NCBI GenBank assembly: GCA_030637515.1
Contig: DAOWGM010000102.1
Span: 1-64,000 of the forward strand
From: Bacteroidales bacterium
GTDB taxonomy: Bacteria; Bacteroidota; Bacteroidia; Bacteroidales; UBA12077
Direction of reading: 5' to 3'
Length of the DNA stretch: 64,000 bases
The notes beneath the pieces are model-generated. The model had not been told where the DNA came from, did not search any database, and was given only the letters and a program-made list of their open reading frames with translations. The position numbers were made by a program, and so were the translations under genes. This document shows positions 1 to 64,000 of this stretch, piece by piece (position 1 is the first letter of the stretch; each line of letters opens with the position of its first letter).

Positions 1-1434
1 ACAAAGGTAGGGCCTTGGAAAAAGGATGCAGATGAGGTTCAAAGAAGAACTGACGAACTTTTAGAGTATATACATGGATTAAAAAAAGAAATAATTACTA
101 TCAATGGACAAGGCGGTATTGATGATGGTGTTATAGGTGAGGATGGAGAAATAAATGGTGAGAATATAGAAGGAAAAGATAAATATGACGGTGCAACTAA
201 CTTCCTAATTGGTGAAAATGATGGTAAAGCATTCGAGTTGAGAGAAAAATTAAAAGAACATCGTGAATATTTACTTGGATTGATTGAAAATCCAGAAAAA
301 CATCTTGCAGTTGCTCATGCAATAGAAACAAATTTAAATACCGACGATCCTCCAAAGTCGGATGATGGTGAAAAGAAAAGCTGGGAAGTTAAGTATTTTT
401 ACCACATGCCTATAGCTGCGGTAATGCCGCTTTTAACAAAGATGCAACTAGACATAAGGAATTCGGAAGCAGAAATTGTTCAGTACTTATTTAGTCAAAT
501 TTCTGCTGGATCTATTCCATTTAATAGTTTAGAGGCAACTGTTATTCCTAATACTAGTTACGTATTACAGGGGAATCCATACAAAGCTGATGTATTTGTT
601 GCAGCAATGGATACTACTCAACCTCCTATTGTATTTATTGGAAGATATGACTCAACATTTAATGAAGAAACTCAAGACTGGGAATATGAAATGATTGGGA
701 ATTATGATTCTTTAGAGGTTGTTGAGGGTAAAGGTAAGTTTGAAAGATTAAGTTCAAGTCTTGGAACTCAAAATTGGGGAGGAATTATAAAATTGCAAAA
801 ACCTGATGGAAGTTTTATAACGAAAACTTTTAGACAGAGTTATCAAATTGCTAAACCAAATTTAGTTGTTTCGCCTACTAAAATGAATGTATTTTACGTT
901 GGTGTTGATAATCCTGTAAGCGTTTCAATTGCCGGAGTTCCTGGAAATAAAATATTCCCAACTATTACAAATGGAACTATAAAAAAGCAAAGGGATGGGG
1001 AATTTATTGTTAATCCTAAACGCCCGGGAAATAGTTTAATTTCTGTTAGTGCAGAAATTGATGGAGTTAGAAGGAAAATGGGAGTATCTCCTTTTAGAGT
1101 AAAAGCATTGCCTGATCCAACAATACAAGTGGCAGGTAAAAAAGGTGGTAAAATTCAACGAAATGTTTTCTCTGCTCAGGCGGGTGTATTTGCAGTAATG
1201 GAAGATTTTGATTTTGATTTAGAATTTAAAATAATTGAGTTTACTATTTCTACAACTGATAAAGGTGGATATTTTATTGGACAATCTACTAAAGGAAATA
1301 TTTTTACTAAAGCACAAAAAGGTTTAATGAAAGACTTAAGGAGAGGCCAAAGGGTAAATATTGAAGATGTGAAGGCAATAGGTCCAGACGGTAGTGTAAG
1401 AAACTTAGCTCCTATTGTATTTGAAATAATTTAA
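1..1434 (+). CDS. gldM: GldM, type IX secretion/gliding motor protein (5' end cut by window)
   Basis: Core inner-membrane motor subunit of the type IX secretion system (T9SS); the family has a short cytoplasmic part and one membrane helix followed by a long periplasmic rod of Ig-like domains that reaches the GldK/GldN ring. The reading frame is open from base 1, so the true start and the membrane helix lie upstream. What remains is about 477 residues: a polar acidic N-terminal part, a region around KYFYHMPIAAVMPLLTKMQ, and beta-rich C-terminal domains. The family is about 510-520 residues, so roughly 40 are missing. An internal TTG at 238 is an artefactual start. gldN follows after 18 bp, the usual gldM-gldN order. 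Family assignment is from recognised sequence pattern plus this order. Confidence 0.92.
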   Translation, partial: TKVGPWKKDADEVQRRTDELLEYIHGLKKEIITINGQGGIDDGVIGEDGEINGENIEGKDKYDGATNFLIGENDGKAFELREKLKEHREYLLGLIENPEKHLAVAHAIETNLNTDDPPKSDDGEKKSWEVKYFYHMPIAAVMPLLTKMQLDIRNSEAEIVQYLFSQISAGSIPFNSLEATVIPNTSYVLQGNPYKADVFVAAMDTTQPPIVFIGRYDSTFNEETQDWEYEMIGNYDSLEVVEGKGKFERLSSSLGTQNWGGIIKLQKPDGSFITKTFRQSYQIAKPNLVVSPTKMNVFYVGVDNPVSVSIAGVPGNKIFPTITNGTIKKQRDGEFIVNPKRPGNSLISVSAEIDGVRRKMGVSPFRVKALPDPTIQVAGKKGGKIQRNVFSAQAGVFAVMEDFDFDLEFKIIEFTISTTDKGGYFIGQSTKGNIFTKAQKGLMKDLRRGQRVNIEDVKAIGPDGSVRNLAPIVFEII

Positions 1435-1452
1435 AATTTAAAAATAACTGTT

Positions 1453-2295
1453 ATGAAAAGATTATTTGTTGTTTTCGTTGTAGTCGGGCTTTTTAGTACA
1501 ATAATTAATAAACAACAATCTTTTGCCCAAAATGTAGTTGACGGAGTATATGTTAAAGAAAATATACCAGGCAAGAGACCTGTGCCATATCCTGATTTAA
1601 GAGAAGCGGATATATTATGGACAAAAAAAATATGGCAAATAATAGATTGTAGAGAAAAAATGAATCATCCGTTTTACTACCCTATAGTTGATATGGATGA
1701 TAGAAAAAGTCTAATAAGCTTGCTCATTTATGGTATAAATAATGAGGGATTAACCGCATATAAAGATCATGAGTTTAAAGAAATATATACTCGTGATGAG
1801 GTTTACTCTACATTTGATGCGTTGCCGGACACGCAATATGTTCCTGATCCAAATACAGGAGAACTGGTGCAAACAGTTATTGAAGGAGAAATAAATTATG
1901 ATGAAGTGGATCAATATGAAATAAAAGAGCAATGGTATTTTGATAAGCAGCATTCAACAATGAAAATACGAACTCTTGCTATATGTCCTATCAGAAGATA
2001 TTTAGATCCGGAAACAGGACAGTCAAGAAAGGTTAAAGCATTCTGGATTTATTTCCCAGAGGTTAGACCATTATTAGCAGGACAGGAAGTGTTTAACAGA
2101 CACAATGATGCACAACGAATTAGCTTTGATGATATATTCTTTCAGCGAAGATTCAATAGTTATATCGTTAGAGAAACAAACGTGTATGATAACAGAGAGG
2201 TTGTAGGTTATATGCAGGGACTGAATACTTTGCTTGAAGCTGAGAAAATTAAGCAGGAATTATTTGAAATGGAACACGACTTATGGGAATATTAA
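1453..2295 (+). CDS. gldN: GldN, type IX secretion ring-associated protein
   Basis: Periplasmic T9SS component (PorN in Porphyromonas) that binds the periplasmic part of GldM and the GldK lipoprotein ring under the outer membrane. The 280-residue product starts with a signal peptide (KR, hydrophobic run, cleavage near SFAQ at residues 23-26). The mature part has the family's pattern of aromatic and acidic residues, including LREADILWTKKIWQIIDCRE and a C-terminal EHDLWEY. It lies 18 bp after gldM, surely cotranscribed, and is followed directly by a strong terminator, so it closes the gldKLMN-type operon whose first genes are outside the window. Confidence 0.93.
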   Translation: MKRLFVVFVVVGLFSTIINKQQSFAQNVVDGVYVKENIPGKRPVPYPDLREADILWTKKIWQIIDCREKMNHPFYYPIVDMDDRKSLISLLIYGINNEGLTAYKDHEFKEIYTRDEVYSTFDALPDTQYVPDPNTGELVQTVIEGEINYDEVDQYEIKEQWYFDKQHSTMKIRTLAICPIRRYLDPETGQSRKVKAFWIYFPEVRPLLAGQEVFNRHNDAQRISFDDIFFQRRFNSYIVRETNVYDNREVVGYMQGLNTLLEAEKIKQELFEMEHDLWEY

Positions 2296-2310
2296 TATAA
2301 GATATAAATT

Positions 2311-2337
2311 AAAAAGGCGCTTTAAGCGCCTTTTTTT
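2311..2337. terminator. Bidirectional rho-independent terminator between gldN and manC
   Basis: GGCGC at 2316-2320 pairs with GCGCC at 2326-2330 around a 5-nt loop. It is preceded by five A and followed by seven T, so it can stop transcription from both convergent genes. It ends inside the last codons of manC. Confidence 0.9.
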
Positions 2338-3442
2338 ATAAGTATTTATCTCCTGATTTTAGCTTAACATCATTAACATATTGTTTTATCTCCTGTTCAT
2401 CTTCTTTTTTACAAATAAGTAAAACTCCTTCAGACTCAACAACAATATAGTTTTTTAAACCCTGCAGCACAACGAGCTTTTCTTCAGGCATGTTAACAAT
2501 ACAATTCTCTGTGTTATATGAAAATACATTTTTCCCTATTATCGAATTATTATTTTCATCTTTTGCAATATTGTCATGTAAGGAACCCCATGTTCCAAGA
2601 TCAGCCCATCCAAAATTACTTCCGTATACATATACATTATCAGCTTTTTCCATTATTCCATAATCAATAGAAATATTTCTACAATCATTATACGTATTCT
2701 TAATAAATGATGCTTCATCTTTTGTATTATAAACATCAATACCTTCTTTAAACAAAGAATCTATTTCAGGTAAGTGAGTTTCAAAAGCATTCATTATTGT
2801 TTTAAGTGACCAGATAAAAATTCCGGCATTCCAAAAGAATTCACCGCTATCAAAAAATATCTTTGCTAATTTTTTATCCGGTTTTTCAGTAAATGTTTTA
2901 ACCTTAAAAATGTTTTTGTTTTCGATATGATTCTTATTTCCATTTACTTGTATATAACCATATCCTGTTTCAGGTTTTCCAGGCTTGATGCCTAATGTTA
3001 ACATTGCATCTTTATTAGATACAAACTTAAGTCCTTCATGAATAACTTTAGTGAATTCGTTTTCTTTAAGAATTAGGTGATCAGAAGGTGTGGTTACAAT
3101 ATTTGCATTCGGGTTTTTTTTGAAAATCTTATAATTAGCGTAGGCAATACAAGGAGCTGTATTTCTTCTGGCAGGTTCGAGTAATATTTGTTCATCAGAT
3201 AATTCAGGTAATTGCTCTTTAATTATTTGTTTGTAATTTGTACTTGTTACAATATATATATTTTCAGCCGGACAAATTTTAATAAAACGATCAAATGTCA
3301 TTTGTAAAAGAGTTCTTCCAGTACCAAGAATATCTAAAAACTGCTTAGGCTTATTTATCTTGCTTAATGGCCAAAATCTACTTCCGACCCCACCTGCCAT
3401 AATAACACAATAATTGTTTTCCATGATTTTTAATAAATTCAT
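2336..3442 (-). CDS. manC: Mannose-1-phosphate guanylyltransferase
   Basis: Makes GDP-mannose from mannose-1-phosphate and GTP for polysaccharide or glycoprotein sugars. The nucleotidyltransferase signature GGVGSRFWPLS is at residues 17-27, followed by KPKQFLDILG; LLEPARRNTAPCIAYA and the TPSDHLI motif follow, and FFWNAGIFIW is further on. At 368 residues it is the single-domain form without a fused phosphomannose isomerase. A second start at 3424 (MENNYCVIMAGG) is as likely as the first and would shorten the protein by six residues. The partner enzyme phosphomannomutase is encoded at 41.9-43.2 kb, not next to it. Confidence 0.9.
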   Translation of the reverse strand: MNLLKIMENNYCVIMAGGVGSRFWPLSKINKPKQFLDILGTGRTLLQMTFDRFIKICPAENIYIVTSTNYKQIIKEQLPELSDEQILLEPARRNTAPCIAYANYKIFKKNPNANIVTTPSDHLILKENEFTKVIHEGLKFVSNKDAMLTLGIKPGKPETGYGYIQVNGNKNHIENKNIFKVKTFTEKPDKKLAKIFFDSGEFFWNAGIFIWSLKTIMNAFETHLPEIDSLFKEGIDVYNTKDEASFIKNTYNDCRNISIDYGIMEKADNVYVYGSNFGWADLGTWGSLHDNIAKDENNNSIIGKNVFSYNTENCIVNMPEEKLVVLQGLKNYIVVESEGVLLICKKEDEQEIKQYVNDVKLKSGDKYL

Positions 3443-3542
3443 TAGTTTTTTACTAAGTTACAAAATGAAAAAAGAATTAAAAGGTTTATTATAAAAAAGT
3501 GTATAGAAACCAATGTGTTTTTATATAGGGTTTAATATTTGC

Positions 3543-3550
3543 TATATTTG
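3543..3550 (+). promoter_or_regulatory. Putative -7 promoter element for mlaE-mlaF
   Basis: TATATTTG matches TAnnTTTG and ends 19 nt before the mlaE ATG, leaving a short 5' leader. Confidence 0.5.
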
Positions 3551-3569
3551 TACATCAAAAAATTAATAT

Positions 3570-4310
3570 ATGGGATTATTTAATCAAGTTGGAAAATATT
3601 TTTTGCTGCTTTCCAGGGTTTTTTCTAAACCTGAAAAAATGAAAATATATTATAGAGAGACTATAAAAGAGTTTGAGAAACTTGGATTAAACTCGATCGG
3701 AATCGTTGCTATAATATCTGTTTTTATGGGCGCTGTAATTACAATACAGACTGCTTATAATACTGAGAACCCTATGCTTCCCACGTATTTAATTGGGCTA
3801 GCTGCAAGAGATTCTATATTGCTTGAGTTCTCATCTACAATTGTAGCACTTATATTAGCAGGGAAAATTGGTTCAAACATAGCATCTGAGATTGGAACAA
3901 TGCGGGTAACTGAACAAATTGATGCTTTAGAAATTATGGGAGTTAATTCAGCGAGTTATCTGATTCTACCAAAAATAATTGCTACAGTTCTTTTTTCTCC
4001 TTTTTTATGTTTGTTGAGCATGATTGTTGGGATATTTGGTGGCTGGGTAGCTGGTGTCTCAACTGGAGTTACAACAACTCAGGATTATATTTATGGAATT
4101 CAGTATGCATTTATTCCATATTATATTGTTTATGCATTAATTAAAATGGCAATTTTTGCTTTTTTAATAACATCTATTTCTGCATATCATGGTTATTATT
4201 CTTATGGCGGTTCACTTGAAGTGGGGAAGTCTAGCACAAAAGCTGTTGTTCGGAGCAGTATTTTTATTTTACTTTTCAATGTTATTTTAACACAATTATT
4301 ACTTTCATGA
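3570..4310 (+). CDS. mlaE: MlaE-family ABC transporter permease
   Basis: Inner-membrane permease of the Mla/Mce type, thought to move phospholipids between the membranes. The 246 residues hold about five to six hydrophobic segments. The family motif that contacts the ATPase is visible at about residues 109-132 (ASEIGTMRVTEQIDALEIMG). The stop codon overlaps the ATG of the ATPase gene by 4 bp (ATGA), so the two are translationally coupled. The usual third gene, an MlaD/Mce substrate-binding protein, is not next to it here. Confidence 0.9.
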   Translation: MGLFNQVGKYFLLLSRVFSKPEKMKIYYRETIKEFEKLGLNSIGIVAIISVFMGAVITIQTAYNTENPMLPTYLIGLAARDSILLEFSSTIVALILAGKIGSNIASEIGTMRVTEQIDALEIMGVNSASYLILPKIIATVLFSPFLCLLSMIVGIFGGWVAGVSTGVTTTQDYIYGIQYAFIPYYIVYALIKMAIFAFLITSISAYHGYYSYGGSLEVGKSSTKAVVRSSIFILLFNVILTQLLLS

Positions 4311-5065
4311 TCGAAGTAAAAAAAGTATCTAAATCTTTTAACGATATACAGGTATTAAAAGATATTAATGTTTTGTTCGAGAAAGGGAAAACAAACCTTA
4401 TTATTGGACAAAGCGGATCAGGTAAAACAGTGTTGCTTAAATCAATTGTAGGTTTATATGATGCTGATTATGGTGATATCATTTTTGATGGAACAGTTTT
4501 TAATAAATTGGAGTTTGATGAAAAGAAAGAAATGAGAAAGCAAATAGGAATGCTTTTTCAGGGAGGTGCTCTTTTTGATTCATCAACTGTGGAGGAAAAT
4601 GTTATGTATCCATTAGACATGTTCACCAAATTGTCTTCGAGCGAAAAGAGAGATCGTGCAAATGAATGTCTTAAACGTGTGAATATTATTAATGCAAATA
4701 AATTATATCCTTCTGAAATAAGTGGTGGTATGCAAAAAAGAGTTGCAATTGCTCGGGCTATTGCTCTTAATCCAAAATATTTATTTTGTGACGAACCAAA
4801 TTCAGGACTGGACCCTAAAACAGCAATTCTAATAGACGATCTAATTAAAGAATTAACAATAGAGTATGATATGACTACAATTGTTAATACGCATGATATG
4901 AATTCTGTAATGGAAATAGGCGATAAGGTTATGTTTATTTATAAAGGTGAGAAATGGTGGGAAGGAACAAAAGACGAAATATTTGATACTGAGAATGCAG
5001 AATTAAATAATTTCATTTTTGCATCAAAGTTGTCACAAAAAATAAGAGATTTAAAGAAACAGTAA
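4307..5065 (+). CDS. mlaF: MlaF-family ABC transporter ATP-binding protein
   Basis: ATPase partner of the preceding permease. All nucleotide-binding motifs are present in its 252 residues: Walker A GQSGSGKT near residue 34, the Q-loop GMLFQGGALFDS, the signature SGGMQKR, Walker B LFCDEPNSGLDP and the switch histidine in VNTHD. The GALFDS segment after the Q-loop is typical of Mla/Mkl ATPases. It ends 3 bp before the stop of the convergent Crp/Fnr gene, with no hairpin between, so read-through on both strands is possible. Confidence 0.92.
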   Translation: MIEVKKVSKSFNDIQVLKDINVLFEKGKTNLIIGQSGSGKTVLLKSIVGLYDADYGDIIFDGTVFNKLEFDEKKEMRKQIGMLFQGGALFDSSTVEENVMYPLDMFTKLSSSEKRDRANECLKRVNIINANKLYPSEISGGMQKRVAIARAIALNPKYLFCDEPNSGLDPKTAILIDDLIKELTIEYDMTTIVNTHDMNSVMEIGDKVMFIYKGEKWWEGTKDEIFDTENAELNNFIFASKLSQKIRDLKKQ

Positions 5066-5068
5066 TAA

Positions 5069-5764
5069 TTAACCTAACTCAAAGATTCTTTCAAGGCGCT
5101 TTAAGTCTTTTATTTCAATATTTTTACCCTCAATCTGAAGAAGATTATCTTTTCTGAACTCAGATAATACTCGTATTACATTTTCAGTGCTCATATCAAT
5201 TAACTCAGCCACTTCTTTCCTACTAATAGGGAGATTGAATGTTGTAGAATCGTAAATGTGCTTAGCAAAAAATAGTAGAATGTATGCTATTCTTCCACGC
5301 AACTGACGTGTATTTATATCAATTCTGGTTTTTATTACAGAGTCAGAAACGGCACTTATCTTTTCGAAAAAATCTAATGCAAATATGCCGTTTGTTTTTA
5401 TAAGATTTTTGATAACATTAAGGTCAACAAAGCAAACAATAGAATCTTCAATTGCAGTTATTGAATAAATATGTTTTGTATTTGAAAAAATACTTAATAG
5501 TCCAATAAAATCTTTTGGTTTGGCAATGCTTATTATATGCTCTTTATTATTTGATTCTGTTTTAAAAAGTTTTACCAGACCATTTTGAAGATACATAAAT
5601 GATAATATTTCATCGCCTTCAAAACATATATTTTCTCCCTTTCTGAAAAGACGTTCTTTTTTTTGGTCGTTTATTTGTTTTAAATCGTTATCAGATAAAT
5701 TTTTAAAAGCCCAGGACCTGTATATACATTCCTTGCAATTATTGATTTTATGCGATAATTCCAT
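5069..5764 (-). CDS. Crp/Fnr-family transcriptional regulator
   Basis: DNA-binding regulator of 231 residues. It has an N-terminal cysteine pair (C10, C13 in NNCKECIYRSW), a cyclic-nucleotide-binding-like barrel from about residue 30 to 145, and a C-terminal winged helix with the recognition helix at RKEVAELIDMSTENVIRVLSE split around residues 183-203. The cysteines recall FNR-type sensors, but there are only two at the N-terminus, so an iron-sulfur cluster is not assured. It is transcribed away from the sulfur operon, and two palindromes resembling FNR/CRP sites lie just upstream of its start. Control of both itself and the sulfur operon is the natural inference. Confidence 0.88.
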   Translation of the reverse strand: MELSHKINNCKECIYRSWAFKNLSDNDLKQINDQKKERLFRKGENICFEGDEILSFMYLQNGLVKLFKTESNNKEHIISIAKPKDFIGLLSIFSNTKHIYSITAIEDSIVCFVDLNVIKNLIKTNGIFALDFFEKISAVSDSVIKTRIDINTRQLRGRIAYILLFFAKHIYDSTTFNLPISRKEVAELIDMSTENVIRVLSEFRKDNLLQIEGKNIEIKDLKRLERIFELG

Positions 5765-5783
5765 GTTTCCGGCTTTTATGAAT

Positions 5784-5816
5784 AGTGATATATATCACTT
5801 ATGATATATATCATAA
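5784..5816. promoter_or_regulatory. Tandem FNR/CRP-like operator palindromes
   Basis: Two perfect palindromes lie side by side: 16 bp at 5784-5799 (core GTGATATATATCAC) and 18 bp at 5799-5816 (core ATGATATATATCAT). Their centres are 16 bp apart. The half-site GTGAT resembles CRP (TGTGA) and FNR (TTGAT) half-sites. They lie 20-52 bp before the regulator's start and upstream of the sulfur operon promoter. That these bind the neighbouring Crp/Fnr protein is inference. Confidence 0.65.
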
Positions 5817-5847
5817 TATATAATTATATTAATATGTTTATATCTGT

Positions 5848-5855
5848 TATTTTTG
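5848..5855 (+). promoter_or_regulatory. Putative -7 element for the sulfur operon
   Basis: TATTTTTG matches TAnnTTTG, 49 nt before the oxidoreductase ATG. The nearer operator is centred about 40 bp upstream of this element, a position from which a Crp/Fnr protein could activate. Confidence 0.5.
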
Positions 5856-5904
5856 TAACAGTAAAAAACTAATATTTATAAAAATAATATAAAAATTATC
5901 TAAA

Positions 5905-7137
5905 ATGAAAAAGATTCTGATTTTAGGCGCAGGAACAGGCGGAACAATAATGGCTAATAAACTTAGAAAATCTCTGGATAGAGAAGATTGGGATATTACA
6001 ATAGTTGATAAACACAAAACTCATTATTATCAGCCAGGATTTCTTTTTATACCATTTGGCATTTATAACAGGCATGATGTAATAAAGCCTAAAGCAAATT
6101 TTATTCCTGCTGGAGTAAATATTATTTACAGTGATATTGATAAAATTGTTGGCGAAGAAAATAAGGTGTTACTAGAAGGAGGAAAAGTATTAAACTATGA
6201 TTTTTTAATTGTAGCAACAGGAACCAGAGTAGACCCAACAGAAACTCCTGGACTAAAGGATGAACTATGGTATAAAGAAATATTTGATTTCTATACCGTA
6301 GATGGTGCTGTAGCTTTAAGAGACTTTTTTGAAACATGGAAAGGTGGTCGTTTAGTTATGAGCATTGCAGAATTACCATTTAAATGCCCAGTAGCGCCAC
6401 TTGAATTTGTGTTTTTAGCCGATGAGTATTTCACTAAAGCAGGAATCCGTGATAAAGTTGATATAACTTATGTTACTCCTTTGCCAGGTGCATTTACTAA
6501 GCCAATAGCGACTAAAATGTTGGGGAATCTTTTAAAAGAGAAAAATATAACTGTTATTCCTGACTTTTATCTAGAAAGCGTTGATAATAAAGAGAAGAAG
6601 ATTAAATCTTACGATGGTCAAGAAATTCCTTTTGATGTATTAACAATTGTACCTGTAAATAAAGGTGATGATATGATCGAAAGAAGTGGAATGGGAGATG
6701 ATTTAAATTTTATTCCAACAGATAAGCATACATTAAGATCAGAAAAATTTGAAAATGTATTTGTTTTAGGAGATGCATCAAATATACCAACTTCAAAAGC
6801 AGGTTCTGTTGTTCATTTTGCTGCTGAGGTATTATTTGATAATATGATGTGTGCAATGAAAGGAAGAGAACTGAGAGCTAAATTTGATGGACATGCAAAT
6901 TGTTACATTGAAACAGGATTTGGAAAAGGATCTCTGATTGACTTTAACTACGAAACTGAGCCACTTCCAGGAACTTATCCATTACCAGGAATTGGTCCAT
7001 TTGGATTATTGCAAAATACAAAGATGAACCACTATGGTAAAGTAATTTTCCGTTGGATATACTGGCATATGTTATTAAAAGGAAAAGAGCTTCCTGTTGA
7101 TAATCATATGACAATGGCAGGAAAGAAAAAATCATAA
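5905..7137 (+). CDS. Sulfide:quinone oxidoreductase-like FAD-dependent enzyme
   Basis: Flavoprotein of 410 residues expected to oxidise sulfide and pass electrons to membrane quinone. The N-terminal dinucleotide fold is GAGTGG at residues 8-13; ATGTRVDP near 104-111 and VFVLGDAS near 285-292 are FAD-binding motifs. The SQR cysteine C161 (PFKCPVAPLE) and a second, C333 (HANCYIETG), fit the redox pair; an extra C316 is also present. The first cysteine of three-cysteine SQRs, near residue 124-128, is absent. A C-terminal amphipathic part (residues 370-400) suits membrane docking. It is followed by DUF1641, TusE-like and DsrE2-like genes, a sulfur-handling context. Persulfide or other flavin disulfide reductase activity is the main alternative. 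Confidence 0.82.
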   Translation: MKKILILGAGTGGTIMANKLRKSLDREDWDITIVDKHKTHYYQPGFLFIPFGIYNRHDVIKPKANFIPAGVNIIYSDIDKIVGEENKVLLEGGKVLNYDFLIVATGTRVDPTETPGLKDELWYKEIFDFYTVDGAVALRDFFETWKGGRLVMSIAELPFKCPVAPLEFVFLADEYFTKAGIRDKVDITYVTPLPGAFTKPIATKMLGNLLKEKNITVIPDFYLESVDNKEKKIKSYDGQEIPFDVLTIVPVNKGDDMIERSGMGDDLNFIPTDKHTLRSEKFENVFVLGDASNIPTSKAGSVVHFAAEVLFDNMMCAMKGRELRAKFDGHANCYIETGFGKGSLIDFNYETEPLPGTYPLPGIGPFGLLQNTKMNHYGKVIFRWIYWHMLLKGKELPVDNHMTMAGKKKS

Positions 7138-7154
7138 TTCAAAATCGTTTAGAA

Positions 7155-7835
7155 ATGGAAGTTAAATCAGATAATGTTCAGGAACAAATAAATCAGATCA
7201 ATCAAAAGCTTGACCTTTTACTTGAGTATGTTACCGAACAAAAATTGAAGAGCGAAACGATTGAAGATTTAGTCTCTGACGTTTCAATAATAAGCAAAGA
7301 CGCATTTTCAAGCGTTGTTAGTGAGCTCGACAAACAAGGTGTAGAGCTTAATGTAGACGATATAAAGATACTTGCCTATAAACTTATCAGGAATGTGAAT
7401 AATTTTTCACAGGTAATGGATATGTTTGAGAGTATTACCGACTTATTAAAGGACGTTGGTCCGATGATAAATGAAGTGGGTATTGATTTTACTCATAAAT
7501 TACATGATTTTGAGCAAAAAGGATACTTTGAGTTCTTTAAAGAACTTGCCAATATTATGGATAACATTATTTCAAGTTATCCACCTGAAGAAGTAAGGGC
7601 ATTAGCAGACAATATCGTTACAATCTTAGATACAGTTAGAAACATTACTCAACCTGACATGCTGCACGCAATTAATAATGCTGTTAGCATATTTAAAAAT
7701 CTTGATACAGATGAGATTCAGCCATATTCATTGTGGAAAGTTTTCCGCGAAATGAATACGCCAGAAATGAAACGTGGATTAGGATTTATAATGACATTCT
7801 TAAAGAATTTATCGCAAGAACCAATTAGTAAATAA
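7155..7835 (+). CDS. DUF1641-containing helical protein
   Basis: Predicted soluble, mostly alpha-helical protein of 226 residues with a coiled-coil-like N-terminus (residues 5-35) and the DUF1641 C-terminal signature near MNTPEMKRGLGFIMTFLKNL. The family has no settled biochemical role but is often encoded beside SQR-type and formate dehydrogenase-type oxidoreductases; it may bridge the flavoprotein and partners. It starts 17 bp after the oxidoreductase and is followed by the TusE-like gene after 28 bp, all in one operon. Confidence 0.72.
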   Translation: MEVKSDNVQEQINQINQKLDLLLEYVTEQKLKSETIEDLVSDVSIISKDAFSSVVSELDKQGVELNVDDIKILAYKLIRNVNNFSQVMDMFESITDLLKDVGPMINEVGIDFTHKLHDFEQKGYFEFFKELANIMDNIISSYPPEEVRALADNIVTILDTVRNITQPDMLHAINNAVSIFKNLDTDEIQPYSLWKVFREMNTPEMKRGLGFIMTFLKNLSQEPISK

Positions 7836-7863
7836 AATAATTAATTAATAAAAAATTATAATT

Positions 7864-8169
7864 ATGGCGCAAAAAACAATAGCTGGTGTAAACCTTGAAG
7901 TAACTGATGAAGGGTATATCGTAGATTCATCAAAATGGAATGAAGAAGTTGCAAAAGAAATTGCAAAAGAAGAAAATATTGAACTTACTGATAAACATTT
8001 TGAAGTGATAAAATTTATCCGTGATAATGTTGATGCAGGATTAACAATACGTAAGATAGGAAAATCCGGGATAGTTGACATAAAAGGATTTTATGACTTA
8101 TTCCCTGGTGGACCATTAAAAATTTCAACTAAAATTGCCGGAATAAAAAAACCTGCAAGTTGTGTTTAA
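7864..8169 (+). CDS. tusE: TusE/DsrC-family sulfur-carrier protein
   Basis: Small (101 residues) sulfur-relay protein of the DsrC/TusE fold. The C-terminal arm is preserved: LFPGGP, IAGIKKP and the penultimate cysteine C100 (PASCV). In true DsrC a second cysteine lies about ten residues before the last one; here that position is threonine (KISTKIAG), so only one persulfide-carrying cysteine remains, as in TusE. It sits between the DUF1641 and DsrE2-like genes with a 19-bp gap to the latter. A cytoplasmic carrier between the oxidoreductase and the DsrE-type protein is inferred. Confidence 0.87.
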   Translation: MAQKTIAGVNLEVTDEGYIVDSSKWNEEVAKEIAKEENIELTDKHFEVIKFIRDNVDAGLTIRKIGKSGIVDIKGFYDLFPGGPLKISTKIAGIKKPASCV

Positions 8170-8188
8170 TTAATAGGAGACTAAAACT

Positions 8189-8692
8189 ATGACTGAAAAG
8201 AAAGATACACAAGTAAAAAAAGTTGCTATGATATGTGCTAAAGCTTCAATTGAAGACGTATATGCAACATTAGTTATGGCTAACGGAGCTGTTATGGAAG
8301 GTATGGAAGCAAAAGTTTTCTTTACATTCTTTGGCCTTGATGCTATTACAAAAAAGCACATGAATAAACTTCATACTGCTACAGTAGGAAATCCTGGAAT
8401 GCGTATGCCGGGTGGATTGCCTTTCCCAACATTATTAGGAACAATCCCAGGTGTTGAAGCTGGTGTTTCTGCTATGATGAGAAGCCAGATGGATAAATTA
8501 GATATTCCACCTGTTGATGAATTTCTTGATATGATTACCGCTGGTGGTGGTGAGATTTATGCATGTAAATTAGCTATGGATATGTTTAAATTAGAGAAAA
8601 GTGATCTTAGCGATCATGTAATTGATGTTTTAACTATTGGCGATTTTTATGCAATGGCTGGAGGTGAAGGTTCTCAAATTATCTTTACCTAG
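8189..8692 (+). CDS. DsrE2-like (DsrE/DsrF/DrsH family) sulfurtransferase protein
   Basis: Protein of 167 residues from the DsrE superfamily, which binds sulfane sulfur on a cysteine and passes it to DsrC/TusE-type partners. It shows the DsrE2 features: an N-terminal KVAMICAKASIEDVYATLVM strand-helix, FFTFFGLDAI, a glycine/methionine/proline-rich loop (residues 66-83), and the conserved EIYACKLAMDMF with C127. An AGGAGA Shine-Dalgarno-like sequence precedes the start, unusual in this window. It ends the sulfur operon just before a strong hairpin. Confidence 0.82.
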   Translation: MTEKKDTQVKKVAMICAKASIEDVYATLVMANGAVMEGMEAKVFFTFFGLDAITKKHMNKLHTATVGNPGMRMPGGLPFPTLLGTIPGVEAGVSAMMRSQMDKLDIPPVDEFLDMITAGGGEIYACKLAMDMFKLEKSDLSDHVIDVLTIGDFYAMAGGEGSQIIFT

Positions 8693-8710
8693 TCAAACTA
8701 ATAAATATGA

Positions 8711-8738
8711 AAAAACCGCCTCAAGGGGCGGTTTTTTT
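8711..8738. terminator. Bidirectional terminator after the sulfur operon
   Basis: CCGCC at 8716-8720 pairs with GGCGG at 8727-8731; five A precede and seven T follow. It also overlaps the last codon of the convergent TPR-protein gene. Confidence 0.9.
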
Positions 8739-9438
8739 ATTCAACACTTATTGTGTTTTCTAACTCCGTTATAAAAGTAGCTTTATCTTCAATGTCCGAT
8801 TCAAGTAATTTATCATAGAATTCTTGGGCTTTTTCGTTGAAGCCTTGTTTCTTATAGATCACAATCAAATAATAGTAAGAAAGTCCATAAATTTGGGATT
8901 GGATTGTAATATCTCCATCTAAAACCTTTTCGAAATATGAAATAGCTTTCTCTGTTTCACTATTCTGATAGAATTCAAATCCCTTTTCAAATTCCCTTAT
9001 TTTTTCATTATGGATATTATCTAATATTACTCCACTAAATGAGAAACATGCATTGCTACAATTTTCTACAAGATTAATAAATTGAATTTTATCTGATATT
9101 TTTTCGAAATAGAGTTTGAACTCAAGTATTTCTCCAGTATATGCAAATTCATGTTTTTCTGGGCAAACAGGAATATTTTCTGAGCTCAATAAGTAATATG
9201 TTTCCAATCCGTTTGAGTTCTTTAAATAGATGTTTTTATCTGCACAAAACCAGCCCCCAGTACTTAGTTTATTAGTTACCTTTAATGAAACTATAGTAGA
9301 GCTATCGGTAATTTCAATTCGTGTAATTTCGAGGTCAGGATGACTTTGTTTTCCGGCAATAGGCTTTTCATATACCTGAGATAATATAACTTTTGAAAGC
9401 AGAATAAAAACTGAAATGAGAAGGATATGTTTTTTCAT
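8737..9438 (-). CDS. Exported TPR-containing protein of unknown function
   Basis: The 233 residues begin with a clear signal peptide (KK, hydrophobic run, cut near ILSQ at 18-21). The N-terminal half is a beta-type domain with cysteines at GGWFCADKN, NIPVCPEK and ENCSNACF, which could form disulfides in the periplasm. The C-terminal half has two TPR-like helix pairs (FEKGFEFYQNSETEKAISYF and the YYYLIVIYKKQGFNEKAQEFY region). The domain type is common in Bacteroidota, but I do not know a function. It lies 65 bp after the stop of the FadL-type gene, separated from it by a terminator hairpin. Confidence 0.7.
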   Translation of the reverse strand: MKKHILLISVFILLSKVILSQVYEKPIAGKQSHPDLEITRIEITDSSTIVSLKVTNKLSTGGWFCADKNIYLKNSNGLETYYLLSSENIPVCPEKHEFAYTGEILEFKLYFEKISDKIQFINLVENCSNACFSFSGVILDNIHNEKIREFEKGFEFYQNSETEKAISYFEKVLDGDITIQSQIYGLSYYYLIVIYKKQGFNEKAQEFYDKLLESDIEDKATFITELENTISVE

Positions 9439-9448
9439 GATTTAAAAT

Positions 9449-9480
9449 TAAAAATGCCCTTCAAGATACTCGAAGGGCAT
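9449..9480 (-). terminator. Terminator of the FadL-type gene
   Basis: ATGCCCTTC (9454-9462) pairs perfectly with GAAGGGCAT (9472-9480) around a 9-nt loop. On the minus strand it is followed by a short U-rich run. Confidence 0.75.
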
Positions 9481-9503
9481 GTAAATATCAAATTATTTTA
9501 TAT

Positions 9504-11222
9504 TTATTCAGACTTCTTTTTTCCGAAACTGAAATCAAGTCCTAAAGCAATAAATAAATTGTCTTTGTTATAAGTTTCTGTAGTTGTAATATTATTTACA
9601 TCATATATATTTCTTGCTTCCTGATACATGGTATATCCAACTCCTAAATTTATATCTATCATTTGAGAAATTGAATATGCTCCACCTAAACCAATGGTAT
9701 TAGAATGATTACTGTAGCTCAAGTCAGTCTGATAATCTTCAGTAACACCTGTTTGTGTCATTAAGTAACCAATACTAAGTAACATTTTTTCTGAAACATT
9801 GTATTGCAATCCTAATGCAAATTCAGTAGCATTTCTATCTATAACATCGCTGTTCTCAACATATATTCCATTAAGTTTTCTACCATAATTGGCATTCTTA
9901 TCAAAATAATAGTGAAATCCACTGGCAACAGAAAATTTATCTGTTATTTTATAATCGAAACCTACACTGAACATTGCTGGCATATCATTGTTGAATTTAT
10001 CACCATCATTATACAGATAAATAGGAGCTCCAGTAGTTTCATCAAAGCCAGTTAAGAATCCTTTTCCATCATCAACACTATTTTCGAGTTCTAATGTGGT
10101 TTGAAACTCATACTTTAAACCAATGTTTAATTTGTCATTAGGGCTAATATTTACACCGATAATTGGAGTAATACCTGTTCCTGTCTGAACTATATCAGCA
10201 TCCTGATCAGCAACTAATAGTGCAGTAGCTTCAAGTACAGCTTTGTTTGTTTCAAGTTTAGTTATATTACCTTGTAATGTTGGTGTAGCTCCTGTAATAG
10301 CATCACTTGTTTGTTGAATTGTAATTGCAGAAGCATCTGTAATTCCAATAACACCTAAACCTGCTACTATTCCAGCTCTTTGCTCAGCAGTAAGCACACC
10401 TCCAGTAACTGCCTGATCAAGAGTTAGGCCACCGTAACCAAGCAGTATAGCAGGTTCTACATTGTCAGGAATTGCAATTATACCATTAAGGTTTGTAACA
10501 GTTCCGTCAATTGTAGGAATTGCTTTAAGATTAATAAAATCAGTAGCAGGCATCATAACGCCTTCATTTTCTACTGTAATATCTTTTAAATATCCGGTAT
10601 AAGTATTTTTTGCATAAACAAATCTACCTCCTAAATACACTGAGAAAATATCGTTAATTTCATAAGAAACACCAGCCTGGAATCCCCAGAAAACAGAGCT
10701 TCCATCTAAATAAGCATTTAAACCATATCCTGTTACACCAAGATCAACGCCTGCAGCTGCACCAACAGGTGCTAAATCTGCAAGACCTGGAACTAAATTA
10801 GAAATAGGCATTTCAAATGAAGGTAATCCGGTATCAAAAGTAGCACTACCACCACCACCAACAGGATTAATACCTAATGATATTGCAAATTTTCCCGTTT
10901 TGTAAGCAGCATAAATGCCAGGGAATAACGGAGCACGAACTTCGCCCAAATATTCAGTAGTAGTTCCGTTTAAATACGTATAATCTGAAATAACTGATTT
11001 ATTCTGTGAAATGTACTGATTATTCAATGAAAGATAGAATCCATCGTCAAGTTTAGTTAAACCTGCAGGATTAAAAAATACCGCATCAATGTCAGTAGAT
11101 GCATCGCGTGCAAACATTCTAATATAGGCAGCACTTTGATTCTGATTGGTTACAATACCACCTGAGTAAGAGAAAAATGGAAGGCTTAATAAGCCAACAA
11201 AAAGTAAAGTTAGTCTTTTCAT
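9504..11222 (-). CDS. OmpP1/FadL-family outer-membrane transport protein
   Basis: Outer-membrane beta-barrel of the family that takes up long-chain fatty acids and other hydrophobic compounds. After a signal peptide (cut near residue 20) the mature N-terminus GGIVTNQNQSAAYIRMFARDASTDIDAVFFNPAGL region (positions 21-55) is the family hatch signature, including NPAGL. It ends in barrel strands with a C-terminal GLDFSFGKKK. At 572 residues it is longer than typical FadL (about 450): residues about 225-345 form an insert rich in A, T, G and I. A near-consensus promoter element lies upstream and a terminator downstream, so it is probably a single-gene unit. Confidence 0.88.
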   Translation of the reverse strand: MKRLTLLFVGLLSLPFFSYSGGIVTNQNQSAAYIRMFARDASTDIDAVFFNPAGLTKLDDGFYLSLNNQYISQNKSVISDYTYLNGTTTEYLGEVRAPLFPGIYAAYKTGKFAISLGINPVGGGGSATFDTGLPSFEMPISNLVPGLADLAPVGAAAGVDLGVTGYGLNAYLDGSSVFWGFQAGVSYEINDIFSVYLGGRFVYAKNTYTGYLKDITVENEGVMMPATDFINLKAIPTIDGTVTNLNGIIAIPDNVEPAILLGYGGLTLDQAVTGGVLTAEQRAGIVAGLGVIGITDASAITIQQTSDAITGATPTLQGNITKLETNKAVLEATALLVADQDADIVQTGTGITPIIGVNISPNDKLNIGLKYEFQTTLELENSVDDGKGFLTGFDETTGAPIYLYNDGDKFNNDMPAMFSVGFDYKITDKFSVASGFHYYFDKNANYGRKLNGIYVENSDVIDRNATEFALGLQYNVSEKMLLSIGYLMTQTGVTEDYQTDLSYSNHSNTIGLGGAYSISQMIDINLGVGYTMYQEARNIYDVNNITTTETYNKDNLFIALGLDFSFGKKKSE

Positions 11223-11247
11223 AATGAGTTCGTTTTGATTATTGCAC

Positions 11248-11255
11248 TAAAGATA
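11248..11255 (-). promoter_or_regulatory. Putative -7 element for the FadL-type gene
   Basis: On the minus strand TATCTTTA, one base from TAnnTTTG, 25 nt before the ATG. Confidence 0.35.
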
Positions 11256-11351
11256 ATTTTTCTGTTAAAAAAAAAGAAGAAAAGTTCGACCAAAATTTAA
11301 ATTAATTTAGAGTAAAAGTCCTGTCAATCAATTAATATGTTAATATATAAG

Positions 11352-11384
11352 TATTTATAAGTTTGTATAATTCGTATAAATACA
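11352..11384. repeat. Inverted repeat in the intergenic region before the FadL-type gene
   Basis: GTATTTATA at 11352-11360 and TATAAATAC at 11376-11384 are perfect inverted arms with a 15-nt spacer. This lies about 130-160 bp before the FadL-type start in an otherwise featureless 244-bp gap. It could be an operator or a chance AT-rich palindrome. Confidence 0.3.
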
Positions 11385-11466
11385 TCTATTTTTTAGACCG
11401 AGCTGCTTTGTAAGTCGAAAAAAGTTATTGTATTAGTGGGTTCGCGTGTTTTGTACCAACTAAAAA

Positions 11467-12936
11467 TTAAAATACAGATTTAAGCATTGGTTTATCTTTC
11501 GATTTGGTTTTTTGTCTACAACCAAATGCAATGTTCATCCCAAACCTAAAATTGAAAGATGATGTTTTATGTCCCCAGAGTGCTGCAGAGGCATTATCAG
11601 AAATAATGTAAAGTTGCAATGGAGCTCCTCCTAATACCAATCCAAATCCAATATTATTATAAGTTCCGTTCATAATAGAATAACTTAGACTTGCTGATAA
11701 TCCATTGATTGGTCTTACATTGGCTGAAAAAGTAAATGCCTGATTAATATTACTGTTATAAAAATATGTGCGCGATAAAAAGCCAACATCAAATTTTTTG
11801 GAAAGAGCATAAGATCCTCCAACATATATTTTTGCACCTAGACCAGTAGTATATGATTCTGAATTATTTGATACAGTGAAACTATTTGTAAGGGAATCTA
11901 ACATCGTATCAAACCCACTATCTAATGTGTCAGATCCGCCAATTTCATTACTAACATCAATACCTGTAAAAGAGTAGTTTCCCTTTAGATCAATGTTTGT
12001 AACATCTTCTTTTTTCCATTTTATATAACCTAGATCAATAATGCTTAAAGAAAGAGAAAGCTTGTCAATAGGTTTATAATAAACTCCTAAGTCAATTCCT
12101 AATCCGGTATTTGTATGCGCAAGTGCTAAGTCAATTAATGAATCTGTTTGCGAGTTTTCTAAATAAGATGGAATTTCAAAACTTTCAAAATCCCCATCTG
12201 CATTTGTTGTTGCTATTAAGGGTGACGATGTATTTATTGTTGCATCAGCATTCAGGTAGATAGAATCCCGACTTGTATACATTGTAAGACTATTTTCTTT
12301 GTAATCTGAACTTATATTAGCATGTCCGAATAAAACTTTAGCCCTAATTCCAACAGATAGAGTTTGATTAATTTCCTTTGAAATACCTAATCCGTATTCA
12401 CGGTAAAAAGTAGAATTAATTCCTAAATATGCTAAATCTGCATTTGTGTTAACAAACTGGCTGTTACCTTCTAATATTAAAGACATTAGGTCTTTAGGGT
12501 AATTAATTGAAGTTGATAATCTTTCAGATAAGTTAAATGAAAAATACCATGTATTTAATCTAAAACCAAAAGAAAGTAAGTCTGTTCTGAAATCTTCATA
12601 AAAGAAATTATTATCATCAAGTTTATTGAGAAAATCGGTAGTATTAAACTCTGCAGCGGGATGTAAAAATGTGATTAATGAATCTTGTGTTGGATGTTGC
12701 ATAATTACGTCTGTTAACGACAATCGGTTGTTTCCAACATCGAGCTGTAACGATGAAACAACAGGTAGTCCAAAAAAGAAATTGCATGCTGGTTGCATAG
12801 CAGGATTCATCATTGTTGCCTGAGGAACGCGATTCATGTAATATAAAGTCTGACTATCCTGGGCCATTGTATTTCCCCAAAAAAGAGCAGAAATAGTAAT
12901 AGAGAGAAAAATCTTTTTAATTTGATTCAGATTCAT
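11467..12936 (-). CDS. DUF5723-like outer-membrane protein
   Basis: Predicted outer-membrane beta-barrel of 489 residues. A signal peptide ends near TMAQ (residue 26), followed by the Bacteroidota-type opening YYMNRVPQATMMNPAMQPACNFF (split around residues 32-54) and alternating beta strands to a basic C-terminus. Family name is from recalled pattern and is tentative. The function is unknown; there is no catalytic motif. It starts 11 bp after the preceding lipoprotein-like gene and is the third gene of an operon that begins at 17.4 kb. Confidence 0.65.
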   Translation of the reverse strand: MNLNQIKKIFLSITISALFWGNTMAQDSQTLYYMNRVPQATMMNPAMQPACNFFFGLPVVSSLQLDVGNNRLSLTDVIMQHPTQDSLITFLHPAAEFNTTDFLNKLDDNNFFYEDFRTDLLSFGFRLNTWYFSFNLSERLSTSINYPKDLMSLILEGNSQFVNTNADLAYLGINSTFYREYGLGISKEINQTLSVGIRAKVLFGHANISSDYKENSLTMYTSRDSIYLNADATINTSSPLIATTNADGDFESFEIPSYLENSQTDSLIDLALAHTNTGLGIDLGVYYKPIDKLSLSLSIIDLGYIKWKKEDVTNIDLKGNYSFTGIDVSNEIGGSDTLDSGFDTMLDSLTNSFTVSNNSESYTTGLGAKIYVGGSYALSKKFDVGFLSRTYFYNSNINQAFTFSANVRPINGLSASLSYSIMNGTYNNIGFGLVLGGAPLQLYIISDNASAALWGHKTSSFNFRFGMNIAFGCRQKTKSKDKPMLKSVF

Positions 12937-12947
12937 GAGTTAAAGAT

Positions 12948-14606
12948 TTAATCATTTATATTAGCCTTCACATCCACACTAACACTTAAGTTAAAATCAA
13001 CCGTATAATTTGAATAAAATTTAACAGGAATAAGATCTCCTCCATCGTCATCAGGTGTTTTAAGTCCTGCTCTTAGTAAACCATGACTTACATTTTCTAA
13101 TTTCCCAATAATATCTGCACCTGTAAATTCTATTAAGGATGTTTTAATTCCAGGCTCATTAACTGTATCATCACTATTTAATGTTGCTGATGGAATAACT
13201 GGTTGATAAGTTGCTTCAAATAAAGAATCGACAATGTTGTATAGAGAATCCATGAACACTATCTGAAAATCAATATCAATTGGCAAGCCATTTGTAACTT
13301 CTAACATAACTGTTATCTTTTCAATAATATCAGCATCTTGGAAAAGATCAAAAGGAATTGTATCTGTTAAAGCAAAACTATCGGCTTTAAAATATAATGG
13401 TAAAACAAACTCAAAGCCTACATTAATTTCACTTTCCTCTGAAACAAAGTTATATGCTGTTTTACCATCAGGATTTGATTTTGCCGACATGTTATATTTA
13501 AGAGATGAAGGCATTGTTGCTAAGAATTCAGGAAGATTAGAATTATCTTTGTCTATTGAGACTGTTGTATCTTTAATTATATCAGAGTTATTGTAATCGC
13601 TTATTCTTGGATAAGCATAGTTGAAAACAAGAGAATCATCTGCTCCAAAATCGAGATCTGTGGAATCTCCATTGTTATTATAGCCCTTAAAATCTTTCAG
13701 TATTATTGCAGCAGGAACACCATATGAGTTTTCAATATTTAGGTTTATGATTGGGTCTTCAAATTCAATGTAACCTTCCATAGGACCGTCAAAAAAACCA
13801 ATTTGCAATTCACCTGTCTCGCTTAGAAGATCATAATCTCCTATGTAACCAAAAATAGATTCAAACTCAAGAGCAGATATTTTAGCTACAATATTTATGC
13901 TATCTGTTGGAGCAGGATCAGGATTCCCTCCAGTTTTATTTATTACAATATTAAAATCAACAGGTAAGAACAAAGAATCTGAACCAACAGAGTCATTTAA
14001 ATGAATAGTATATCCGTCAATAGGTTCACTTATATTTGCTGAAAAATTACCACTTGGATCATCAATATCAACTATTCTTTCTAAAGGACTACCGTCACGC
14101 GTAATATTTGGGAAAGTCATGGTGATTTGTCCGGTATGTTGAAAATCAGAGCTTATTTCGAAAATAAGATTGCCTGTTTTAACAATCATACTATCTAATT
14201 CTTCATTTTTTTCAAAAGTAAAAGGGAAATTTTGAGTTGAATCAACAGAAACAGTTGTCCATCCCGGAAAAAAACCAAAATCGGTTTGAATAAAAAACTG
14301 AAAAAAGTTTTGTTCAGGAATATTAAGTATATCATTTGCAACAAAGGAAATTAAAGAATCGGCGTATGTTAAATACAATAAACCATCGGCATCTTCTGAT
14401 AAAAGGCCTGTGTTATCGAATTCACTTACAATATTATCAAAGGAAAGGGAACCATATGCAAGTGGCATTAATATGCCTGAATTTATCTCTAGATCGGTAC
14501 TTAGTTTATTGAATTCAAATTCATCTCGCATACATTGCCCGAAAATGAATATAGTAAAAACCACTATGGTGGTTTTGATGATTCCGGAAAGTTTTAATTT
14601 GCCCAT
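12948..14606 (-). CDS. Putative large beta-rich lipoprotein of unknown function
   Basis: The 552 residues begin with a basic stretch and a hydrophobic helix that ends in GQC at residues 23-25, a lipobox-like site although Q before the cysteine is unusual. The rest is polar, rich in D, N, S and beta-strand pattern, with no recognised catalytic motif. It is likely periplasmic or surface-exposed. It sits between the propeller protein gene (24-bp gap) and the DUF5723-like barrel (11-bp gap), so the three probably act together in the outer membrane. I do not recognise the family with certainty. Confidence 0.6.
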   Translation of the reverse strand: MGKLKLSGIIKTTIVVFTIFIFGQCMRDEFEFNKLSTDLEINSGILMPLAYGSLSFDNIVSEFDNTGLLSEDADGLLYLTYADSLISFVANDILNIPEQNFFQFFIQTDFGFFPGWTTVSVDSTQNFPFTFEKNEELDSMIVKTGNLIFEISSDFQHTGQITMTFPNITRDGSPLERIVDIDDPSGNFSANISEPIDGYTIHLNDSVGSDSLFLPVDFNIVINKTGGNPDPAPTDSINIVAKISALEFESIFGYIGDYDLLSETGELQIGFFDGPMEGYIEFEDPIINLNIENSYGVPAAIILKDFKGYNNNGDSTDLDFGADDSLVFNYAYPRISDYNNSDIIKDTTVSIDKDNSNLPEFLATMPSSLKYNMSAKSNPDGKTAYNFVSEESEINVGFEFVLPLYFKADSFALTDTIPFDLFQDADIIEKITVMLEVTNGLPIDIDFQIVFMDSLYNIVDSLFEATYQPVIPSATLNSDDTVNEPGIKTSLIEFTGADIIGKLENVSHGLLRAGLKTPDDDGGDLIPVKFYSNYTVDFNLSVSVDVKANIND

Positions 14607-14630
14607 AATTATGAAATTTAAAAACGTAAA

Positions 14631-17390
14631 CTAATTTACGGAATAATTATATAAAAAGTTATATTGTGTACCAACAATTAAGTTGAACTTGTTCACTGCA
14701 TTTTCAAGATAACCTATTGTAAACTGTGTATTTCCTTTTAAAGGAAATCCATTATACAAACTTCCGTCGCTATTAAACAAATAAATTTGCTTAGTTGTTT
14801 TCGAAACAACTCCAATTTTTCTGTCGTCGTATGAAAAATAGTAATAAACCGGGGAAGAATCAATGTTTTTATCGAATTTATAATCAAATATTTCCGACCT
14901 GTCTTTTTTAAACACTTCGAGTTTATTCTTATTTATGAAAATGTAATCTTTGAATCCATCGGCATTAATATCATGAAAACTGAAAAAATGATTAGGAGAA
15001 TAATTCCCTATTTGTTTTGTTTCAACAGTTCCATCTAGATTAATCTTTTTTACTAAGCCTGAGGTATCTGTAGTAACAAATCCAGCATTTATGCTTTTCC
15101 CTGATTCTGAATAAAATAAATTATTGGTAGATTTAGCAAACTGTGTTTTTAAATTGATCCGATCATTTCCTCGTCGATTCAGAATATATACTCTGAATCG
15201 ATCGGCAAAAACAAGATAGTCATTTGAGCTTATTCTAAAATGTTGCACAGGCTTAGTAACTTGTGTATCTGTTTGTTTAAATTCCCATCCGTTTATAAGA
15301 CTTCCTTCTATGTTGTACATGTAAACATTCTTATTCTTACAAGGAATAACCATTCGGTAATCAAGATTTTTATCATAATCAAAAAGAGCTATTCCAGCAG
15401 TTGACGGAGAACGCAATTTTACAGGATAACGCTCAATGTAGTTTCCATTTCTATCAAGGATATGAATTTTATTTTCTGTACTAAAAAGTATTTGAAGTTT
15501 GCCATTTTTATAAAAATCAACCTGATAAACTTCACTATTAATTTTTTCGTTTAGCTGCAGTTTCCATAAAATTCTGCCTACTTTATTAATTAAGTATATT
15601 TTATTATTTAAATCCTGAACAAATATTTCGTTTTCTTTAGTGTAATGATTTGTAACTAAAACAGGTTTAAAGTTTGTTGTTGTATCTAAATGACTTTCCC
15701 AAACAGTTACAGCATCTTCTTTTATTTCAGGAATGTATTGAAGATATAAGTTATTGTAAATCATGTCGTTGTTTTGCTGAAATTGTACAGCAAATGCCTG
15801 AAATTTCTTAATGCTTTTTACGTGCGTATTTAATCCCTTTTTAAGATTTGGATTTAAAAATTCTGAAATATATTCGGGCGAACGAAACAGGTTGGTGTAA
15901 AAGTAAAAATTTGATTTAGATGACAGATAATCAGAAAATTGTTTGAATTTAATATCGTTTTCAAGTGTTCTTTGTAAAATGTTAGAATGGATAAATTTAG
16001 ATAAGGAGTTTTTACTATTACCAACTACCATGAAATTGTCGATAAATGTTAAATATTGATTTTTAAAATCAGGGAAAACATTTCCGAAAAATGTACTATA
16101 TAAATTGTTAACAGGCAATAAGTAAACTTTGTATGTTGTTTCCTGATCTATACGCAGGTCACTTATATAATCGGACTTTATTTTTTTATTGATAGTAGCA
16201 TATTTTGTTATAATATCTTCAATGGTTTCTTCTGAAATGCTTTTGCTTTTAGTTCTTACAACCACAAAAGTATTTTCGTTTGTTTTTCCTGCAGGATCAT
16301 CTGTTACGACAACTCCAATTTCTTCATCGAGAAGTGTTTTTAAAAACGACTCCAGATCAATAGCATATTTGTTTTTATACTGATCAATTAATAGCTGGTA
16401 TTGATTAATTTTTCCTTGTTTCTCAATATAAGATTTGTAGGATTTTAAATATTGCTCGGTGTTACTTATTCCAAAAGAAACAAATAAGGAAGTATTAGAA
16501 GGAAGAATGCTATTCATCTTATGATCGACTGCTTTCTGATCCAGAAAAATATTCAAGTAATTATTCAGTGAATCGCTGCTAAACGTAAAACCATTTAGTA
16601 AAACGGCATCGTTCTTTAAATTGACATCTAATTCTGTCCAGTTACCTAATTTCTCCATATTCGAAATAACCGACTTTTGTTTTTTACTCAAGGCATTCGA
16701 AATAACTTTATTGAAATTAGAAAGATTCAAGTAGATATTGGCATCGACATTTTTACCTGATGTTTTTTGAACTTTTAAAAATGCATGATCATTAAGAATT
16801 GACTCTTTTGCCTCGGATTGCCTAATCGCATTTTCTATTAGAATTGAAGAAGAACTATACATTAAAATTCCTTTACAGAAAGAAAAATGAAGTTCTTTAT
16901 CTTTTGTATTTATCTGATAAATCTTGGAGTTATTATAATCTCTTGTTCTTAAACTATTATCGGAACTCAACAAGTTTGACATTGTTTCCAACAAAAGTTT
17001 TTTATCACGAAAATTTTGTAAACGGAGTAAAAACAAAAAGCTTAAGTCGGCTTTGCCTAATTTATGTGCCGAAATTACAAGTTGATTATTCTTTGTTAAA
17101 TCTTTAATAATTTGATTCTGATCCGATAATTTAATAAGGAAATCGAGTTCGGAATCAAGTTCTTTTACAGAGGGAAACTGAATAAGTTCTTCGCGGATTT
17201 TATTTTCTTCTTTAATTTCAGATATTTTATCTAAAAAATCATAGCTTTCAATTATTAAACTTGCGTCTAAAGGAATAGCTTTGTAAATATCATATTCGGG
17301 TAATTGTTGCTTTTTTATGTATTTGTATCCCAAGAAAATAGAAACAGGAAGAATGAATACAGCTATTCCAATTAAAACTTTTTTCAGCAT
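14631..17390 (-). CDS. Membrane-anchored DUF3352-like protein with C-terminal propeller-like repeats
   Basis: 919 residues with one N-terminal membrane helix (residues 4-24) and a periplasmic body. The N-terminal two thirds resemble the DUF3352 type (IPLDASLIIESYDFLDKISE near residues 40-60; LPSNTSLFVSFG). From about residue 590 there are repeated short beta units such as YLINKVGRILWKLQL, ILDRNGNYIERYP, MYNIEGSLINGWEF and YLFNSDGSLYNGFPL, as in a PQQ/WD-type beta-propeller. No enzyme motif is seen. It leads a three-gene minus-strand operon with the lipoprotein-like and barrel genes. Function unknown; a scaffold or binding role is inference. Confidence 0.6.
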   Translation of the reverse strand: MLKKVLIGIAVFILPVSIFLGYKYIKKQQLPEYDIYKAIPLDASLIIESYDFLDKISEIKEENKIREELIQFPSVKELDSELDFLIKLSDQNQIIKDLTKNNQLVISAHKLGKADLSFLFLLRLQNFRDKKLLLETMSNLLSSDNSLRTRDYNNSKIYQINTKDKELHFSFCKGILMYSSSSILIENAIRQSEAKESILNDHAFLKVQKTSGKNVDANIYLNLSNFNKVISNALSKKQKSVISNMEKLGNWTELDVNLKNDAVLLNGFTFSSDSLNNYLNIFLDQKAVDHKMNSILPSNTSLFVSFGISNTEQYLKSYKSYIEKQGKINQYQLLIDQYKNKYAIDLESFLKTLLDEEIGVVVTDDPAGKTNENTFVVVRTKSKSISEETIEDIITKYATINKKIKSDYISDLRIDQETTYKVYLLPVNNLYSTFFGNVFPDFKNQYLTFIDNFMVVGNSKNSLSKFIHSNILQRTLENDIKFKQFSDYLSSKSNFYFYTNLFRSPEYISEFLNPNLKKGLNTHVKSIKKFQAFAVQFQQNNDMIYNNLYLQYIPEIKEDAVTVWESHLDTTTNFKPVLVTNHYTKENEIFVQDLNNKIYLINKVGRILWKLQLNEKINSEVYQVDFYKNGKLQILFSTENKIHILDRNGNYIERYPVKLRSPSTAGIALFDYDKNLDYRMVIPCKNKNVYMYNIEGSLINGWEFKQTDTQVTKPVQHFRISSNDYLVFADRFRVYILNRRGNDRINLKTQFAKSTNNLFYSESGKSINAGFVTTDTSGLVKKINLDGTVETKQIGNYSPNHFFSFHDINADGFKDYIFINKNKLEVFKKDRSEIFDYKFDKNIDSSPVYYYFSYDDRKIGVVSKTTKQIYLFNSDGSLYNGFPLKGNTQFTIGYLENAVNKFNLIVGTQYNFLYNYSVN

Positions 17391-17418
17391 AAGATTAGTA
17401 AAGGTTTTCAGTTCTTAT

Positions 17419-17426
17419 CAAAAATA
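17419..17426 (-). promoter_or_regulatory. Putative -7 element for the three-gene envelope operon
   Basis: On the minus strand TATTTTTG matches TAnnTTTG, 28 nt before the first gene of the operon. Confidence 0.45.
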
Positions 17427-17512
17427 TTAAATAATATTCTATAAGTAAAATATATACAGGTAAACATACTTAAAAAATGATTAAACCAACAATATCAAAT
17501 ATGATCTAACAT

Positions 17513-17520
17513 TAAATTTG
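17513..17520 (+). promoter_or_regulatory. Putative -7 element for the TonB receptor gene
   Basis: TAAATTTG matches TAnnTTTG and ends 11 nt before the ATG, implying a very short leader. Confidence 0.4.
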
Positions 17521-17531
17521 TAAAAAAGATA

Positions 17532-19958
17532 ATGTCTTCAATCAATAATATAAAATATAAATCGATATACTTAATTTTTATTGGGTTACTACTATCTATT
17601 TGTTCTTTTAGTCAGACTCTTTTAATTAAAGATGCAGAAACTAAGTCTCCGGTTGCTGAACTTGCAGTTTTTAATAAACAAAAAAATAAATCGGCAATAT
17701 CAAACTCCAAAGGAGAAGTTGTTTTAAGTGAATTTTCTGATGATGAACTAATTTATTTTCAGCACCGTACATATGAAGAAGTTTTTCTAACAAAATTGGA
17801 TCTTCAAAAACAAAATTGGATTATTTATCTCACGAAAAGAGTTATTGAGATAGAAGAGTTTGTGATTTCTGCGTATAGATGGGAGCAAGATGCCACGGAG
17901 ATTCCGAATAAAATAACACGAATATCGCAAAAGGAAATTAGGTTTGATAATCCTCAAACTACAGCTGATTTACTGGAAAATTCAAATGAAGTATTTGTTC
18001 AGAAGAGTCAATTGGGAGGTGGAAGCCCAATGATTAGAGGTTTTTCTACAAATACTGTGTTATTAGTAATTGATGGTGTTCGAATGAATAATGCCATTTA
18101 TCGAGAAGGAAATTTGCAAAATATAATTTCGCTGGATGCAAATGCAGTTGAAAGTAGTGAAATTATTTTTGGTCCGGGCTCTGTGACATATGGAAGTGAT
18201 GCTTTAGGTGGCGTAATAGACTTTCATACTTTGAAAGTTAAACTTTCTACAAGCGAAAAAATGCAGTCTTCAGGAAATTTCTTCACAAGATTTTCATCAA
18301 CAAATAATGAGAAAACAGGACATATTGATTTTAATATAGGACTTGAGAAATGGGGTTTTCTTACCAGTGTAAGTTTTAGCGATTACGATGATTTAAGAAT
18401 GGGAAGTAGAAATAATGCTGAATACCAACGACTGGAATATATAACTCAAATTAATGGTGTCGATTCAATTGTTAGTAACAGCAGCCCAAATGTTCAGGTT
18501 AAGTCAGGATATAATCAAATAAATCTGATGCAGAAGATTCGATTTCGACCAACAAAAAACCTAAATATGGTTTACGCTTTTCATTTATCCGAATTGTCAG
18601 ATGTTCCTCGTTACGATCGACTTATTCAATATAGTGCCGGTTCTCTGAAATATGGTGATTGGTATTACGGACCACAAAAATGGATGATGCATGCTCTTAA
18701 TGTAAATTATTCAAAATCGAATCTGCTTTTTGATAATTCGAGATTAACTTTTGCATATCAGGATTATGAAGAAAGTCGTCATGATAGAAGATATAGAAGT
18801 GAGGAGCTTACAGAATCAACTGAAAAAGTAAATGCATATTCTCTGAACCTTGATTTTGATAAAAGTTTGAAACGCGAAAATCAATTGTTTTACGGATTTG
18901 AAGCTGTTTATAATTCTGTAAATTCAACGGCGCATGTAAAAAATATAGTAACGGGAAATACGGAAGCTGAGCAAAGCAGGTATCCTGATGGGAAAAATAA
19001 TTACATCACATTAGCTGCATATTTAAGCTACAAAGAAAACTTAAGTGAAAAGCTTACAATAATTACTGGTGCTAGAGCTAACTACGTAAGTTTATTTTCA
19101 ACCTTAGTTGACACTTCTTTTTTTGATTTTCCTTTTAATGAAATATCAGTAAATAATAGTGCTGTTAATGGTTCTGTTGGATTTGTGTATAAACCAAATA
19201 AAAAGTGGCAAATTAATCTGAATCTTTCATCAGGCTTTCATGCGCCAAACATTGATGACATGGCAAAAATCTTTGATCCGGAACCGGGAACTATTATCAT
19301 ACCAAATAAAGACTTAAAACCCGAATACGCTTATAATATCGACCTTGGAATTCAGAAGAATTTATTGAAAATAGTAACGATAAATTTAAGTGGATTTTAT
19401 ACTTACTTGACAAATGCATTCATCCGTAGAGATTTTACATTTAATGGACAGGATTCAATTATTTATAAAGATGAAATGAGCCAGGTATTGGCTATTGTTA
19501 ATGCTGATAAAGCTTACTTATACGGATTTAATGCTTCTATTGATGTTGAATTCACGGAAAATATAAATCTGAAATCAGTAATAAATTATACTCATGGCGA
19601 AGATCAAGATGGAGTTGCTTTGCGCCATGTTGCACCATTATTTGGAAGTACAAGATTAACATACACAAAAAAGCTAATTACTGCATCGATATTTGGCAAT
19701 TATAATGGTGAAATTAGTTATGAAGGATTGGCTCCAAGCGAACAAGGCAAATCCTATATGTATGCAACTGATAAAAACGGAAATCCTTATTCTCCGGCTT
19801 GGTGGACACTAAACTCAATGTTTTCATATAAATTCAATGATTGGGGTTCAATTAATATTGGTTTAAAAAACATTCTTGATAACAGATACAGACCTTATTC
19901 TTCCGGAATTGTAGCGCCGGGCAGAAACTTAATTGTTGGTCTTCGTGTAAATTTCTAA
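17532..19958 (+). CDS. TonB-dependent receptor, haem/haemoglobin-receptor type
   Basis: Outer-membrane gated channel of 808 residues. Order: signal peptide (to about residue 28), a carboxypeptidase-like Ig domain (to about 105), a TonB-box-like stretch, the plug (SPMIRGFSTNTVLLVIDGVR, then IIFGPGSVTYGSDALGGVIDF) and a 22-strand-type barrel ending in GLRVNF. Near residue 570, FHAPNIDDM and then NKDLKPE resemble the FRAP and NPDL boxes of haem receptors, which suggests haem, haemoglobin or a related iron source; other substrates such as cobalamin are possible. A small exported protein gene follows. No iron-responsive box was recognised. Confidence 0.85.
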   Translation: MSSINNIKYKSIYLIFIGLLLSICSFSQTLLIKDAETKSPVAELAVFNKQKNKSAISNSKGEVVLSEFSDDELIYFQHRTYEEVFLTKLDLQKQNWIIYLTKRVIEIEEFVISAYRWEQDATEIPNKITRISQKEIRFDNPQTTADLLENSNEVFVQKSQLGGGSPMIRGFSTNTVLLVIDGVRMNNAIYREGNLQNIISLDANAVESSEIIFGPGSVTYGSDALGGVIDFHTLKVKLSTSEKMQSSGNFFTRFSSTNNEKTGHIDFNIGLEKWGFLTSVSFSDYDDLRMGSRNNAEYQRLEYITQINGVDSIVSNSSPNVQVKSGYNQINLMQKIRFRPTKNLNMVYAFHLSELSDVPRYDRLIQYSAGSLKYGDWYYGPQKWMMHALNVNYSKSNLLFDNSRLTFAYQDYEESRHDRRYRSEELTESTEKVNAYSLNLDFDKSLKRENQLFYGFEAVYNSVNSTAHVKNIVTGNTEAEQSRYPDGKNNYITLAAYLSYKENLSEKLTIITGARANYVSLFSTLVDTSFFDFPFNEISVNNSAVNGSVGFVYKPNKKWQINLNLSSGFHAPNIDDMAKIFDPEPGTIIIPNKDLKPEYAYNIDLGIQKNLLKIVTINLSGFYTYLTNAFIRRDFTFNGQDSIIYKDEMSQVLAIVNADKAYLYGFNASIDVEFTENINLKSVINYTHGEDQDGVALRHVAPLFGSTRLTYTKKLITASIFGNYNGEISYEGLAPSEQGKSYMYATDKNGNPYSPAWWTLNSMFSYKFNDWGSINIGLKNILDNRYRPYSSGIVAPGRNLIVGLRVNF

Positions 19959-20058
19959 TTAAAAAAATAGAGGAACAGAACTTTTTGGTTCGAAGATTGT
20001 AATGATTTTGATTAAATTGGTGCTTTTAGTTTTTGATTATCGGATTAATCTTTTTGAA

Positions 20059-21120
20059 ATGAAATATATAATTGCTTTTATAACAGTATTGCTAATCGGA
20101 AATTCTTTACTTTTTGCACAAGAAGTAAATACCTCACAATTAATTGATGAGGATAAGAAGAATTACGAAGAAAATGTTTTTAACAAGGAGTTTGGTGAAT
20201 ATGAGGATAGTGTTGAAGCACAAAGAAGATTATACGACAGAATTCCTGAGAAACTTCCTGACTGGGTTTTTAATCCGGTTGATTTTAGCAATCCAATACG
20301 AGTAGTTGGGTTTTCAGATCCCAATATGGAAAAAGAAGAAGCCTATGAGCAAGCTATTTTAAGAGCAAAAGCTATGTTTGCCATGATGAATTATGGTACA
20401 ATAAGCAATATTACCGATGATTATACCAATTTGCATGAATCGGGAAAATACTCGCTTTACTCAACTAAGTTTCAGGATTTTTCTTTATCAAAAGCAACTA
20501 TTGCTTATGATAATTCAGCTATTGTTTTAGTCGATACTTTTTATACAAAATACAACGAAGGAGTAGTTTTAATTGAATTTGATTACGAAAGTAATTCTGA
20601 AAACAATTTGGACACAATAGAAGTGAAAGGTGAACATCTGCAGGTTTTCATGGAAAGAAATTTCAGAAAAGAGAAAATAGAGTTCTTTAATTTTTTTGTA
20701 AAAGATAACTTATCAAACAACGATTCGGTTGATTTAATATCACAGTATAATTATAAAGTTGTAAATCGCGGATTCGATATTTCTTCGATTTATGGAAATA
20801 AAACAATTGAATTTAAAGAAAGAACATATAACTACAGATCCGAACTTGAATTTGTTAAAGATAGTACTGATTCAGACCTAAATACTTTTCGACTAACACG
20901 TGGATTGTGGAATGGATATGTTTCCGGGATATTAAGCAATGCTACAGTTTTGTCGAAACTACTTGCAAGCAAAATCAAAAATAGCAACGATTTTTATACT
21001 CTTAAAAGCGAAGGTTTAATTCGAACCATTGCTCGCAATAGGGTGTCGTTTGATTTTAACGATTTTAAAATGTACGAAAATCAGTTTTATATTGATTTGA
21101 ACGGGCAAATTAAGTATTGA
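20059..21120 (+). CDS. Exported protein with LPP20-like region, function unknown
   Basis: 353 residues from the ATG at 20059; this start is chosen because it opens directly into a signal peptide (MKYIIAFITVLLIGNSLLFAQ split at residue 20-21), whereas the in-frame ATG at 20002 adds a 19-residue stretch with no such logic. The middle has PDWVFNP, VVGFSDPN and then EEAYEQAILRAKAMFAMM, the pattern of LPP20-type domains in which an alanine-rich helix follows a VGxSDP turn. It follows the TonB receptor after 100 bp and may be cotranscribed. No enzyme motif is seen. Confidence 0.65.
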   Translation: MKYIIAFITVLLIGNSLLFAQEVNTSQLIDEDKKNYEENVFNKEFGEYEDSVEAQRRLYDRIPEKLPDWVFNPVDFSNPIRVVGFSDPNMEKEEAYEQAILRAKAMFAMMNYGTISNITDDYTNLHESGKYSLYSTKFQDFSLSKATIAYDNSAIVLVDTFYTKYNEGVVLIEFDYESNSENNLDTIEVKGEHLQVFMERNFRKEKIEFFNFFVKDNLSNNDSVDLISQYNYKVVNRGFDISSIYGNKTIEFKERTYNYRSELEFVKDSTDSDLNTFRLTRGLWNGYVSGILSNATVLSKLLASKIKNSNDFYTLKSEGLIRTIARNRVSFDFNDFKMYENQFYIDLNGQIKY

Positions 21121-21121
21121 T

Positions 21122-21197
21122 GTCATACTTCGATAAACTCAGTATGACTTTTACTATATGTGTCACACAGTCCCGATAGCTATCGGGATGTCGAAGT
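21122..21197. repeat. Intergenic palindromic repeat pair (dispersed family copy 1)
   Basis: Two adjacent inverted-repeat units. The first pairs GTCATAC (21122-21128) with GTATGAC (21142-21148). The second is framed by GTCACAC and CGAAGTG and contains an 18-bp perfect palindrome TCCCGATAGCTATCGGGA at 21171-21188. The first unit shares its order (TTCGA, CTCAGT, TGAC) with the element at 37.75 kb. It lies between convergent genes and could also work as a terminator. Confidence 0.7.
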
Positions 21198-21201
21198 GTT
21201 T

Positions 21202-23811
21202 TTATAACTTCTGAATTACCTTAATCATTTGCTCTCCAATTCCAATGGTATAACCTTCGGACAAGAAATAAATCTTATTGTTAATCATAACTATAAATAC
21301 AGGTAAATCTGTTAATTCCTGATTCAGTTTTTCCGACAATTGGTTTAAAATACCAAAGTTATTATCGACTAAATATTTTGTTTTAATGGGTAGCTTGTAT
21401 TTTGCTTTATCAATTTCTGCCGAATTTGAAATCAAATAAATATTTGATTTAGTTTTGTCAAAACTTGAAGCAATTTTTTCAATATCTACCATACTATGCT
21501 TTGTTGGTTCTTTTTCAAGGTCAAGAAAACCAATAATATTTATCGCATCAGCATTGATTTTAATTTCATTCCCGGAAAGATCTGATAATTTGTTAGGGAA
21601 AATAAATTCAGCTAAAACTTTGAGTTCCTCGTTACTGGTCCTGAGTTTTATTATTATTTCTTTTTCTTCTCCAGACTTTAGATTAATAAACTCCATACTA
21701 GTTAAAGTACTTCCTCCGTTTTGTCTGTTTCCGGTTAACAGAAGATAATTTCCTTCTTCGAGTTCTAACTTTTCGTTCATTTCGCTAATCGGAGTATCCC
21801 ATCCATAATCCAAGGTATGATATTTCCCGTTTTCAAATTTTGACAATGCAAAATGAACCCTGTATTTTAAATCAGTTCCATTCTCAGGATTATTAATGAG
21901 CTTTAATTTCCCAGTTTTTTTAGCTTCTGAACTTTCAGTCTTATTGAAGCTTACATCAATCCACTCTTCTTTAAAATATTGTGGAGTTTTAGTTGCCGGC
22001 TCAAGTCTTGATGGAATGCCAAAACTTCTGCATATTGCCACAAAAAATAAATCACGCGAATATTCATCTGCTAACTTAATTTCAAAAATGCCTTTTGAAG
22101 TTAATGGAACTCTGTAAAAATTTTCATCTTTAAGGATGGTTATTTCATTTTGAATCCATTCAGTCAAATGATTAATATCCCGTTTAGTTTTTGTGATAAA
22201 TTCTACTCCAAAAGCATTTTGAAGAAATGCTTTATAGGCAATTATCTTTTCATTAGCAATCCTTGGATTAAGAACATATTTAATAAATAGATCTTTGTTA
22301 ACTTTAGGCAAATCACCAGCATAAATAAATGATTTGTTAATATGAGAAAGAAATATTTTAGCTTCACCATCGCGTAAATCTTTGGGTGCGATAGACTCAA
22401 GAAGAGGAATAGTAAATTCCGAATTTATTAAAGTAGCCTGTTCAAAAAATTGCTCTATTTCAGGATAATTTCCCTGGCTTTTATCAATGAAATTCCACAC
22501 AATTTCATGTTCAAAATTATATTTCTGAGCTAATTCTATTGCCTCGTCCTGTTTCATGAATGTTCCTGCATAAGCCTCTCGAATAGAATCTTCCTGTGCA
22601 AGACGCTTCTTATTTTCTATCTTACCTTCAGCAGAAACAGCCTTAGGATCTTTTGCAATTGGTGGAACAATATCAAATATATCTGTGTAATTTTTGCCTT
22701 CTTGAGGATGTAATTTTAAAAGAACAGTATCTGTTTGTTCAACTGTAATTTTTTGGTAAGCATAATCATTGTCTTTATATGCCCAGATTATTAAATCGCC
22801 AAATCCAGTTAATAAAGAGCTAACTCCATTTTTATCAACTTGTTTTTTTGCAATCGGATAAAATTCAGCATAATTATACAACTGAAATTCCACAGTAGCA
22901 TCTTTTACAATTTCATTGTTTTCGTCAATTACTTTGGCGTAGATAGTTTTAACTGGTGCATAGTTGCTAAGCATATTTACTTTTGTGTACTTTTCTTCTT
23001 TGCGAATAATTTCTTCAGGTCCTGTATATTTACCAAAGACATTTGAATTTACTAACATGGCTCTTAAAGCAGGAGCAGAAAACCATGCTATATCTAAATC
23101 TGGTTCAGGTTCGCAAGCACCTAGATAATGCCAGTTTCCATCAAGCCAAACTTCAACCCAAGCATGATTATCATCCGTATGAGCCCATCGTGGAGTATAA
23201 CATTGTCGGGCTGGAATTCCGGCCGCACGCATTGCTGTTACAGTAAATGTAGATTCTTCACCGCATCTTCCGTAGGTTGATTTTACAGCATTTAACGGAG
23301 AAATAGTGCGTTCATCTGTAGATTTATAATTTACTTTTTCGTGACACCAATGGTTAACTTCCAAAATGGCTTCTTTTAATTCCATTCCTTGTAATCTTTG
23401 GCTTAACTCTTTGAAAAAAACTGTTCTTGAAGAATCTAAGTTTTCATTGTTAACCCTATATGGCAAAACAAAATGCCTGAAAATATCTTCCGGAATTTGG
23501 CTTCCCCAATTGAAAGTTTTATGGGTTTTTAAAGCTAAACGAACATTATTTAAAAAGAATTCTCCATTGTAATCAGCTAAGTCGCTTAATGGCATATAAG
23601 CATAAAGAAACATCAAAGCTTCTTGTTCTTCCAGTGTAATGTTTTGGTTAAAAACGTCAAACAACTGTGTTTCCCTATTTGATGCCAGCTCTTTTACTTT
23701 CTCGAAATCACTTATTACGGTTTCCCTATATTCCTTGTCATTAATAAAATGATTTTGATTTGAGCAGCTAAATGCTGTTAAGATAACTATGGCAACGAAA
23801 AACTTTTTCAT
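21202..23811 (-). CDS. Exported transglutaminase-like lipoprotein
   Basis: 869-residue predicted lipoprotein: lipobox AFSC with C16. A transglutaminase/cysteine-protease-like core shows C183 (YGRCGEES), H216 (DDNHAWVEV) and an acidic residue at 234-238 (CEPEPDLD), the expected Cys-His-Asp/Glu triad. C-terminal to this are an Ig/carboxypeptidase-like domain (about 285-370), a long helical/beta region with a second transglutaminase-like segment lacking the cysteine (FFVAICRSFGIPSRLEPAT), and a final thioredoxin-like stretch. It could cleave or crosslink cell-surface peptides; the substrate is unknown. It begins 3 bp after cutC ends, in one operon. Confidence 0.8.
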   Translation of the reverse strand: MKKFFVAIVILTAFSCSNQNHFINDKEYRETVISDFEKVKELASNRETQLFDVFNQNITLEEQEALMFLYAYMPLSDLADYNGEFFLNNVRLALKTHKTFNWGSQIPEDIFRHFVLPYRVNNENLDSSRTVFFKELSQRLQGMELKEAILEVNHWCHEKVNYKSTDERTISPLNAVKSTYGRCGEESTFTVTAMRAAGIPARQCYTPRWAHTDDNHAWVEVWLDGNWHYLGACEPEPDLDIAWFSAPALRAMLVNSNVFGKYTGPEEIIRKEEKYTKVNMLSNYAPVKTIYAKVIDENNEIVKDATVEFQLYNYAEFYPIAKKQVDKNGVSSLLTGFGDLIIWAYKDNDYAYQKITVEQTDTVLLKLHPQEGKNYTDIFDIVPPIAKDPKAVSAEGKIENKKRLAQEDSIREAYAGTFMKQDEAIELAQKYNFEHEIVWNFIDKSQGNYPEIEQFFEQATLINSEFTIPLLESIAPKDLRDGEAKIFLSHINKSFIYAGDLPKVNKDLFIKYVLNPRIANEKIIAYKAFLQNAFGVEFITKTKRDINHLTEWIQNEITILKDENFYRVPLTSKGIFEIKLADEYSRDLFFVAICRSFGIPSRLEPATKTPQYFKEEWIDVSFNKTESSEAKKTGKLKLINNPENGTDLKYRVHFALSKFENGKYHTLDYGWDTPISEMNEKLELEEGNYLLLTGNRQNGGSTLTSMEFINLKSGEEKEIIIKLRTSNEELKVLAEFIFPNKLSDLSGNEIKINADAINIIGFLDLEKEPTKHSMVDIEKIASSFDKTKSNIYLISNSAEIDKAKYKLPIKTKYLVDNNFGILNQLSEKLNQELTDLPVFIVMINNKIYFLSEGYTIGIGEQMIKVIQKL

Positions 23812-23814
23812 GGT

Positions 23815-24576
23815 TTATGTATTTTGTAAATTTTGTAAGATCTGTATCATTTTTTTTACTCTTTCCGGATCGGTCAACGATATTTCAAATTCATCAATTT
23901 GTTGAATTCCACCCATATGAATACCTTTTTTTCTGTATTCCATTTTGCTTTTTTCATTTTTTCGCAAAGATGCATGAAATTCAGTGGTTCCAGTTTTCTG
24001 GGAAATCTCTTGAACGTTTGTTTCATTAATACCACTTCCGGGCATAATAATTATTCTATTTTCTGCTTTTTCGACAAGTTTTCTAATTAGAGAAACTCCA
24101 TCCATAGTTTTATTTTCTTGACCGGAAGTTAAAACTCGGTTGCAACCACACTCAATAATATCTTCTAATGCTTTAAAGGGATCCTTAGTTACATCGAATG
24201 CTCGGTGAAAAGTAACCGACATAGGTTTCGCTAATTCAACAAGATGCTTGGTTTTATTCATGTCTATTGTTCCATCAGGATTTAGAACTCCGATTACAAT
24301 TCCATCAACTCCTGACTCTTTTGCAAATTCAATGTCTTTTTTCATTATTTCAAATTCCAGTTCTGAATAACAGAAATCACCTCCTCGAGGTCTGATTATG
24401 ACATTTAAATCAATATTTAATACTTCTCTTGCTTTTGAAATTGCACCATAAGAAGGTGTTGTTCCTCCTTCGTAAATATTATCACAAAGTTCTATTCTTT
24501 GAGCTCCACCTTTTTGTGCCATTAATGCTGATTCAACAGAGTTTGCACAAATTTCAAGGATGTATTTTGAAGACAT
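23815..24576 (-). CDS. cutC: CutC-family protein
   Basis: TIM-barrel protein named for copper homeostasis in E. coli, though the biochemical role is unsettled. Typical segments are LEICANSVESALMAQKGGAQRIELC, GGTTPS, the RPRGGDFCYS loop, SVTFHRAFD and GCNRVLTSGQ. The start at 24576 gives 253 residues and begins at the conserved strand; an upstream in-frame ATG at 24597 would add seven residues. It is the first gene of a two-gene operon with the transglutaminase-like lipoprotein. Confidence 0.88.
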   Translation of the reverse strand: MSSKYILEICANSVESALMAQKGGAQRIELCDNIYEGGTTPSYGAISKAREVLNIDLNVIIRPRGGDFCYSELEFEIMKKDIEFAKESGVDGIVIGVLNPDGTIDMNKTKHLVELAKPMSVTFHRAFDVTKDPFKALEDIIECGCNRVLTSGQENKTMDGVSLIRKLVEKAENRIIIMPGSGINETNVQEISQKTGTTEFHASLRKNEKSKMEYRKKGIHMGGIQQIDEFEISLTDPERVKKMIQILQNLQNT

Positions 24577-24668
24577 TTTTATTGCATTTTGATGCAAGAT
24601 AAAAATAATGAAGATATTTTGAATTCAATATTTATTCACTTCTTTTTTTAAAAGTAAATTAACAAGCT

Positions 24669-24676
24669 TAAATTTG
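24669..24676 (+). promoter_or_regulatory. Possible -7 element just before the Na/Pi cotransporter ATG
   Basis: TAAATTTG ends only 5 nt before the ATG, so transcription would start at or very near the start codon. It may be a coincidence. Confidence 0.25.
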
Positions 24677-24681
24677 TTTTA

Positions 24682-26781
24682 ATGAAATTGAAATCTGGAA
24701 TATTATCTGTTGTATTTATTTTAGCGTCACTTTTTGCAATTGCTCAAAATGATAGTCTGACAAATAATGAGAATTTCAAACTAATTAAACCGGTTTCAAA
24801 ATCAATTCCTAATTTCTCCGGAGATCACCAAACTCAGACTGTAAGATTAAAATCAGATAAACCTATTAGAATTCAGGTACTAAATAATAGAAATGAACCT
24901 GCAAAGGATTTGGTAATCATTCTACAAAAATTTTCATCTCCTTCTGGAGAAAAGAGTTTTAGTATTTGTGATACATTAATTTACACAGACTCTTTGGGTT
25001 TGGCCGAAGCATATATTATTTTAGGTTCTAAGGAAGGGATGTATGAAATTTCAGCTCAATTATTAGATTATCCCGAAACTAACTTTCTAATCTATAAAGT
25101 TTTTGCACGAAAAACCAATTGGGTATTTCTGCTTATAGCCGGATTAATAGGAGGCTTAGGACTCTTCCTATTAGGAATGAACATGATGAGTGACGGAATG
25201 CAGAACGCTGCAGGTGATAGAATGCGTTCTGTAATAAGTCGAATAACGAACAATAGATTTATTGCTGTTGGAGTTGGTACTTTTGTTACAATGGTAATTC
25301 AAAGTAGCAGTGCAACAACAGTTATGCTGGTTAGCTTTGTTTATTCCAAATTGGTGAAATTTCGACAAACTATTGGGGTGATACTTGGTGCTGGAATTGG
25401 TACTACAATAACAGTTCAGTTGATTGCATTTAAGATAACAGATTATTCTCTTTTAATTATTGGACTGGGATTTATTATGAATTTCTTATTTAGTTCATCA
25501 AAAGTACAAAATGTTGGGAAATCAATTCTGGGATTTGGTATTCTGTTTTTTGGCATGCAAATTATGTCAGAGTCTATGTACCCTTTGCGTTCGTTTTCAC
25601 CTTTTATAGAAGCAATTATTAAGCTGGAAAATCCCATTTTAGGTATTTTGGCCGGAACTATTTTTACTGCTTTAATTCAAAGTAGTGCCGCATTTATTGG
25701 CATTATGATCATTTTGGCAACTCAGGGATTATTGAGTCTGGAAGCATCGATAGCTTTAATATTGGGGGCAAATATTGGAACAGCAATTACAGCCATTTTA
25801 GCAAGTATAAAAACTGATAGAGAAGCAAAGCGGGTTGCGATAGCGCACACGCTTATCAAAGTTATTGGTGTATTGATTTTCTTATTTTGGATTCCTCAAT
25901 TTGCTGAATTAGTAAGAATCATATCGCCTAAGCCAGTCGTGAATAATGATGAGTTCTCAATATTAGCCGAAACAGTTCCTCGTCAGATAGCTAATGCTCA
26001 CACTGTTTTTAATATTGTACTTACTTGTTTAATACTGCCTTTCACAAATGTATTTGCTAAGTTGATTGAAAAAATATTACCTATAAAAATTATTGAAGAA
26101 CCTGTTTTGAAAACGGTTTATCTTGATTACGGAATGGTAAAAAATTCTTCGTTGGCATTGAGCTTAGCTAAAAAAGAAACTCTTCGCATGGGAAGATTAG
26201 TTCAGAATATGACAGAGGATATCATAATTCCATATTTAGTTAAGAAAACAGAAGTTTTAAATGAAATAAAGCAAAACGAAGAAGAAGTGAACTTTTTGCG
26301 TGATCAGATCAATGATTATATATTAAAAATTACCCGTGAAAACTTGAATGAAGAACGAGTGAACGAATCATTTCAGTTGCTTTATACTGTTAAGGAATTT
26401 GAACAAATAGCCGACATTGTTTCTTCAATTATGATTAGAAAAGCTGAAAGATGGAGTAAAATGGATTTTAATTTTTCAACGGAGGGTAAAAATGAAATTG
26501 TAAAATATCATACAAAAACACAAAAACAATTAAGCAGAGCTTTGGAGGTTTTCGAAAATGTAAATCTTGAAAAAGCAAAAGCCATGAAAGAAAAATATAG
26601 GCATTACAGAAATATGGAAATTGAACTTGAAAAGCAGCATTTTGAAAGGTTGAAAAATGAAATTATTGAGACAATATCAAGTAGTAAGACTCATATTGAA
26701 TTAATGACTATGCTTAGAGCAATTAACGGTCATGCTACAAATATTGCCAGAATCTTGCTTAAATGGTCGATAAAGGAATAA
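24682..26781 (+). CDS. Na/phosphate cotransporter-like protein with exported N-terminal domain
   Basis: 699 residues. A signal sequence (to about residue 21) and a periplasmic Ig-like domain (about 50-140) precede the NptA-type membrane core. The core has inverted repeats with the signature QSSSATT at 207-213 and its partner QSSAA at 333-337. From about residue 485 a cytoplasmic PhoU-like helical bundle follows, rich in E and K. The family moves phosphate with sodium. The N-terminal domain is additional to the classical transporter and may bind substrate or a partner. The gene stands alone, with a gap of 67 bp to sdaA. Confidence 0.85.
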   Translation: MKLKSGILSVVFILASLFAIAQNDSLTNNENFKLIKPVSKSIPNFSGDHQTQTVRLKSDKPIRIQVLNNRNEPAKDLVIILQKFSSPSGEKSFSICDTLIYTDSLGLAEAYIILGSKEGMYEISAQLLDYPETNFLIYKVFARKTNWVFLLIAGLIGGLGLFLLGMNMMSDGMQNAAGDRMRSVISRITNNRFIAVGVGTFVTMVIQSSSATTVMLVSFVYSKLVKFRQTIGVILGAGIGTTITVQLIAFKITDYSLLIIGLGFIMNFLFSSSKVQNVGKSILGFGILFFGMQIMSESMYPLRSFSPFIEAIIKLENPILGILAGTIFTALIQSSAAFIGIMIILATQGLLSLEASIALILGANIGTAITAILASIKTDREAKRVAIAHTLIKVIGVLIFLFWIPQFAELVRIISPKPVVNNDEFSILAETVPRQIANAHTVFNIVLTCLILPFTNVFAKLIEKILPIKIIEEPVLKTVYLDYGMVKNSSLALSLAKKETLRMGRLVQNMTEDIIIPYLVKKTEVLNEIKQNEEEVNFLRDQINDYILKITRENLNEERVNESFQLLYTVKEFEQIADIVSSIMIRKAERWSKMDFNFSTEGKNEIVKYHTKTQKQLSRALEVFENVNLEKAKAMKEKYRHYRNMEIELEKQHFERLKNEIIETISSSKTHIELMTMLRAINGHATNIARILLKWSIKE

Positions 26782-26818
26782 TACCTTACAAGCAATTATA
26801 AATTGATAAATCTTTTCA

Positions 26819-26826
26819 TAGTTTTG
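26819..26826 (+). promoter_or_regulatory. Putative -7 element for sdaA
   Basis: TAGTTTTG matches TAnnTTTG, 22 nt before the ATG. Confidence 0.45.
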
Positions 26827-26848
26827 TAATTCATCTAACACTGTTTAA

Positions 26849-28057
26849 ATGCAATCTATCCGCGAAATATATAAAATTGGTTATGGTCCATCAAGTAGTC
26901 ATACCATTGGCCCAGTCCGTGCTTCAGTAATTTTTTTGGATAAAAATCCTGAAATAGAAAGTTTTAGAGTTACTCTTTATGGTAGTTTAGCAGCCACAGG
27001 AAAAGGTCACCAAACAGATGTTGCCATTGAAAAAGTATTTTCACCTAAGAAAGTTGAAATTATTTGGAAACCTGAAGAAGAATTGCCTTTACATCCAAAT
27101 GGCTTGTTGTTTGAAGCATTTGCAGAAGATAAAAAGCTTGATGAGTGGACTGTTTATAGCATAGGCGGTGGTGATTTGCGTGATGACACAGGAATATTAA
27201 ACGATGAAGTCGTTTATAAGCATAAAACACTTTCGGATATTCTTGAATATTGTTACCAAAATGGAAAAACTTTTTGGGAATATGTTGAAGATTGTGAAGG
27301 AACCGAAATTTGGGATTTCTTAAAAGATGTATGGGGAATAATGAAAAGCACCATTGTTCAGGGATTAGATAATGAAGGAGTTTTACCTGGAGAAATAAAA
27401 TTGCCACGCAAAGCAAGTATGTATTTTATGAAAGCTCAGAATTCGAATGGAACTATAAAAAACCAGGGAATGCTTTTTTCTTTTGCCTTGGCGGTTTCAG
27501 AAGAGAATGCAGCTGGAGGGAAAATAGTAACAGCACCTACTTGCGGTTCATCGGGTGTGTTACCTGCAATGCTTTACTATTTGGAAAGAGAAGAACATAT
27601 TAATGAATCAAAAATATATAGAGCTTTGGCAACAGCTGGATTAATTGCCAATATAGTAAAACGCAATGCATCAATTTCCGGGGCTGAAGTTGGATGTCAA
27701 GGTGAAATTGGTACTGCATGTGCAATGGCAGCAGGAATTGCTGCACAAATAATGGGAGGATCACTACGTCAGATTGAATATGCAGCAGAAATGGGCTTCG
27801 AACATAATTTAGGTTTAACTTGCGATCCTGTTTTGGGATATGTTCAAATTCCATGTATTGAACGAAATGCTATTGCAGCAGGGAAGGCGCTGGAATGTGC
27901 TGTTTACGCATTGTTTTCTGATGGTGGTCATAAGATATCTTTTGACGAAGCAGTGAAAACTATGGCTGAAACTGGTCGTGATATACAAAGTGCATATCGT
28001 GAAACAGGAATTGGTGGATTAGCTAAAAACTGGAAACCCTTTAATGACAAAAATTAA
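26849..28057 (+). CDS. sdaA: L-serine ammonia-lyase (iron-sulfur type)
   Basis: Deaminates L-serine to pyruvate and ammonia with an oxygen-sensitive [4Fe-4S] cluster. The 402-residue chain contains both the beta domain (YGPSSSHTIGP at residues 12-22) and the alpha domain (APTCGSSGVLPA near 228, GCQGEIGTACAMAA near 279, and ALECAVYALF), i.e. the single-chain form. Candidate cluster cysteines lie in these alpha-domain motifs. About 180 bp of structured sequence separates it from the next gene. Confidence 0.93.
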   Translation: MQSIREIYKIGYGPSSSHTIGPVRASVIFLDKNPEIESFRVTLYGSLAATGKGHQTDVAIEKVFSPKKVEIIWKPEEELPLHPNGLLFEAFAEDKKLDEWTVYSIGGGDLRDDTGILNDEVVYKHKTLSDILEYCYQNGKTFWEYVEDCEGTEIWDFLKDVWGIMKSTIVQGLDNEGVLPGEIKLPRKASMYFMKAQNSNGTIKNQGMLFSFALAVSEENAAGGKIVTAPTCGSSGVLPAMLYYLEREEHINESKIYRALATAGLIANIVKRNASISGAEVGCQGEIGTACAMAAGIAAQIMGGSLRQIEYAAEMGFEHNLGLTCDPVLGYVQIPCIERNAIAAGKALECAVYALFSDGGHKISFDEAVKTMAETGRDIQSAYRETGIGGLAKNWKPFNDKN

Positions 28058-28090
28058 ACTTTTTGTGAATGTTTTTGTTTGAATCTAATT

Positions 28091-28225
28091 GTTATACCAA
28101 TTCTTCTTCAAAATGTCGTGTTGTTAACGATATTTTGAAGTTTAGAATGGCTAATGCCGTTATATATTCAATCCATATTTGTGTAAAACAAATATGACAT
28201 TTTGAATAATAAACGGTATTATAAC
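28091..28225. repeat. MITE-like structured intergenic element
   Basis: 135-bp nested palindromic element. Ends GTTATA (28091-28096) and TATAAC (28220-28225) are inverted; TTCAAAATGTC (28107-28117) is matched by GACATTTTGAA (28196-28206). Inside are two more hairpins: a 14-bp stem with one G-T pair (28106-28119 with 28127-28140), and CATATTTGT with ACAAATATG (28174-28182, 28188-28196). No ORF is present. It looks like a small non-autonomous element or a folded RNA and ends 17 bp before the ZIP transporter start. Confidence 0.7.
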
Positions 28226-28241
28226 CTTAATAATTTGTAAT

Positions 28242-29057
28242 ATGATTACAGAAACAATACTATTTGCATTTGGTCTTACATTATTTGCCGGATTATCAAC
28301 CGGAATAGGGAGCGTTATGGCTTTCTTTACAAAAACCACAAATACAAAATTTTTGTCGCTTGCTTTAGGTTTTTCTGCTGGAGTAATGATTTACGTTTCT
28401 ATGGTAGAAATTTTTTTTAAAGCTAAAGAATCTCTTGTTGCTGAAATGGGATTAAAAACCGGATCATGGATTACTGTTATTTCATTTTTTGGAGGGATGT
28501 TATTTATTGCTCTTATTGATAAATTAATACCTTCAATCGAAAATCCTCATGAAATTCGTATGGTTGAGGAAATGGGTGACAAAGCTAAAAAAGAACATAA
28601 GAATAAGAAGTTAATGAAGATGGGAATGTTTACAGCTTTGGCTATTGCAATTCATAATTTCCCTGAAGGACTTGCAACATTTACTGCTGCTTTAACCGAT
28701 CCCAGCTTAGGTATAGCAATTGCTGTAGCGATTGCTATACACAATATTCCGGAAGGAATAGCTGTTTCTGTTCCTATTTATTTTGCAACCGGCGATAAAA
28801 AGAAAGCATTTTGGTATTCTTTCTTATCTGGATTAGCTGAACCTGTTGGAGCATTAATTGGGTATTTAATTTTGATGCCATTTCTATCTGACACTTTATT
28901 TGGAATTCTTTTTGCAGGAGTTGCCGGAATTATGGTTTTTATTTCCATCGACGAACTTTTACCAGCAGCACGTGAATATGGCGAACACCATTTATCTATT
29001 TATGGTTTAGTACTCGGGATGGCTGTAATGGCTGTAAGCTTACTAATGTTTATATAA
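28242..29057 (+). CDS. zupT: ZupT-like ZIP-family metal transporter
   Basis: Divalent-metal (mainly zinc) uptake protein of 271 residues with about eight hydrophobic segments. The two metal-site motifs HNFPEG (about residue 137) and HNIPEG (about 166) are intact. A histidine-poor cytoplasmic loop of charged residues ([20 protein letters not shown]) separates helices 3 and 4. Directly upstream is the MITE-like element, which may carry or disturb its promoter. No zinc-responsive operator was recognised. Confidence 0.9.
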
Positions 29058-29061
29058 ATTT

Positions 29062-29101
29062 AGTATCAAGATGTTAGTATCGAGATTTTCATCTTGATAC
29101 T
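29062..29101. terminator. Hairpin between convergent zupT and trpS
   Basis: AGTATCAAGATG (29062-29073) pairs perfectly with CATCTTGATACT (29090-29101). The loop contains a third AGTATC copy. There is no long T-run, so rho-independent activity is uncertain. Confidence 0.5.
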
Positions 29102-29120
29102 TGTTACTCAAGTCTAATAT

Positions 29121-30110
29121 CTAAAAAGGCTTAAACCCAATTATTTCTCTTACTTCTTTTATAGTTTTGGATGCACTTTCGCGAGCTTTTTCAGCACCAA
29201 TTTTTGCAACTTTTCGTAAATAATCATCATTAGATTTAATGTCGTTTATTTTTTCTCTTATTGGGGAGATAAAAATATTTATATCTTCTGCCAGTTGTTT
29301 CTTTAAGTCACCATATCTAATATCACAGTTGGCATATTTTTCTTTAAAGAAATCAATCGTACTCTTTTCAGAAACAACATCCATTAATGTAAATAGATTT
29401 TGAATTGGTTCTGGCATTTTAGAATTCATTTCTGTTGGTCCGCTATCAGTAACCGCACGCATAACTTTTTTCTTAAGAGCTTTTTCTTCATCAATAAGAA
29501 AAATACCATTTCCTTCTGATTTTCCCATTTTTCCTGTTCCATCTAAACCAGGAATTTTAATTAAATTCTCTCCGAAATTAAATGGTTGAGGTTCGGTAAA
29601 ATATTCAACATTGTACATATTGTTAAAACGACGGGCGAATTTACGAGCCATTTCAAGATTCTGCTCCTGATCTTTTCCAACAGGAACTTTTGCAGCATTA
29701 TGTATAATAATATCGGCAGCCATTAATACCGGGTAAGTTAAAAGTCCTGCATTTACATTCTCAGGATTTTTACGAACTTTATCTTTAAATGATGTTGTGC
29801 GTTCAAGTTCACCAACATATGCATTCATATTTAGTAATAAATATAATTCTATAACTTCAGGAACATCGCTTTGTAAGTAAATAGTTGCTTTTTCAGGATC
29901 TAACCCACAAGCCAAATATTCTGCTAAAACTTGTTTTACACTTCCGTGTAAATCAGCAGGTGTTGGGTGAGTTGTTAATGAGTGATAATCAGCTATAAAG
30001 AAAAAACAGTTGTTCTCATTTTGCATTTTTAAAAAATTCTTCATTGCCCCAAAATAATTCCCCAAATGAAGATTCCCTGTAGGTCTAATTCCACTTACAA
30101 CCGTTTCCAT
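29121..30110 (-). CDS. trpS: Tryptophanyl-tRNA synthetase
   Basis: Class I aminoacyl-tRNA synthetase of 329 residues that charges tRNA-Trp. The ATP-binding HIGH-type motif is HLGN in IRPTGNLHLGNYFGA (residues 8-22), and the KMSKS-type loop is GKMGKSEGN near residues 193-201. DGTGKMGKSEG and PVGKDQEQNLEMAR are typical of bacterial TrpS. No T-box or leader peptide was seen upstream. Confidence 0.96.
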   Translation of the reverse strand: METVVSGIRPTGNLHLGNYFGAMKNFLKMQNENNCFFFIADYHSLTTHPTPADLHGSVKQVLAEYLACGLDPEKATIYLQSDVPEVIELYLLLNMNAYVGELERTTSFKDKVRKNPENVNAGLLTYPVLMAADIIIHNAAKVPVGKDQEQNLEMARKFARRFNNMYNVEYFTEPQPFNFGENLIKIPGLDGTGKMGKSEGNGIFLIDEEKALKKKVMRAVTDSGPTEMNSKMPEPIQNLFTLMDVVSEKSTIDFFKEKYANCDIRYGDLKKQLAEDINIFISPIREKINDIKSNDDYLRKVAKIGAEKARESASKTIKEVREIIGFKPF

Positions 30111-30150
30111 AATATTTTGTTTAATTTATTGATTGATTATAGTAATTTTG

Positions 30151-30158
30151 CAAAAGTA
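30151..30158 (-). promoter_or_regulatory. Putative -7 element for trpS
   Basis: On the minus strand TACTTTTG matches TAnnTTTG, 40 nt before the ATG. A plus-strand match (TAATTTTG, 30143-30150) touches it and could serve the divergent DUF4834 gene. Confidence 0.4.
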
Positions 30159-30253
30159 AAAAATGTTTGTTAATAAACAGGCTTCTTCTTTCGCTTTTAT
30201 AAAAGATAGACTGAAGTTTAAAAACTATTTGTAGAAAGTAAAAGTATTTTATT

Positions 30254-30490
30254 ATGGCTTTAGTTCGATTTTTATTAATACTGTTTATAATTTATTTTGT
30301 AATTAGAATATTTACAAGGTATGTTTTTCGTTCTTATGTAAAGAATATGCAACATAATTTTGAGAATCAGCAAAATAAAAATAATAATAAAAAAGAGGGT
30401 GATGTAACCGTAAATACAAAACCGAAAACCGGTAAAAAGATAGACAAAGACGAAGGTGACTATGTCGATTTCGAAGAAATTAAAGAGTAG
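30254..30490 (+). CDS. DUF4834-family small membrane protein
   Basis: 78 residues: one N-terminal membrane helix (about 5-24) followed by a basic, asparagine-rich stretch and the family's C-terminal GDYVDFEEIKE. The family is found in Bacteroidota without a known role. It is transcribed divergently from trpS. Its acidic tail probably faces the cytoplasm; this is inferred from the positive residues after the helix. Confidence 0.75.
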   Translation: MALVRFLLILFIIYFVIRIFTRYVFRSYVKNMQHNFENQQNKNNNKKEGDVTVNTKPKTGKKIDKDEGDYVDFEEIKE

Positions 30491-30544
30491 TTGTTATTAT
30501 ATTCTCCCGAGTTTTTAACATTTAACTTTAAACTCGAAACTAAA

Positions 30545-33500
30545 TTACCACCCTCCACCGCTAATAATAAATCCTGTAGAATACGCTACATCGCTTATTT
30601 GAAAAGGCATTGCAATATATGGTTCCAGTATTGCATAACCAAAAAGGTTTATTCTTAAAGAAGCTCCCAAACTATAAATTGGTGTATAGTAATCTGTAGT
30701 TGGATTCCAATAATACCGTATATCGCTGCTTGGTAACCACGGAAATTTGTCTTTATTCCAGGTTAAGCCTGCGTCAAAAAATAGAACAATATCTGAAAAC
30801 AAATATCCTGATTTAATCAATGAAAATCTTTTTACACCTGTAAATGGAATTCGAACCTCGGAATTAAAAGCAATAATCTTACTTCCCATTATTTTATATA
30901 AGTCAATGCTATTTTCTGAAGTGTTGTCTGTTTTAAAAAATGCATTAAAGTTATAACCTCTAATTATGTATTCATTTCCTAGGAATAGTGGATAGATATT
31001 ACTTGCATCCCTACCATATCGACCATAGTGAAGTGCTCTGAAAGCTAGTCCGATATGGTTAAAATAAAAGTATTTTCGTACATCAAGAGATAGGTTTGTA
31101 ATGGTATAGTGATCAAACATTTGACCGACTTGAAATCGATATCTATAACCAGTCATAGGAGAAGTTATACCAAAGGTTGAATTATCACCAACGAATGCAA
31201 TATAAGCACTTCCAACATTAAAAGGATCGGGAGTGTTTTCAATATTTACCTTGGATTGATAGAAGCCATTAATGTATGTTATACTATCTATTCTGTAACT
31301 GTATCTTGCATATGACAAACCTCCTTCAAAGCGCACTTTTGTGGAAAGAGGATATTGTGAAAATAAGGATAGATTTTCTTCAAAAACTCGAACCTGATTG
31401 AAGTTTTCTATTAACCAATATGTAGTATCTGGTATTATTTCTTTAAAATATCTGTTATAATACATTGTTCTGTATGGGAAATGAGAAAATGAACTCCCCC
31501 AGGTAATTCGCTTTTTAGAATTTATGTATGCTATTTGCCCCCCAAAATCGTAAACCTCACCATTTATATTTAGCAAAGTAAAAACCTGATGATGTTTCAG
31601 CATATCGCTAAAAAGCATACTAACTCCACCAGAAACAAATGACCCATATGTGCTTTGGCCAACTCCTATTCCTGTTGATCCAATATATTCAAGTTCAAAT
31701 TTAGGATCGTAGTTTTGAACTCTGAAAGAATCTTCGGGTACCGAAGTAGCATAATTTAAATTATGATCAACAATATTTAATAATCTGGAGTTTCCGGGGG
31801 GCAATGCTTCGGAATCCAGATTAACTAAATTCGGGTTAACTGGTATTTGTAAAAACTCATCAGGATTTGCAAGGTAAATCTCATATTTTTTTTTCTTATA
31901 AAGTGTATATGCCACTTGTCCTGTTCCTCTTGAAACACTATAAGCTGGAGCAAGATCTGTTATTCCACTAATACCTGTTGCAAATTTTGTGAGCTTAAAA
32001 ACTTCCCCTGTATGCAAATGGTATCTATATAAATTTCTGAATCCATCTGCATTTGATAGAAAATAAAGCGATGAATCAGAAGGAGAGTATTGAGGGCTAA
32101 AAATATTTGCTCCTGGGAATAAATTATAAACTATAATTTGTTTGGTCTCTTTTTTAAGAATGCATAACCTATAATTTCCATATATCTGATTCTCCAAATC
32201 AGAGTCGGGACCTCTATCTGAAATAAAAGCTATATCACTTCCATCTGCAGACCATGAAGGTTGAAGGTCTGAGTAATAATCATCTGTAAGTTGTTCAAGA
32301 TTTTTATTTTTAAGATTATATATGTATAAATCACTTTTACCTTTAACCAAACCATTAAATAAAATTGATTTGCCATCGGGCGACCATTCAGGATTTATTA
32401 AGGCATCAACTCCTTCTATTTCAAGCTCTTCAGTAGATTTGGTTTTGTTATTTTTAAATGTAAATAGTATAAATTTATTAGTTCCCTTTGTAAAAGTGGT
32501 TAGTATATATTTATTACCATCAGGCGACCAGGAACCTGCTTCTTCGATATAATTGAAATCATCAATGTGAGATTTTCTGAGAGATGAAGTTAATTTAGAA
32601 ATAATTTTATTGCTTTTTGTTTCAGCTAACATTAAGTCAACATGAATAACTTTCTTATTAGAAAGAAAAGTAATGTATTTGCCATCAGGACTTAAAACTG
32701 GTGAAAGATTAAGCTCGCCTCCCTTTTTTGTATCGAACATTAGTTTACCTACAGGAGCAATTGTATCAGTAAAAAAATTAGTATAGTGATCTTTTACAGA
32801 ATTATTCCATAGTACAGACAAGCTATCTGCATCAGCACCAAGATAGGTTTTAAATGCTGCGTCAATTCCATATCTTAACGAAAGATAAAAAACAGGCTGA
32901 AGTACATTATCTCCCCAGACACCTGTAACATAAGCCCAAAATGCATGACCGTATCTATATGGAAAGTATTCTCCTTGTTTTCGAGTCATATCCTTTATTG
33001 TGGGAATATCATCGTTAATAACCGCATCACGCATCCACATAGATGTCCTGTTGTCACTTGATCCAATTGATAAAAATTCAGCCATCCCTTCTATCATCCA
33101 TAGAGGTGTATTCATAAGAGACTGAAAGGATAAACTATCACTCTCCCGAACAAGATTATACTGAAAAACATGCACCATTTCATGTCCAAGAACATGATCT
33201 GTTTCCGTATTCGAAACCATTACTGGAATTATAACTCTACTTCTTAAACCTTCAGTGACACCTCCTGTTCCAACACCAATAATACCTGAGATTACTGTAG
33301 TTTGTTTAAAGTCTGTAGTATTGTTATATAATATTAACGGACTGTTCTCAAGAGTATCAGAGAATATAGCATAATGACGCATATACCATCTTTCCGATAA
33401 TTGACCAAGGTTTAAAAGAAATGTGTCGTTTTTTAGATAATTATGAATTTCAAAATGGGGGGTGTTAAATACTTCAAAATCAAAACGTTCGTACATGACT

Positions 33501-33577
33501 TTGTTTTGACCAAATTGAGAAAAACTTTCTGAGCAAAGAAAGATTACATAAACTATTGTGATCAGAACTTTTTTCAT
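30545..33577 (-). CDS. Exported zincin / TolB-like propeller / outer-membrane barrel protein
   Basis: 1010 residues with three apparent modules. After a signal peptide (to about residue 20) there is a metalloprotease-like domain: HEMVH at 132-136 and WMIEGMAEFL with E163, the gluzincin (peptidase MA-type) zinc ligands. From about 280 to 600 come PD40/TolB-type propeller blades (LSPDGKYITFLSN, WSPDGNKYI, PEWSPDGKSILF, PSWSADGSDIAFISD, YSPSDSSLYFLSN). From about 620 the sequence resembles an Omp85/surface-antigen barrel with aromatic beta strands. Thus it may be an outer-membrane-anchored protease with a propeller for substrate binding. Substrate unknown. Confidence 0.78.
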   Translation of the reverse strand: MKKVLITIVYVIFLCSESFSQFGQNKVMYERFDFEVFNTPHFEIHNYLKNDTFLLNLGQLSERWYMRHYAIFSDTLENSPLILYNNTTDFKQTTVISGIIGVGTGGVTEGLRSRVIIPVMVSNTETDHVLGHEMVHVFQYNLVRESDSLSFQSLMNTPLWMIEGMAEFLSIGSSDNRTSMWMRDAVINDDIPTIKDMTRKQGEYFPYRYGHAFWAYVTGVWGDNVLQPVFYLSLRYGIDAAFKTYLGADADSLSVLWNNSVKDHYTNFFTDTIAPVGKLMFDTKKGGELNLSPVLSPDGKYITFLSNKKVIHVDLMLAETKSNKIISKLTSSLRKSHIDDFNYIEEAGSWSPDGNKYILTTFTKGTNKFILFTFKNNKTKSTEELEIEGVDALINPEWSPDGKSILFNGLVKGKSDLYIYNLKNKNLEQLTDDYYSDLQPSWSADGSDIAFISDRGPDSDLENQIYGNYRLCILKKETKQIIVYNLFPGANIFSPQYSPSDSSLYFLSNADGFRNLYRYHLHTGEVFKLTKFATGISGITDLAPAYSVSRGTGQVAYTLYKKKKYEIYLANPDEFLQIPVNPNLVNLDSEALPPGNSRLLNIVDHNLNYATSVPEDSFRVQNYDPKFELEYIGSTGIGVGQSTYGSFVSGGVSMLFSDMLKHHQVFTLLNINGEVYDFGGQIAYINSKKRITWGSSFSHFPYRTMYYNRYFKEIIPDTTYWLIENFNQVRVFEENLSLFSQYPLSTKVRFEGGLSYARYSYRIDSITYINGFYQSKVNIENTPDPFNVGSAYIAFVGDNSTFGITSPMTGYRYRFQVGQMFDHYTITNLSLDVRKYFYFNHIGLAFRALHYGRYGRDASNIYPLFLGNEYIIRGYNFNAFFKTDNTSENSIDLYKIMGSKIIAFNSEVRIPFTGVKRFSLIKSGYLFSDIVLFFDAGLTWNKDKFPWLPSSDIRYYWNPTTDYYTPIYSLGASLRINLFGYAILEPYIAMPFQISDVAYSTGFIISGGGW

Positions 33578-33636
33578 ATTCGTAAATTTAAAAAAAAGAT
33601 ATTAAATATGACCTCAAATATTATACAAAACCATAA

Positions 33637-33727
33637 TATCTTTGGTTTCAGTTTTTCAAAAATTATGAAAGTGGTTGCCCAATATTTTGTTCTGAAAAGC
33701 TTTTTAGCAGATGGAAATTGGAGATAA
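33637..33727 (+). other. Promoter-like element plus 20-codon ORF in an intergenic region
   Basis: TATCTTTG at 33637-33644 matches the -7 consensus. After 20 nt an ORF runs from ATG at 33665 to TAA at 33725-33727 (20 residues, MKVVAQYF...). Both neighbours are on the other strand, so this would be a separate or antisense transcript. Nothing else is seen in this 251-bp gap. Confidence 0.25.
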
Positions 33728-33828
33728 ACGCTTCTTGTAGATTATTAAAATAAGTTAATAAATATAAGTTTTATGAAAAAGCAAATTTGATAAACAGAAG
33801 TGATAACTACATGAAAATGCAGTTTTAT

Positions 33829-34305
33829 TTACTTAAACAAATCGGAAGTGCCTGTGCTTTCGTAAATGTCATCAATTAATAGTACGCTTTTTTTAGATGC
33901 TTCTACTGCTAATTGATCACATCGTTCATTCTCGGGAATATTTGCGTGTCCTTTTACCCAATGAAATTTTACCAGATGCTTTCTATATATTTTTAGAAAT
34001 CGAATCCATAGGTCTGGATTTTTCTTTTTCTTAAATTGTACTTTTTCCCAACCAAAAACCCAACCTTTTTCAACAGCATCTGACACATATTTTGAATCGG
34101 TATATATTTCAACTTCACTATTTTGATTTTTTAGAGCCTCCAAAGCAATAATTACAGCCAATAACTCCATTCTGTTATTAGTAGTTTTTCTAAAGCCTTC
34201 GGAAAGTTCTTTGCGATGCTGTCCTGCTTTCATTACTACTCCATAACCTCCAGGTCCTGGATTGCCACGAGCAGCACCATCGGTATATATTATAATTTTT
34301 GACAT
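33829..34305 (-). CDS. rnhA: Ribonuclease HI
   Basis: Cuts the RNA strand of RNA-DNA hybrids. The 158 residues carry the acidic catalytic set: D in IYTDGAARGNPGPGG, E in NNRMELLAVI, D in IYTDSKYV and D in NERCDQLA. The substrate-binding KKKKNPDLW basic segment is also present. Ordinary length. RNase HII is encoded at 37.8 kb, so both enzymes occur here. Confidence 0.96.
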   Translation of the reverse strand: MSKIIIYTDGAARGNPGPGGYGVVMKAGQHRKELSEGFRKTTNNRMELLAVIIALEALKNQNSEVEIYTDSKYVSDAVEKGWVFGWEKVQFKKKKNPDLWIRFLKIYRKHLVKFHWVKGHANIPENERCDQLAVEASKKSVLLIDDIYESTGTSDLFK

Positions 34306-34330
34306 GAATTAAGTTTAAGTTATAAATATA

Positions 34331-34362
34331 TAAAAAAAGGGATACAGTTTACTGTATCCCTT
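34331..34362 (-). terminator. Terminator of the S46 peptidase gene
   Basis: AAGGGATACAG (34337-34347) pairs perfectly with CTGTATCCCTT (34352-34362) around a 4-nt loop. On the minus strand seven U follow. It lies between the S46 gene and rnhA. Confidence 0.92.
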
Positions 34363-34384
34363 CAAATGAAATTTTTTATCTTAA

Positions 34385-36535
34385 TTATTTAATGATTGTC
34401 ATTTCCTCAATTAAGCGTTTTGCTCCTGCAAATTTGTCAATGATAAACAATGTATATCTAATATCAACACTAATAGTTCTTTGTAATTCAGGCTCAAAAA
34501 CTATATCGCCACTCATAGCTTCCCAGTTACCATCGAAAGCTGTTCCAATAATTTCTCCTTTTCCATTAATTACAGGACTTCCTGAATTTCCACCTGTAAT
34601 ATCATTGGTAGATAAGAAAGCTACTGGCATTTCTCCTGTTGGTAAAGCATATTGACCATAATCTTTGTTTAGATAAAGCTCTTTTAGTTTTTCAGGTACA
34701 ACAAATTCCCAGTTATCAGGATCTTCTTTTTCCATAACACCTTTTAGGGTAGTAATGTAGTTGTAATGAACTGCATCCATAGGGAAATAGTCTAATATTT
34801 CACCATAAGTTAATCGCATTGTAAAGTTTGCATCTGGATACATAGCTTTACCTTCATTCATTTCCATTATTCCGCCAACAAATAACCTGTGTCCTTTATC
34901 AAAATCAGCATATAAAGGCTCAATTTCATTGTATAATTCACGATACTTAGCGATGATAGAATTTGAAGCAATAATTGCAGGATCTTTTGCAAGCTTCTTT
35001 ACAGAAGGTTTTTCTAAGAAAGCCCATAATTTAATAGTATCAGTTAAAATTGACTTTGCATAAACATCATCAATATATTTACTAAAATCGTTTTTATACT
35101 TTGATTCAATAGTATTAAAAATATCAGGTTGATATTTTTTCTCAACGTTTTCTGAAAAGATTTTAAACATTGCTTTTGCTACTTTTTGATCAGTAGGAGC
35201 ATTATAGTCTTTGTAAAAGTCACGTGCTTTTTCTTTTATTTTATTAATTGCCTTTTCTACATCTTCGGGATTGTCTGAAGCCAAATCACCTTGGAATCTG
35301 GCCATATTGTATGCGATAGATATTAGCTCTGTGCCTCTAAAAAGAGATTCAATGATATATTGAGTTACATGAGATGCTTCTTTTTTACCTTCAATAGAAG
35401 TTTTAATTAAGTTCAAAGCTTCTCCATATTTTTCTTTACGTTCCGTATTTTCATCAAGCCATTTTGTAAAAGCTTCCTCTTCTATTTTCTTCTTATCAAC
35501 TATTTTTAGTTGTTTTAACGCTTTACTCATACCAATTGCGTTTTTCCAGTAGTTGGCAGAGCCTGAATATTTAGAAGCATATTTTATTTGAATAGCTTCA
35601 TCAGCTAACATATCTTCTAATATTATTTCCTGACGAATTCCACGAATATAAATACGATTTGCATTTTCAAGGTTGATAGTATTTTCAACTTCCCATGAAG
35701 TCATATATCTGTCTGTTCCTCCAGGATAACCTAAAATCATTGCGAAATCATTTTTCTCAACTCCTTTAAGTGATACAGGCAGGTGATGTTTTGGCTTATA
35801 AGGAACATTATCAGCAGAATATTCAGCAGGATTATTAGCACTGTCTGCATAAATACGGAACATAGAAAAATCTCCGGTATGACGAGGCCACATCCAGTTA
35901 TCAGTATCAGCACCAAATTTACCAATTGATGATGGTGGAGCTCCAACCATTCTTATATCAGTAAATTTCTCATAAACAAGTAAATAAAATTTGTTGCCAC
36001 CATAAAAGCTTCGAACTTTTGCATCATAATGCGTGTCTTCAGTTGCTTTTTCAGCAATAATTTTACCAGTACTATATGCTGTATCTTGTCTCTCTGTTTC
36101 AGTCATTTCCTCAGTAAATACTTCAATTATCTGATCAGTTACATCTTCAATGCGAACAAGAAAAGTGACTGCAAGATCTGGTGTTGGAATTTCTTCTTCC
36201 ATTGACATAGCCCAAAAACCATCATCTAAATAGTTGTGTTCAGGTGTACTGTGTTGTTGAATCGCTCCATATCCACAGTGATGATTAGTAAGTACAAGAC
36301 CTTTGTCAGATATTAACTCACCAGTACATCCGCCACCAAAAATTACGATAGCATCTTTTAAACTTGTATTGTTAACACTGTAAATTTCTTCTGCAGTTAA
36401 CTCACAACCCATCTCGTTCATTTTTTCAATGTTCAGTTGTTGGATAAGTGATAATAACCACATTCCCTCATCTGCCTTAACATTTAAATTGAAAACAAGA
36501 AAAATGCTAACAACAGCAATTAATAGTTGTTTCAT
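34385..36535 (-). CDS. S46-family dipeptidyl-peptidase, DPP7 type
   Basis: Periplasmic serine peptidase of 716 residues that removes dipeptides from N-termini. A signal peptide runs to about residue 21. Catalytic residues: H85 (LTNHHCGYG), an aspartate in the FGADTDNWMWPRHTGDF region, and S651 (GGNSGSP). At S+18 the residue is glycine (G669 in AFDGNWEAMSGD); in the family glycine at this place marks DPP7-like enzymes that prefer hydrophobic P1, whereas arginine marks the Asp/Glu-specific DPP11. Such enzymes support amino acid catabolism. It is an isolated gene with its own promoter and terminator. Confidence 0.93.
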   Translation of the reverse strand: MKQLLIAVVSIFLVFNLNVKADEGMWLLSLIQQLNIEKMNEMGCELTAEEIYSVNNTSLKDAIVIFGGGCTGELISDKGLVLTNHHCGYGAIQQHSTPEHNYLDDGFWAMSMEEEIPTPDLAVTFLVRIEDVTDQIIEVFTEEMTETERQDTAYSTGKIIAEKATEDTHYDAKVRSFYGGNKFYLLVYEKFTDIRMVGAPPSSIGKFGADTDNWMWPRHTGDFSMFRIYADSANNPAEYSADNVPYKPKHHLPVSLKGVEKNDFAMILGYPGGTDRYMTSWEVENTINLENANRIYIRGIRQEIILEDMLADEAIQIKYASKYSGSANYWKNAIGMSKALKQLKIVDKKKIEEEAFTKWLDENTERKEKYGEALNLIKTSIEGKKEASHVTQYIIESLFRGTELISIAYNMARFQGDLASDNPEDVEKAINKIKEKARDFYKDYNAPTDQKVAKAMFKIFSENVEKKYQPDIFNTIESKYKNDFSKYIDDVYAKSILTDTIKLWAFLEKPSVKKLAKDPAIIASNSIIAKYRELYNEIEPLYADFDKGHRLFVGGIMEMNEGKAMYPDANFTMRLTYGEILDYFPMDAVHYNYITTLKGVMEKEDPDNWEFVVPEKLKELYLNKDYGQYALPTGEMPVAFLSTNDITGGNSGSPVINGKGEIIGTAFDGNWEAMSGDIVFEPELQRTISVDIRYTLFIIDKFAGAKRLIEEMTIIK

Positions 36536-36575
36536 GATATTTTAATTTATTAATAAATTGACTTCAAATTTTGTG

Positions 36576-36583
36576 CAAAGATA
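36576..36583 (-). promoter_or_regulatory. Putative -7 element for the S46 peptidase gene
   Basis: TATCTTTG on the minus strand, an exact consensus match, 40 nt before the ATG. Confidence 0.5.
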
Positions 36584-36644
36584 TTAGATGAAATATATTT
36601 TACAAAGTTTAAAGCCTAACATTAATATATTTTGTTTTTTAACA

Positions 36645-36652
36645 TACCTTTG
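36645..36652 (+). promoter_or_regulatory. Putative -7 element for rlmN that fixes the start
   Basis: TACCTTTG matches TAnnTTTG. It lies 43 nt before the ATG at 36696 but downstream of the in-frame ATG at 36588, which argues against the longer protein. Confidence 0.5.
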
Positions 36653-36695
36653 TTTCGAATTATTATTCAATAAATTAAGCTTAAGTCAAATAGCT

Positions 36696-37739
36696 ATGAC
36701 AGAGAATAAAAAGGATATACTTACTTTATCTTTGGAAGAGATAAAAGAGTTTTTAGTAAAAAAGGGAGAAAAAGCTTTTCGGGCAAAACAAATTTACGAA
36801 TGGTTGTGGAAAAAACCTGTGAATAGTTTTGAAGGAATGACCAATATTTCAAAGGATTTAAGAAGTTTATTAAATGAAAATTTTATATTACAGTCAGTAC
36901 ATATTGAAAACATGCAAATTAGTAAGGATAAAACGATTAAAGTCGTTTTTGAATTATTTGATGGTGCTTTAATTGAAGGAGTTTTAATTCCTACTGAAAA
37001 TAGAGCTACGGCATGTATATCGTCGCAAGTTGGATGTAGCTTAGGATGTGAGTTTTGTGCAACAGCAAAAATGGGTTTAGGAAGAAACTTAAGTGTTGGT
37101 GAGATTTATGCTCAGGTGGCAGAAATCATGAAACTGGCAAATGAAAAATATAACCTTTCTCTTACAAATATTGTTTTAATGGGAATGGGAGAACCATTAC
37201 TAAATTACGATAATGTTTTGAAGGCAATGGAAATGGTTTCTTCTGAAGATGGACTTGCTATGTCGCCACAGCGTATTACACTTTCTACAGTTGGATTACC
37301 AAGAATGATAAAGAAACTTGCTGATGATAAAGTTAGATTTAATTTAGCCGTGTCATTACATTCTGCAAATGATAAGAAAAGAAGTGGGTTTATGCCTGTT
37401 AATCAAAGAAATTCATTGACTGAATTGAGAGATGCTTTGATATATTTTAATGAAAAAACAGGACAACGAATAACTTTTGAGTATTTATTGATGGAAGGTT
37501 TAAACGATTCGCTTAAGGATGCAAAAGAGTTTGCTGAATATTGTAAAAGTTTCCCGGTAAAAATCAACGTAATTGAGTATAATTCGACAAGCGATAAGCG
37601 TTTTAAAAGATCTTCAAACACTACTTTTGACGAGTTTGTGACTTTCTTAAAAGCCAGAAATTTAGTTGTTAATATTCGTCGTAGCCGTGGAATGGATATT
37701 GATGCTGCATGCGGACAATTGGCAGGTAAAAAGAAATAA
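36696..37739 (+). CDS. rlmN: 23S rRNA/tRNA adenine-2-C methyltransferase
   Basis: Radical SAM enzyme that methylates C2 of A2503 in 23S rRNA and A37 in some tRNAs. From the ATG at 36696 it has 347 residues, the usual length. The cluster motif is C114-x3-C118-x2-C121 (GCSLGCEFC); C107 (TACISSQ) and the methyl-carrying C339 (DAACGQL) are present. NIVLMGMGEPLLN is the SAM-binding stretch. A 36-codon upstream extension is in frame but looks like noncoding leader: it is AT-rich, hydrophobic and unlike the family. Confidence 0.95.
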   Translation: MTENKKDILTLSLEEIKEFLVKKGEKAFRAKQIYEWLWKKPVNSFEGMTNISKDLRSLLNENFILQSVHIENMQISKDKTIKVVFELFDGALIEGVLIPTENRATACISSQVGCSLGCEFCATAKMGLGRNLSVGEIYAQVAEIMKLANEKYNLSLTNIVLMGMGEPLLNYDNVLKAMEMVSSEDGLAMSPQRITLSTVGLPRMIKKLADDKVRFNLAVSLHSANDKKRSGFMPVNQRNSLTELRDALIYFNEKTGQRITFEYLLMEGLNDSLKDAKEFAEYCKSFPVKINVIEYNSTSDKRFKRSSNTTFDEFVTFLKARNLVVNIRRSRGMDIDAACGQLAGKKK

Positions 37740-37751
37740 GCTGGAATTCCA

Positions 37752-37814
37752 CACTTCGACAGGCTCAGTGTGACTCGTAAATAACCTAAGAATTGTCATG
37801 TAGAGCCTGTCGAA
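37752..37814. repeat. Intergenic palindromic repeat (dispersed family copy 2)
   Basis: TTCGACAGGCTC at 37755-37766 and GAGCCTGTCGAA at 37803-37814 are perfect 12-bp inverted arms separated by 36 nt. The left arm lies in a smaller palindrome CAC...GTG. The same order (TTCGA, CTCAGT, TGAC) is found at 21.12 kb. It lies between convergent rlmN and rnhB. Confidence 0.75.
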
Positions 37815-37824
37815 ATATTACAAT

Positions 37825-38457
37825 TCACTTTAAATGAGAATTTTTAAAATCTAAACTTAATTGCTCATCTAATAACCTGAAAGTCATTCTGTGATATGGT
37901 GTTGTTCCATATTCTTTAATTGCCTGTCGGTGTTCTTTTGTTGGATAAGCTTTATTTTGTTTCCAGTTATATTCAGGATGTTTTTGATGCAGCTCAAGCA
38001 TAATATCATCACGGTAAGTTTTTGCTAAAATTGAAGCAGCAGCTATTGAATAATATTTTGAATCGCCTTTAACAATGCACTGATGAGGAATCTTCTTATA
38101 CTTCAGAAATTTATTTCCATCAATAATAATATGTTCAGGAATCGTTTTGAGAGAATCAAGTGCTTTGTGCATTGCCATGATGGATGCTTTCAGAATATTT
38201 ATTTCATCAATTCCTTTATTATCAATTATTCCGATAGCAAATGAAATAGCTGTTTCTTCAATTTCTTTACGAAGCAGATACCTGTTTTTTTCGTTTATTT
38301 TCTTTGAATCATTTAAAAGAGTATGTGTAAAATCTGGTGGTAATATAACAGCCGCCGCAACAACTGGTCCTGCTAAACATCCGCGCCCGGCTTCATCGCA
38401 ACCTGCTTCAATTACACCTTCTTTGTAAAAACTGAAAAGAGATTCGTAATTATTCAT
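37825..38457 (-). CDS. rnhB: Ribonuclease HII
   Basis: Removes RNA, including single ribonucleotides, from DNA. The 210 residues start near the catalytic DEAGRG motif ([14 protein letters not shown], residues 19-32), followed by [18 protein letters not shown] with its aspartate, and [14 protein letters not shown]. Standard length. Its ATG overlaps the end of the upstream glycosyltransferase gene by 8 bp, so the two are cotranscribed though unrelated in function. Confidence 0.96.
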
Positions 38458-39577
38458 TTAAAACTTTTTCAATGCTTTTCCAGAATTTTTCAGCAGTTTT
38501 ATCCCAACTAAATTTTTGCTTTTGGATTTTACCTTTTTCTATTAATTCTTTTCTGAGCTCTTTGTTTTCATAGATTTTCATCATTGCTTCAGCAATTGAA
38601 TTAATAGATTGCGGATTCACAAATAAAGCAGCATCACCAGCAACTTCGGGCATTGAAGTTGCATTTGATGTAATAACTGCTGTGTCGCAATTCATTGCTT
38701 CAATAATTGGAATCCCAAATCCTTCAAAGTATGGAACAAATGTTAATGCAAGTGCTGCTCCATAAAGTTCTTTAAGCTTTTTAGGACTAAGTCTTCCTGT
38801 AAAAATCACATTGTTTTTTGAGCTCATCCTGTTAAAGGCAGCTTTTATTTTTTTTGTTTTAAACAGTTTTTCTCCAACAATAACAAGCTTTAAATTGCTT
38901 TTTGTTCTGGTTTTAAAAATCTCAAAAGCCGAGAGAAGATTAGCCACATTTTTACGCGGACTTAATGCTCCAACGAAAATAAAATAATCGTTTCTGTTAG
39001 TATATTTCTTTTTTGTTTCGTTTTGTTCCTCACCAGACGAAGGCTTATATATCTCGTTTGATCCATTATAAACAACATCGATATTTTCAGGTGTTATAGA
39101 AAACTGATTTGCAATATCATGCTTCGAAAAATCTGACACAGTTACAATTCGGTTTGCTTTTTTTGCAAAACGCGGGAAAAAGTATTGATAATAATTTCTT
39201 ACCCCAACAGGGAAATCTTTTGGATTATGCATAAAACTAATGTCATGAATAACCGCAATAGATTTTACATCTGTACTTAATGAAAGATAACCATCGGGTG
39301 AAATAAAAATATCAGCATTAATTTGTTTCAGGATTTTTGAAACTGATTTTTCAAACCAATAATAGAACAAAACCGGATGACGTGCCTGAGGACCAATAAC
39401 AATTGGCGTAATATTATCTGAAAAAATAAATTCTTTATCAAATGGTCTGTCAAAAATGAAAAAGAATTTATGTTCAGGATGATTAATAGCAATTCTCTTC
39501 AAAGTTTCGTACGTGAACCATCCGATTCCTTCCAGTTTATTCTTTAATAGTATACGAGTGTTAACTGCTATATTCAA
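38450..39577 (-). CDS. Glycosyltransferase, GT4 family
   Basis: 375-residue GT-B enzyme. The C-terminal half has the GT4 donor-site pattern: [35 protein letters not shown], and the E-x7-E type segment [19 protein letters not shown]. The N-terminal acceptor domain includes NGIGW-like [15 protein letters not shown]. Sugar and acceptor cannot be read from sequence. It lies divergent from an FkbM methyltransferase and flippase gene, so a role in a surface polysaccharide is likely. Confidence 0.87.
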
Positions 39578-39603
39578 AAGCGCGTAGATTTAACGGATTA
39601 TGA

Positions 39604-39611
39604 TATCTTTG
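39604..39611 (+). promoter_or_regulatory. Putative -7 element for the FkbM-flippase genes within a palindrome
   Basis: TATCTTTG matches the consensus, 19 nt before the TTG start. It forms part of the 17-bp inverted repeat ATCTTTG-TAG-CAAAGAT (39605-39621). The opposite arm gives CATCTTTG on the minus strand, one base from consensus, and may serve the divergent glycosyltransferase. Confidence 0.45.
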
Positions 39612-39630
39612 TAGCAAAGATGCTAAAAAA

Positions 39631-40368
39631 TTGAAGAACTTTTTAAAATACATACTCCAAAAAACGCTAGGGCTGAACAATTACCTTTATTTATTTGCAA
39701 GGTTCGTAATCTTCAGATTGCCGTTTGATAAGAATGAAAAGGACTTTCTAAAATTTATCGAATTAATTGATGATGGCGATCATGTGTTGGATATTGGTGC
39801 AAATATTGGAGTAATGTCGTATTATTTTTCCACCAGACTTCCAAATTCAGCTATTCATTCCTTTGAACCAGTTCCCGAAAATATGAAAGTATTGTTGAGG
39901 GTAAAAAGAAAATTAGGACTCTTAAATGTAAAGACTTATCCTTTTGCAGTTGGAAATAATTCAGGAAAGATAAAAATGATAATGCCTGAGTCGAACAAGG
40001 CTTACCTGCATGGATTAAGTCATGTAAGTGAAGAAAATTCTCAGGATAGAGGGAAGAAATACGAAGTTGAAATAAAAAGATTAGATGATCAGGAAGAATT
40101 CAAAGGCCGAAAAGTAAGTGCAATAAAAATTGATGTTGAGGAATACGAATACAATGTGCTAAAAGGAGCTGAGATACTTATTGAAAAAAACAGACCTGTT
40201 ATTTATTGTGAACTATGGGAAGGCGAAAACAGGGAAAAAAGTTTTGAGTTAATTAGTAAATTGAACTATAAAGTTTTTATAAATCAGGGAAAAGACCTAA
40301 TTGAATTCAAAAACCAAAAAGGATATCAGAATTTTTTCTTTATTCCGACAGAATGTTGTGACAATTAG
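39631..40368 (+). CDS. FkbM-family methyltransferase (TTG start)
   Basis: 245-residue SAM-dependent O-methyltransferase. SAM motif I is VLDIGANIGVMSYYF near residue 52; HSFEPVPENM and the FkbM block IKIDVEEYEYNVLKGAEILI follow. The start is TTG at 39631, because no in-frame ATG lies between the upstream stop and the conserved region; an ATG at 39620 is out of frame. It probably methylates a sugar of the surface glycan made with the adjacent flippase and glycosyltransferase. Confidence 0.85.
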   Translation: MKNFLKYILQKTLGLNNYLYLFARFVIFRLPFDKNEKDFLKFIELIDDGDHVLDIGANIGVMSYYFSTRLPNSAIHSFEPVPENMKVLLRVKRKLGLLNVKTYPFAVGNNSGKIKMIMPESNKAYLHGLSHVSEENSQDRGKKYEVEIKRLDDQEEFKGRKVSAIKIDVEEYEYNVLKGAEILIEKNRPVIYCELWEGENREKSFELISKLNYKVFINQGKDLIEFKNQKGYQNFFFIPTECCDN

Positions 40369-40404
40369 AAACTTTAGTAACTTTATATCTCTAATTTATT
40401 TGTT

Positions 40405-41847
40405 TTGAAAAGAACCTTCTTTACTAACCTGTCATTATTATTACTTCTTAATCTGCTGATAAAGCCTTTCTGGATTTTTGGTATTGATCGTACTGTGCAA
40501 AATGTTGTTGGAGCAGAAGAATATGGATTGTATTTTTCTTTGTTCAATTTTTCTTTATTAATGAACATGCTGCTCGATTTAGGAATTACAAATTATAATA
40601 ATCGAAACATTGCCCAAAATCAACAATTATTAAGTAAATCGCTTTCAAATATAATTGGGTTAAGATTGCTACTGGCTCTTTTATATGCTGTGATTACTAT
40701 AATTGCAGGTTTTTTTATTGGTTATGAATGGCGGCAATTTCATTTATTGTTATTCCTTATTTTAAATCAGTTTATTGCATCTTTTGTTTTATATCTTCGG
40801 TCAAATCTAAGTGGTTTACATTACTTCAAAACGGATAGTATTATTTCTGTTCTTGATCGTGCTTTAATGATAATAATTTGTGGTGTTTTACTTTGGGGAG
40901 GTGTAACGAAAACCGATTTTAAAATTGAGTGGTTTGTATATGCACAATCTGTTGCTTATATATTAACCATGTTCATTACTCTTGTTTTGGTATACACAAA
41001 AGCAGAATTGTTGAGATTAAATTTCGACAAAACTTACTTTATAGCATTATTGAAGAAAAGCTATCCTTATGCTTTGCTTTCACTATTAATGGTTTTTTAT
41101 TACAGGATTGATTCTGTAATGCTTGAAAGAATGCTGCTCGATGGAAAACTTCAAGCTGGTATTTATGCACAAGGATTTAGAATTCTGGATGCTGCCGCAA
41201 TGTTTGCATTTCTTTTTGCCGTGCTTCTTCTTCCTATATTTTCACGAATGATAAAGCATAAAGAACCTGTAAATCAATTAACGCTCTTCTCTTTTCTGTT
41301 ATTAATTGTGCCAGTTGTCGGAGTTACCTTTGCATCGTTTTTTTACAGAGCTGAGCTTATAGATTTATTGTATCATCATCATGTTGAAATATCTTCTTCA
41401 ATATTTGGTATTTTGATACTGTGTTTTATTGGAATTGCTTTTGGTTATATATTTGGAACTTTACTAACCGCTAACGGAAATTTGAAGCAACTAAATATAT
41501 TAGCAGCAGGTGGTGTCGTAATTAATATTATTCTGAATCTGATACTTATACCAAAATATTTTGCTTTAGGATCTGCAATAGCAAGTTTAATAACACAATC
41601 GATAGCAGCAATTGCTCAGGTTATAATTGCAAAAAGGATTTTTAAATTTCACATTAATATTAAAAGAATATCAATATTGGCAATTTTTGTAGTAAGTGTT
41701 TTTGTTATTGCCAAACTATCGTTGCAGATTGAATTTTTCTGGATCTATAAGTTTATAGGAATTGTAATTTTGTCTTTAATACTCGCGTTTATTTTCAGAT
41801 TAATAAACCTGAAAGTATTATTTGAGTTGGTTAAAAATGGGGATTAA
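40405..41847 (+). CDS. Oligosaccharide flippase (Wzx-like, TTG start)
   Basis: Polytopic inner-membrane protein of 480 residues with about 12-14 hydrophobic segments, from the polysaccharide transporter (MATE-like) family that flips lipid-linked sugars. The N-terminus IDRTVQNVVGAEEYGLYFSLFNFS and the conserved GITNYNNR are characteristic. The start codon is TTG at 40405, 36 bp after the FkbM stop. It follows the methyltransferase in the same transcription unit and is convergent with the phosphomannomutase gene. Confidence 0.85.
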   Translation: MKRTFFTNLSLLLLLNLLIKPFWIFGIDRTVQNVVGAEEYGLYFSLFNFSLLMNMLLDLGITNYNNRNIAQNQQLLSKSLSNIIGLRLLLALLYAVITIIAGFFIGYEWRQFHLLLFLILNQFIASFVLYLRSNLSGLHYFKTDSIISVLDRALMIIICGVLLWGGVTKTDFKIEWFVYAQSVAYILTMFITLVLVYTKAELLRLNFDKTYFIALLKKSYPYALLSLLMVFYYRIDSVMLERMLLDGKLQAGIYAQGFRILDAAAMFAFLFAVLLLPIFSRMIKHKEPVNQLTLFSFLLLIVPVVGVTFASFFYRAELIDLLYHHHVEISSSIFGILILCFIGIAFGYIFGTLLTANGNLKQLNILAAGGVVINIILNLILIPKYFALGSAIASLITQSIAAIAQVIIAKRIFKFHINIKRISILAIFVVSVFVIAKLSLQIEFFWIYKFIGIVILSLILAFIFRLINLKVLFELVKNGD

Positions 41848-41851
41848 AGAG

Positions 41852-41885
41852 AAGCTTTTCCCGGTTTGAGACTCAGGAAAAGTTT
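41852..41885. terminator. Hairpin between the convergent flippase and phosphomannomutase genes
   Basis: AAGCTTTTCC (41852-41861) pairs with GGAAAAGTTT (41876-41885) with one G-T pair. There is no long T-tract, so its strength is uncertain. Confidence 0.5.
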
Positions 41886-41895
41886 CAAGAAAGAA

Positions 41896-43233
41896 TTATT
41901 TAAATTTCTTTAATATCGTTTTGATTTCCTTGATCTTTTCATCAAGAATCTTCTTATTTTCAGCTTCGGCCAATAGTCTTAAATAAGGCTCAGTATTCGA
42001 AGGGCGAATATTAAACCACCAGTCTTCAAATTCAAGTCTGTAACCATCAAAATCAAGAATTTCCATTGGTTCTTCTTCGGCAACAAAATAATCTTTTACA
42101 GCTTCCATTGCTTCTTGCTTTTGCTCAATTTTAAAATTGATTTCCCCGGAATTTGCATACTTACTAATACCTGAAATTAATTCCGACATTGTTTTTCCTT
42201 CTTTTTTAAATCGTGATATAAGATTTAAAACGATTAAAGCAGCTAAAATACCAGAATCGGAATAAAAGAAATCTCTGAAATAATAATGACCGGCCAATTC
42301 ACCACCATATATACCTTTTATTTCTCTTAATTTAGGTGTTGCATAAGCTCTTCCAACTCGCCAGGTATGCATTTTACCACCAAGGTTTTCCACGTACTTT
42401 TTAACTGCTTTCGATGTGCGAATATCTTCCAGTACTGCACCTTTTTCTTTTTCAAGAAAATAATGAGCCATTAAACCAATAATTAAATCAGGAGAAATAA
42501 ACTGTCCTTTTTCATCTACAAACATTACTCGGTCAGCATCACCATCGAAAATAATTCCTAAATCACAATTCTCGCTTAAAACTGTTTTCTTAAGATCAGC
42601 AACGTTTTCTTCAACTAATGGATTTGGTTCATGATTTGGGAAGCTTCCATCCATATCATCATAAAGATACATTGGTTTTTTACCTAAAAGTTTTTTAATA
42701 AGTAAACCAGCCATGCCGTTTGAGCAATCAACAGCCATTTTTAGTCCTGAATAATCCTGAACATAGGTTTTCAGAAACTCAACATATTCGCCTTTTACTT
42801 TATAGTCAACTATTTTTCCTTTTTTATCAGCAATTACAATATCGCGTGTTTGTATCATCTCTAAAAGCTTATTCAAGCCAGAATCAAAACCCACAGGTAA
42901 AGCATTTGATTTTGAGATTTTCATTCCGTTATATTCACGCGAATTATGAGATGCTGTAATTTGTACAGATGCAGCAAATTTATGCTTTGCTGTAATGTAG
43001 TAAACCATTGGTGTTGTAGAAATACCAATATTATAAACATTTGCTCCGCTATCAATTATTCCCTGAGCAAGATATTCAAAAATCTCATCTGATGAAACGC
43101 GAACATCTCTTCCTACCAACACATTGTCGGCTTGTAATAATTCTGGAAGAAAATAACCAATTTTGTAAGCATCTTCCTTATTAAAATCTTCGTTATAAAT
43201 ACCACGGATGTCGTATGCCTTAAAAGCTTTCAT
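41896..43233 (-). CDS. manB: Phosphomannomutase/phosphoglucomutase
   Basis: Interconverts 6- and 1-phosphohexoses, giving mannose-1-phosphate for the ManC step. Its 445 residues show the four-domain alpha-D-phosphohexomutase layout. The catalytic serine is in TASHNSREYNGMK (about residue 94-106), the metal loop is DGDADR (about 229), the sugar loop is GGELAGHYYF, and the phosphate-binding C-terminal loop is RPSNTEPYLRL. A near-consensus promoter (CATATTTG on the minus strand, 43256-43263) lies 22 nt upstream. Confidence 0.92.
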   Translation of the reverse strand: MKAFKAYDIRGIYNEDFNKEDAYKIGYFLPELLQADNVLVGRDVRVSSDEIFEYLAQGIIDSGANVYNIGISTTPMVYYITAKHKFAASVQITASHNSREYNGMKISKSNALPVGFDSGLNKLLEMIQTRDIVIADKKGKIVDYKVKGEYVEFLKTYVQDYSGLKMAVDCSNGMAGLLIKKLLGKKPMYLYDDMDGSFPNHEPNPLVEENVADLKKTVLSENCDLGIIFDGDADRVMFVDEKGQFISPDLIIGLMAHYFLEKEKGAVLEDIRTSKAVKKYVENLGGKMHTWRVGRAYATPKLREIKGIYGGELAGHYYFRDFFYSDSGILAALIVLNLISRFKKEGKTMSELISGISKYANSGEINFKIEQKQEAMEAVKDYFVAEEEPMEILDFDGYRLEFEDWWFNIRPSNTEPYLRLLAEAENKKILDEKIKEIKTILKKFK

Positions 43234-43277
43234 ATATTAAATTATATTAATAGAACAAATATGATTAGATAGAAAGA

Positions 43278-43297
43278 AGTCAGGCATTAAACTGACT
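43278..43297. terminator. Weak hairpin between the divergent PGK-like gene and manB
   Basis: AGTCAG (43278-43283) pairs with CTGACT (43292-43297). On the minus strand a U-rich stretch follows, so it may end the PGK-like transcript. Short stem. Confidence 0.35.
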
Positions 43298-43335
43298 CCT
43301 TATTGATTTTTGTAACTGCAAAACTGCAAAAAAAA

Positions 43336-44622
43336 TTATTTTGTTAAAACCTTTACGGGCTCAATTCCTAAAGTTGTTCCTTCTTGAATTGCTTTTAGCA
43401 CAGCACCACCCCCTGTAAATATATAGTACTTAGGACTATCGAGAGCAACAATGTATAATCCTGGCAATAATCTTTTTAATTCCTGCATAGTATCACCGCC
43501 GCCATATAATTTTACCGCTTCTACATTTTCATCAATCAATTCATCAAGAGCAATAGTTCCTTCGTTAAAATGAGGAGTAAATCCCATTACAGCATTAACA
43601 AATACAGTTCGTGCCGTTGAGAAAATTTTATGGATTTTATCTTCATAAAATGATTCTCTTGCAACGTCAAGCACATAATTTAATTTTGTTCCGGGCTTTA
43701 AATCATGAATATTATGAGTGCGGTGTTTTCCTTCAAATTTTCCTTCCAAAGTATCCGATTCAATAATAAAAGGTAGCTCTATCAATTTACCTGGATAGTT
43801 TTCGCTGAATTTCACAAATTCTTTTGCATGAACAAGATCTTCTTCTGAAATACCTTTTATTTCAATTTCATATTTTGCATATAGATACGCGTTGTAAATA
43901 ACACCTCCTAACACAAGATAATCCGCTTTTTTAATCAGAGCGTATAAGGAATCAATTTTTGTGTCGAATTTTGAACCGGCAACAACAGCAATAAAAGGAG
44001 ATTGTGGACTATATATTCTTTCCAAATTTTCAATCTCTTTTTGCATTAAAAAGCCTGCGTAAGATGGTAAATACTTATTTACACCAACTGTTGAAGCATG
44101 TGGTTGCCACGATCCGAAGGCATCATTAACAAAAATATCTGCTAAACCGGCAAGCTGATTTGCAAAACGATCCATATCAGAATCTTTTGATTCTTCGCCT
44201 TGAAACCAACGTGTGTTTGGTAAGTAAATTCCATCAATTTTTCCTTCTTTCAGTTCACGTATAGAATGATTTATCGATGTCTCAATTCCAATATATCCTT
44301 TGTTTTCATGAGGATAAAAATCTGGTATCTTCATATTAATATGAAGCTTGTTCCTTAAATACTCAACAATAGGTTCAACTGATGTATCCTTGCTGATTTT
44401 AATTTCACCTGTTTTTTTATCTTTTGGTCGTCCAACATGTGTCATTAAAATGATCTTTCCACCTTTTGCATTAATATGATAAAGAGTTCCTATGGTAGCA
44501 TCAATTCTGTACGGATCATGAATAATTCCTTTTTTTACCACATTATGATCAACACGAACCAACACTACTTTCCCGTTAAGATCTGCGTCCTGTATTAATG
44601 GAATATTATATTTGTCAATCAT
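43336..44622 (-). CDS. Divergent phosphoglycerate kinase-like protein
   Basis: 428 residues of the PGK family but distant from its neighbours. Conserved: D25 and N27 (RVDHNV), R39, H62 and R65 (THVGRP), R138 (NTRWFQGEE), the lysines K218 and K222 (AGSKFDTKI), YGGGDT and TGGGAVL. Changed: the canonical GTAHRAHAS, whose arginine binds 3-phosphoglycerate, reads GSWQPHAS, one residue shorter and without arginine. The protein also has extra loops (residues 68-75, 100-130). It may be a kinase with altered substrate, or a regulatory paralogue. It has its own Shine-Dalgarno sequence and lies 119 bp downstream of the double PGK gene. Confidence 0.85.
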   Translation of the reverse strand: MIDKYNIPLIQDADLNGKVVLVRVDHNVVKKGIIHDPYRIDATIGTLYHINAKGGKIILMTHVGRPKDKKTGEIKISKDTSVEPIVEYLRNKLHINMKIPDFYPHENKGYIGIETSINHSIRELKEGKIDGIYLPNTRWFQGEESKDSDMDRFANQLAGLADIFVNDAFGSWQPHASTVGVNKYLPSYAGFLMQKEIENLERIYSPQSPFIAVVAGSKFDTKIDSLYALIKKADYLVLGGVIYNAYLYAKYEIEIKGISEEDLVHAKEFVKFSENYPGKLIELPFIIESDTLEGKFEGKHRTHNIHDLKPGTKLNYVLDVARESFYEDKIHKIFSTARTVFVNAVMGFTPHFNEGTIALDELIDENVEAVKLYGGGDTMQELKRLLPGLYIVALDSPKYYIFTGGGAVLKAIQEGTTLGIEPVKVLTK

Positions 44623-44626
44623 TTTT

Positions 44627-44633
44627 ACCTCCG
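44627..44633 (-). promoter_or_regulatory. Strong Shine-Dalgarno sequence of the PGK-like gene
   Basis: Minus-strand CGGAGGT lies four bases before the ATG. Most genes in this window have A-rich leaders without such a site, so this one stands out. Confidence 0.8.
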
Positions 44634-44741
44634 TTTTGAGTTAGAAATTAATTAAAGAAAGGGAACACAATTTACTGCAAAATTGTTTTTTAAGCAATAA
44701 AAACAATTCAATAATACAGTCTATTAAGTCTTTTGTGAGAT

Positions 44742-47126
44742 TTAAATATCCTCACTAATAGCTTTTAAAGCAGGTAATTCTTTACCTTCAATATATTCGA
44801 GTAGTGCTCCACCAGCAGTAGAAATGTAGCTTATTTTATATGCAAGACTATATTTATTTACCGCAGCAATAGAATCCCCACCACCAATTAAGGAATATGC
44901 ACCTTTATCAGTAGCACGAGCAACAGCCATAGCTATTTTTAGTGTTCCCATCGAAAAGCTTGGCATTTCAAAAACACCAATTGGTCCGTTCCAAAGTATA
45001 GTTGAGGAATTTTCGATTACTTCTGTAAATTCATTGGCAGATTTTATACCAATATCCAGTCCCATCCAACCATCTTTTATCTGACTTATGTCGCAATGTT
45101 CTATATGTGCATCATTTTTAAAATCATCGGCTATAATGCAATCTGTTGGTAGGTAAAGCTTTACTCCATTCTTTTCAGCTTTTGAAATAATGTTTTTTGC
45201 TACATCAATAAAGTCATTTTCAATGAGTGAATTACCAACTTTACCACCCATGGCTTTTGCGAAAGTAAATGCAATTCCTCCGGCAATAATTAAATTGTCA
45301 ACCTTTTCAATAAGCGCTTCAATAATATGAATTTTGGTTGAAACTTTTGAACCTCCCAATATTGCAGTAAATGGCTTTTTTGCTTGTTTTACAACTTTAT
45401 CAATATTATTAACCTCGTTTTCAACTAAATAACCAAACATTTTATCTTCAGGGAAAAATTTAGCTAATGTATATGTAGAAGCATGAGCTCTGTGTGCTGT
45501 TCCAAAAGCATTAAAAACATAAACATCACCCAATTCAGCTAATTGTTTTGCAAATTCTTCATTAGCTTCAGTTTCTTCTTTATGGAACCGAAGATTTTCA
45601 AGTAATAAACACTCTCCCGGCTTTAATACAGCTGATGCAATTAAAGCTTTTTCTCCAATACAATCCTCCGCAAATTTTACCTTCTTGTCAAGTGCTTTTG
45701 ATAAATAAGGCAATATATGTTTTACCGAATATTTCTCGTCTATTTTGCCTTTAGGTCTTCCTAAATGAGTTAAAAATATTACAGAACCTCCTTCTGCCAA
45801 AATTTTTCGCACCGTTGGTAAGGCTGTTATTATTCTTGTATCATCAGTAATTTCTCCATTTTCATCTAAAGGAACGTTAAAGTCCACTCTCATTAATACT
45901 TTTTTGCCTTCAAAATCGTATCTGTCGATTGTTAGGTTTTGTTTTATAGCTTTTATACTTGGTAGCTCTTTTCCTTCAAGATATTCTAATAATGCACCGC
46001 CTGCTGTTGAAATAAAACTGATTTTATGAGCTAAGCTATATTTATTTACAGCAGCAATGGAATCGCCTCCGCCAATTAGTGAAAAAGCTCCTTTATCAGT
46101 AGCACGTGCGACAGACATTGCTGTTTTAAGTGTTCCCATTGCGAAGCTTGGCATTTCAAAAACTCCAATAGGCCCATTCCAGAGAATTTTTTCTGAGTTT
46201 TCGATTACTTCTGCAAAACGATTGGCAGATTTTATACCAATATCAAGACCCATCCATCCATCAGGAATTTCATTTATATTACAATGATCAATCTTAGCAT
46301 CATTTTTAAATTCATTTGCAATAACGCAATCAGTGGGTAAGTATAATTTAACATTATTTTTTTCTGCTTCTTCAATAATGTGTCTTGCAAAATCTAAAAA
46401 TTCATCTTCAACTAAAGAATTTCCAATTTTACCACCCATTGCTTTTGCAAAAGTGTAAGCAATTCCACCAGCAATAATCAGATTGTCTACTTTTCCAATC
46501 AGAGCTTCAATAATATGAATTTTGGACGATACTTTTGATCCGCCAAGAATTGCGGTAAAAGGATGTAATGGTTGGTGTAAGATTTTATCGATATTTTTGA
46601 TTTCACTTTCTACGAGATAGCCAAACATACTATTTTTAGGAAAATGTTTTGCAATAGTAAAAGTTGATGCATGAGCTCTGTGCGCTGTTCCAAAAGCATT
46701 ATTTACAAAAACATCGCCAAGCCCGGCTAATTTTTTAGCAAAATTCTCATCAGCATCTGTTTCTTCTTTATAAAATCGAAGATTTTCAAGCAATAAAACC
46801 TCTCCCGGCTGTAGGGTTTTTGAAAGTTCCTGAGCCTCTTCACCAATACAATCAGAAGCAAATTTTACTTCGCGGTCAAGAATCTTGCTTAAATGCGGAA
46901 GTATAATTTTAAGAGACATTTTCTCATTAAATTTTCCCTTTGGCCTTCCCAAATGTGTTAGAAGAATTATGGAACCACCTTCCGCAAAGATTTTCTGAAT
47001 TGTTGGAACTGCAGTTATTATTCTTGTATCATCGGTAATTTCCAGATTCTCATTTAAAGGGACATTAAAGTCAACGCGCATTAAAACTTTTTTCCCTGAA
47101 AAATTATAGTTGTCGATAGAATACAT
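44742..47126 (-). CDS. pgk: Tandem phosphoglycerate kinase-phosphoglycerate kinase fusion
   Basis: Single frame of 794 residues with two complete PGK domains: 1-396 and 397-794. PGK transfers phosphate from 1,3-bisphosphoglycerate to ADP in glycolysis. Both halves keep the 3PG site (D19/N21/R35/H58/R61/R117/R150; D415/N417/R431/H454/R457/R513/R546) and the nucleotide/phosphate lysines (K198/K202; K594/K598), plus GGGDS and STAGGA. Aligned with a constant 396-residue offset and no gap, they match at about 303 of 398 positions (76%, counted by eye). The usual VNDAFGT reads VNNAFGT and VFNAFGT. Standard PGK is about 395-400 residues, so each half is full length. The joint is direct, without a linker. 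Confidence 0.95.
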   Translation of the reverse strand: MYSIDNYNFSGKKVLMRVDFNVPLNENLEITDDTRIITAVPTIQKIFAEGGSIILLTHLGRPKGKFNEKMSLKIILPHLSKILDREVKFASDCIGEEAQELSKTLQPGEVLLLENLRFYKEETDADENFAKKLAGLGDVFVNNAFGTAHRAHASTFTIAKHFPKNSMFGYLVESEIKNIDKILHQPLHPFTAILGGSKVSSKIHIIEALIGKVDNLIIAGGIAYTFAKAMGGKIGNSLVEDEFLDFARHIIEEAEKNNVKLYLPTDCVIANEFKNDAKIDHCNINEIPDGWMGLDIGIKSANRFAEVIENSEKILWNGPIGVFEMPSFAMGTLKTAMSVARATDKGAFSLIGGGDSIAAVNKYSLAHKISFISTAGGALLEYLEGKELPSIKAIKQNLTIDRYDFEGKKVLMRVDFNVPLDENGEITDDTRIITALPTVRKILAEGGSVIFLTHLGRPKGKIDEKYSVKHILPYLSKALDKKVKFAEDCIGEKALIASAVLKPGECLLLENLRFHKEETEANEEFAKQLAELGDVYVFNAFGTAHRAHASTYTLAKFFPEDKMFGYLVENEVNNIDKVVKQAKKPFTAILGGSKVSTKIHIIEALIEKVDNLIIAGGIAFTFAKAMGGKVGNSLIENDFIDVAKNIISKAEKNGVKLYLPTDCIIADDFKNDAHIEHCDISQIKDGWMGLDIGIKSANEFTEVIENSSTILWNGPIGVFEMPSFSMGTLKIAMAVARATDKGAYSLIGGGDSIAAVNKYSLAYKISYISTAGGALLEYIEGKELPALKAISEDI

Positions 47127-47152
47127 ACTCGGAACTTTTTTAAATGATGTGT

Positions 47153-47160
47153 TAAAGATA
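47153..47160 (-). promoter_or_regulatory. Putative -7 element for the double PGK gene
   Basis: TATCTTTA on the minus strand, one base from TAnnTTTG, 26 nt before the ATG. Confidence 0.35.
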
Positions 47161-47221
47161 AAAATATATTTTTTGCTAATTGCGAAACTGGTTTTATTTA
47201 TGATTTGTTTTTGTTTATTGT

Positions 47222-47229
47222 TATTTTTG
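47222..47229 (+). promoter_or_regulatory. Putative -7 element for holB
   Basis: TATTTTTG matches TAnnTTTG, 53 nt before the holB ATG. Confidence 0.4.
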
Positions 47230-47282
47230 CTAATTATCCTTTTAAGGAGATTAAATAGTCAGTTGAAATTATTAAGGAATAT

Positions 47283-48410
47283 ATGCAGTTTAAAGAGGTT
47301 GTCGGACATAAGAGTATAAAGGAAAAGTTAATTCAAACGGTTAATGGAAATAGAATTAGTCATGCTCAACTTTTTTTAGGAGAGAATGGTTCCGGGATTC
47401 TGGCTCTTGCAATTGCATATGCACAGTATGTTTCATGTGAAAATAAACAGCAAGATGATTCATGTGGTGTTTGCTCTTCCTGTTTAAAATTTACAAAATT
47501 AGTACATCCTGATTTGCATTTTGTTTATCCGGTTTCAACCTCAAAGGCTGTTAAAAAAGACCCTGTTAGTGATGATTATATTGCACAGTGGCGCGAAACA
47601 ATTATTGAAAATCCATATATAAATCAAAACAAATGGTACGAAATAATTGATGTTGAAAATAAGCAGGGAATCATAAGCAAAAATGAAAGTTACGAGATAT
47701 TAAAAAAGCTCAATTTAAAAACATTTGAATCCGAATATAAAATAATGATAATTTGGTTGCCAGAAAAAATGAATTCTTTTGCAGCCAATAAGTTATTAAA
47801 GCTGATAGAAGAACCACCAGAAAAAACTTTGTTTTTATTGGTTTCAGAAAACTCAGAACAAATTATACCTACCATACTTTCAAGAACTCAATTAATAAAA
47901 ATCCCTAAAATTGATAATGATAGTATGCGAAGTACACTTTGCGATAGAAATGGATTAGCTCCTGAAAAGGCAAATGACATTGTTCATCTTGCAAATGGGA
48001 ATTACCACGAAGCACAGAATTTGATTCATTCTGCAGAAGAAGATAATTACAACTTTGATCAGTTTACTATAATGATGCGATTAGCATATCAGCGAAAAGT
48101 AATTGAGGTAATTGATTGGGTAGATGAAATCTCCAGAATAGGACGGGAGAAGCAAAAAAACTTTTTATTATATGCTTTAAGGCTTGTACGAGAAAATTTC
48201 ATGTTGAATATAGATAATAAAGAATTGGTTTATCTAACACGAAAGGAATTAGATTTTTCAGAGAACTTTTCTCAGTTTATTAATCACGATAATGTCTATG
48301 AGCTTTATGAAGCTTTAAATCGGGCTCATTCGGATATTGAAATGAATGCTTACAATAAAATTGTATTTTTGGATTTAGCTTTAAAGATTATAAAATTGAT
48401 TAAAAAGTAA
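47283..48410 (+). CDS. holB: DNA polymerase III delta' subunit-like protein
   Basis: Clamp-loader subunit of 375 residues. The AAA+ N-terminal domain has the opening GHKSIKEKLIQTV and HAQLFLGENGSG, a degenerate Walker A without the GKT end, as is normal for delta'. Four zinc-type cysteines occur at C57, C66, C69 and C72 (SCENKQQDDSCGVCSSCLK). The sensor region reads EPPEKTLFLLVSENSEQIIPTILSRTQLI. It leads a group with the PSP1 gene, gldH and trmB, an arrangement recalled from other Bacteroidota. Confidence 0.88.
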   Translation: MQFKEVVGHKSIKEKLIQTVNGNRISHAQLFLGENGSGILALAIAYAQYVSCENKQQDDSCGVCSSCLKFTKLVHPDLHFVYPVSTSKAVKKDPVSDDYIAQWRETIIENPYINQNKWYEIIDVENKQGIISKNESYEILKKLNLKTFESEYKIMIIWLPEKMNSFAANKLLKLIEEPPEKTLFLLVSENSEQIIPTILSRTQLIKIPKIDNDSMRSTLCDRNGLAPEKANDIVHLANGNYHEAQNLIHSAEEDNYNFDQFTIMMRLAYQRKVIEVIDWVDEISRIGREKQKNFLLYALRLVRENFMLNIDNKELVYLTRKELDFSENFSQFINHDNVYELYEALNRAHSDIEMNAYNKIVFLDLALKIIKLIKK

Positions 48411-48494
48411 TTTTCATTACTTTTGTTAACTGGTTTATTTTAGATAAGGTATAAACTACAGGGATTGATTTTGAAGAGAATAAGGAAATAACTT

Positions 48495-49655
48495 ATGGAT
48501 AATATTGAAATAGAAAAATCAGGAAATGAACCTGAAAAAAATATATCACCTTGCGATTGTTCAAAACCGGGATGTTGCAGCAAGCTAAATTCATTTGATT
48601 GGCTGAGTGAAATACCGGATTCAGGTCACGGTAATAATATTATAGAAGTACGGTTTAAGAATACAAGGAAAGAGTTTTTTATTAATACCAATTCACTTAG
48701 GGTGAAAAAAGGAGATGTTGTTGCCGTTGAGGCTTCTCCCGGTCATGATATTGGAATCGTTTCACTTACTGGAGAATTGGTGCATTTTCAACTCCACAAA
48801 CAAGGGATAAAGGCTTCCGAGTATGAATTCAAAAAAGTTTACCGAAAGGCTAAACCTGCTGACCTAGATAAATGGTATGAGGCAACTTCTCTTGAAGATT
48901 CAACAATGTTACAAACACGTATGGTTGCCTCTGACCTTAAGCTAGCTATGAAAATTGGTGATGTTGAATATCAGGGAGATAAAACAAAAGCAATTTTTTA
49001 TTATATAGCCGATGAAAGAGTTGACTTTCGAGAATTAATAAAGATTTTAGCAGAAAAATTTAAAATAAGAATTGAAATGCGCCAGATTGGTGCACGACAA
49101 GAAGCAGGTCGAATTGGAGGTATTGGTTCATGCGGAAGAGAACTTTGTTGTTCAACATGGATAACAAATTTTGTTTCAGTAACAACAAATTCTGCACGTT
49201 ATCAGGAAATTTCGCTCAATCCTCAAAAATTAGCAGGACAATGTGGAAAATTGAAATGTTGTTTAAACTACGAACTTGATTGTTACGTTGATGCACAAAA
49301 GGATTTTCCTCCAACTAAAATTGTGCTTGAAACAAAAACAGGACAAGCTTATCATAGTAAAACAGACATCTTCAGGGGAATAATGTGGTACACTTTTGAT
49401 CCGGTTAACTTGGTTAATTTCACACCGGTACCTGTTGAAAGAGTAAAAGAAGTAATTGCTCTTAACAAAAAAGGAACAAAACCGGATGTACTTGTTGATG
49501 CTTCTAGTGTTGTAGCTGAAGGACCTCTTGACTTTAAAAATGAAGTTGGACAAGATAGTTTAACACGTTTTGATGATAAGAAGAAAGCAAAGAAAAAGAA
49601 GAAAAGAAATAACAAACGTAAAAGACCGTCAAATGATAAAAGGCAGAAATCTTAG
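48495..49655 (+). CDS. PSP1-domain protein (RicT/YaaT-like)
   Basis: 386 residues. The PSP1 C-terminal domain is visible in the stretch RQIGARQEAGRIGGIGSCGRELCCS, with further cysteines in GQCGKLKCCLNYEL; in B. subtilis RicT such cysteines bind iron-sulfur clusters and the complex aids RNA processing. The N-terminus has an added CDCSKPGCCSK cluster (residues 19-30). The C-terminus is a lysine/arginine-rich tail (KKKAKKKKKRNNKRKRP), perhaps binding nucleic acid. It overlaps gldH by 23 bp. Confidence 0.88.
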   Translation: MDNIEIEKSGNEPEKNISPCDCSKPGCCSKLNSFDWLSEIPDSGHGNNIIEVRFKNTRKEFFINTNSLRVKKGDVVAVEASPGHDIGIVSLTGELVHFQLHKQGIKASEYEFKKVYRKAKPADLDKWYEATSLEDSTMLQTRMVASDLKLAMKIGDVEYQGDKTKAIFYYIADERVDFRELIKILAEKFKIRIEMRQIGARQEAGRIGGIGSCGRELCCSTWITNFVSVTTNSARYQEISLNPQKLAGQCGKLKCCLNYELDCYVDAQKDFPPTKIVLETKTGQAYHSKTDIFRGIMWYTFDPVNLVNFTPVPVERVKEVIALNKKGTKPDVLVDASSVVAEGPLDFKNEVGQDSLTRFDDKKKAKKKKKRNNKRKRPSNDKRQKS

Positions 49656-50115
49656 TATTCTTTTAATTGCATCTCTTGTAATAACTTTGTTTTCCTGCGA
49701 TCCAAATCAGGTATACGAAAGAAATGTTGAGATACCTGAGCTTTCATGGAGTAAAGATTCGGTATTAAGATTTGAAGTTGATATTCAGGACACAATTAAT
49801 CCTCATAATATTTATATTAACATAAGAAACAGCTCAAGATACAAAATGCAGAATCTGTTTTTATTTGTTCAGACAGAGGCTCCAGGAGGATCTACCCTTA
49901 GAGATACGTTTGAATGTTATTTGGCAGATGAGCGTGGAAAATGGACCGGCAGTGGATGGGGTGATATTTATGATAATCAGTTTTTGTATAAAAGAAATAT
50001 TCGATTTCCGGTTTCCGGAGTGTATACATTTAAATATATACAGGCTATGCGTACCGATAAACTGGATTTTATTTCGGATATAGGCTTACGAATTGAAAAA
50101 GTTGAAACTCGCTAA
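49633..50115 (+). CDS. gldH: GldH, gliding-motility lipoprotein
   Basis: 160-residue lipoprotein needed for gliding/T9SS function in flavobacteria. From ATG 49633 it has a signal sequence and lipobox LFSC, followed by DPNQVYERNVEIPEL and the family's beta domain with the GRGDIYDNQFLYKR-type segment (here WGDIYDNQFLYK). The longer in-frame start at 49570 would place a basic stretch encoded by the end of the PSP1 gene before the signal peptide and is rejected. Position after holB and PSP1 supports the call. Confidence 0.87.
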   Translation: MIKGRNLSILLIASLVITLFSCDPNQVYERNVEIPELSWSKDSVLRFEVDIQDTINPHNIYINIRNSSRYKMQNLFLFVQTEAPGGSTLRDTFECYLADERGKWTGSGWGDIYDNQFLYKRNIRFPVSGVYTFKYIQAMRTDKLDFISDIGLRIEKVETR

Positions 50116-50137
50116 GTAATTAAAATAATCAGTTAAA

Positions 50138-50833
50138 GTGGGAAAGAAAAAATTATCAAGGTTTGCCGAGATGGAGACGTTTGATCATGTTGTGCAACCC
50201 CCATTCGATGAGGTTTTCAGGAAAGACTATAAGTTAAAGGGGAAATGGAGCCAAGAGTTCTTTAGAAATGAAAAACCATTAATACTTGAACTTGGTTGCG
50301 GTAAAGGTGAATATACTGTTGGTCTGGCAAAACTACATCCCGATACAAATTTTATTGGGATTGATATTAAAGGAGCCAGAATGTGGCGCGGAGCAAAAAC
50401 TGCTGTTGAAGAACAAATAAAAAATGTTGGATTTATACGAACCCGAATAGGTTTAATTAATTCTTTCTTCGGAAACGAAGAAGTTTCGGAAGTTTGGGTG
50501 ACTTTCCCTGATCCACAGCCCAAGAAGTATTACAAAAGGCTTACATCAACAAGGTTTTTAGGTTATTATCAGCAATTTATAAAGAATAATGGTTTTGTTA
50601 ATTTAAAAACGGATAGTGTTGAATTGTATACTTATACAAAAAAGCTTATTGAATTAAATAATATAGATCTTATAACAGATATTGATAATCTTTACAAATC
50701 TGAATTGGTTGATGAGACTCTTTCGATCAAAACATTTTATGAACAACAATGGCTTGAACAGGGTAAGCCAATTCATTATTTAAGATTCAAATTAAATAAA
50801 ACACAAGAGCTTGAAGAACCAGAAGAAGATTAA
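50138..50833 (+). CDS. trmB: tRNA (guanine-N7-)-methyltransferase (GTG start)
   Basis: Makes m7G46 in tRNA. The 231 residues include the SAM motif LELGCGKGEYTVGLA (about 50-64), GIDIKGARMWRGAK and the catalytic/tRNA-binding WVTFPDPQPKKYYKRLT. The start codon is GTG at 50138, giving the usual MGKKKL opening for Bacteroidota TrmB. The stop overlaps a potential ATG (TAATG) for the next gene. Confidence 0.95.
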   Translation: MGKKKLSRFAEMETFDHVVQPPFDEVFRKDYKLKGKWSQEFFRNEKPLILELGCGKGEYTVGLAKLHPDTNFIGIDIKGARMWRGAKTAVEEQIKNVGFIRTRIGLINSFFGNEEVSEVWVTFPDPQPKKYYKRLTSTRFLGYYQQFIKNNGFVNLKTDSVELYTYTKKLIELNNIDLITDIDNLYKSELVDETLSIKTFYEQQWLEQGKPIHYLRFKLNKTQELEEPEED

Positions 50834-51161
50834 TGAAGGTTTTTTTTTCAAGGTTTATGAAGTTGCACGAAAAATTCCTCATGGACGTGTAACAAGCTAT
50901 GGAGCTATAGCTAAATATTTAGGTTCAGCACAATCTGCAAGAATAGTGGGCTGGGCAATGAATGATTCACATAGTCAATCAGTTTATATTCCTGCACATA
51001 GAGTGGTTAACCGAATAGGACTTCTTACCGGAAAAAATCATTTTGGAAATTCAAATACTATGAAACAACTCCTCGAAAACGAAGGAATTAAAGTTGAAAA
51101 TGATAAGATTGTTGATTTTTCAACCCATTTTTGGGACCCCTTAACAGAATTAGCATTATAG
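50811..51161 (+). CDS. Alkyltransferase-like (ATL) DNA-repair protein
   Basis: 116-residue relative of O6-alkylguanine-DNA alkyltransferase. The active-site PCHRV reads PAHRV (IPAHRVVNRIG), so the acceptor cysteine is lost and it should bind alkylated bases and flag them for excision, as ATL proteins do. The helix-turn-helix segment GRVTSYGAIAKYLG is intact. Start is uncertain: the open frame runs from a TTG at 50811, inside trmB; the natural ATG at 50833 (TAATG with the trmB stop) is one base out of frame because of a run of nine T (50840-50848). Confidence 0.85.
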   Translation: MKNQKKINEGFFFKVYEVARKIPHGRVTSYGAIAKYLGSAQSARIVGWAMNDSHSQSVYIPAHRVVNRIGLLTGKNHFGNSNTMKQLLENEGIKVENDKIVDFSTHFWDPLTELAL

Positions 51162-51293
51162 TTTTTTGAGATACCTAATTGACTAATATAAATTGCTTTG
51201 GAAAGCTTAATTTTTATTGCGAAAGTTAATTTTGTCTATATTTTTTGACATGAAAACTTTGAACTTTTAACTCGAAACTCATAACTATTTTAT

Positions 51294-51301
51294 TATCTTT
51301 G
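51294..51301 (+). promoter_or_regulatory. Putative -7 element for mrp
   Basis: TATCTTTG, an exact consensus match, 39 nt before the ATG. The 179-bp gap holds nothing else noted. Confidence 0.5.
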
Positions 51302-51340
51302 CTACGTTAATTTAAATTAAATAAAAATAAGGATAATAAT

Positions 51341-52456
51341 ATGTCTTATTCAAAAAAACAAATATTAGATGCATTAAGGAATGTAAAGCATCCGGAGACA
51401 GCGCAGGATATCGTGGCTATGGGAATGGTTGATGATATCTGGATTGAAGGAAATAAAGCAGGCTTTACATTAAGTTTTAAAAAACCAACAGACCCGTTTA
51501 TAAATTCAATGCAAAAAGTTTGTATTCAAGCAATAGAGCAAAATTTAGGAAAAGATCTTGATTTTAATGGTAACATAAAGATTAAAGCTCCGGAACGAAA
51601 ACAAGCAAACGAAAAACAGGAATCATCAGTAATGAAAAATGTTAAAAATATTATTGCCGTAGCTTCAGGAAAAGGAGGCGTTGGAAAATCAACTGTATCA
51701 ACTAACCTTGCTATTTCATTAGCTAAAACAGGTTTGAAAGTAGGTTTAATTGATGCCGACATTTTTGGACCTTCAATTCCGAAGATGTTTAATGTCGAAG
51801 GACAGAGACCTCTTGTTCGAAAGGTTGGTGATGTTGATATGATAACACCTATCGAAAATTATGGTGTTAAGGTAGTTTCAATAGGATTTTTTATTAATCC
51901 TGAAGATGCCTTAGTATGGCGCGGAGCAATGGCTACAAGTGCATTAAAACAACTTATACATCAGGTGGAGTGGGGTGAAATTGATTTTCTTGTAGTGGAT
52001 TTACCTCCCGGAACAAGTGATATTCATTTAACTTTAGTACAAGAACTATCAGTTACAGGAGCTCTTATTGTAAGTACACCTCAAGATGTAGCTTTGGCCG
52101 ATGCAATTAAAGGGATTAAAATGTTTACAGGTAAGAGCATTAATGTACCAATTTTAGGTCTGATTGAGAACATGTCTTGGTTTACACCAGAAGAATTACC
52201 AGAAAATAAATATTATATTTTTGGAAAAGATGGTTGTAAAAATCTTGCAGAAAAAGAAAATATTCCATTACTTGCTCAAATTCCAATAGTTCAGAGTATT
52301 CGCGAAGGCGGAGATATTGGAAATCCAGCAGCATTGAATAAAGATTCAATAGTTGAGAAGGCTTTTAATGAGTTAGCAAGCTCAGTTATAGATAAAGTTG
52401 AAAACCGAAATGCAAACATGGAACCAACAAAAAGAGTAGAAATAAAAACGAAATAA
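51341..52456 (+). CDS. mrp: Mrp/NBP35-family iron-sulfur carrier ATPase
   Basis: 371 residues: an N-terminal MIP18/DUF59-like domain (1-85) and a P-loop ATPase with the deviant Walker A GKGGVGKST (about 105), DIFGPSIPKM, and DLPPGTSDIHLT. Mrp/ApbC proteins deliver Fe-S clusters. The CPxC cluster motif that usually follows NMSWF is absent (FTPEELPENKYY), so cluster binding may use other residues. The NifU-like gene 26 bp downstream fits Fe-S assembly. Confidence 0.93.
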   Translation: MSYSKKQILDALRNVKHPETAQDIVAMGMVDDIWIEGNKAGFTLSFKKPTDPFINSMQKVCIQAIEQNLGKDLDFNGNIKIKAPERKQANEKQESSVMKNVKNIIAVASGKGGVGKSTVSTNLAISLAKTGLKVGLIDADIFGPSIPKMFNVEGQRPLVRKVGDVDMITPIENYGVKVVSIGFFINPEDALVWRGAMATSALKQLIHQVEWGEIDFLVVDLPPGTSDIHLTLVQELSVTGALIVSTPQDVALADAIKGIKMFTGKSINVPILGLIENMSWFTPEELPENKYYIFGKDGCKNLAEKENIPLLAQIPIVQSIREGGDIGNPAALNKDSIVEKAFNELASSVIDKVENRNANMEPTKRVEIKTK

Positions 52457-52482
52457 TAAAAACAATAAAAAAAATTAATAAA

Positions 52483-52728
52483 ATGGACGAAGCTAAAAGA
52501 CAAGATCTTGAGAAAAGAGTAAACGAAGCTATTGATATGGTAAGACCTTATCTTGTTGCAGATGGAGGGGATATTCAATTTGTTGAGTTAACAGATGATA
52601 TGGTTGTTAAAGTTCAATTATTAGGAGCATGTGGATCATGTCCTTATAGCTTACAAACACTTAAAAATGGTGTTGAACAGGCTGTTAGAAAACAAATTCC
52701 TGAAATTAAAGAAGTAGTTTCTGCATAA
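52483..52728 (+). CDS. NifU C-terminal-domain (Nfu-like) iron-sulfur protein
   Basis: 81-residue Fe-S scaffold/carrier made only of the Nfu domain: VADGGDIQFVEL and the cluster-binding CGSC motif (GACGSCPYS, about residues 45-53). It is paired with mrp in an operon ending at a hairpin. Standard length for the stand-alone form. Confidence 0.92.
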   Translation: MDEAKRQDLEKRVNEAIDMVRPYLVADGGDIQFVELTDDMVVKVQLLGACGSCPYSLQTLKNGVEQAVRKQIPEIKEVVSA

Positions 52729-52761
52729 TTAGTTGAGATAGGAATTAAAAAATTTCTGATG

Positions 52762-52793
52762 AAATGGATGTAAAATGTTACATCCATTTTCTT
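52762..52793 (+). terminator. Terminator after the mrp-nfu operon
   Basis: AAATGGATGTAA (52762-52773) pairs perfectly with TTACATCCATTT (52778-52789), followed by a T-rich stretch. Confidence 0.8.
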
Positions 52794-52923
52794 TTGTGTC
52801 AAGTTCAATTTATTTGCTATTTTTATGCTTTCCAGATTTATTTAAAATAATAGACCGTATTATATAATATTTCAGATAAAATCTGGTTTGAAATAAGTAA
52901 GTCATTGTTAAAATTAATATTAG

Positions 52924-55629
52924 GTGAATAAAAGCTTTAAATATTTCCTATTTGTAATTATCCTTATAGCTTATGGGTGTTCTACGAAAAAGAACACAAG
53001 TCTTACGAGGTTTTATCATGGTCTGACGACAAAGTACAATATTTTATTTAATGGTACCGAGAGTTACAAAGAAGGATTAAAAACCTACGAAGATTCTTAT
53101 ACCGACGATTACTCAAAAATACTTCCCATCTTTATATACGGTAACGAACAACTTGCTTCTTCAGTAAAACCCGGAATGGATAGGACAATTGAGAAGTCTA
53201 CAAAATCAATCAAATTACATTCAATTACCAGTAAGCCTGATCAGGGAAAAGGCTCCATGTCTCAAAAAGAGAAAGACTTCTATAATAAAAATGAGTATAA
53301 TGCTTATATTGATGATTCCTACCTTATTATGGGGAAAGCATTTTTTTATCAGGCTGATTATGGAAGCGCAATAAGAGTCTTTGATTATATAATAAAACAA
53401 TTTGACGACGACGAAACAAAATACCTTGCATATAACTGGCTTGTGAGGTCAAATGTTGAATTGAAAGATTTTCGTGAAGCTCAGAATCTTATCGACTTTC
53501 TAACAAGTGACATGGATTATCCTGAAAAATTGAATTATCAATTTAATTTAACGCAGGCTGATTTCTATTTGAAACAACAAAGATTTAGTGAAGCTGAACC
53601 TTTTGTTAGTGAAGCATTATTGTTGGTGAAAAAGAAAAAGGAAAAGCTGCGATTAACTTTTATTCATGCTCAGCTGAATGAAGAACTTAATAATTTTAAA
53701 CAAGCATCAGAAATTTATGGAGCTGTTATAAAAATGAATCCTCCTTACGAAATGGCATTTAATGCTAAAATAAAAAGAGCTTCATTATTTACAGGAGGGA
53801 AATCTATAGGTTCAATAAAATCTGAGTTGCTGGATATGCTAAAAGATGATAAGAACATCGAGTATCAGGATCAGATTTATTATGCTTTAGGAGAACTGGA
53901 GATGAAAGATAATAAAGTCAATCAGGCTGTTGAATATTATCACTTATCTGCAAAAACAAGTATCTCTAATACAAACCAAAAAGCTTTAACATTTCTTGCA
54001 CTTGCAAATATTTATTTTGATAAAACAGCTTATGTTGAAGCTCAAGCATATTTTGATAGTGCCGTTGTTTCTCTTGATCATGATTTCCCAGGTTACAGAG
54101 AATTATCTGTAAAAAATCAATATTTATCAAGATTGGTTATTAACTTGAATGTAGTTAGCCATCAAGACAGTTTGCAGATGGTTGCGAGAATGTCGGAACA
54201 AGAAAGAAACAATTTTATTAAAACTATAATACAGAATTTAAGAGAAAAGGAAGCTCGAGAACTTGAAGAAAGAAAAGCAAGAGAATTGGCAGAAATGCAA
54301 GGAATAAACAGAACCGGCGGATCAAGACCAACAAATACTGCAACCGAAAGTGGTAAATGGTATTTTTATAATCCATCAGCGAAAAGCTTCGGACAACCCG
54401 AATTTAAAAGACGATGGGGAACCAGAAAACTGGAAGATAACTGGCGAAGAAAAAACAAGCAGGTAATGGGCATAGAACAAATCACAGAAACCGAGATCTC
54501 AGATGAAATAATTGATAAAAAATCGGGAATGGACGATAAAACGCCTGAATATTATATGGTTGATATTCCTCTTACTGATTCAGCGATGAAGGTTTCGAAC
54601 AAAATGGTTCAAGCAGCATTGTACAATATCGGTGAAGTATATCGAAACAATTTAAAAGATTATCCTTTGGCATTAAATTCATATAAAGAGCTTACTGAAA
54701 GATATTCGGAAAGTGAGTATAAAGTACCTGCATATTATAGTATGTATAAAGTTTACTTAGACCAAGGAGAAAGTTCACAAGCCGATGTTTATAAGAATAT
54801 AATTATTAGAAATTATCCGGATTCCAGATATGCCAAGGTGTTAATTGATCCAGACTATTTTAAACAATTCGAGAAAGAAGAACAAGACCGCAAAGATTAT
54901 TATCAGACAACACTTGAATTTTATAAGCAGAATAAATTTAGTGACGTAATTACCAGATGTGATTTTGCAGAAAAAGAGCACTCCGACAATGTCTATTTGT
55001 CTAAATACAAATATTTAAAAGCTCTTGCTACTGGGAAGATTTATGGAATTTCAGTTTTAAAGCAAGAATTAGAAAAGGTAATAGCTGAGTTTAAGGATGA
55101 TCCCGTATCCATAGAAGCTGAAAGAATTTTAGCTTCTATTCAGGAAAATGAATTTAAAAACATTACAGATATAAATTTTGCTGAAAACCAGGAAACACCA
55201 TATCAGTCTGAATTAAATAAGGAAGAATTTGCTCAGAAAACCGCAGAAGAAATTGAAGAAATGTATACTTATTCTCCTGATGATGAGCATTGTTTTGCAA
55301 TTGTTATTTCAAAACAATCCGATATAAATCAGTTAAAGTTTAATATCATTAATTTCAATCTTGATTTTTATATACAGGAAAGCTATGATATAGAAAATAA
55401 GGAGTTTAACGATTTCTTTTCGGTAATAACTGTAAGGCAATTTAAAAATGCTGAAGATGGTGTCGGATACTTTAATAAATTTGAAACTGAGAGAGAAAAA
55501 ATATTTAAAGAAATAAAAAGCACCAAATATCAGTATTTTATTATTACAGATAAAAATCTTGCAAAATTAGCTGACGAAAAAATTGTTCGCAATTACTTGA
55601 TATTTTACAATAAAAACTACAAGGAATAG
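52924..55629 (+). CDS. porW: PorW/SprE-like T9SS TPR lipoprotein (GTG start)
   Basis: 901-residue lipoprotein of the PorW (SprE) type, which links the T9SS trans-envelope machinery. Lipobox AYGC at residues 16-19; the typical opening TRFYHGLTTKYNILFNGTESYKEGL follows. TPR helices run through the first half and again near residues 560-640 (MVQAALYNIGEVYRNNLKDYPLAL), with a charged coiled region at 410-450 (REKEARELEERKARELAEM). The start is GTG at 52924. The response regulator gene porX follows after 47 bp, supporting the assignment. Confidence 0.85.
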   Translation: MNKSFKYFLFVIILIAYGCSTKKNTSLTRFYHGLTTKYNILFNGTESYKEGLKTYEDSYTDDYSKILPIFIYGNEQLASSVKPGMDRTIEKSTKSIKLHSITSKPDQGKGSMSQKEKDFYNKNEYNAYIDDSYLIMGKAFFYQADYGSAIRVFDYIIKQFDDDETKYLAYNWLVRSNVELKDFREAQNLIDFLTSDMDYPEKLNYQFNLTQADFYLKQQRFSEAEPFVSEALLLVKKKKEKLRLTFIHAQLNEELNNFKQASEIYGAVIKMNPPYEMAFNAKIKRASLFTGGKSIGSIKSELLDMLKDDKNIEYQDQIYYALGELEMKDNKVNQAVEYYHLSAKTSISNTNQKALTFLALANIYFDKTAYVEAQAYFDSAVVSLDHDFPGYRELSVKNQYLSRLVINLNVVSHQDSLQMVARMSEQERNNFIKTIIQNLREKEARELEERKARELAEMQGINRTGGSRPTNTATESGKWYFYNPSAKSFGQPEFKRRWGTRKLEDNWRRKNKQVMGIEQITETEISDEIIDKKSGMDDKTPEYYMVDIPLTDSAMKVSNKMVQAALYNIGEVYRNNLKDYPLALNSYKELTERYSESEYKVPAYYSMYKVYLDQGESSQADVYKNIIIRNYPDSRYAKVLIDPDYFKQFEKEEQDRKDYYQTTLEFYKQNKFSDVITRCDFAEKEHSDNVYLSKYKYLKALATGKIYGISVLKQELEKVIAEFKDDPVSIEAERILASIQENEFKNITDINFAENQETPYQSELNKEEFAQKTAEEIEEMYTYSPDDEHCFAIVISKQSDINQLKFNIINFNLDFYIQESYDIENKEFNDFFSVITVRQFKNAEDGVGYFNKFETEREKIFKEIKSTKYQYFIITDKNLAKLADEKIVRNYLIFYNKNYKE

Positions 55630-55676
55630 TTTTTATATTTAGTTGACTACAGATTTAAATAATCAGAATTTTTAAG

Positions 55677-57230
55677 ATGAAGAGTATTAGGATTTTATGG
55701 ACCGATGACGAAATAGATCTCTTAAGACCACACATCCTGTTTTTAGAGGAAAAAGGTTTTGAAGTATCTACTACAAGTAATGGAGATGATGCTATTGACG
55801 AAGTTCGTAAACAGGATTTTGATTTGATCTTTCTTGATGAAAATATGCCAGGTCTAAGCGGCTTAGAAACCTTATCTAAAATTAAGGAAATAAAAGCAAG
55901 TATTCCTGTTATTATGATTACAAAGAGTGAAGAAGAAGATATTATGGATCAAGCAATCGGGTCCAAAATAGCAGATTATTTAATAAAACCGGTTAACCCG
56001 AAACAAATACTTCTTAGTATTAAGAAAAATATTGATAAAAAGAGATTAATATCTGAAAAAACATTATCGGGTTATCAAACAGAATTTGGTAAAATTGGAA
56101 TGCAGATTTCTGAAGCAAATAACTTCGAAAGTTGGGTTGATTTATATAAAAAGCTTGTTTATTGGGAACTGGAGCTGGAGCAAAACGAAGAAGCAGGAAT
56201 GCAAGAAGTGTTTCAGATGCAAAAATCTGATGCCAATAAAAGTTTCGGAAGGTTTATAAAAAACAATTATGAACAATGGTTTAGTAACGATTCAAATAAA
56301 CCAATGATGTCGCCAAACTTGATTAAGGAGAGAGTTTTTCCATTGCTTGATCAAGGTCAAAAAGTGTTTTTTATCGTTATTGACAATTTTAGATACGATC
56401 AGTGGAAGTTGATTCAGCCAATGATGAATGAATATTTTACTGTGGAGAAAGAGGAGTTATATTGTAGTATTTTACCAACAGCAACACAGTATGCCAGGAA
56501 TGCTATTTTTGCTGGTTTAATGCCACTTGAGATTGATAAATTGTATCCTGAGTTTTGGTTAAACGATGACGAAGAGGGTGGTAAAAATATGAAAGAAGAA
56601 GAACTTCTTCGAGCTCAGCTTAAACGATATGGGAAAAACCACAAGAGTTTTTATGAAAAAGTAAGTCATTTGAAAACTGGAGAAAAGTTGGTTGAAAATA
56701 TCTCTGACTTGCTTCATAATGACTTAAATGTACTGGTTTATAATTATATAGACATGTTATCTCATGCCAGAACCGAAATAGAAATGATTCGCGAATTGGC
56801 AAATGACGAACCAGCATACAGATCTTTAACATTATCGTGGTTTAAGCATTCTCCTTTGTTTACACTGATAAAAGAGTTGCAACAGAAAAATGTGAAAATT
56901 ATTATTACTACAGATCATGGAACCGTGAGGGTACAGAATCCTGTAAAAGTTGTTGGAGATAAGAATACTTCAACTAATCTGCGTTATAAAAATGGCAGAA
57001 ATCTGAATTATAATCCAAAGGAAGTGTTTGAAATCAGAAATCCTGAAAAAGTACATCTGCCAAAATCAAATATTAGCACAAGTTATATTTTTGCTTTAAA
57101 TAACGATTTTCTGGCTTATCCTAATAATTTTAATTATTACGTAAACTACTACAAAGACACATTTCAGCATGGTGGAGTATCAATGGAAGAAATGATTATC
57201 CCATTTATTACTTTAAAGCCTAATATTTAA
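55677..57230 (+). CDS. porX: PorX, T9SS response regulator with PglZ effector domain
   Basis: 517 residues. Receiver domain 1-120: acidic D10/D11, phospho-acceptor D54 (IFLDENMPGLSG), T82 and K104. The C-terminal PglZ domain (alkaline phosphatase superfamily) shows metal-site motifs: VIDNFRYDQW with D236, TATQYARN with T268/T270, YIDMLSHART, TTDHGTVRV and QHGGVSMEEM. PorX-PglZ proteins act on phospho-nucleotide substrates and switch on T9SS genes with PorY and an ECF sigma factor; PorY is not in the window. It is followed by tsaE and ald, an order recalled from many Bacteroidota. Confidence 0.93.
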   Translation: MKSIRILWTDDEIDLLRPHILFLEEKGFEVSTTSNGDDAIDEVRKQDFDLIFLDENMPGLSGLETLSKIKEIKASIPVIMITKSEEEDIMDQAIGSKIADYLIKPVNPKQILLSIKKNIDKKRLISEKTLSGYQTEFGKIGMQISEANNFESWVDLYKKLVYWELELEQNEEAGMQEVFQMQKSDANKSFGRFIKNNYEQWFSNDSNKPMMSPNLIKERVFPLLDQGQKVFFIVIDNFRYDQWKLIQPMMNEYFTVEKEELYCSILPTATQYARNAIFAGLMPLEIDKLYPEFWLNDDEEGGKNMKEEELLRAQLKRYGKNHKSFYEKVSHLKTGEKLVENISDLLHNDLNVLVYNYIDMLSHARTEIEMIRELANDEPAYRSLTLSWFKHSPLFTLIKELQQKNVKIIITTDHGTVRVQNPVKVVGDKNTSTNLRYKNGRNLNYNPKEVFEIRNPEKVHLPKSNISTSYIFALNNDFLAYPNNFNYYVNYYKDTFQHGGVSMEEMIIPFITLKPNI

Positions 57231-57253
57231 TTTTTTTTCTATAAATTGCATAT

Positions 57254-57670
57254 ATGGATTCGTTGACATTAAAATCCTTGTCAGATTTAAATATTGTTGC
57301 AGATAAATTTTTGCGCATTATGCGTGATAAGAAAGTATTTGCATTTTTTGGGCCTATGGGAGTTGGGAAAACAACATTTATAAAAGCTTTATGCAATGAA
57401 TTGGGTGTTGTTGAGATAGTTACAAGTCCAACTTTTGCTTTAGTAAACGAATATCAAACCGGTGGTGGTGATGTTATATATCATTTTGATTTTTATCGGA
57501 TTGAAAAGATAGAAGAGGTGTATGATTTTGGTTATGAAGATTACTTTTATTCCGGAAACTATTGTTTTATTGAATGGCCTGACAAGGTTGCAGAAATACT
57601 TCCTGAAAATATAGCTTACGTGCAGCTTGTAGAAAATGAGGATGGAAGCAGAACAATAAATTGGCGATAA
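57254..57670 (+). CDS. tsaE: TsaE, tRNA t6A-modification ATPase
   Basis: P-loop ATPase of 138 residues working with TsaB and TsaD to make t6A37 of tRNA. Walker A FGPMGVGKTTF (about 33-43), TSPTFALVNEY, HFDFYRI and the YCFIEWPD motif are all typical. It starts 23 bp after porX. TsaB and TsaD are not in the window. Confidence 0.94.
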   Translation: MDSLTLKSLSDLNIVADKFLRIMRDKKVFAFFGPMGVGKTTFIKALCNELGVVEIVTSPTFALVNEYQTGGGDVIYHFDFYRIEKIEEVYDFGYEDYFYSGNYCFIEWPDKVAEILPENIAYVQLVENEDGSRTINWR

Positions 57671-57778
57671 AAACTGCTTATATTGAAAGATCAATTGAAA
57701 ATACTTGAAAATATAAAGTATTTGTTTTATTTTGGTTGATTGCATATTATTTAATTAATTCCGCAAAACCGGACTAAT

Positions 57779-58999
57779 ATGACGGATAAAAAAGAAAAAT
57801 CGGGTTATTCTTTTGGAAATACCGGATTCTTACCTCAGGAAGAAATGCTTGAAACAGGGAAGAAAAAACAAAAACTCATAATTGGGATACCGAAAGAAAA
57901 CACAAAAAACGAGAGTCGAGTTGCACTAACACCTGAGGCGGTTGAGATTCTTGTAAATAGTGGGAATGAGATTGTTATAGAAAAAAATGCAGGAGCAGCA
58001 GCAAATTATATCGATTCACATTATAGCGAAGTTGGCGGACAAATAGTTGATACAGCTTCAGAAGTTTATCAATGTGATATTATTTTAAAAATAGCACCTC
58101 CAACAATAAAAGAAATAGACCTTTGTAAAGGTAATCAAACCCTTTTTTCATCTTTGAATTTTCCTTCACAATCAGAGGAATATATAAGAAAATTAATGCA
58201 GAAAAAGATTACTGCAATTTCTTTTGAAGGATTAAAAGATAAAGAAAATTGTTATCCAGTTGTGCGTTCAATGAGCGAGATTGCCGGAACAACATCAATT
58301 CTAATAGCAGCAGAACAATTAAGTAATGTGCACAAAGGGAAAGGTGTTTTGTTAGGTGGAGTTACAGGCATTACTCCAACTGAAGTTATTATCCTTGGAG
58401 CTGGAACTGCTGCTGAATATGCAGCAAGAGCTGCTCTTGGCTTAGGATCTTTTATAAAGGTATTCGATCATTCTATTTCAAACCTTAAAAGATTACAAAC
58501 AAATTTATCAGAAAGATTATTCACTTCAGTATTTCATCCTCGTGTTATTAAAAAGCATCTTAAATCAGCCGATGTGGTTATTGGTGCAATGTATCCTGGT
58601 GAAAAAGGCTTTCAGTTTCTTATAACAGAAGAAATGGTTAAAGAAATGAAAAAAGGAGCTGTTATTATCGATTTAAGTATTGATCAAGGAGGATGTATTG
58701 AAACATCTGAATGCCGTAATCATAACGATCCGACATATACAAAATTCGGAGTTATTCATTATTGTGTTCCAAATATTGCATCACGTGTAGCAAGAACAGC
58801 ATCAATAGCATTAAGTAATGTGTTTAATCCTTTACTATTAAATATTGCTGATGCTGGAGGTGTTCAAAGACTTTTAAAAGATGATCTTGGATTACGACAC
58901 GGAGTTTATGTGTTTAATGGAATTTTAACCAACACAAGAATTGGGAATTATTTTGATATTCCATCTAAAGACATAGATTTGCTTATGGTTGCTTTTTAG
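57779..58999 (+). CDS. ald: Alanine dehydrogenase family protein
   Basis: NAD-dependent L-alanine dehydrogenase fold of 406 residues. GIPKENTKNESRVALTPEAV (from about residue 38) opens the catalytic domain; GVTGITPTEVIILGAGTAAEYAARAALGLG is the NAD-binding Rossmann turn (about 196-225). HYCVPNIASRVARTASIALSN is the end of the active site. It is longer than the usual 370 residues because of a 35-residue polar N-terminal extension, a form seen in Bacteroidota. A related transhydrogenase-alpha-like role cannot be ruled out. Confidence 0.88.
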   Translation: MTDKKEKSGYSFGNTGFLPQEEMLETGKKKQKLIIGIPKENTKNESRVALTPEAVEILVNSGNEIVIEKNAGAAANYIDSHYSEVGGQIVDTASEVYQCDIILKIAPPTIKEIDLCKGNQTLFSSLNFPSQSEEYIRKLMQKKITAISFEGLKDKENCYPVVRSMSEIAGTTSILIAAEQLSNVHKGKGVLLGGVTGITPTEVIILGAGTAAEYAARAALGLGSFIKVFDHSISNLKRLQTNLSERLFTSVFHPRVIKKHLKSADVVIGAMYPGEKGFQFLITEEMVKEMKKGAVIIDLSIDQGGCIETSECRNHNDPTYTKFGVIHYCVPNIASRVARTASIALSNVFNPLLLNIADAGGVQRLLKDDLGLRHGVYVFNGILTNTRIGNYFDIPSKDIDLLMVAF

Positions 59000-59012
59000 T
59001 TGCAGTTTGGAA

Positions 59013-62000
59013 TTAGAAAAATGCTCTTAATTGCAGACTTCCTGTATGAATCGCATTAATATTTTCTGAGATTCTACCATTATAGCTAAAATTCATTTCA
59101 AGGTTCTCGGCTATTTTTCTTTGGAACAAAATACTCCAGGTAGCATTATTCCCAGGCTTTAAGGCCTGAAGCATTTCATAAGCAATTGAGGTGTTTGGGT
59201 CGTATTTGTAATTAATGTTCAGATAATTTCCTTTAATTAGTAAATTTCCCTTTTTAGTGATAGAATAATTTAATTCAGCTCCGAAGTCGTTTATAAAACT
59301 TTGCTCTACAGATATGATATTCTTCTTGTCAGAATAACTATAATTTATTTCAGCTCTTGTTTTAAAACCAGGCTGATACTGAATCTTAATTACGTAAACA
59401 AAATCTTTAATTTCATAATTCTTAATACTGAAAAATTCTGATTCATATTTTTTATTTCTCGATTCAAATGAATTGATAAAAGTGAAATCTTCAGTGAATC
59501 GCCATCTTATATTAATCTTGTTTAGTTTTTTGTTTCTTTCATCAAGTCCATTGGAAAGAAGTATGGTGTTTTTATTTTCCTGATATATATAATCAATCCC
59601 GAATTTTGAACTTATTCGGTTAAAAGAAAATGTATTTCTTACATTCTTATTCATGCTTATTATAGTGCTATCATTTAAGTTGTAAAAAGGATTGAGGCTA
59701 TGTTCAGGTAATTCATCTGTCGATTTTTGATTAATAAGCCATGCCAGATTATTTGAAAAACGAGAAACTATCTTCCTAAATCCGGTTTTATTTTTCCATA
59801 ATACTTCAGGTCTAATATTAAGTACCTGACTAAATTCGTTTTTGTACGTTTTTATATATTCACTTCCCGGTGAATTAATCCTGATGTAATTTGCTTCATC
59901 CTGAAATTGAGCAACTTCAAATTCATCAAGTTCTGCTATTCCATTATTATTGTAATCTTCCCAAGTGTAAATTCCTTGTCCGCTTGCAACTTTTAAATAG
60001 CTAAATTCCTTTTTGGGCTCAAGACCCGAACCTGCCTCGTAAAATATAGATGATGAAACTGCACCCTTGAAAATTCTGAAATTGTAATTTATTCTACCGG
60101 TCAGTGTATTTTCTCCTTTTGCATTTACAATAGTTGTATCTACATATTCAAGTTTTCGATAATTTAGAGTCGCTTTTAAAATGTTCGATGGATTTCTTAA
60201 TAAAGCAAAATCAATCTGAAAATCTTCCGATTCTGAACTTTGTTTTAAACTATTGTTTATAGGTAAAAAATCCTTACGTAAAATATAGCTTATGGAGTAT
60301 TTGTTAATCAAAGAGTCAGGGTTTTGAATGTAAAAACGATACGAGTTAAAACTAAAACTATTTAATGTCAGACTATCATTTACATTATTATTCCAAATAT
60401 TTTGTTCCATTTCATTTTCAAATCCTGATTCCAAAAATCGGAACGATTTTGAAATCCCCGCCAGGTATCTGATAAATTGTGTATTATTGATTTCTGATTC
60501 AGAGTTTAATAGCGAAGAGTTTAAAAATAAAGAGAATCCTGATTTATTAAGAGATCCATTAAGTTGATTTCTGTAAGCTGTATATTCTTTGCTATCAGTT
60601 AAAAGACTGAAAGCATAGTTGCTTTTTAGTGTTTGCTTATGTTTAAATAATATGTCGGTTTCAATAAGATTTTCATCGTTGGTAAAAGCTTGTGAAATAT
60701 TCCAATCTCGTTCGAATTCAACTGTTCTGAAACGCTCAATTTCCTGAAAATTCTTATTTAATAATTGCCAGTTTATTTTTGTTTTAAGCTGATTGAGCGT
60801 TGTGTCTCTATTCAGCAAACTTTTATGAAAAGCAAGTTTCAATGCGTATCCAACATTGTCAGAAGCATCTTTATCCGAAAAAGTATTAATGTCATAATTG
60901 CTTAAAGCAAGTTCAAAATTGGTAAAACTGGTTGAATTCAAACTCAGATTACCTCCAAAGCTAACCATCTGATGTTTTTTGGGAGAAATCAAAAGCCGAA
61001 CTGGTTCATATTCACCCTGAGGTATCCCATTGATGGGAGCTATCCATTCAAAAACTCGCCCGTTTGCTGCATTATGAATTTGAATATAATTTCCATTGTT
61101 AACGCCAACTTGACTAAATCCAGGATAGTAAAATGCCTTTTCAGGATTAGTTGAATATTGATAAAATTTGTATGTGATTCCATCAATCACAGTGTCCTTT
61201 TTCTCATAAAGCACATAATCATTCCTGAATTCAATGCTGTCAACATTTGAAATAAAAGTTTCTCCAATGCTGTCTCCCGATTCAGCCAAAAATTGTTTTT
61301 GATCGTTTGTTAAATCCTGATTAATGGGTTGGTTCTTACTATCCTGCTCAGAATATACATTCAGCCAAAAATTGCCCTTTTGAGTTTTAAATTCATTTGC
61401 ACTATAAATAAGGTATCTTGAATAACTTCGTTCTGAATACTCAAACTCTATGGCTATTCTGGAATCTTTAGTAATAGGTTTTCCTGCAGTAAAAGTAACT
61501 TCGCCTGTATTGTAATCAATTACATAGTCAAAATCTTTTCCTCTTTTCAGCAATTGTCCATTAATATAAACATTTTCGGTGCCAGCTAAGATGATAATAT
61601 ACTGTTCGTTATCGCAGCCAGTTAATTTATACGGACCCTGATTTCCTTCTTGCCCCTGAAAAGTCTGCCTGCAATATTTGCCCTTTGTTATTGCTCCACT
61701 TATGGTAGATTCTAAATTGGTTTTTGGTTTTTTCTTATTATTAAATTTTGTTTTTAGTAAACCTCCCTGAACTTTCCTGTTTAAAACTAAAAAATGACCT
61801 TCAGGTTTGTTAATTTCAAAATCACCTGCAGTAATGCTTGTTTTATCATTATAAAGTTGAATAAAGACCTTGTCAAAATCCTGAATTTGTTGAGAGTTCC
61901 CATCAGCTTGTATTGGAATATTTTCATCTGAAATAGCTGCAAGTATATAAAGATCATTATTTAATTTTCCTGATATTTGCATATTCAGATTTGAATTAAT

Positions 62001-62501
62001 AACTGCATTTTGGTTATTTCCAACAGTAATTCCTCTTGAAATACTTCCTCGTTTATCTAATTGGTTGTCGTTCATGAAATTACCTTGCTTGTAACTTTTG
62101 TTCTTGTCTGGATAAGCAAGAACAGGTCCGACGAAAACTGTTTCTTCTTTTTTTCTATGATATTGTGATTCAGAAAAGTTTATGGGAAAAACTCGGTAAA
62201 TAATTGTGATGGGAAATTTCAAATTTTCATGTGATGCAGAGCCAGAGAGAATCAACATTCCTTTAATATAGTCGATACTATAATTACTACTCTTAATTAT
62301 ACTTTTGTTGCAATTATATATTATTTCAGATTCGGGAACGATACTTAAAGTATCAATTTGAATTGTATCACTTGAAACAATGAACGATTTTGTGCGAAAA
62401 TTTCCAGTAATCTGAGATTTTCCGTGAAAGCAGAATAAAATAAATAATATAGTGACAATTGCTTTTTGCAAATCAAAAAATTTAGCGATCTTAAAATACA
62501 A
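59013..62501 (-). CDS. Very large outer-membrane beta-barrel protein of unknown function
   Basis: 1162 residues with a signal peptide (hydrophobic run to about residue 30), then a beta-rich N-terminal region with RGITVGNNQNAVINSNLNMQISG (about 155-180) and NIPIQADGNSQQIQDFDKVFIQL. A long part rich in aromatic, asparagine and serine beta strands follows, ending in QLRAFF as many outer-membrane barrels do. An EF-hand-like segment DYNNNGIAELDEFE sits near residue 850. The family is recalled from other Bacteroidota without a name or known role. It is convergent with ald, 13 bp apart. Confidence 0.65.
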   Translation of the reverse strand: MYFKIAKFFDLQKAIVTILFILFCFHGKSQITGNFRTKSFIVSSDTIQIDTLSIVPESEIIYNCNKSIIKSSNYSIDYIKGMLILSGSASHENLKFPITIIYRVFPINFSESQYHRKKEETVFVGPVLAYPDKNKSYKQGNFMNDNQLDKRGSISRGITVGNNQNAVINSNLNMQISGKLNNDLYILAAISDENIPIQADGNSQQIQDFDKVFIQLYNDKTSITAGDFEINKPEGHFLVLNRKVQGGLLKTKFNNKKKPKTNLESTISGAITKGKYCRQTFQGQEGNQGPYKLTGCDNEQYIIILAGTENVYINGQLLKRGKDFDYVIDYNTGEVTFTAGKPITKDSRIAIEFEYSERSYSRYLIYSANEFKTQKGNFWLNVYSEQDSKNQPINQDLTNDQKQFLAESGDSIGETFISNVDSIEFRNDYVLYEKKDTVIDGITYKFYQYSTNPEKAFYYPGFSQVGVNNGNYIQIHNAANGRVFEWIAPINGIPQGEYEPVRLLISPKKHQMVSFGGNLSLNSTSFTNFELALSNYDINTFSDKDASDNVGYALKLAFHKSLLNRDTTLNQLKTKINWQLLNKNFQEIERFRTVEFERDWNISQAFTNDENLIETDILFKHKQTLKSNYAFSLLTDSKEYTAYRNQLNGSLNKSGFSLFLNSSLLNSESEINNTQFIRYLAGISKSFRFLESGFENEMEQNIWNNNVNDSLTLNSFSFNSYRFYIQNPDSLINKYSISYILRKDFLPINNSLKQSSESEDFQIDFALLRNPSNILKATLNYRKLEYVDTTIVNAKGENTLTGRINYNFRIFKGAVSSSIFYEAGSGLEPKKEFSYLKVASGQGIYTWEDYNNNGIAELDEFEVAQFQDEANYIRINSPGSEYIKTYKNEFSQVLNIRPEVLWKNKTGFRKIVSRFSNNLAWLINQKSTDELPEHSLNPFYNLNDSTIISMNKNVRNTFSFNRISSKFGIDYIYQENKNTILLSNGLDERNKKLNKINIRWRFTEDFTFINSFESRNKKYESEFFSIKNYEIKDFVYVIKIQYQPGFKTRAEINYSYSDKKNIISVEQSFINDFGAELNYSITKKGNLLIKGNYLNINYKYDPNTSIAYEMLQALKPGNNATWSILFQRKIAENLEMNFSYNGRISENINAIHTGSLQLRAFF

Positions 62502-62562
62502 GCAATTAAAGAACGGAAATAATTGTGAAATGTTGAAATTTTAAACAGGAATGTTTAAAAAC

Positions 62563-62638
62563 AAAAGGCCTTCTTAAAAGAAGACCTTTGGGTTTAAATT
62601 CTAGGGTTAGGGTATCAAGTAATTTCTTAATTGATGCC
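62563..62638. ncRNA. Orphan double-hairpin element in the 357-bp gap before waaA
   Basis: Two consecutive stems: AAAGG-C-CTTCTT (from 62564) with GAAG-A-CCTTT (to 62589), and GGTATCAAGTAA (62611-62622) with TTAATTGATGCC (62627-62638, two mismatched/wobble pairs). No gene ends here on either strand, so a plain terminator role is not explained. The rest of the gap (62502-62858) is AT-rich without an ORF. Small RNA or leader structure is a guess. Confidence 0.35.
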
Positions 62639-62825
62639 TAAAAGTATAAAAATTCTTGAAAAAACAAGGGTAATGATAAAAAATATTGTGTTTTTTTAAG
62701 CTATTTAGGATAATATCCTATGTTTGATTAAATAAAAACCAAGAGTAAATAGCAGAAAATCAGAGTGTAATAAAGGTGATGTAATTAAAGAAAAGAATTT
62801 TTATAAAAAAACGATTTTTGTCCGT

Positions 62826-62833
62826 TAAATTTG
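62826..62833 (+). promoter_or_regulatory. Putative -7 element for waaA
   Basis: TAAATTTG matches TAnnTTTG, 25 nt before the ATG. Confidence 0.45.
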
Positions 62834-62858
62834 TTGTTGTAATTTAAAATTGCAGTTT

Positions 62859-64000
62859 ATGACCGTTTTCTATCTCGCAGTGATCAAAATATATTATTTG
62901 CTTATAGCAATTGCGTCTTGGTTTAATCCAAAAGCACGTTTCTGGATTCGCGGAAGAAAAGGTATTTTCAAAAGACTTAAACAAGAAATAAATCCAAATG
63001 AGAATATAGCATGGTTTCATTGTGCGTCACTTGGAGAGTTTGAGCAAGGAAGACCTTTAATTGAAGCCTTTAAAGAAAAGTATAAAGAGCATAAAATTTT
63101 ACTAACTTTTTTTTCTCCATCAGGTTACGAGATCAGAAAAAACTATGAAGGAGCTGATTATATATATTATTTGCCATTAGACACTCCAAAAAATGCTAGA
63201 CGATTTCTAAATATTGTAAATCCTTCAGTTGTATTTTTTATTAAATATGAATTTTGGTATTTTTTTATTAAAGAAATTGGAAAAAGAGAAATCCCATTGT
63301 ATTTGGTTTCAGGCATTTTTAGAAAAAGCCAAAGGTTCTTTAAAAAATACGCGTACAGATCACAAAAAATGCTATCAGAGTTTAAACATTTTTTTGTGCA
63401 GAATGATGAATCTGCAGATTTGCTAAATAGCATACAATTAAATAACGTAAGCGTAACTGGCGACACTCGTTTTGATAGAGTTTATACAATAGCTAAAAAC
63501 TCTAAAACCCTTCCATTGATTGAGAGATTTAAGGGAGATCAACAATTGCTTATTGCCGGAAGCACATGGAAGCCTGATGAGGATTTAATAATTAAATATT
63601 TGAACGAATCTAAAAATGATTTAAAAGTTATTATAGCACCTCATGAAATTCATCCTGAAAATATTGCACGAATAATTAGATCAATAGATACGGATTTAAG
63701 GATTTTAAAATATTCTGAGGCAGATAATATGAATATATCGAATGCACAGGTTTTAATTATTGATAACATTGGGTTACTTTCTTCTCTTTATAAGTATGGA
63801 GACTTGGCTTATATCGGAGGTGGATTTGGTAAAGGCATTCATAATACTCTTGAGGCAGCAACATTTGGAATGCCATTATTGTTTGGCCCGAATTACCTAA
63901 AATTTAAAGAAGCTGTTGATATGATAAATGCAGGCGGGGCTTATTCAATAACAGAATACGATGAATTAAAAGATAAAATAGACTTTTTTATTTCACATCC
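62859..64000 (+). CDS. waaA: 3-deoxy-D-manno-octulosonic acid (Kdo) transferase, 3' end cut by window
   Basis: Adds Kdo to lipid A in LPS synthesis at the inner membrane. The frame is open from ATG 62859 to the window end, giving about 380 residues of an expected 410-425. One N-terminal hydrophobic anchor (residues 4-22) is followed by the donor/acceptor domains: WFHCASLGEFEQGRPLIE (about 52-69), LTFFSPSGYEIRKNY, VSGIFRKSQRFFKKY, the C-terminal IAGSTWKPDE, PHEIHPENI and YIGGGFGKGIHNTLEAATFGMPLLFGP (from about 325). All are WaaA hallmarks. It is transcribed divergently from the large barrel gene. Confidence 0.93.
   Translation, partial: MTVFYLAVIKIYYLLIAIASWFNPKARFWIRGRKGIFKRLKQEINPNENIAWFHCASLGEFEQGRPLIEAFKEKYKEHKILLTFFSPSGYEIRKNYEGADYIYYLPLDTPKNARRFLNIVNPSVVFFIKYEFWYFFIKEIGKREIPLYLVSGIFRKSQRFFKKYAYRSQKMLSEFKHFFVQNDESADLLNSIQLNNVSVTGDTRFDRVYTIAKNSKTLPLIERFKGDQQLLIAGSTWKPDEDLIIKYLNESKNDLKVIIAPHEIHPENIARIIRSIDTDLRILKYSEADNMNISNAQVLIIDNIGLLSSLYKYGDLAYIGGGFGKGIHNTLEAATFGMPLLFGPNYLKFKEAVDMINAGGAYSITEYDELKDKIDFFISH

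Follow-up and report, generated by a model that had tools for sequence, protein, structure and literature searches.

A gene encoding two phosphoglycerate kinases fused in tandem in Bacteroidales

Phosphoglycerate kinase (PGK) is a textbook monomer that closes two lobes around its substrates. According to the excerpts used here of a review of the enzyme (PMC7729029), most PGKs are monomeric, with a mass near 45 kDa; the excerpts also cover archaeal dimers and fusions of PGK with triose-phosphate isomerase (PGK-TIM), including the tetrameric one of Thermotoga. Those excerpts make no mention of a PGK-PGK fusion. Among the papers listed by full-text literature searches, as judged from titles and the starts of abstracts, there is likewise none on such a protein, which agrees with the statement in a first-pass annotation of this DNA that no such fusion is known to have been described. 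Duplicated and fused kinases are already known in glycolysis, where hexokinase provides the example (excerpts of PMC2972215). A literature search for a precedent among two-domain arginine kinases returned nothing useful.

The window studied here, meaning the whole stretch of DNA that was analysed, is 64,000 nucleotides long and comes from a 4.1 Mb draft genome that is 91% complete with 7.7% contamination (contig C171). The closest named public relatives of this genome are metagenome-assembled genomes, most of them labelled Bacteroidales. The features discussed below are as follows.

44742-47126, minus strand: PGK-PGK fusion gene, a single open frame of 794 codons plus stop with two full PF00162 matches
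45939-47126, minus strand: first PGK half, residues 1-396; PF00162 positions 1-379, 507 bits; 17 of 17 checked positions present
44745-45938, minus strand: second PGK half, residues 397-794; PF00162 positions 1-379, 506 bits; 17 of 17 checked positions present
45915-45944, minus strand: junction KQNLTIDRYD, residues 395-404, of constant length across the fusions read
43336-44622, minus strand: divergent stand-alone PGK paralogue of 428 amino acids; PF00162, 276 bits; 119 bases downstream of the fusion gene
41896-43233, minus strand: gene that we take to be phosphoglucomutase/phosphomannomutase-like; conserved neighbour, adjoining the divergent PGK in all 17 genus loci where that PGK is present
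47283-48410, plus strand: divergently oriented neighbour, presumably a DNA polymerase III delta-prime-like gene (holB)

The in-frame PGK-PGK fusion claimed in the first-pass annotation is borne out, and lies on the minus strand. Its frame begins with ATG at 47126, ends with TAA at 44744-44742 and encodes 794 amino acids with no internal stop. Each half covers all 379 positions of the PF00162 model. A gap-free alignment of the two halves spans 396 residues at 77% identity, close to the roughly 76% first estimated. Near the gene, sites resembling promoters or terminators are no more numerous than in shuffled sequence.

A different identity, PGK/TIM, was considered and rejected. PF00162, matched twice, is the only family above its cut-off in this protein, and there is no triose-phosphate isomerase domain. 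The NCBIfam model NF010569 nevertheless scores the fusion at 1010.6 bits against a cut-off of 883, because the scores of the two PGK halves add up; its best stretch in the fusion covers positions 4-393 of 645. A standard family model would thus name this protein PGK/triose-phosphate isomerase, and automatic annotation may wrongly credit such genomes with a TIM activity.

A PF00162 search of the window genome and 58 relatives finds the fusion in 19 of the 20 sampled genomes of the genus, the window's included. The other 18 genus fusions are single frames of 783-820 amino acids, with L037 cut by a contig end. In the order, at least 16 of 393 sampled Bacteroidales genomes carry the gene, distributed over families f1, f10, f34, f48, f54 and f83. 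Among the matches listed, 11 of these are single matches, three are pairs of matches within a frame close to 800 codons long, and two are partial at contig ends; a further one of the 16 lacks its last residues. The fusion also occurs on named public contigs (L071-L090), and some fusion contigs exceed 280 kb. De-duplication leaves 34 distinct fusions, two of which (L037 and L168) lack their last residues. The fusion is a trait common to six family-level groups of the sampled Bacteroidales and not a local oddity.

Searches at the level of the phylum covered 395 genomes, the window's among them. Among the matches listed, the junction profile is matched over its full length (1-102) only in the window genome, and no other frame exceeds 467 codons. 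The full fusion model also returns only the window genome from this set, at a strict cut-off that could miss divergent fusions. E. coli genomes queried with a Bacteroidota pgk gave no match.

In four loci of the sister genus g2 (L055, L056, L057 and L058), and in L054 of genome G001, the fusion is absent from the neighbourhood of holB and the divergent PGK. In G001, which is 78% complete, a single contig carries both holB and the divergent PGK, and what lies between the two is three other frames but no fusion. The PF00162 search finds no canonical PGK in the five genomes behind these loci. The fusion gene seems to have been lost in the g2 loci and in G001.

The junction gives an indication of how the two copies were joined. 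Between the final conserved residues of the first copy and the first Phe of the second, the span is 10 residues in all 32 fusions that could be read by pattern. A total of 36 were tested, namely the 34 distinct fusions and two partial ones, and the four missed by the pattern look the same by eye in the alignment. In 90 distinct sequences classed as single PGKs, tails are most often 2 residues long (45 of 71 readable) and heads most often 8 (54 of 81 readable); two of the 71 readable tails are ends of fusions in truncated loci. These commonest lengths sum to the 10 residues of the junction, and the join therefore keeps both genes whole, without the stop codon only.

A stop codon mutated from TAA to CAA had first been proposed as the origin of the join. 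The codon for Q396 is indeed CAA (45941-45939), and the next codon, AAC, occupies the expected ATG position of the second copy. Q ends only 2 of the 71 single-PGK tails, but the tail of 1 residue that a read-through stop requires is rare as well (3 of 71). Plain loss of the stop codon is the other route, and, as far as the junction lengths go, both fit. Most likely, pgk was duplicated at its native locus in a bacterium ancestral to several Bacteroidales families, and the stop between the copies was then lost.

Gene neighbourhood and trees bear on the same origin. The fusion has a holB-like gene as its neighbour in 23 of 29 fused loci; a single pgk has one in 16 of 62 loci, eight of these in Flavobacteriaceae. 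This shared neighbour suggests that the fusion was inherited at the native place of pgk. Six fused loci show no holB neighbour. Flanking sequence is short in several loci, but at L089 it extends 6 kb upstream and contains no holB. The first-pass annotation had named a tree of the two halves as a check. In a tree of 54 rows, a single branch with support of 100/100 splits 32 fused halves from 22 singles; this tree omits 44 of 98 rows (long-branch, partial or redundant) that were selected once the first tree had been seen. That first, quick tree of all 98 rows has the same split with a support of only 50; the row L091, labelled single in it, is the terminal piece of a fusion truncated at a contig end. 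Taken with the junction, the tree and the neighbourhood indicate that the fusion most likely arose once in Bacteroidales.

In the window's genus, L083 and, by a narrow margin, f34, the two halves of a protein resemble each other more than either resembles its counterpart in the window or elsewhere. This closeness is not seen in L084, L160, L161, L168 or L085-L090. The N and C halves of f34, f10 and f48 are sisters in the 98-row tree, and those of f34 and f10 are separated in the 54-row tree. The AU test gives p 0.365 for the N halves as one clade and p 0.405 for the C halves, such that a simple early split of N and C halves is not rejected. On this mixed evidence, gene conversion within the gene may have homogenised the halves in some lineages. 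The longest identical runs between halves are those of L083 (1557-3938), at 50 and 37 bases, which suggest recent gene conversion in that gene, and those of L163 and L164, at up to 37 bases. Recent conversion within the window gene was considered and is not supported. Its halves have a nucleotide identity of 0.744, which resembles the values obtained when the window's N half is compared with C halves of other genus genomes (mean 0.726, maximum 0.751).

Seventeen positions were compared in 35 first halves and 35 second halves. Every one of the 35 second halves has all 17. Twelve are kept in every first half, and the other five vary in a few first halves, the window's excluded: N317 (D in six), S356 (T in six), R61 (Q in L086), D355 (N in L087) and H58 (S in L159). 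T is itself a usual PGK residue at the S356 position. Six of the positions are equivalents of 3-phosphoglycerate-binding residues of the pig enzyme; the roles of the rest are those that we presume them to have in PGKs. Excerpts of the review give Asp23, Asn25, His62, Arg65, Arg122 and Arg170 as the pig residues that bind 3-phosphoglycerate (PMC7729029). With pig numbering mapped to the window by motif, D19, N21, H58, R61, R117 and R150 and the equivalent columns of the second half are present, so that this binding set is complete. The earlier view that substrate residues are intact in both domains thus holds for each window half. Among 18 genus sequences, the median dN/dS is 0.051 for the first half and 0.048 for the second, from 108 and 102 usable pairs, respectively, out of 153, and with dS near saturation. 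Both halves are under strong purifying selection within the genus, with dN/dS of about 0.05.

An AlphaFold2 model built with 21 fusion sequences is of moderate confidence, with a pLDDT of 81 and a pTM of 0.50, and residues 389-397 fall below 50. It contains no confident arrangement of the halves and no defined interface. Solved PGKs match about one half of the model's length, with TM scores by target of up to 0.96, and the first half has close sequence matches among solved PGKs. The model hints that the tether between the two PGK units is probably flexible and does not hold them in a fixed arrangement. The first suggestion of a covalent dimer with cooperativity is fair as to the covalent dimer, but the predicted fold offers no interface through which the halves might cooperate.

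We consider it likely that this gene encodes a bivalent PGK, two working enzymes linked covalently in one chain, and that it goes back to a single event in which pgk was duplicated in place and the two copies became one frame. Each half would bind 3-phosphoglycerate or 1,3-bisphosphoglycerate together with ATP or ADP. Residues and selection predict that the window halves most likely each run the ordinary PGK reaction independently. The protein would then be two ordinary PGK units tethered end to end, each closing on its own substrates, and would work beside the second, divergent PGK.

The tether itself could be without effect. A stop codon may have been lost by chance and the fusion kept since both copies add activity, an account to which we give somewhat less than an even chance. 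It agrees with an end-to-start junction that has gained neither linker nor added domain, with the lack of a predicted interface between halves, and with the missing gene in sister genus g2 and G001. However, the fusion spans six families of the sample, and purifying selection on both halves is strong within the genus.

An arrangement like that of hexokinase, with the second half as the catalyst and the first half drifting to a regulatory or structural role, appears unlikely for the window gene, in which every checked residue is kept in both halves and dN/dS is nearly equal between them in the 18 genus sequences. It draws more from side lineages. Departures from the checked residues occur only in first halves, with none in 35 second halves. 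Six related proteins (L085-L090), whose halves are only 56-59% identical, carry N317D, to which L086 adds R61Q and L087 adds D355N, and L159 carries H58S; N317D, however, may be tolerated. A seemingly independent gene in genus g83, described below, places an altered lone C-domain ahead of a full PGK. Mammalian hexokinase I supplies the precedent (excerpts of PMC2972215), and by analogy the loss of catalytic residues from first halves only, confined to L085-L090 and L159, recalls that enzyme.

The divergent PGK next to the fusion gene, on which the first-pass annotation of the fusion is silent, is found in 52 of 393 order genomes (E <= 1e-70). It is present in 14 of the 16 listed fusion genomes (absent from G180 and G184) versus 38 of 377 others, counts that are not independent because the genomes share ancestry. 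All 29 distinct relatives fetched have Gln at the position of Arg170 (R150) and a gap at that of E324. The divergent PGK is the sole PF00162 match in 11 of 29 genomes, mostly picked for having no canonical PGK seen earlier, and also in G001 and G020-G023. In these genomes, where no other PF00162 match occurs, all PGK activity may fall to it.

Genus g83 (G105, G208, G296 and G362) has another arrangement, in which a lone, altered PGK C-domain is joined to a full PGK. The genomes that carry it are near-complete.

L165 1492-3405, L166 1492-3405 and L167 1495-3441, minus strand: g83 half-PGK fusion of 638-649 residues, with altered nucleotide motifs in the lone C-domain

A PRGL insertion is present in the three g83 copies read, in 5 of 93 single sequences and in none of 34 fusions. 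This pattern points to the g83 fusion as a separate event.

A broader proposal, which we regard as unlikely, is that Bacteroidales with the divergent PGK have repeatedly rebuilt or lost the canonical one, by way of the tandem, the g83 prefix or outright loss. The tandem would then be bivalent and possibly allosteric, as part of a two-PGK system, and the divergent enzyme, which has no counterpart of Arg170, would take over part of the flux or other phosphate chemistry.

That two genes in tandem were collapsed or joined into a chimera during assembly, which had been named at the outset as what would undo the claim, can be dismissed even though the window genome is a draft with 7.7% contamination: fusion frames recur in many independent assemblies (34 distinct fusions, some on the contigs above 280 kb), which excludes chance and collapse, the window halves are only 77% identical, and the junction length is constant throughout.

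A natural covalent pair of PGKs provides a direct test of what tethering does to kinetics, stability and regulation. Its various outcomes (both halves kept, residue loss in first halves, half-PGK fusion and loss of the gene) constitute a comparative series of the kind available for hexokinase. Hexokinase and PGK are unrelated enzyme families. The mammalian 100-kDa hexokinases differ from the window protein, both PGK halves of which keep the checked residues. The canonical Bacteroidota PGK is matched as a whole model (PF00162) by each fusion half and partly shares the holB neighbour, but has one copy per chain where the fusion has two. The Thermotoga PGK-TIM protein (fus; NF010569) resembles the fusion in joining a PGK domain in frame to another glycolytic enzyme, and differs in its partner, which is TIM there and a second PGK here. 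The archaeal PGKs of Pyrococcus and Methanothermus, as described in the review excerpts, consist of two units like the fusion, but are homodimers of separate chains (PMC7729029).
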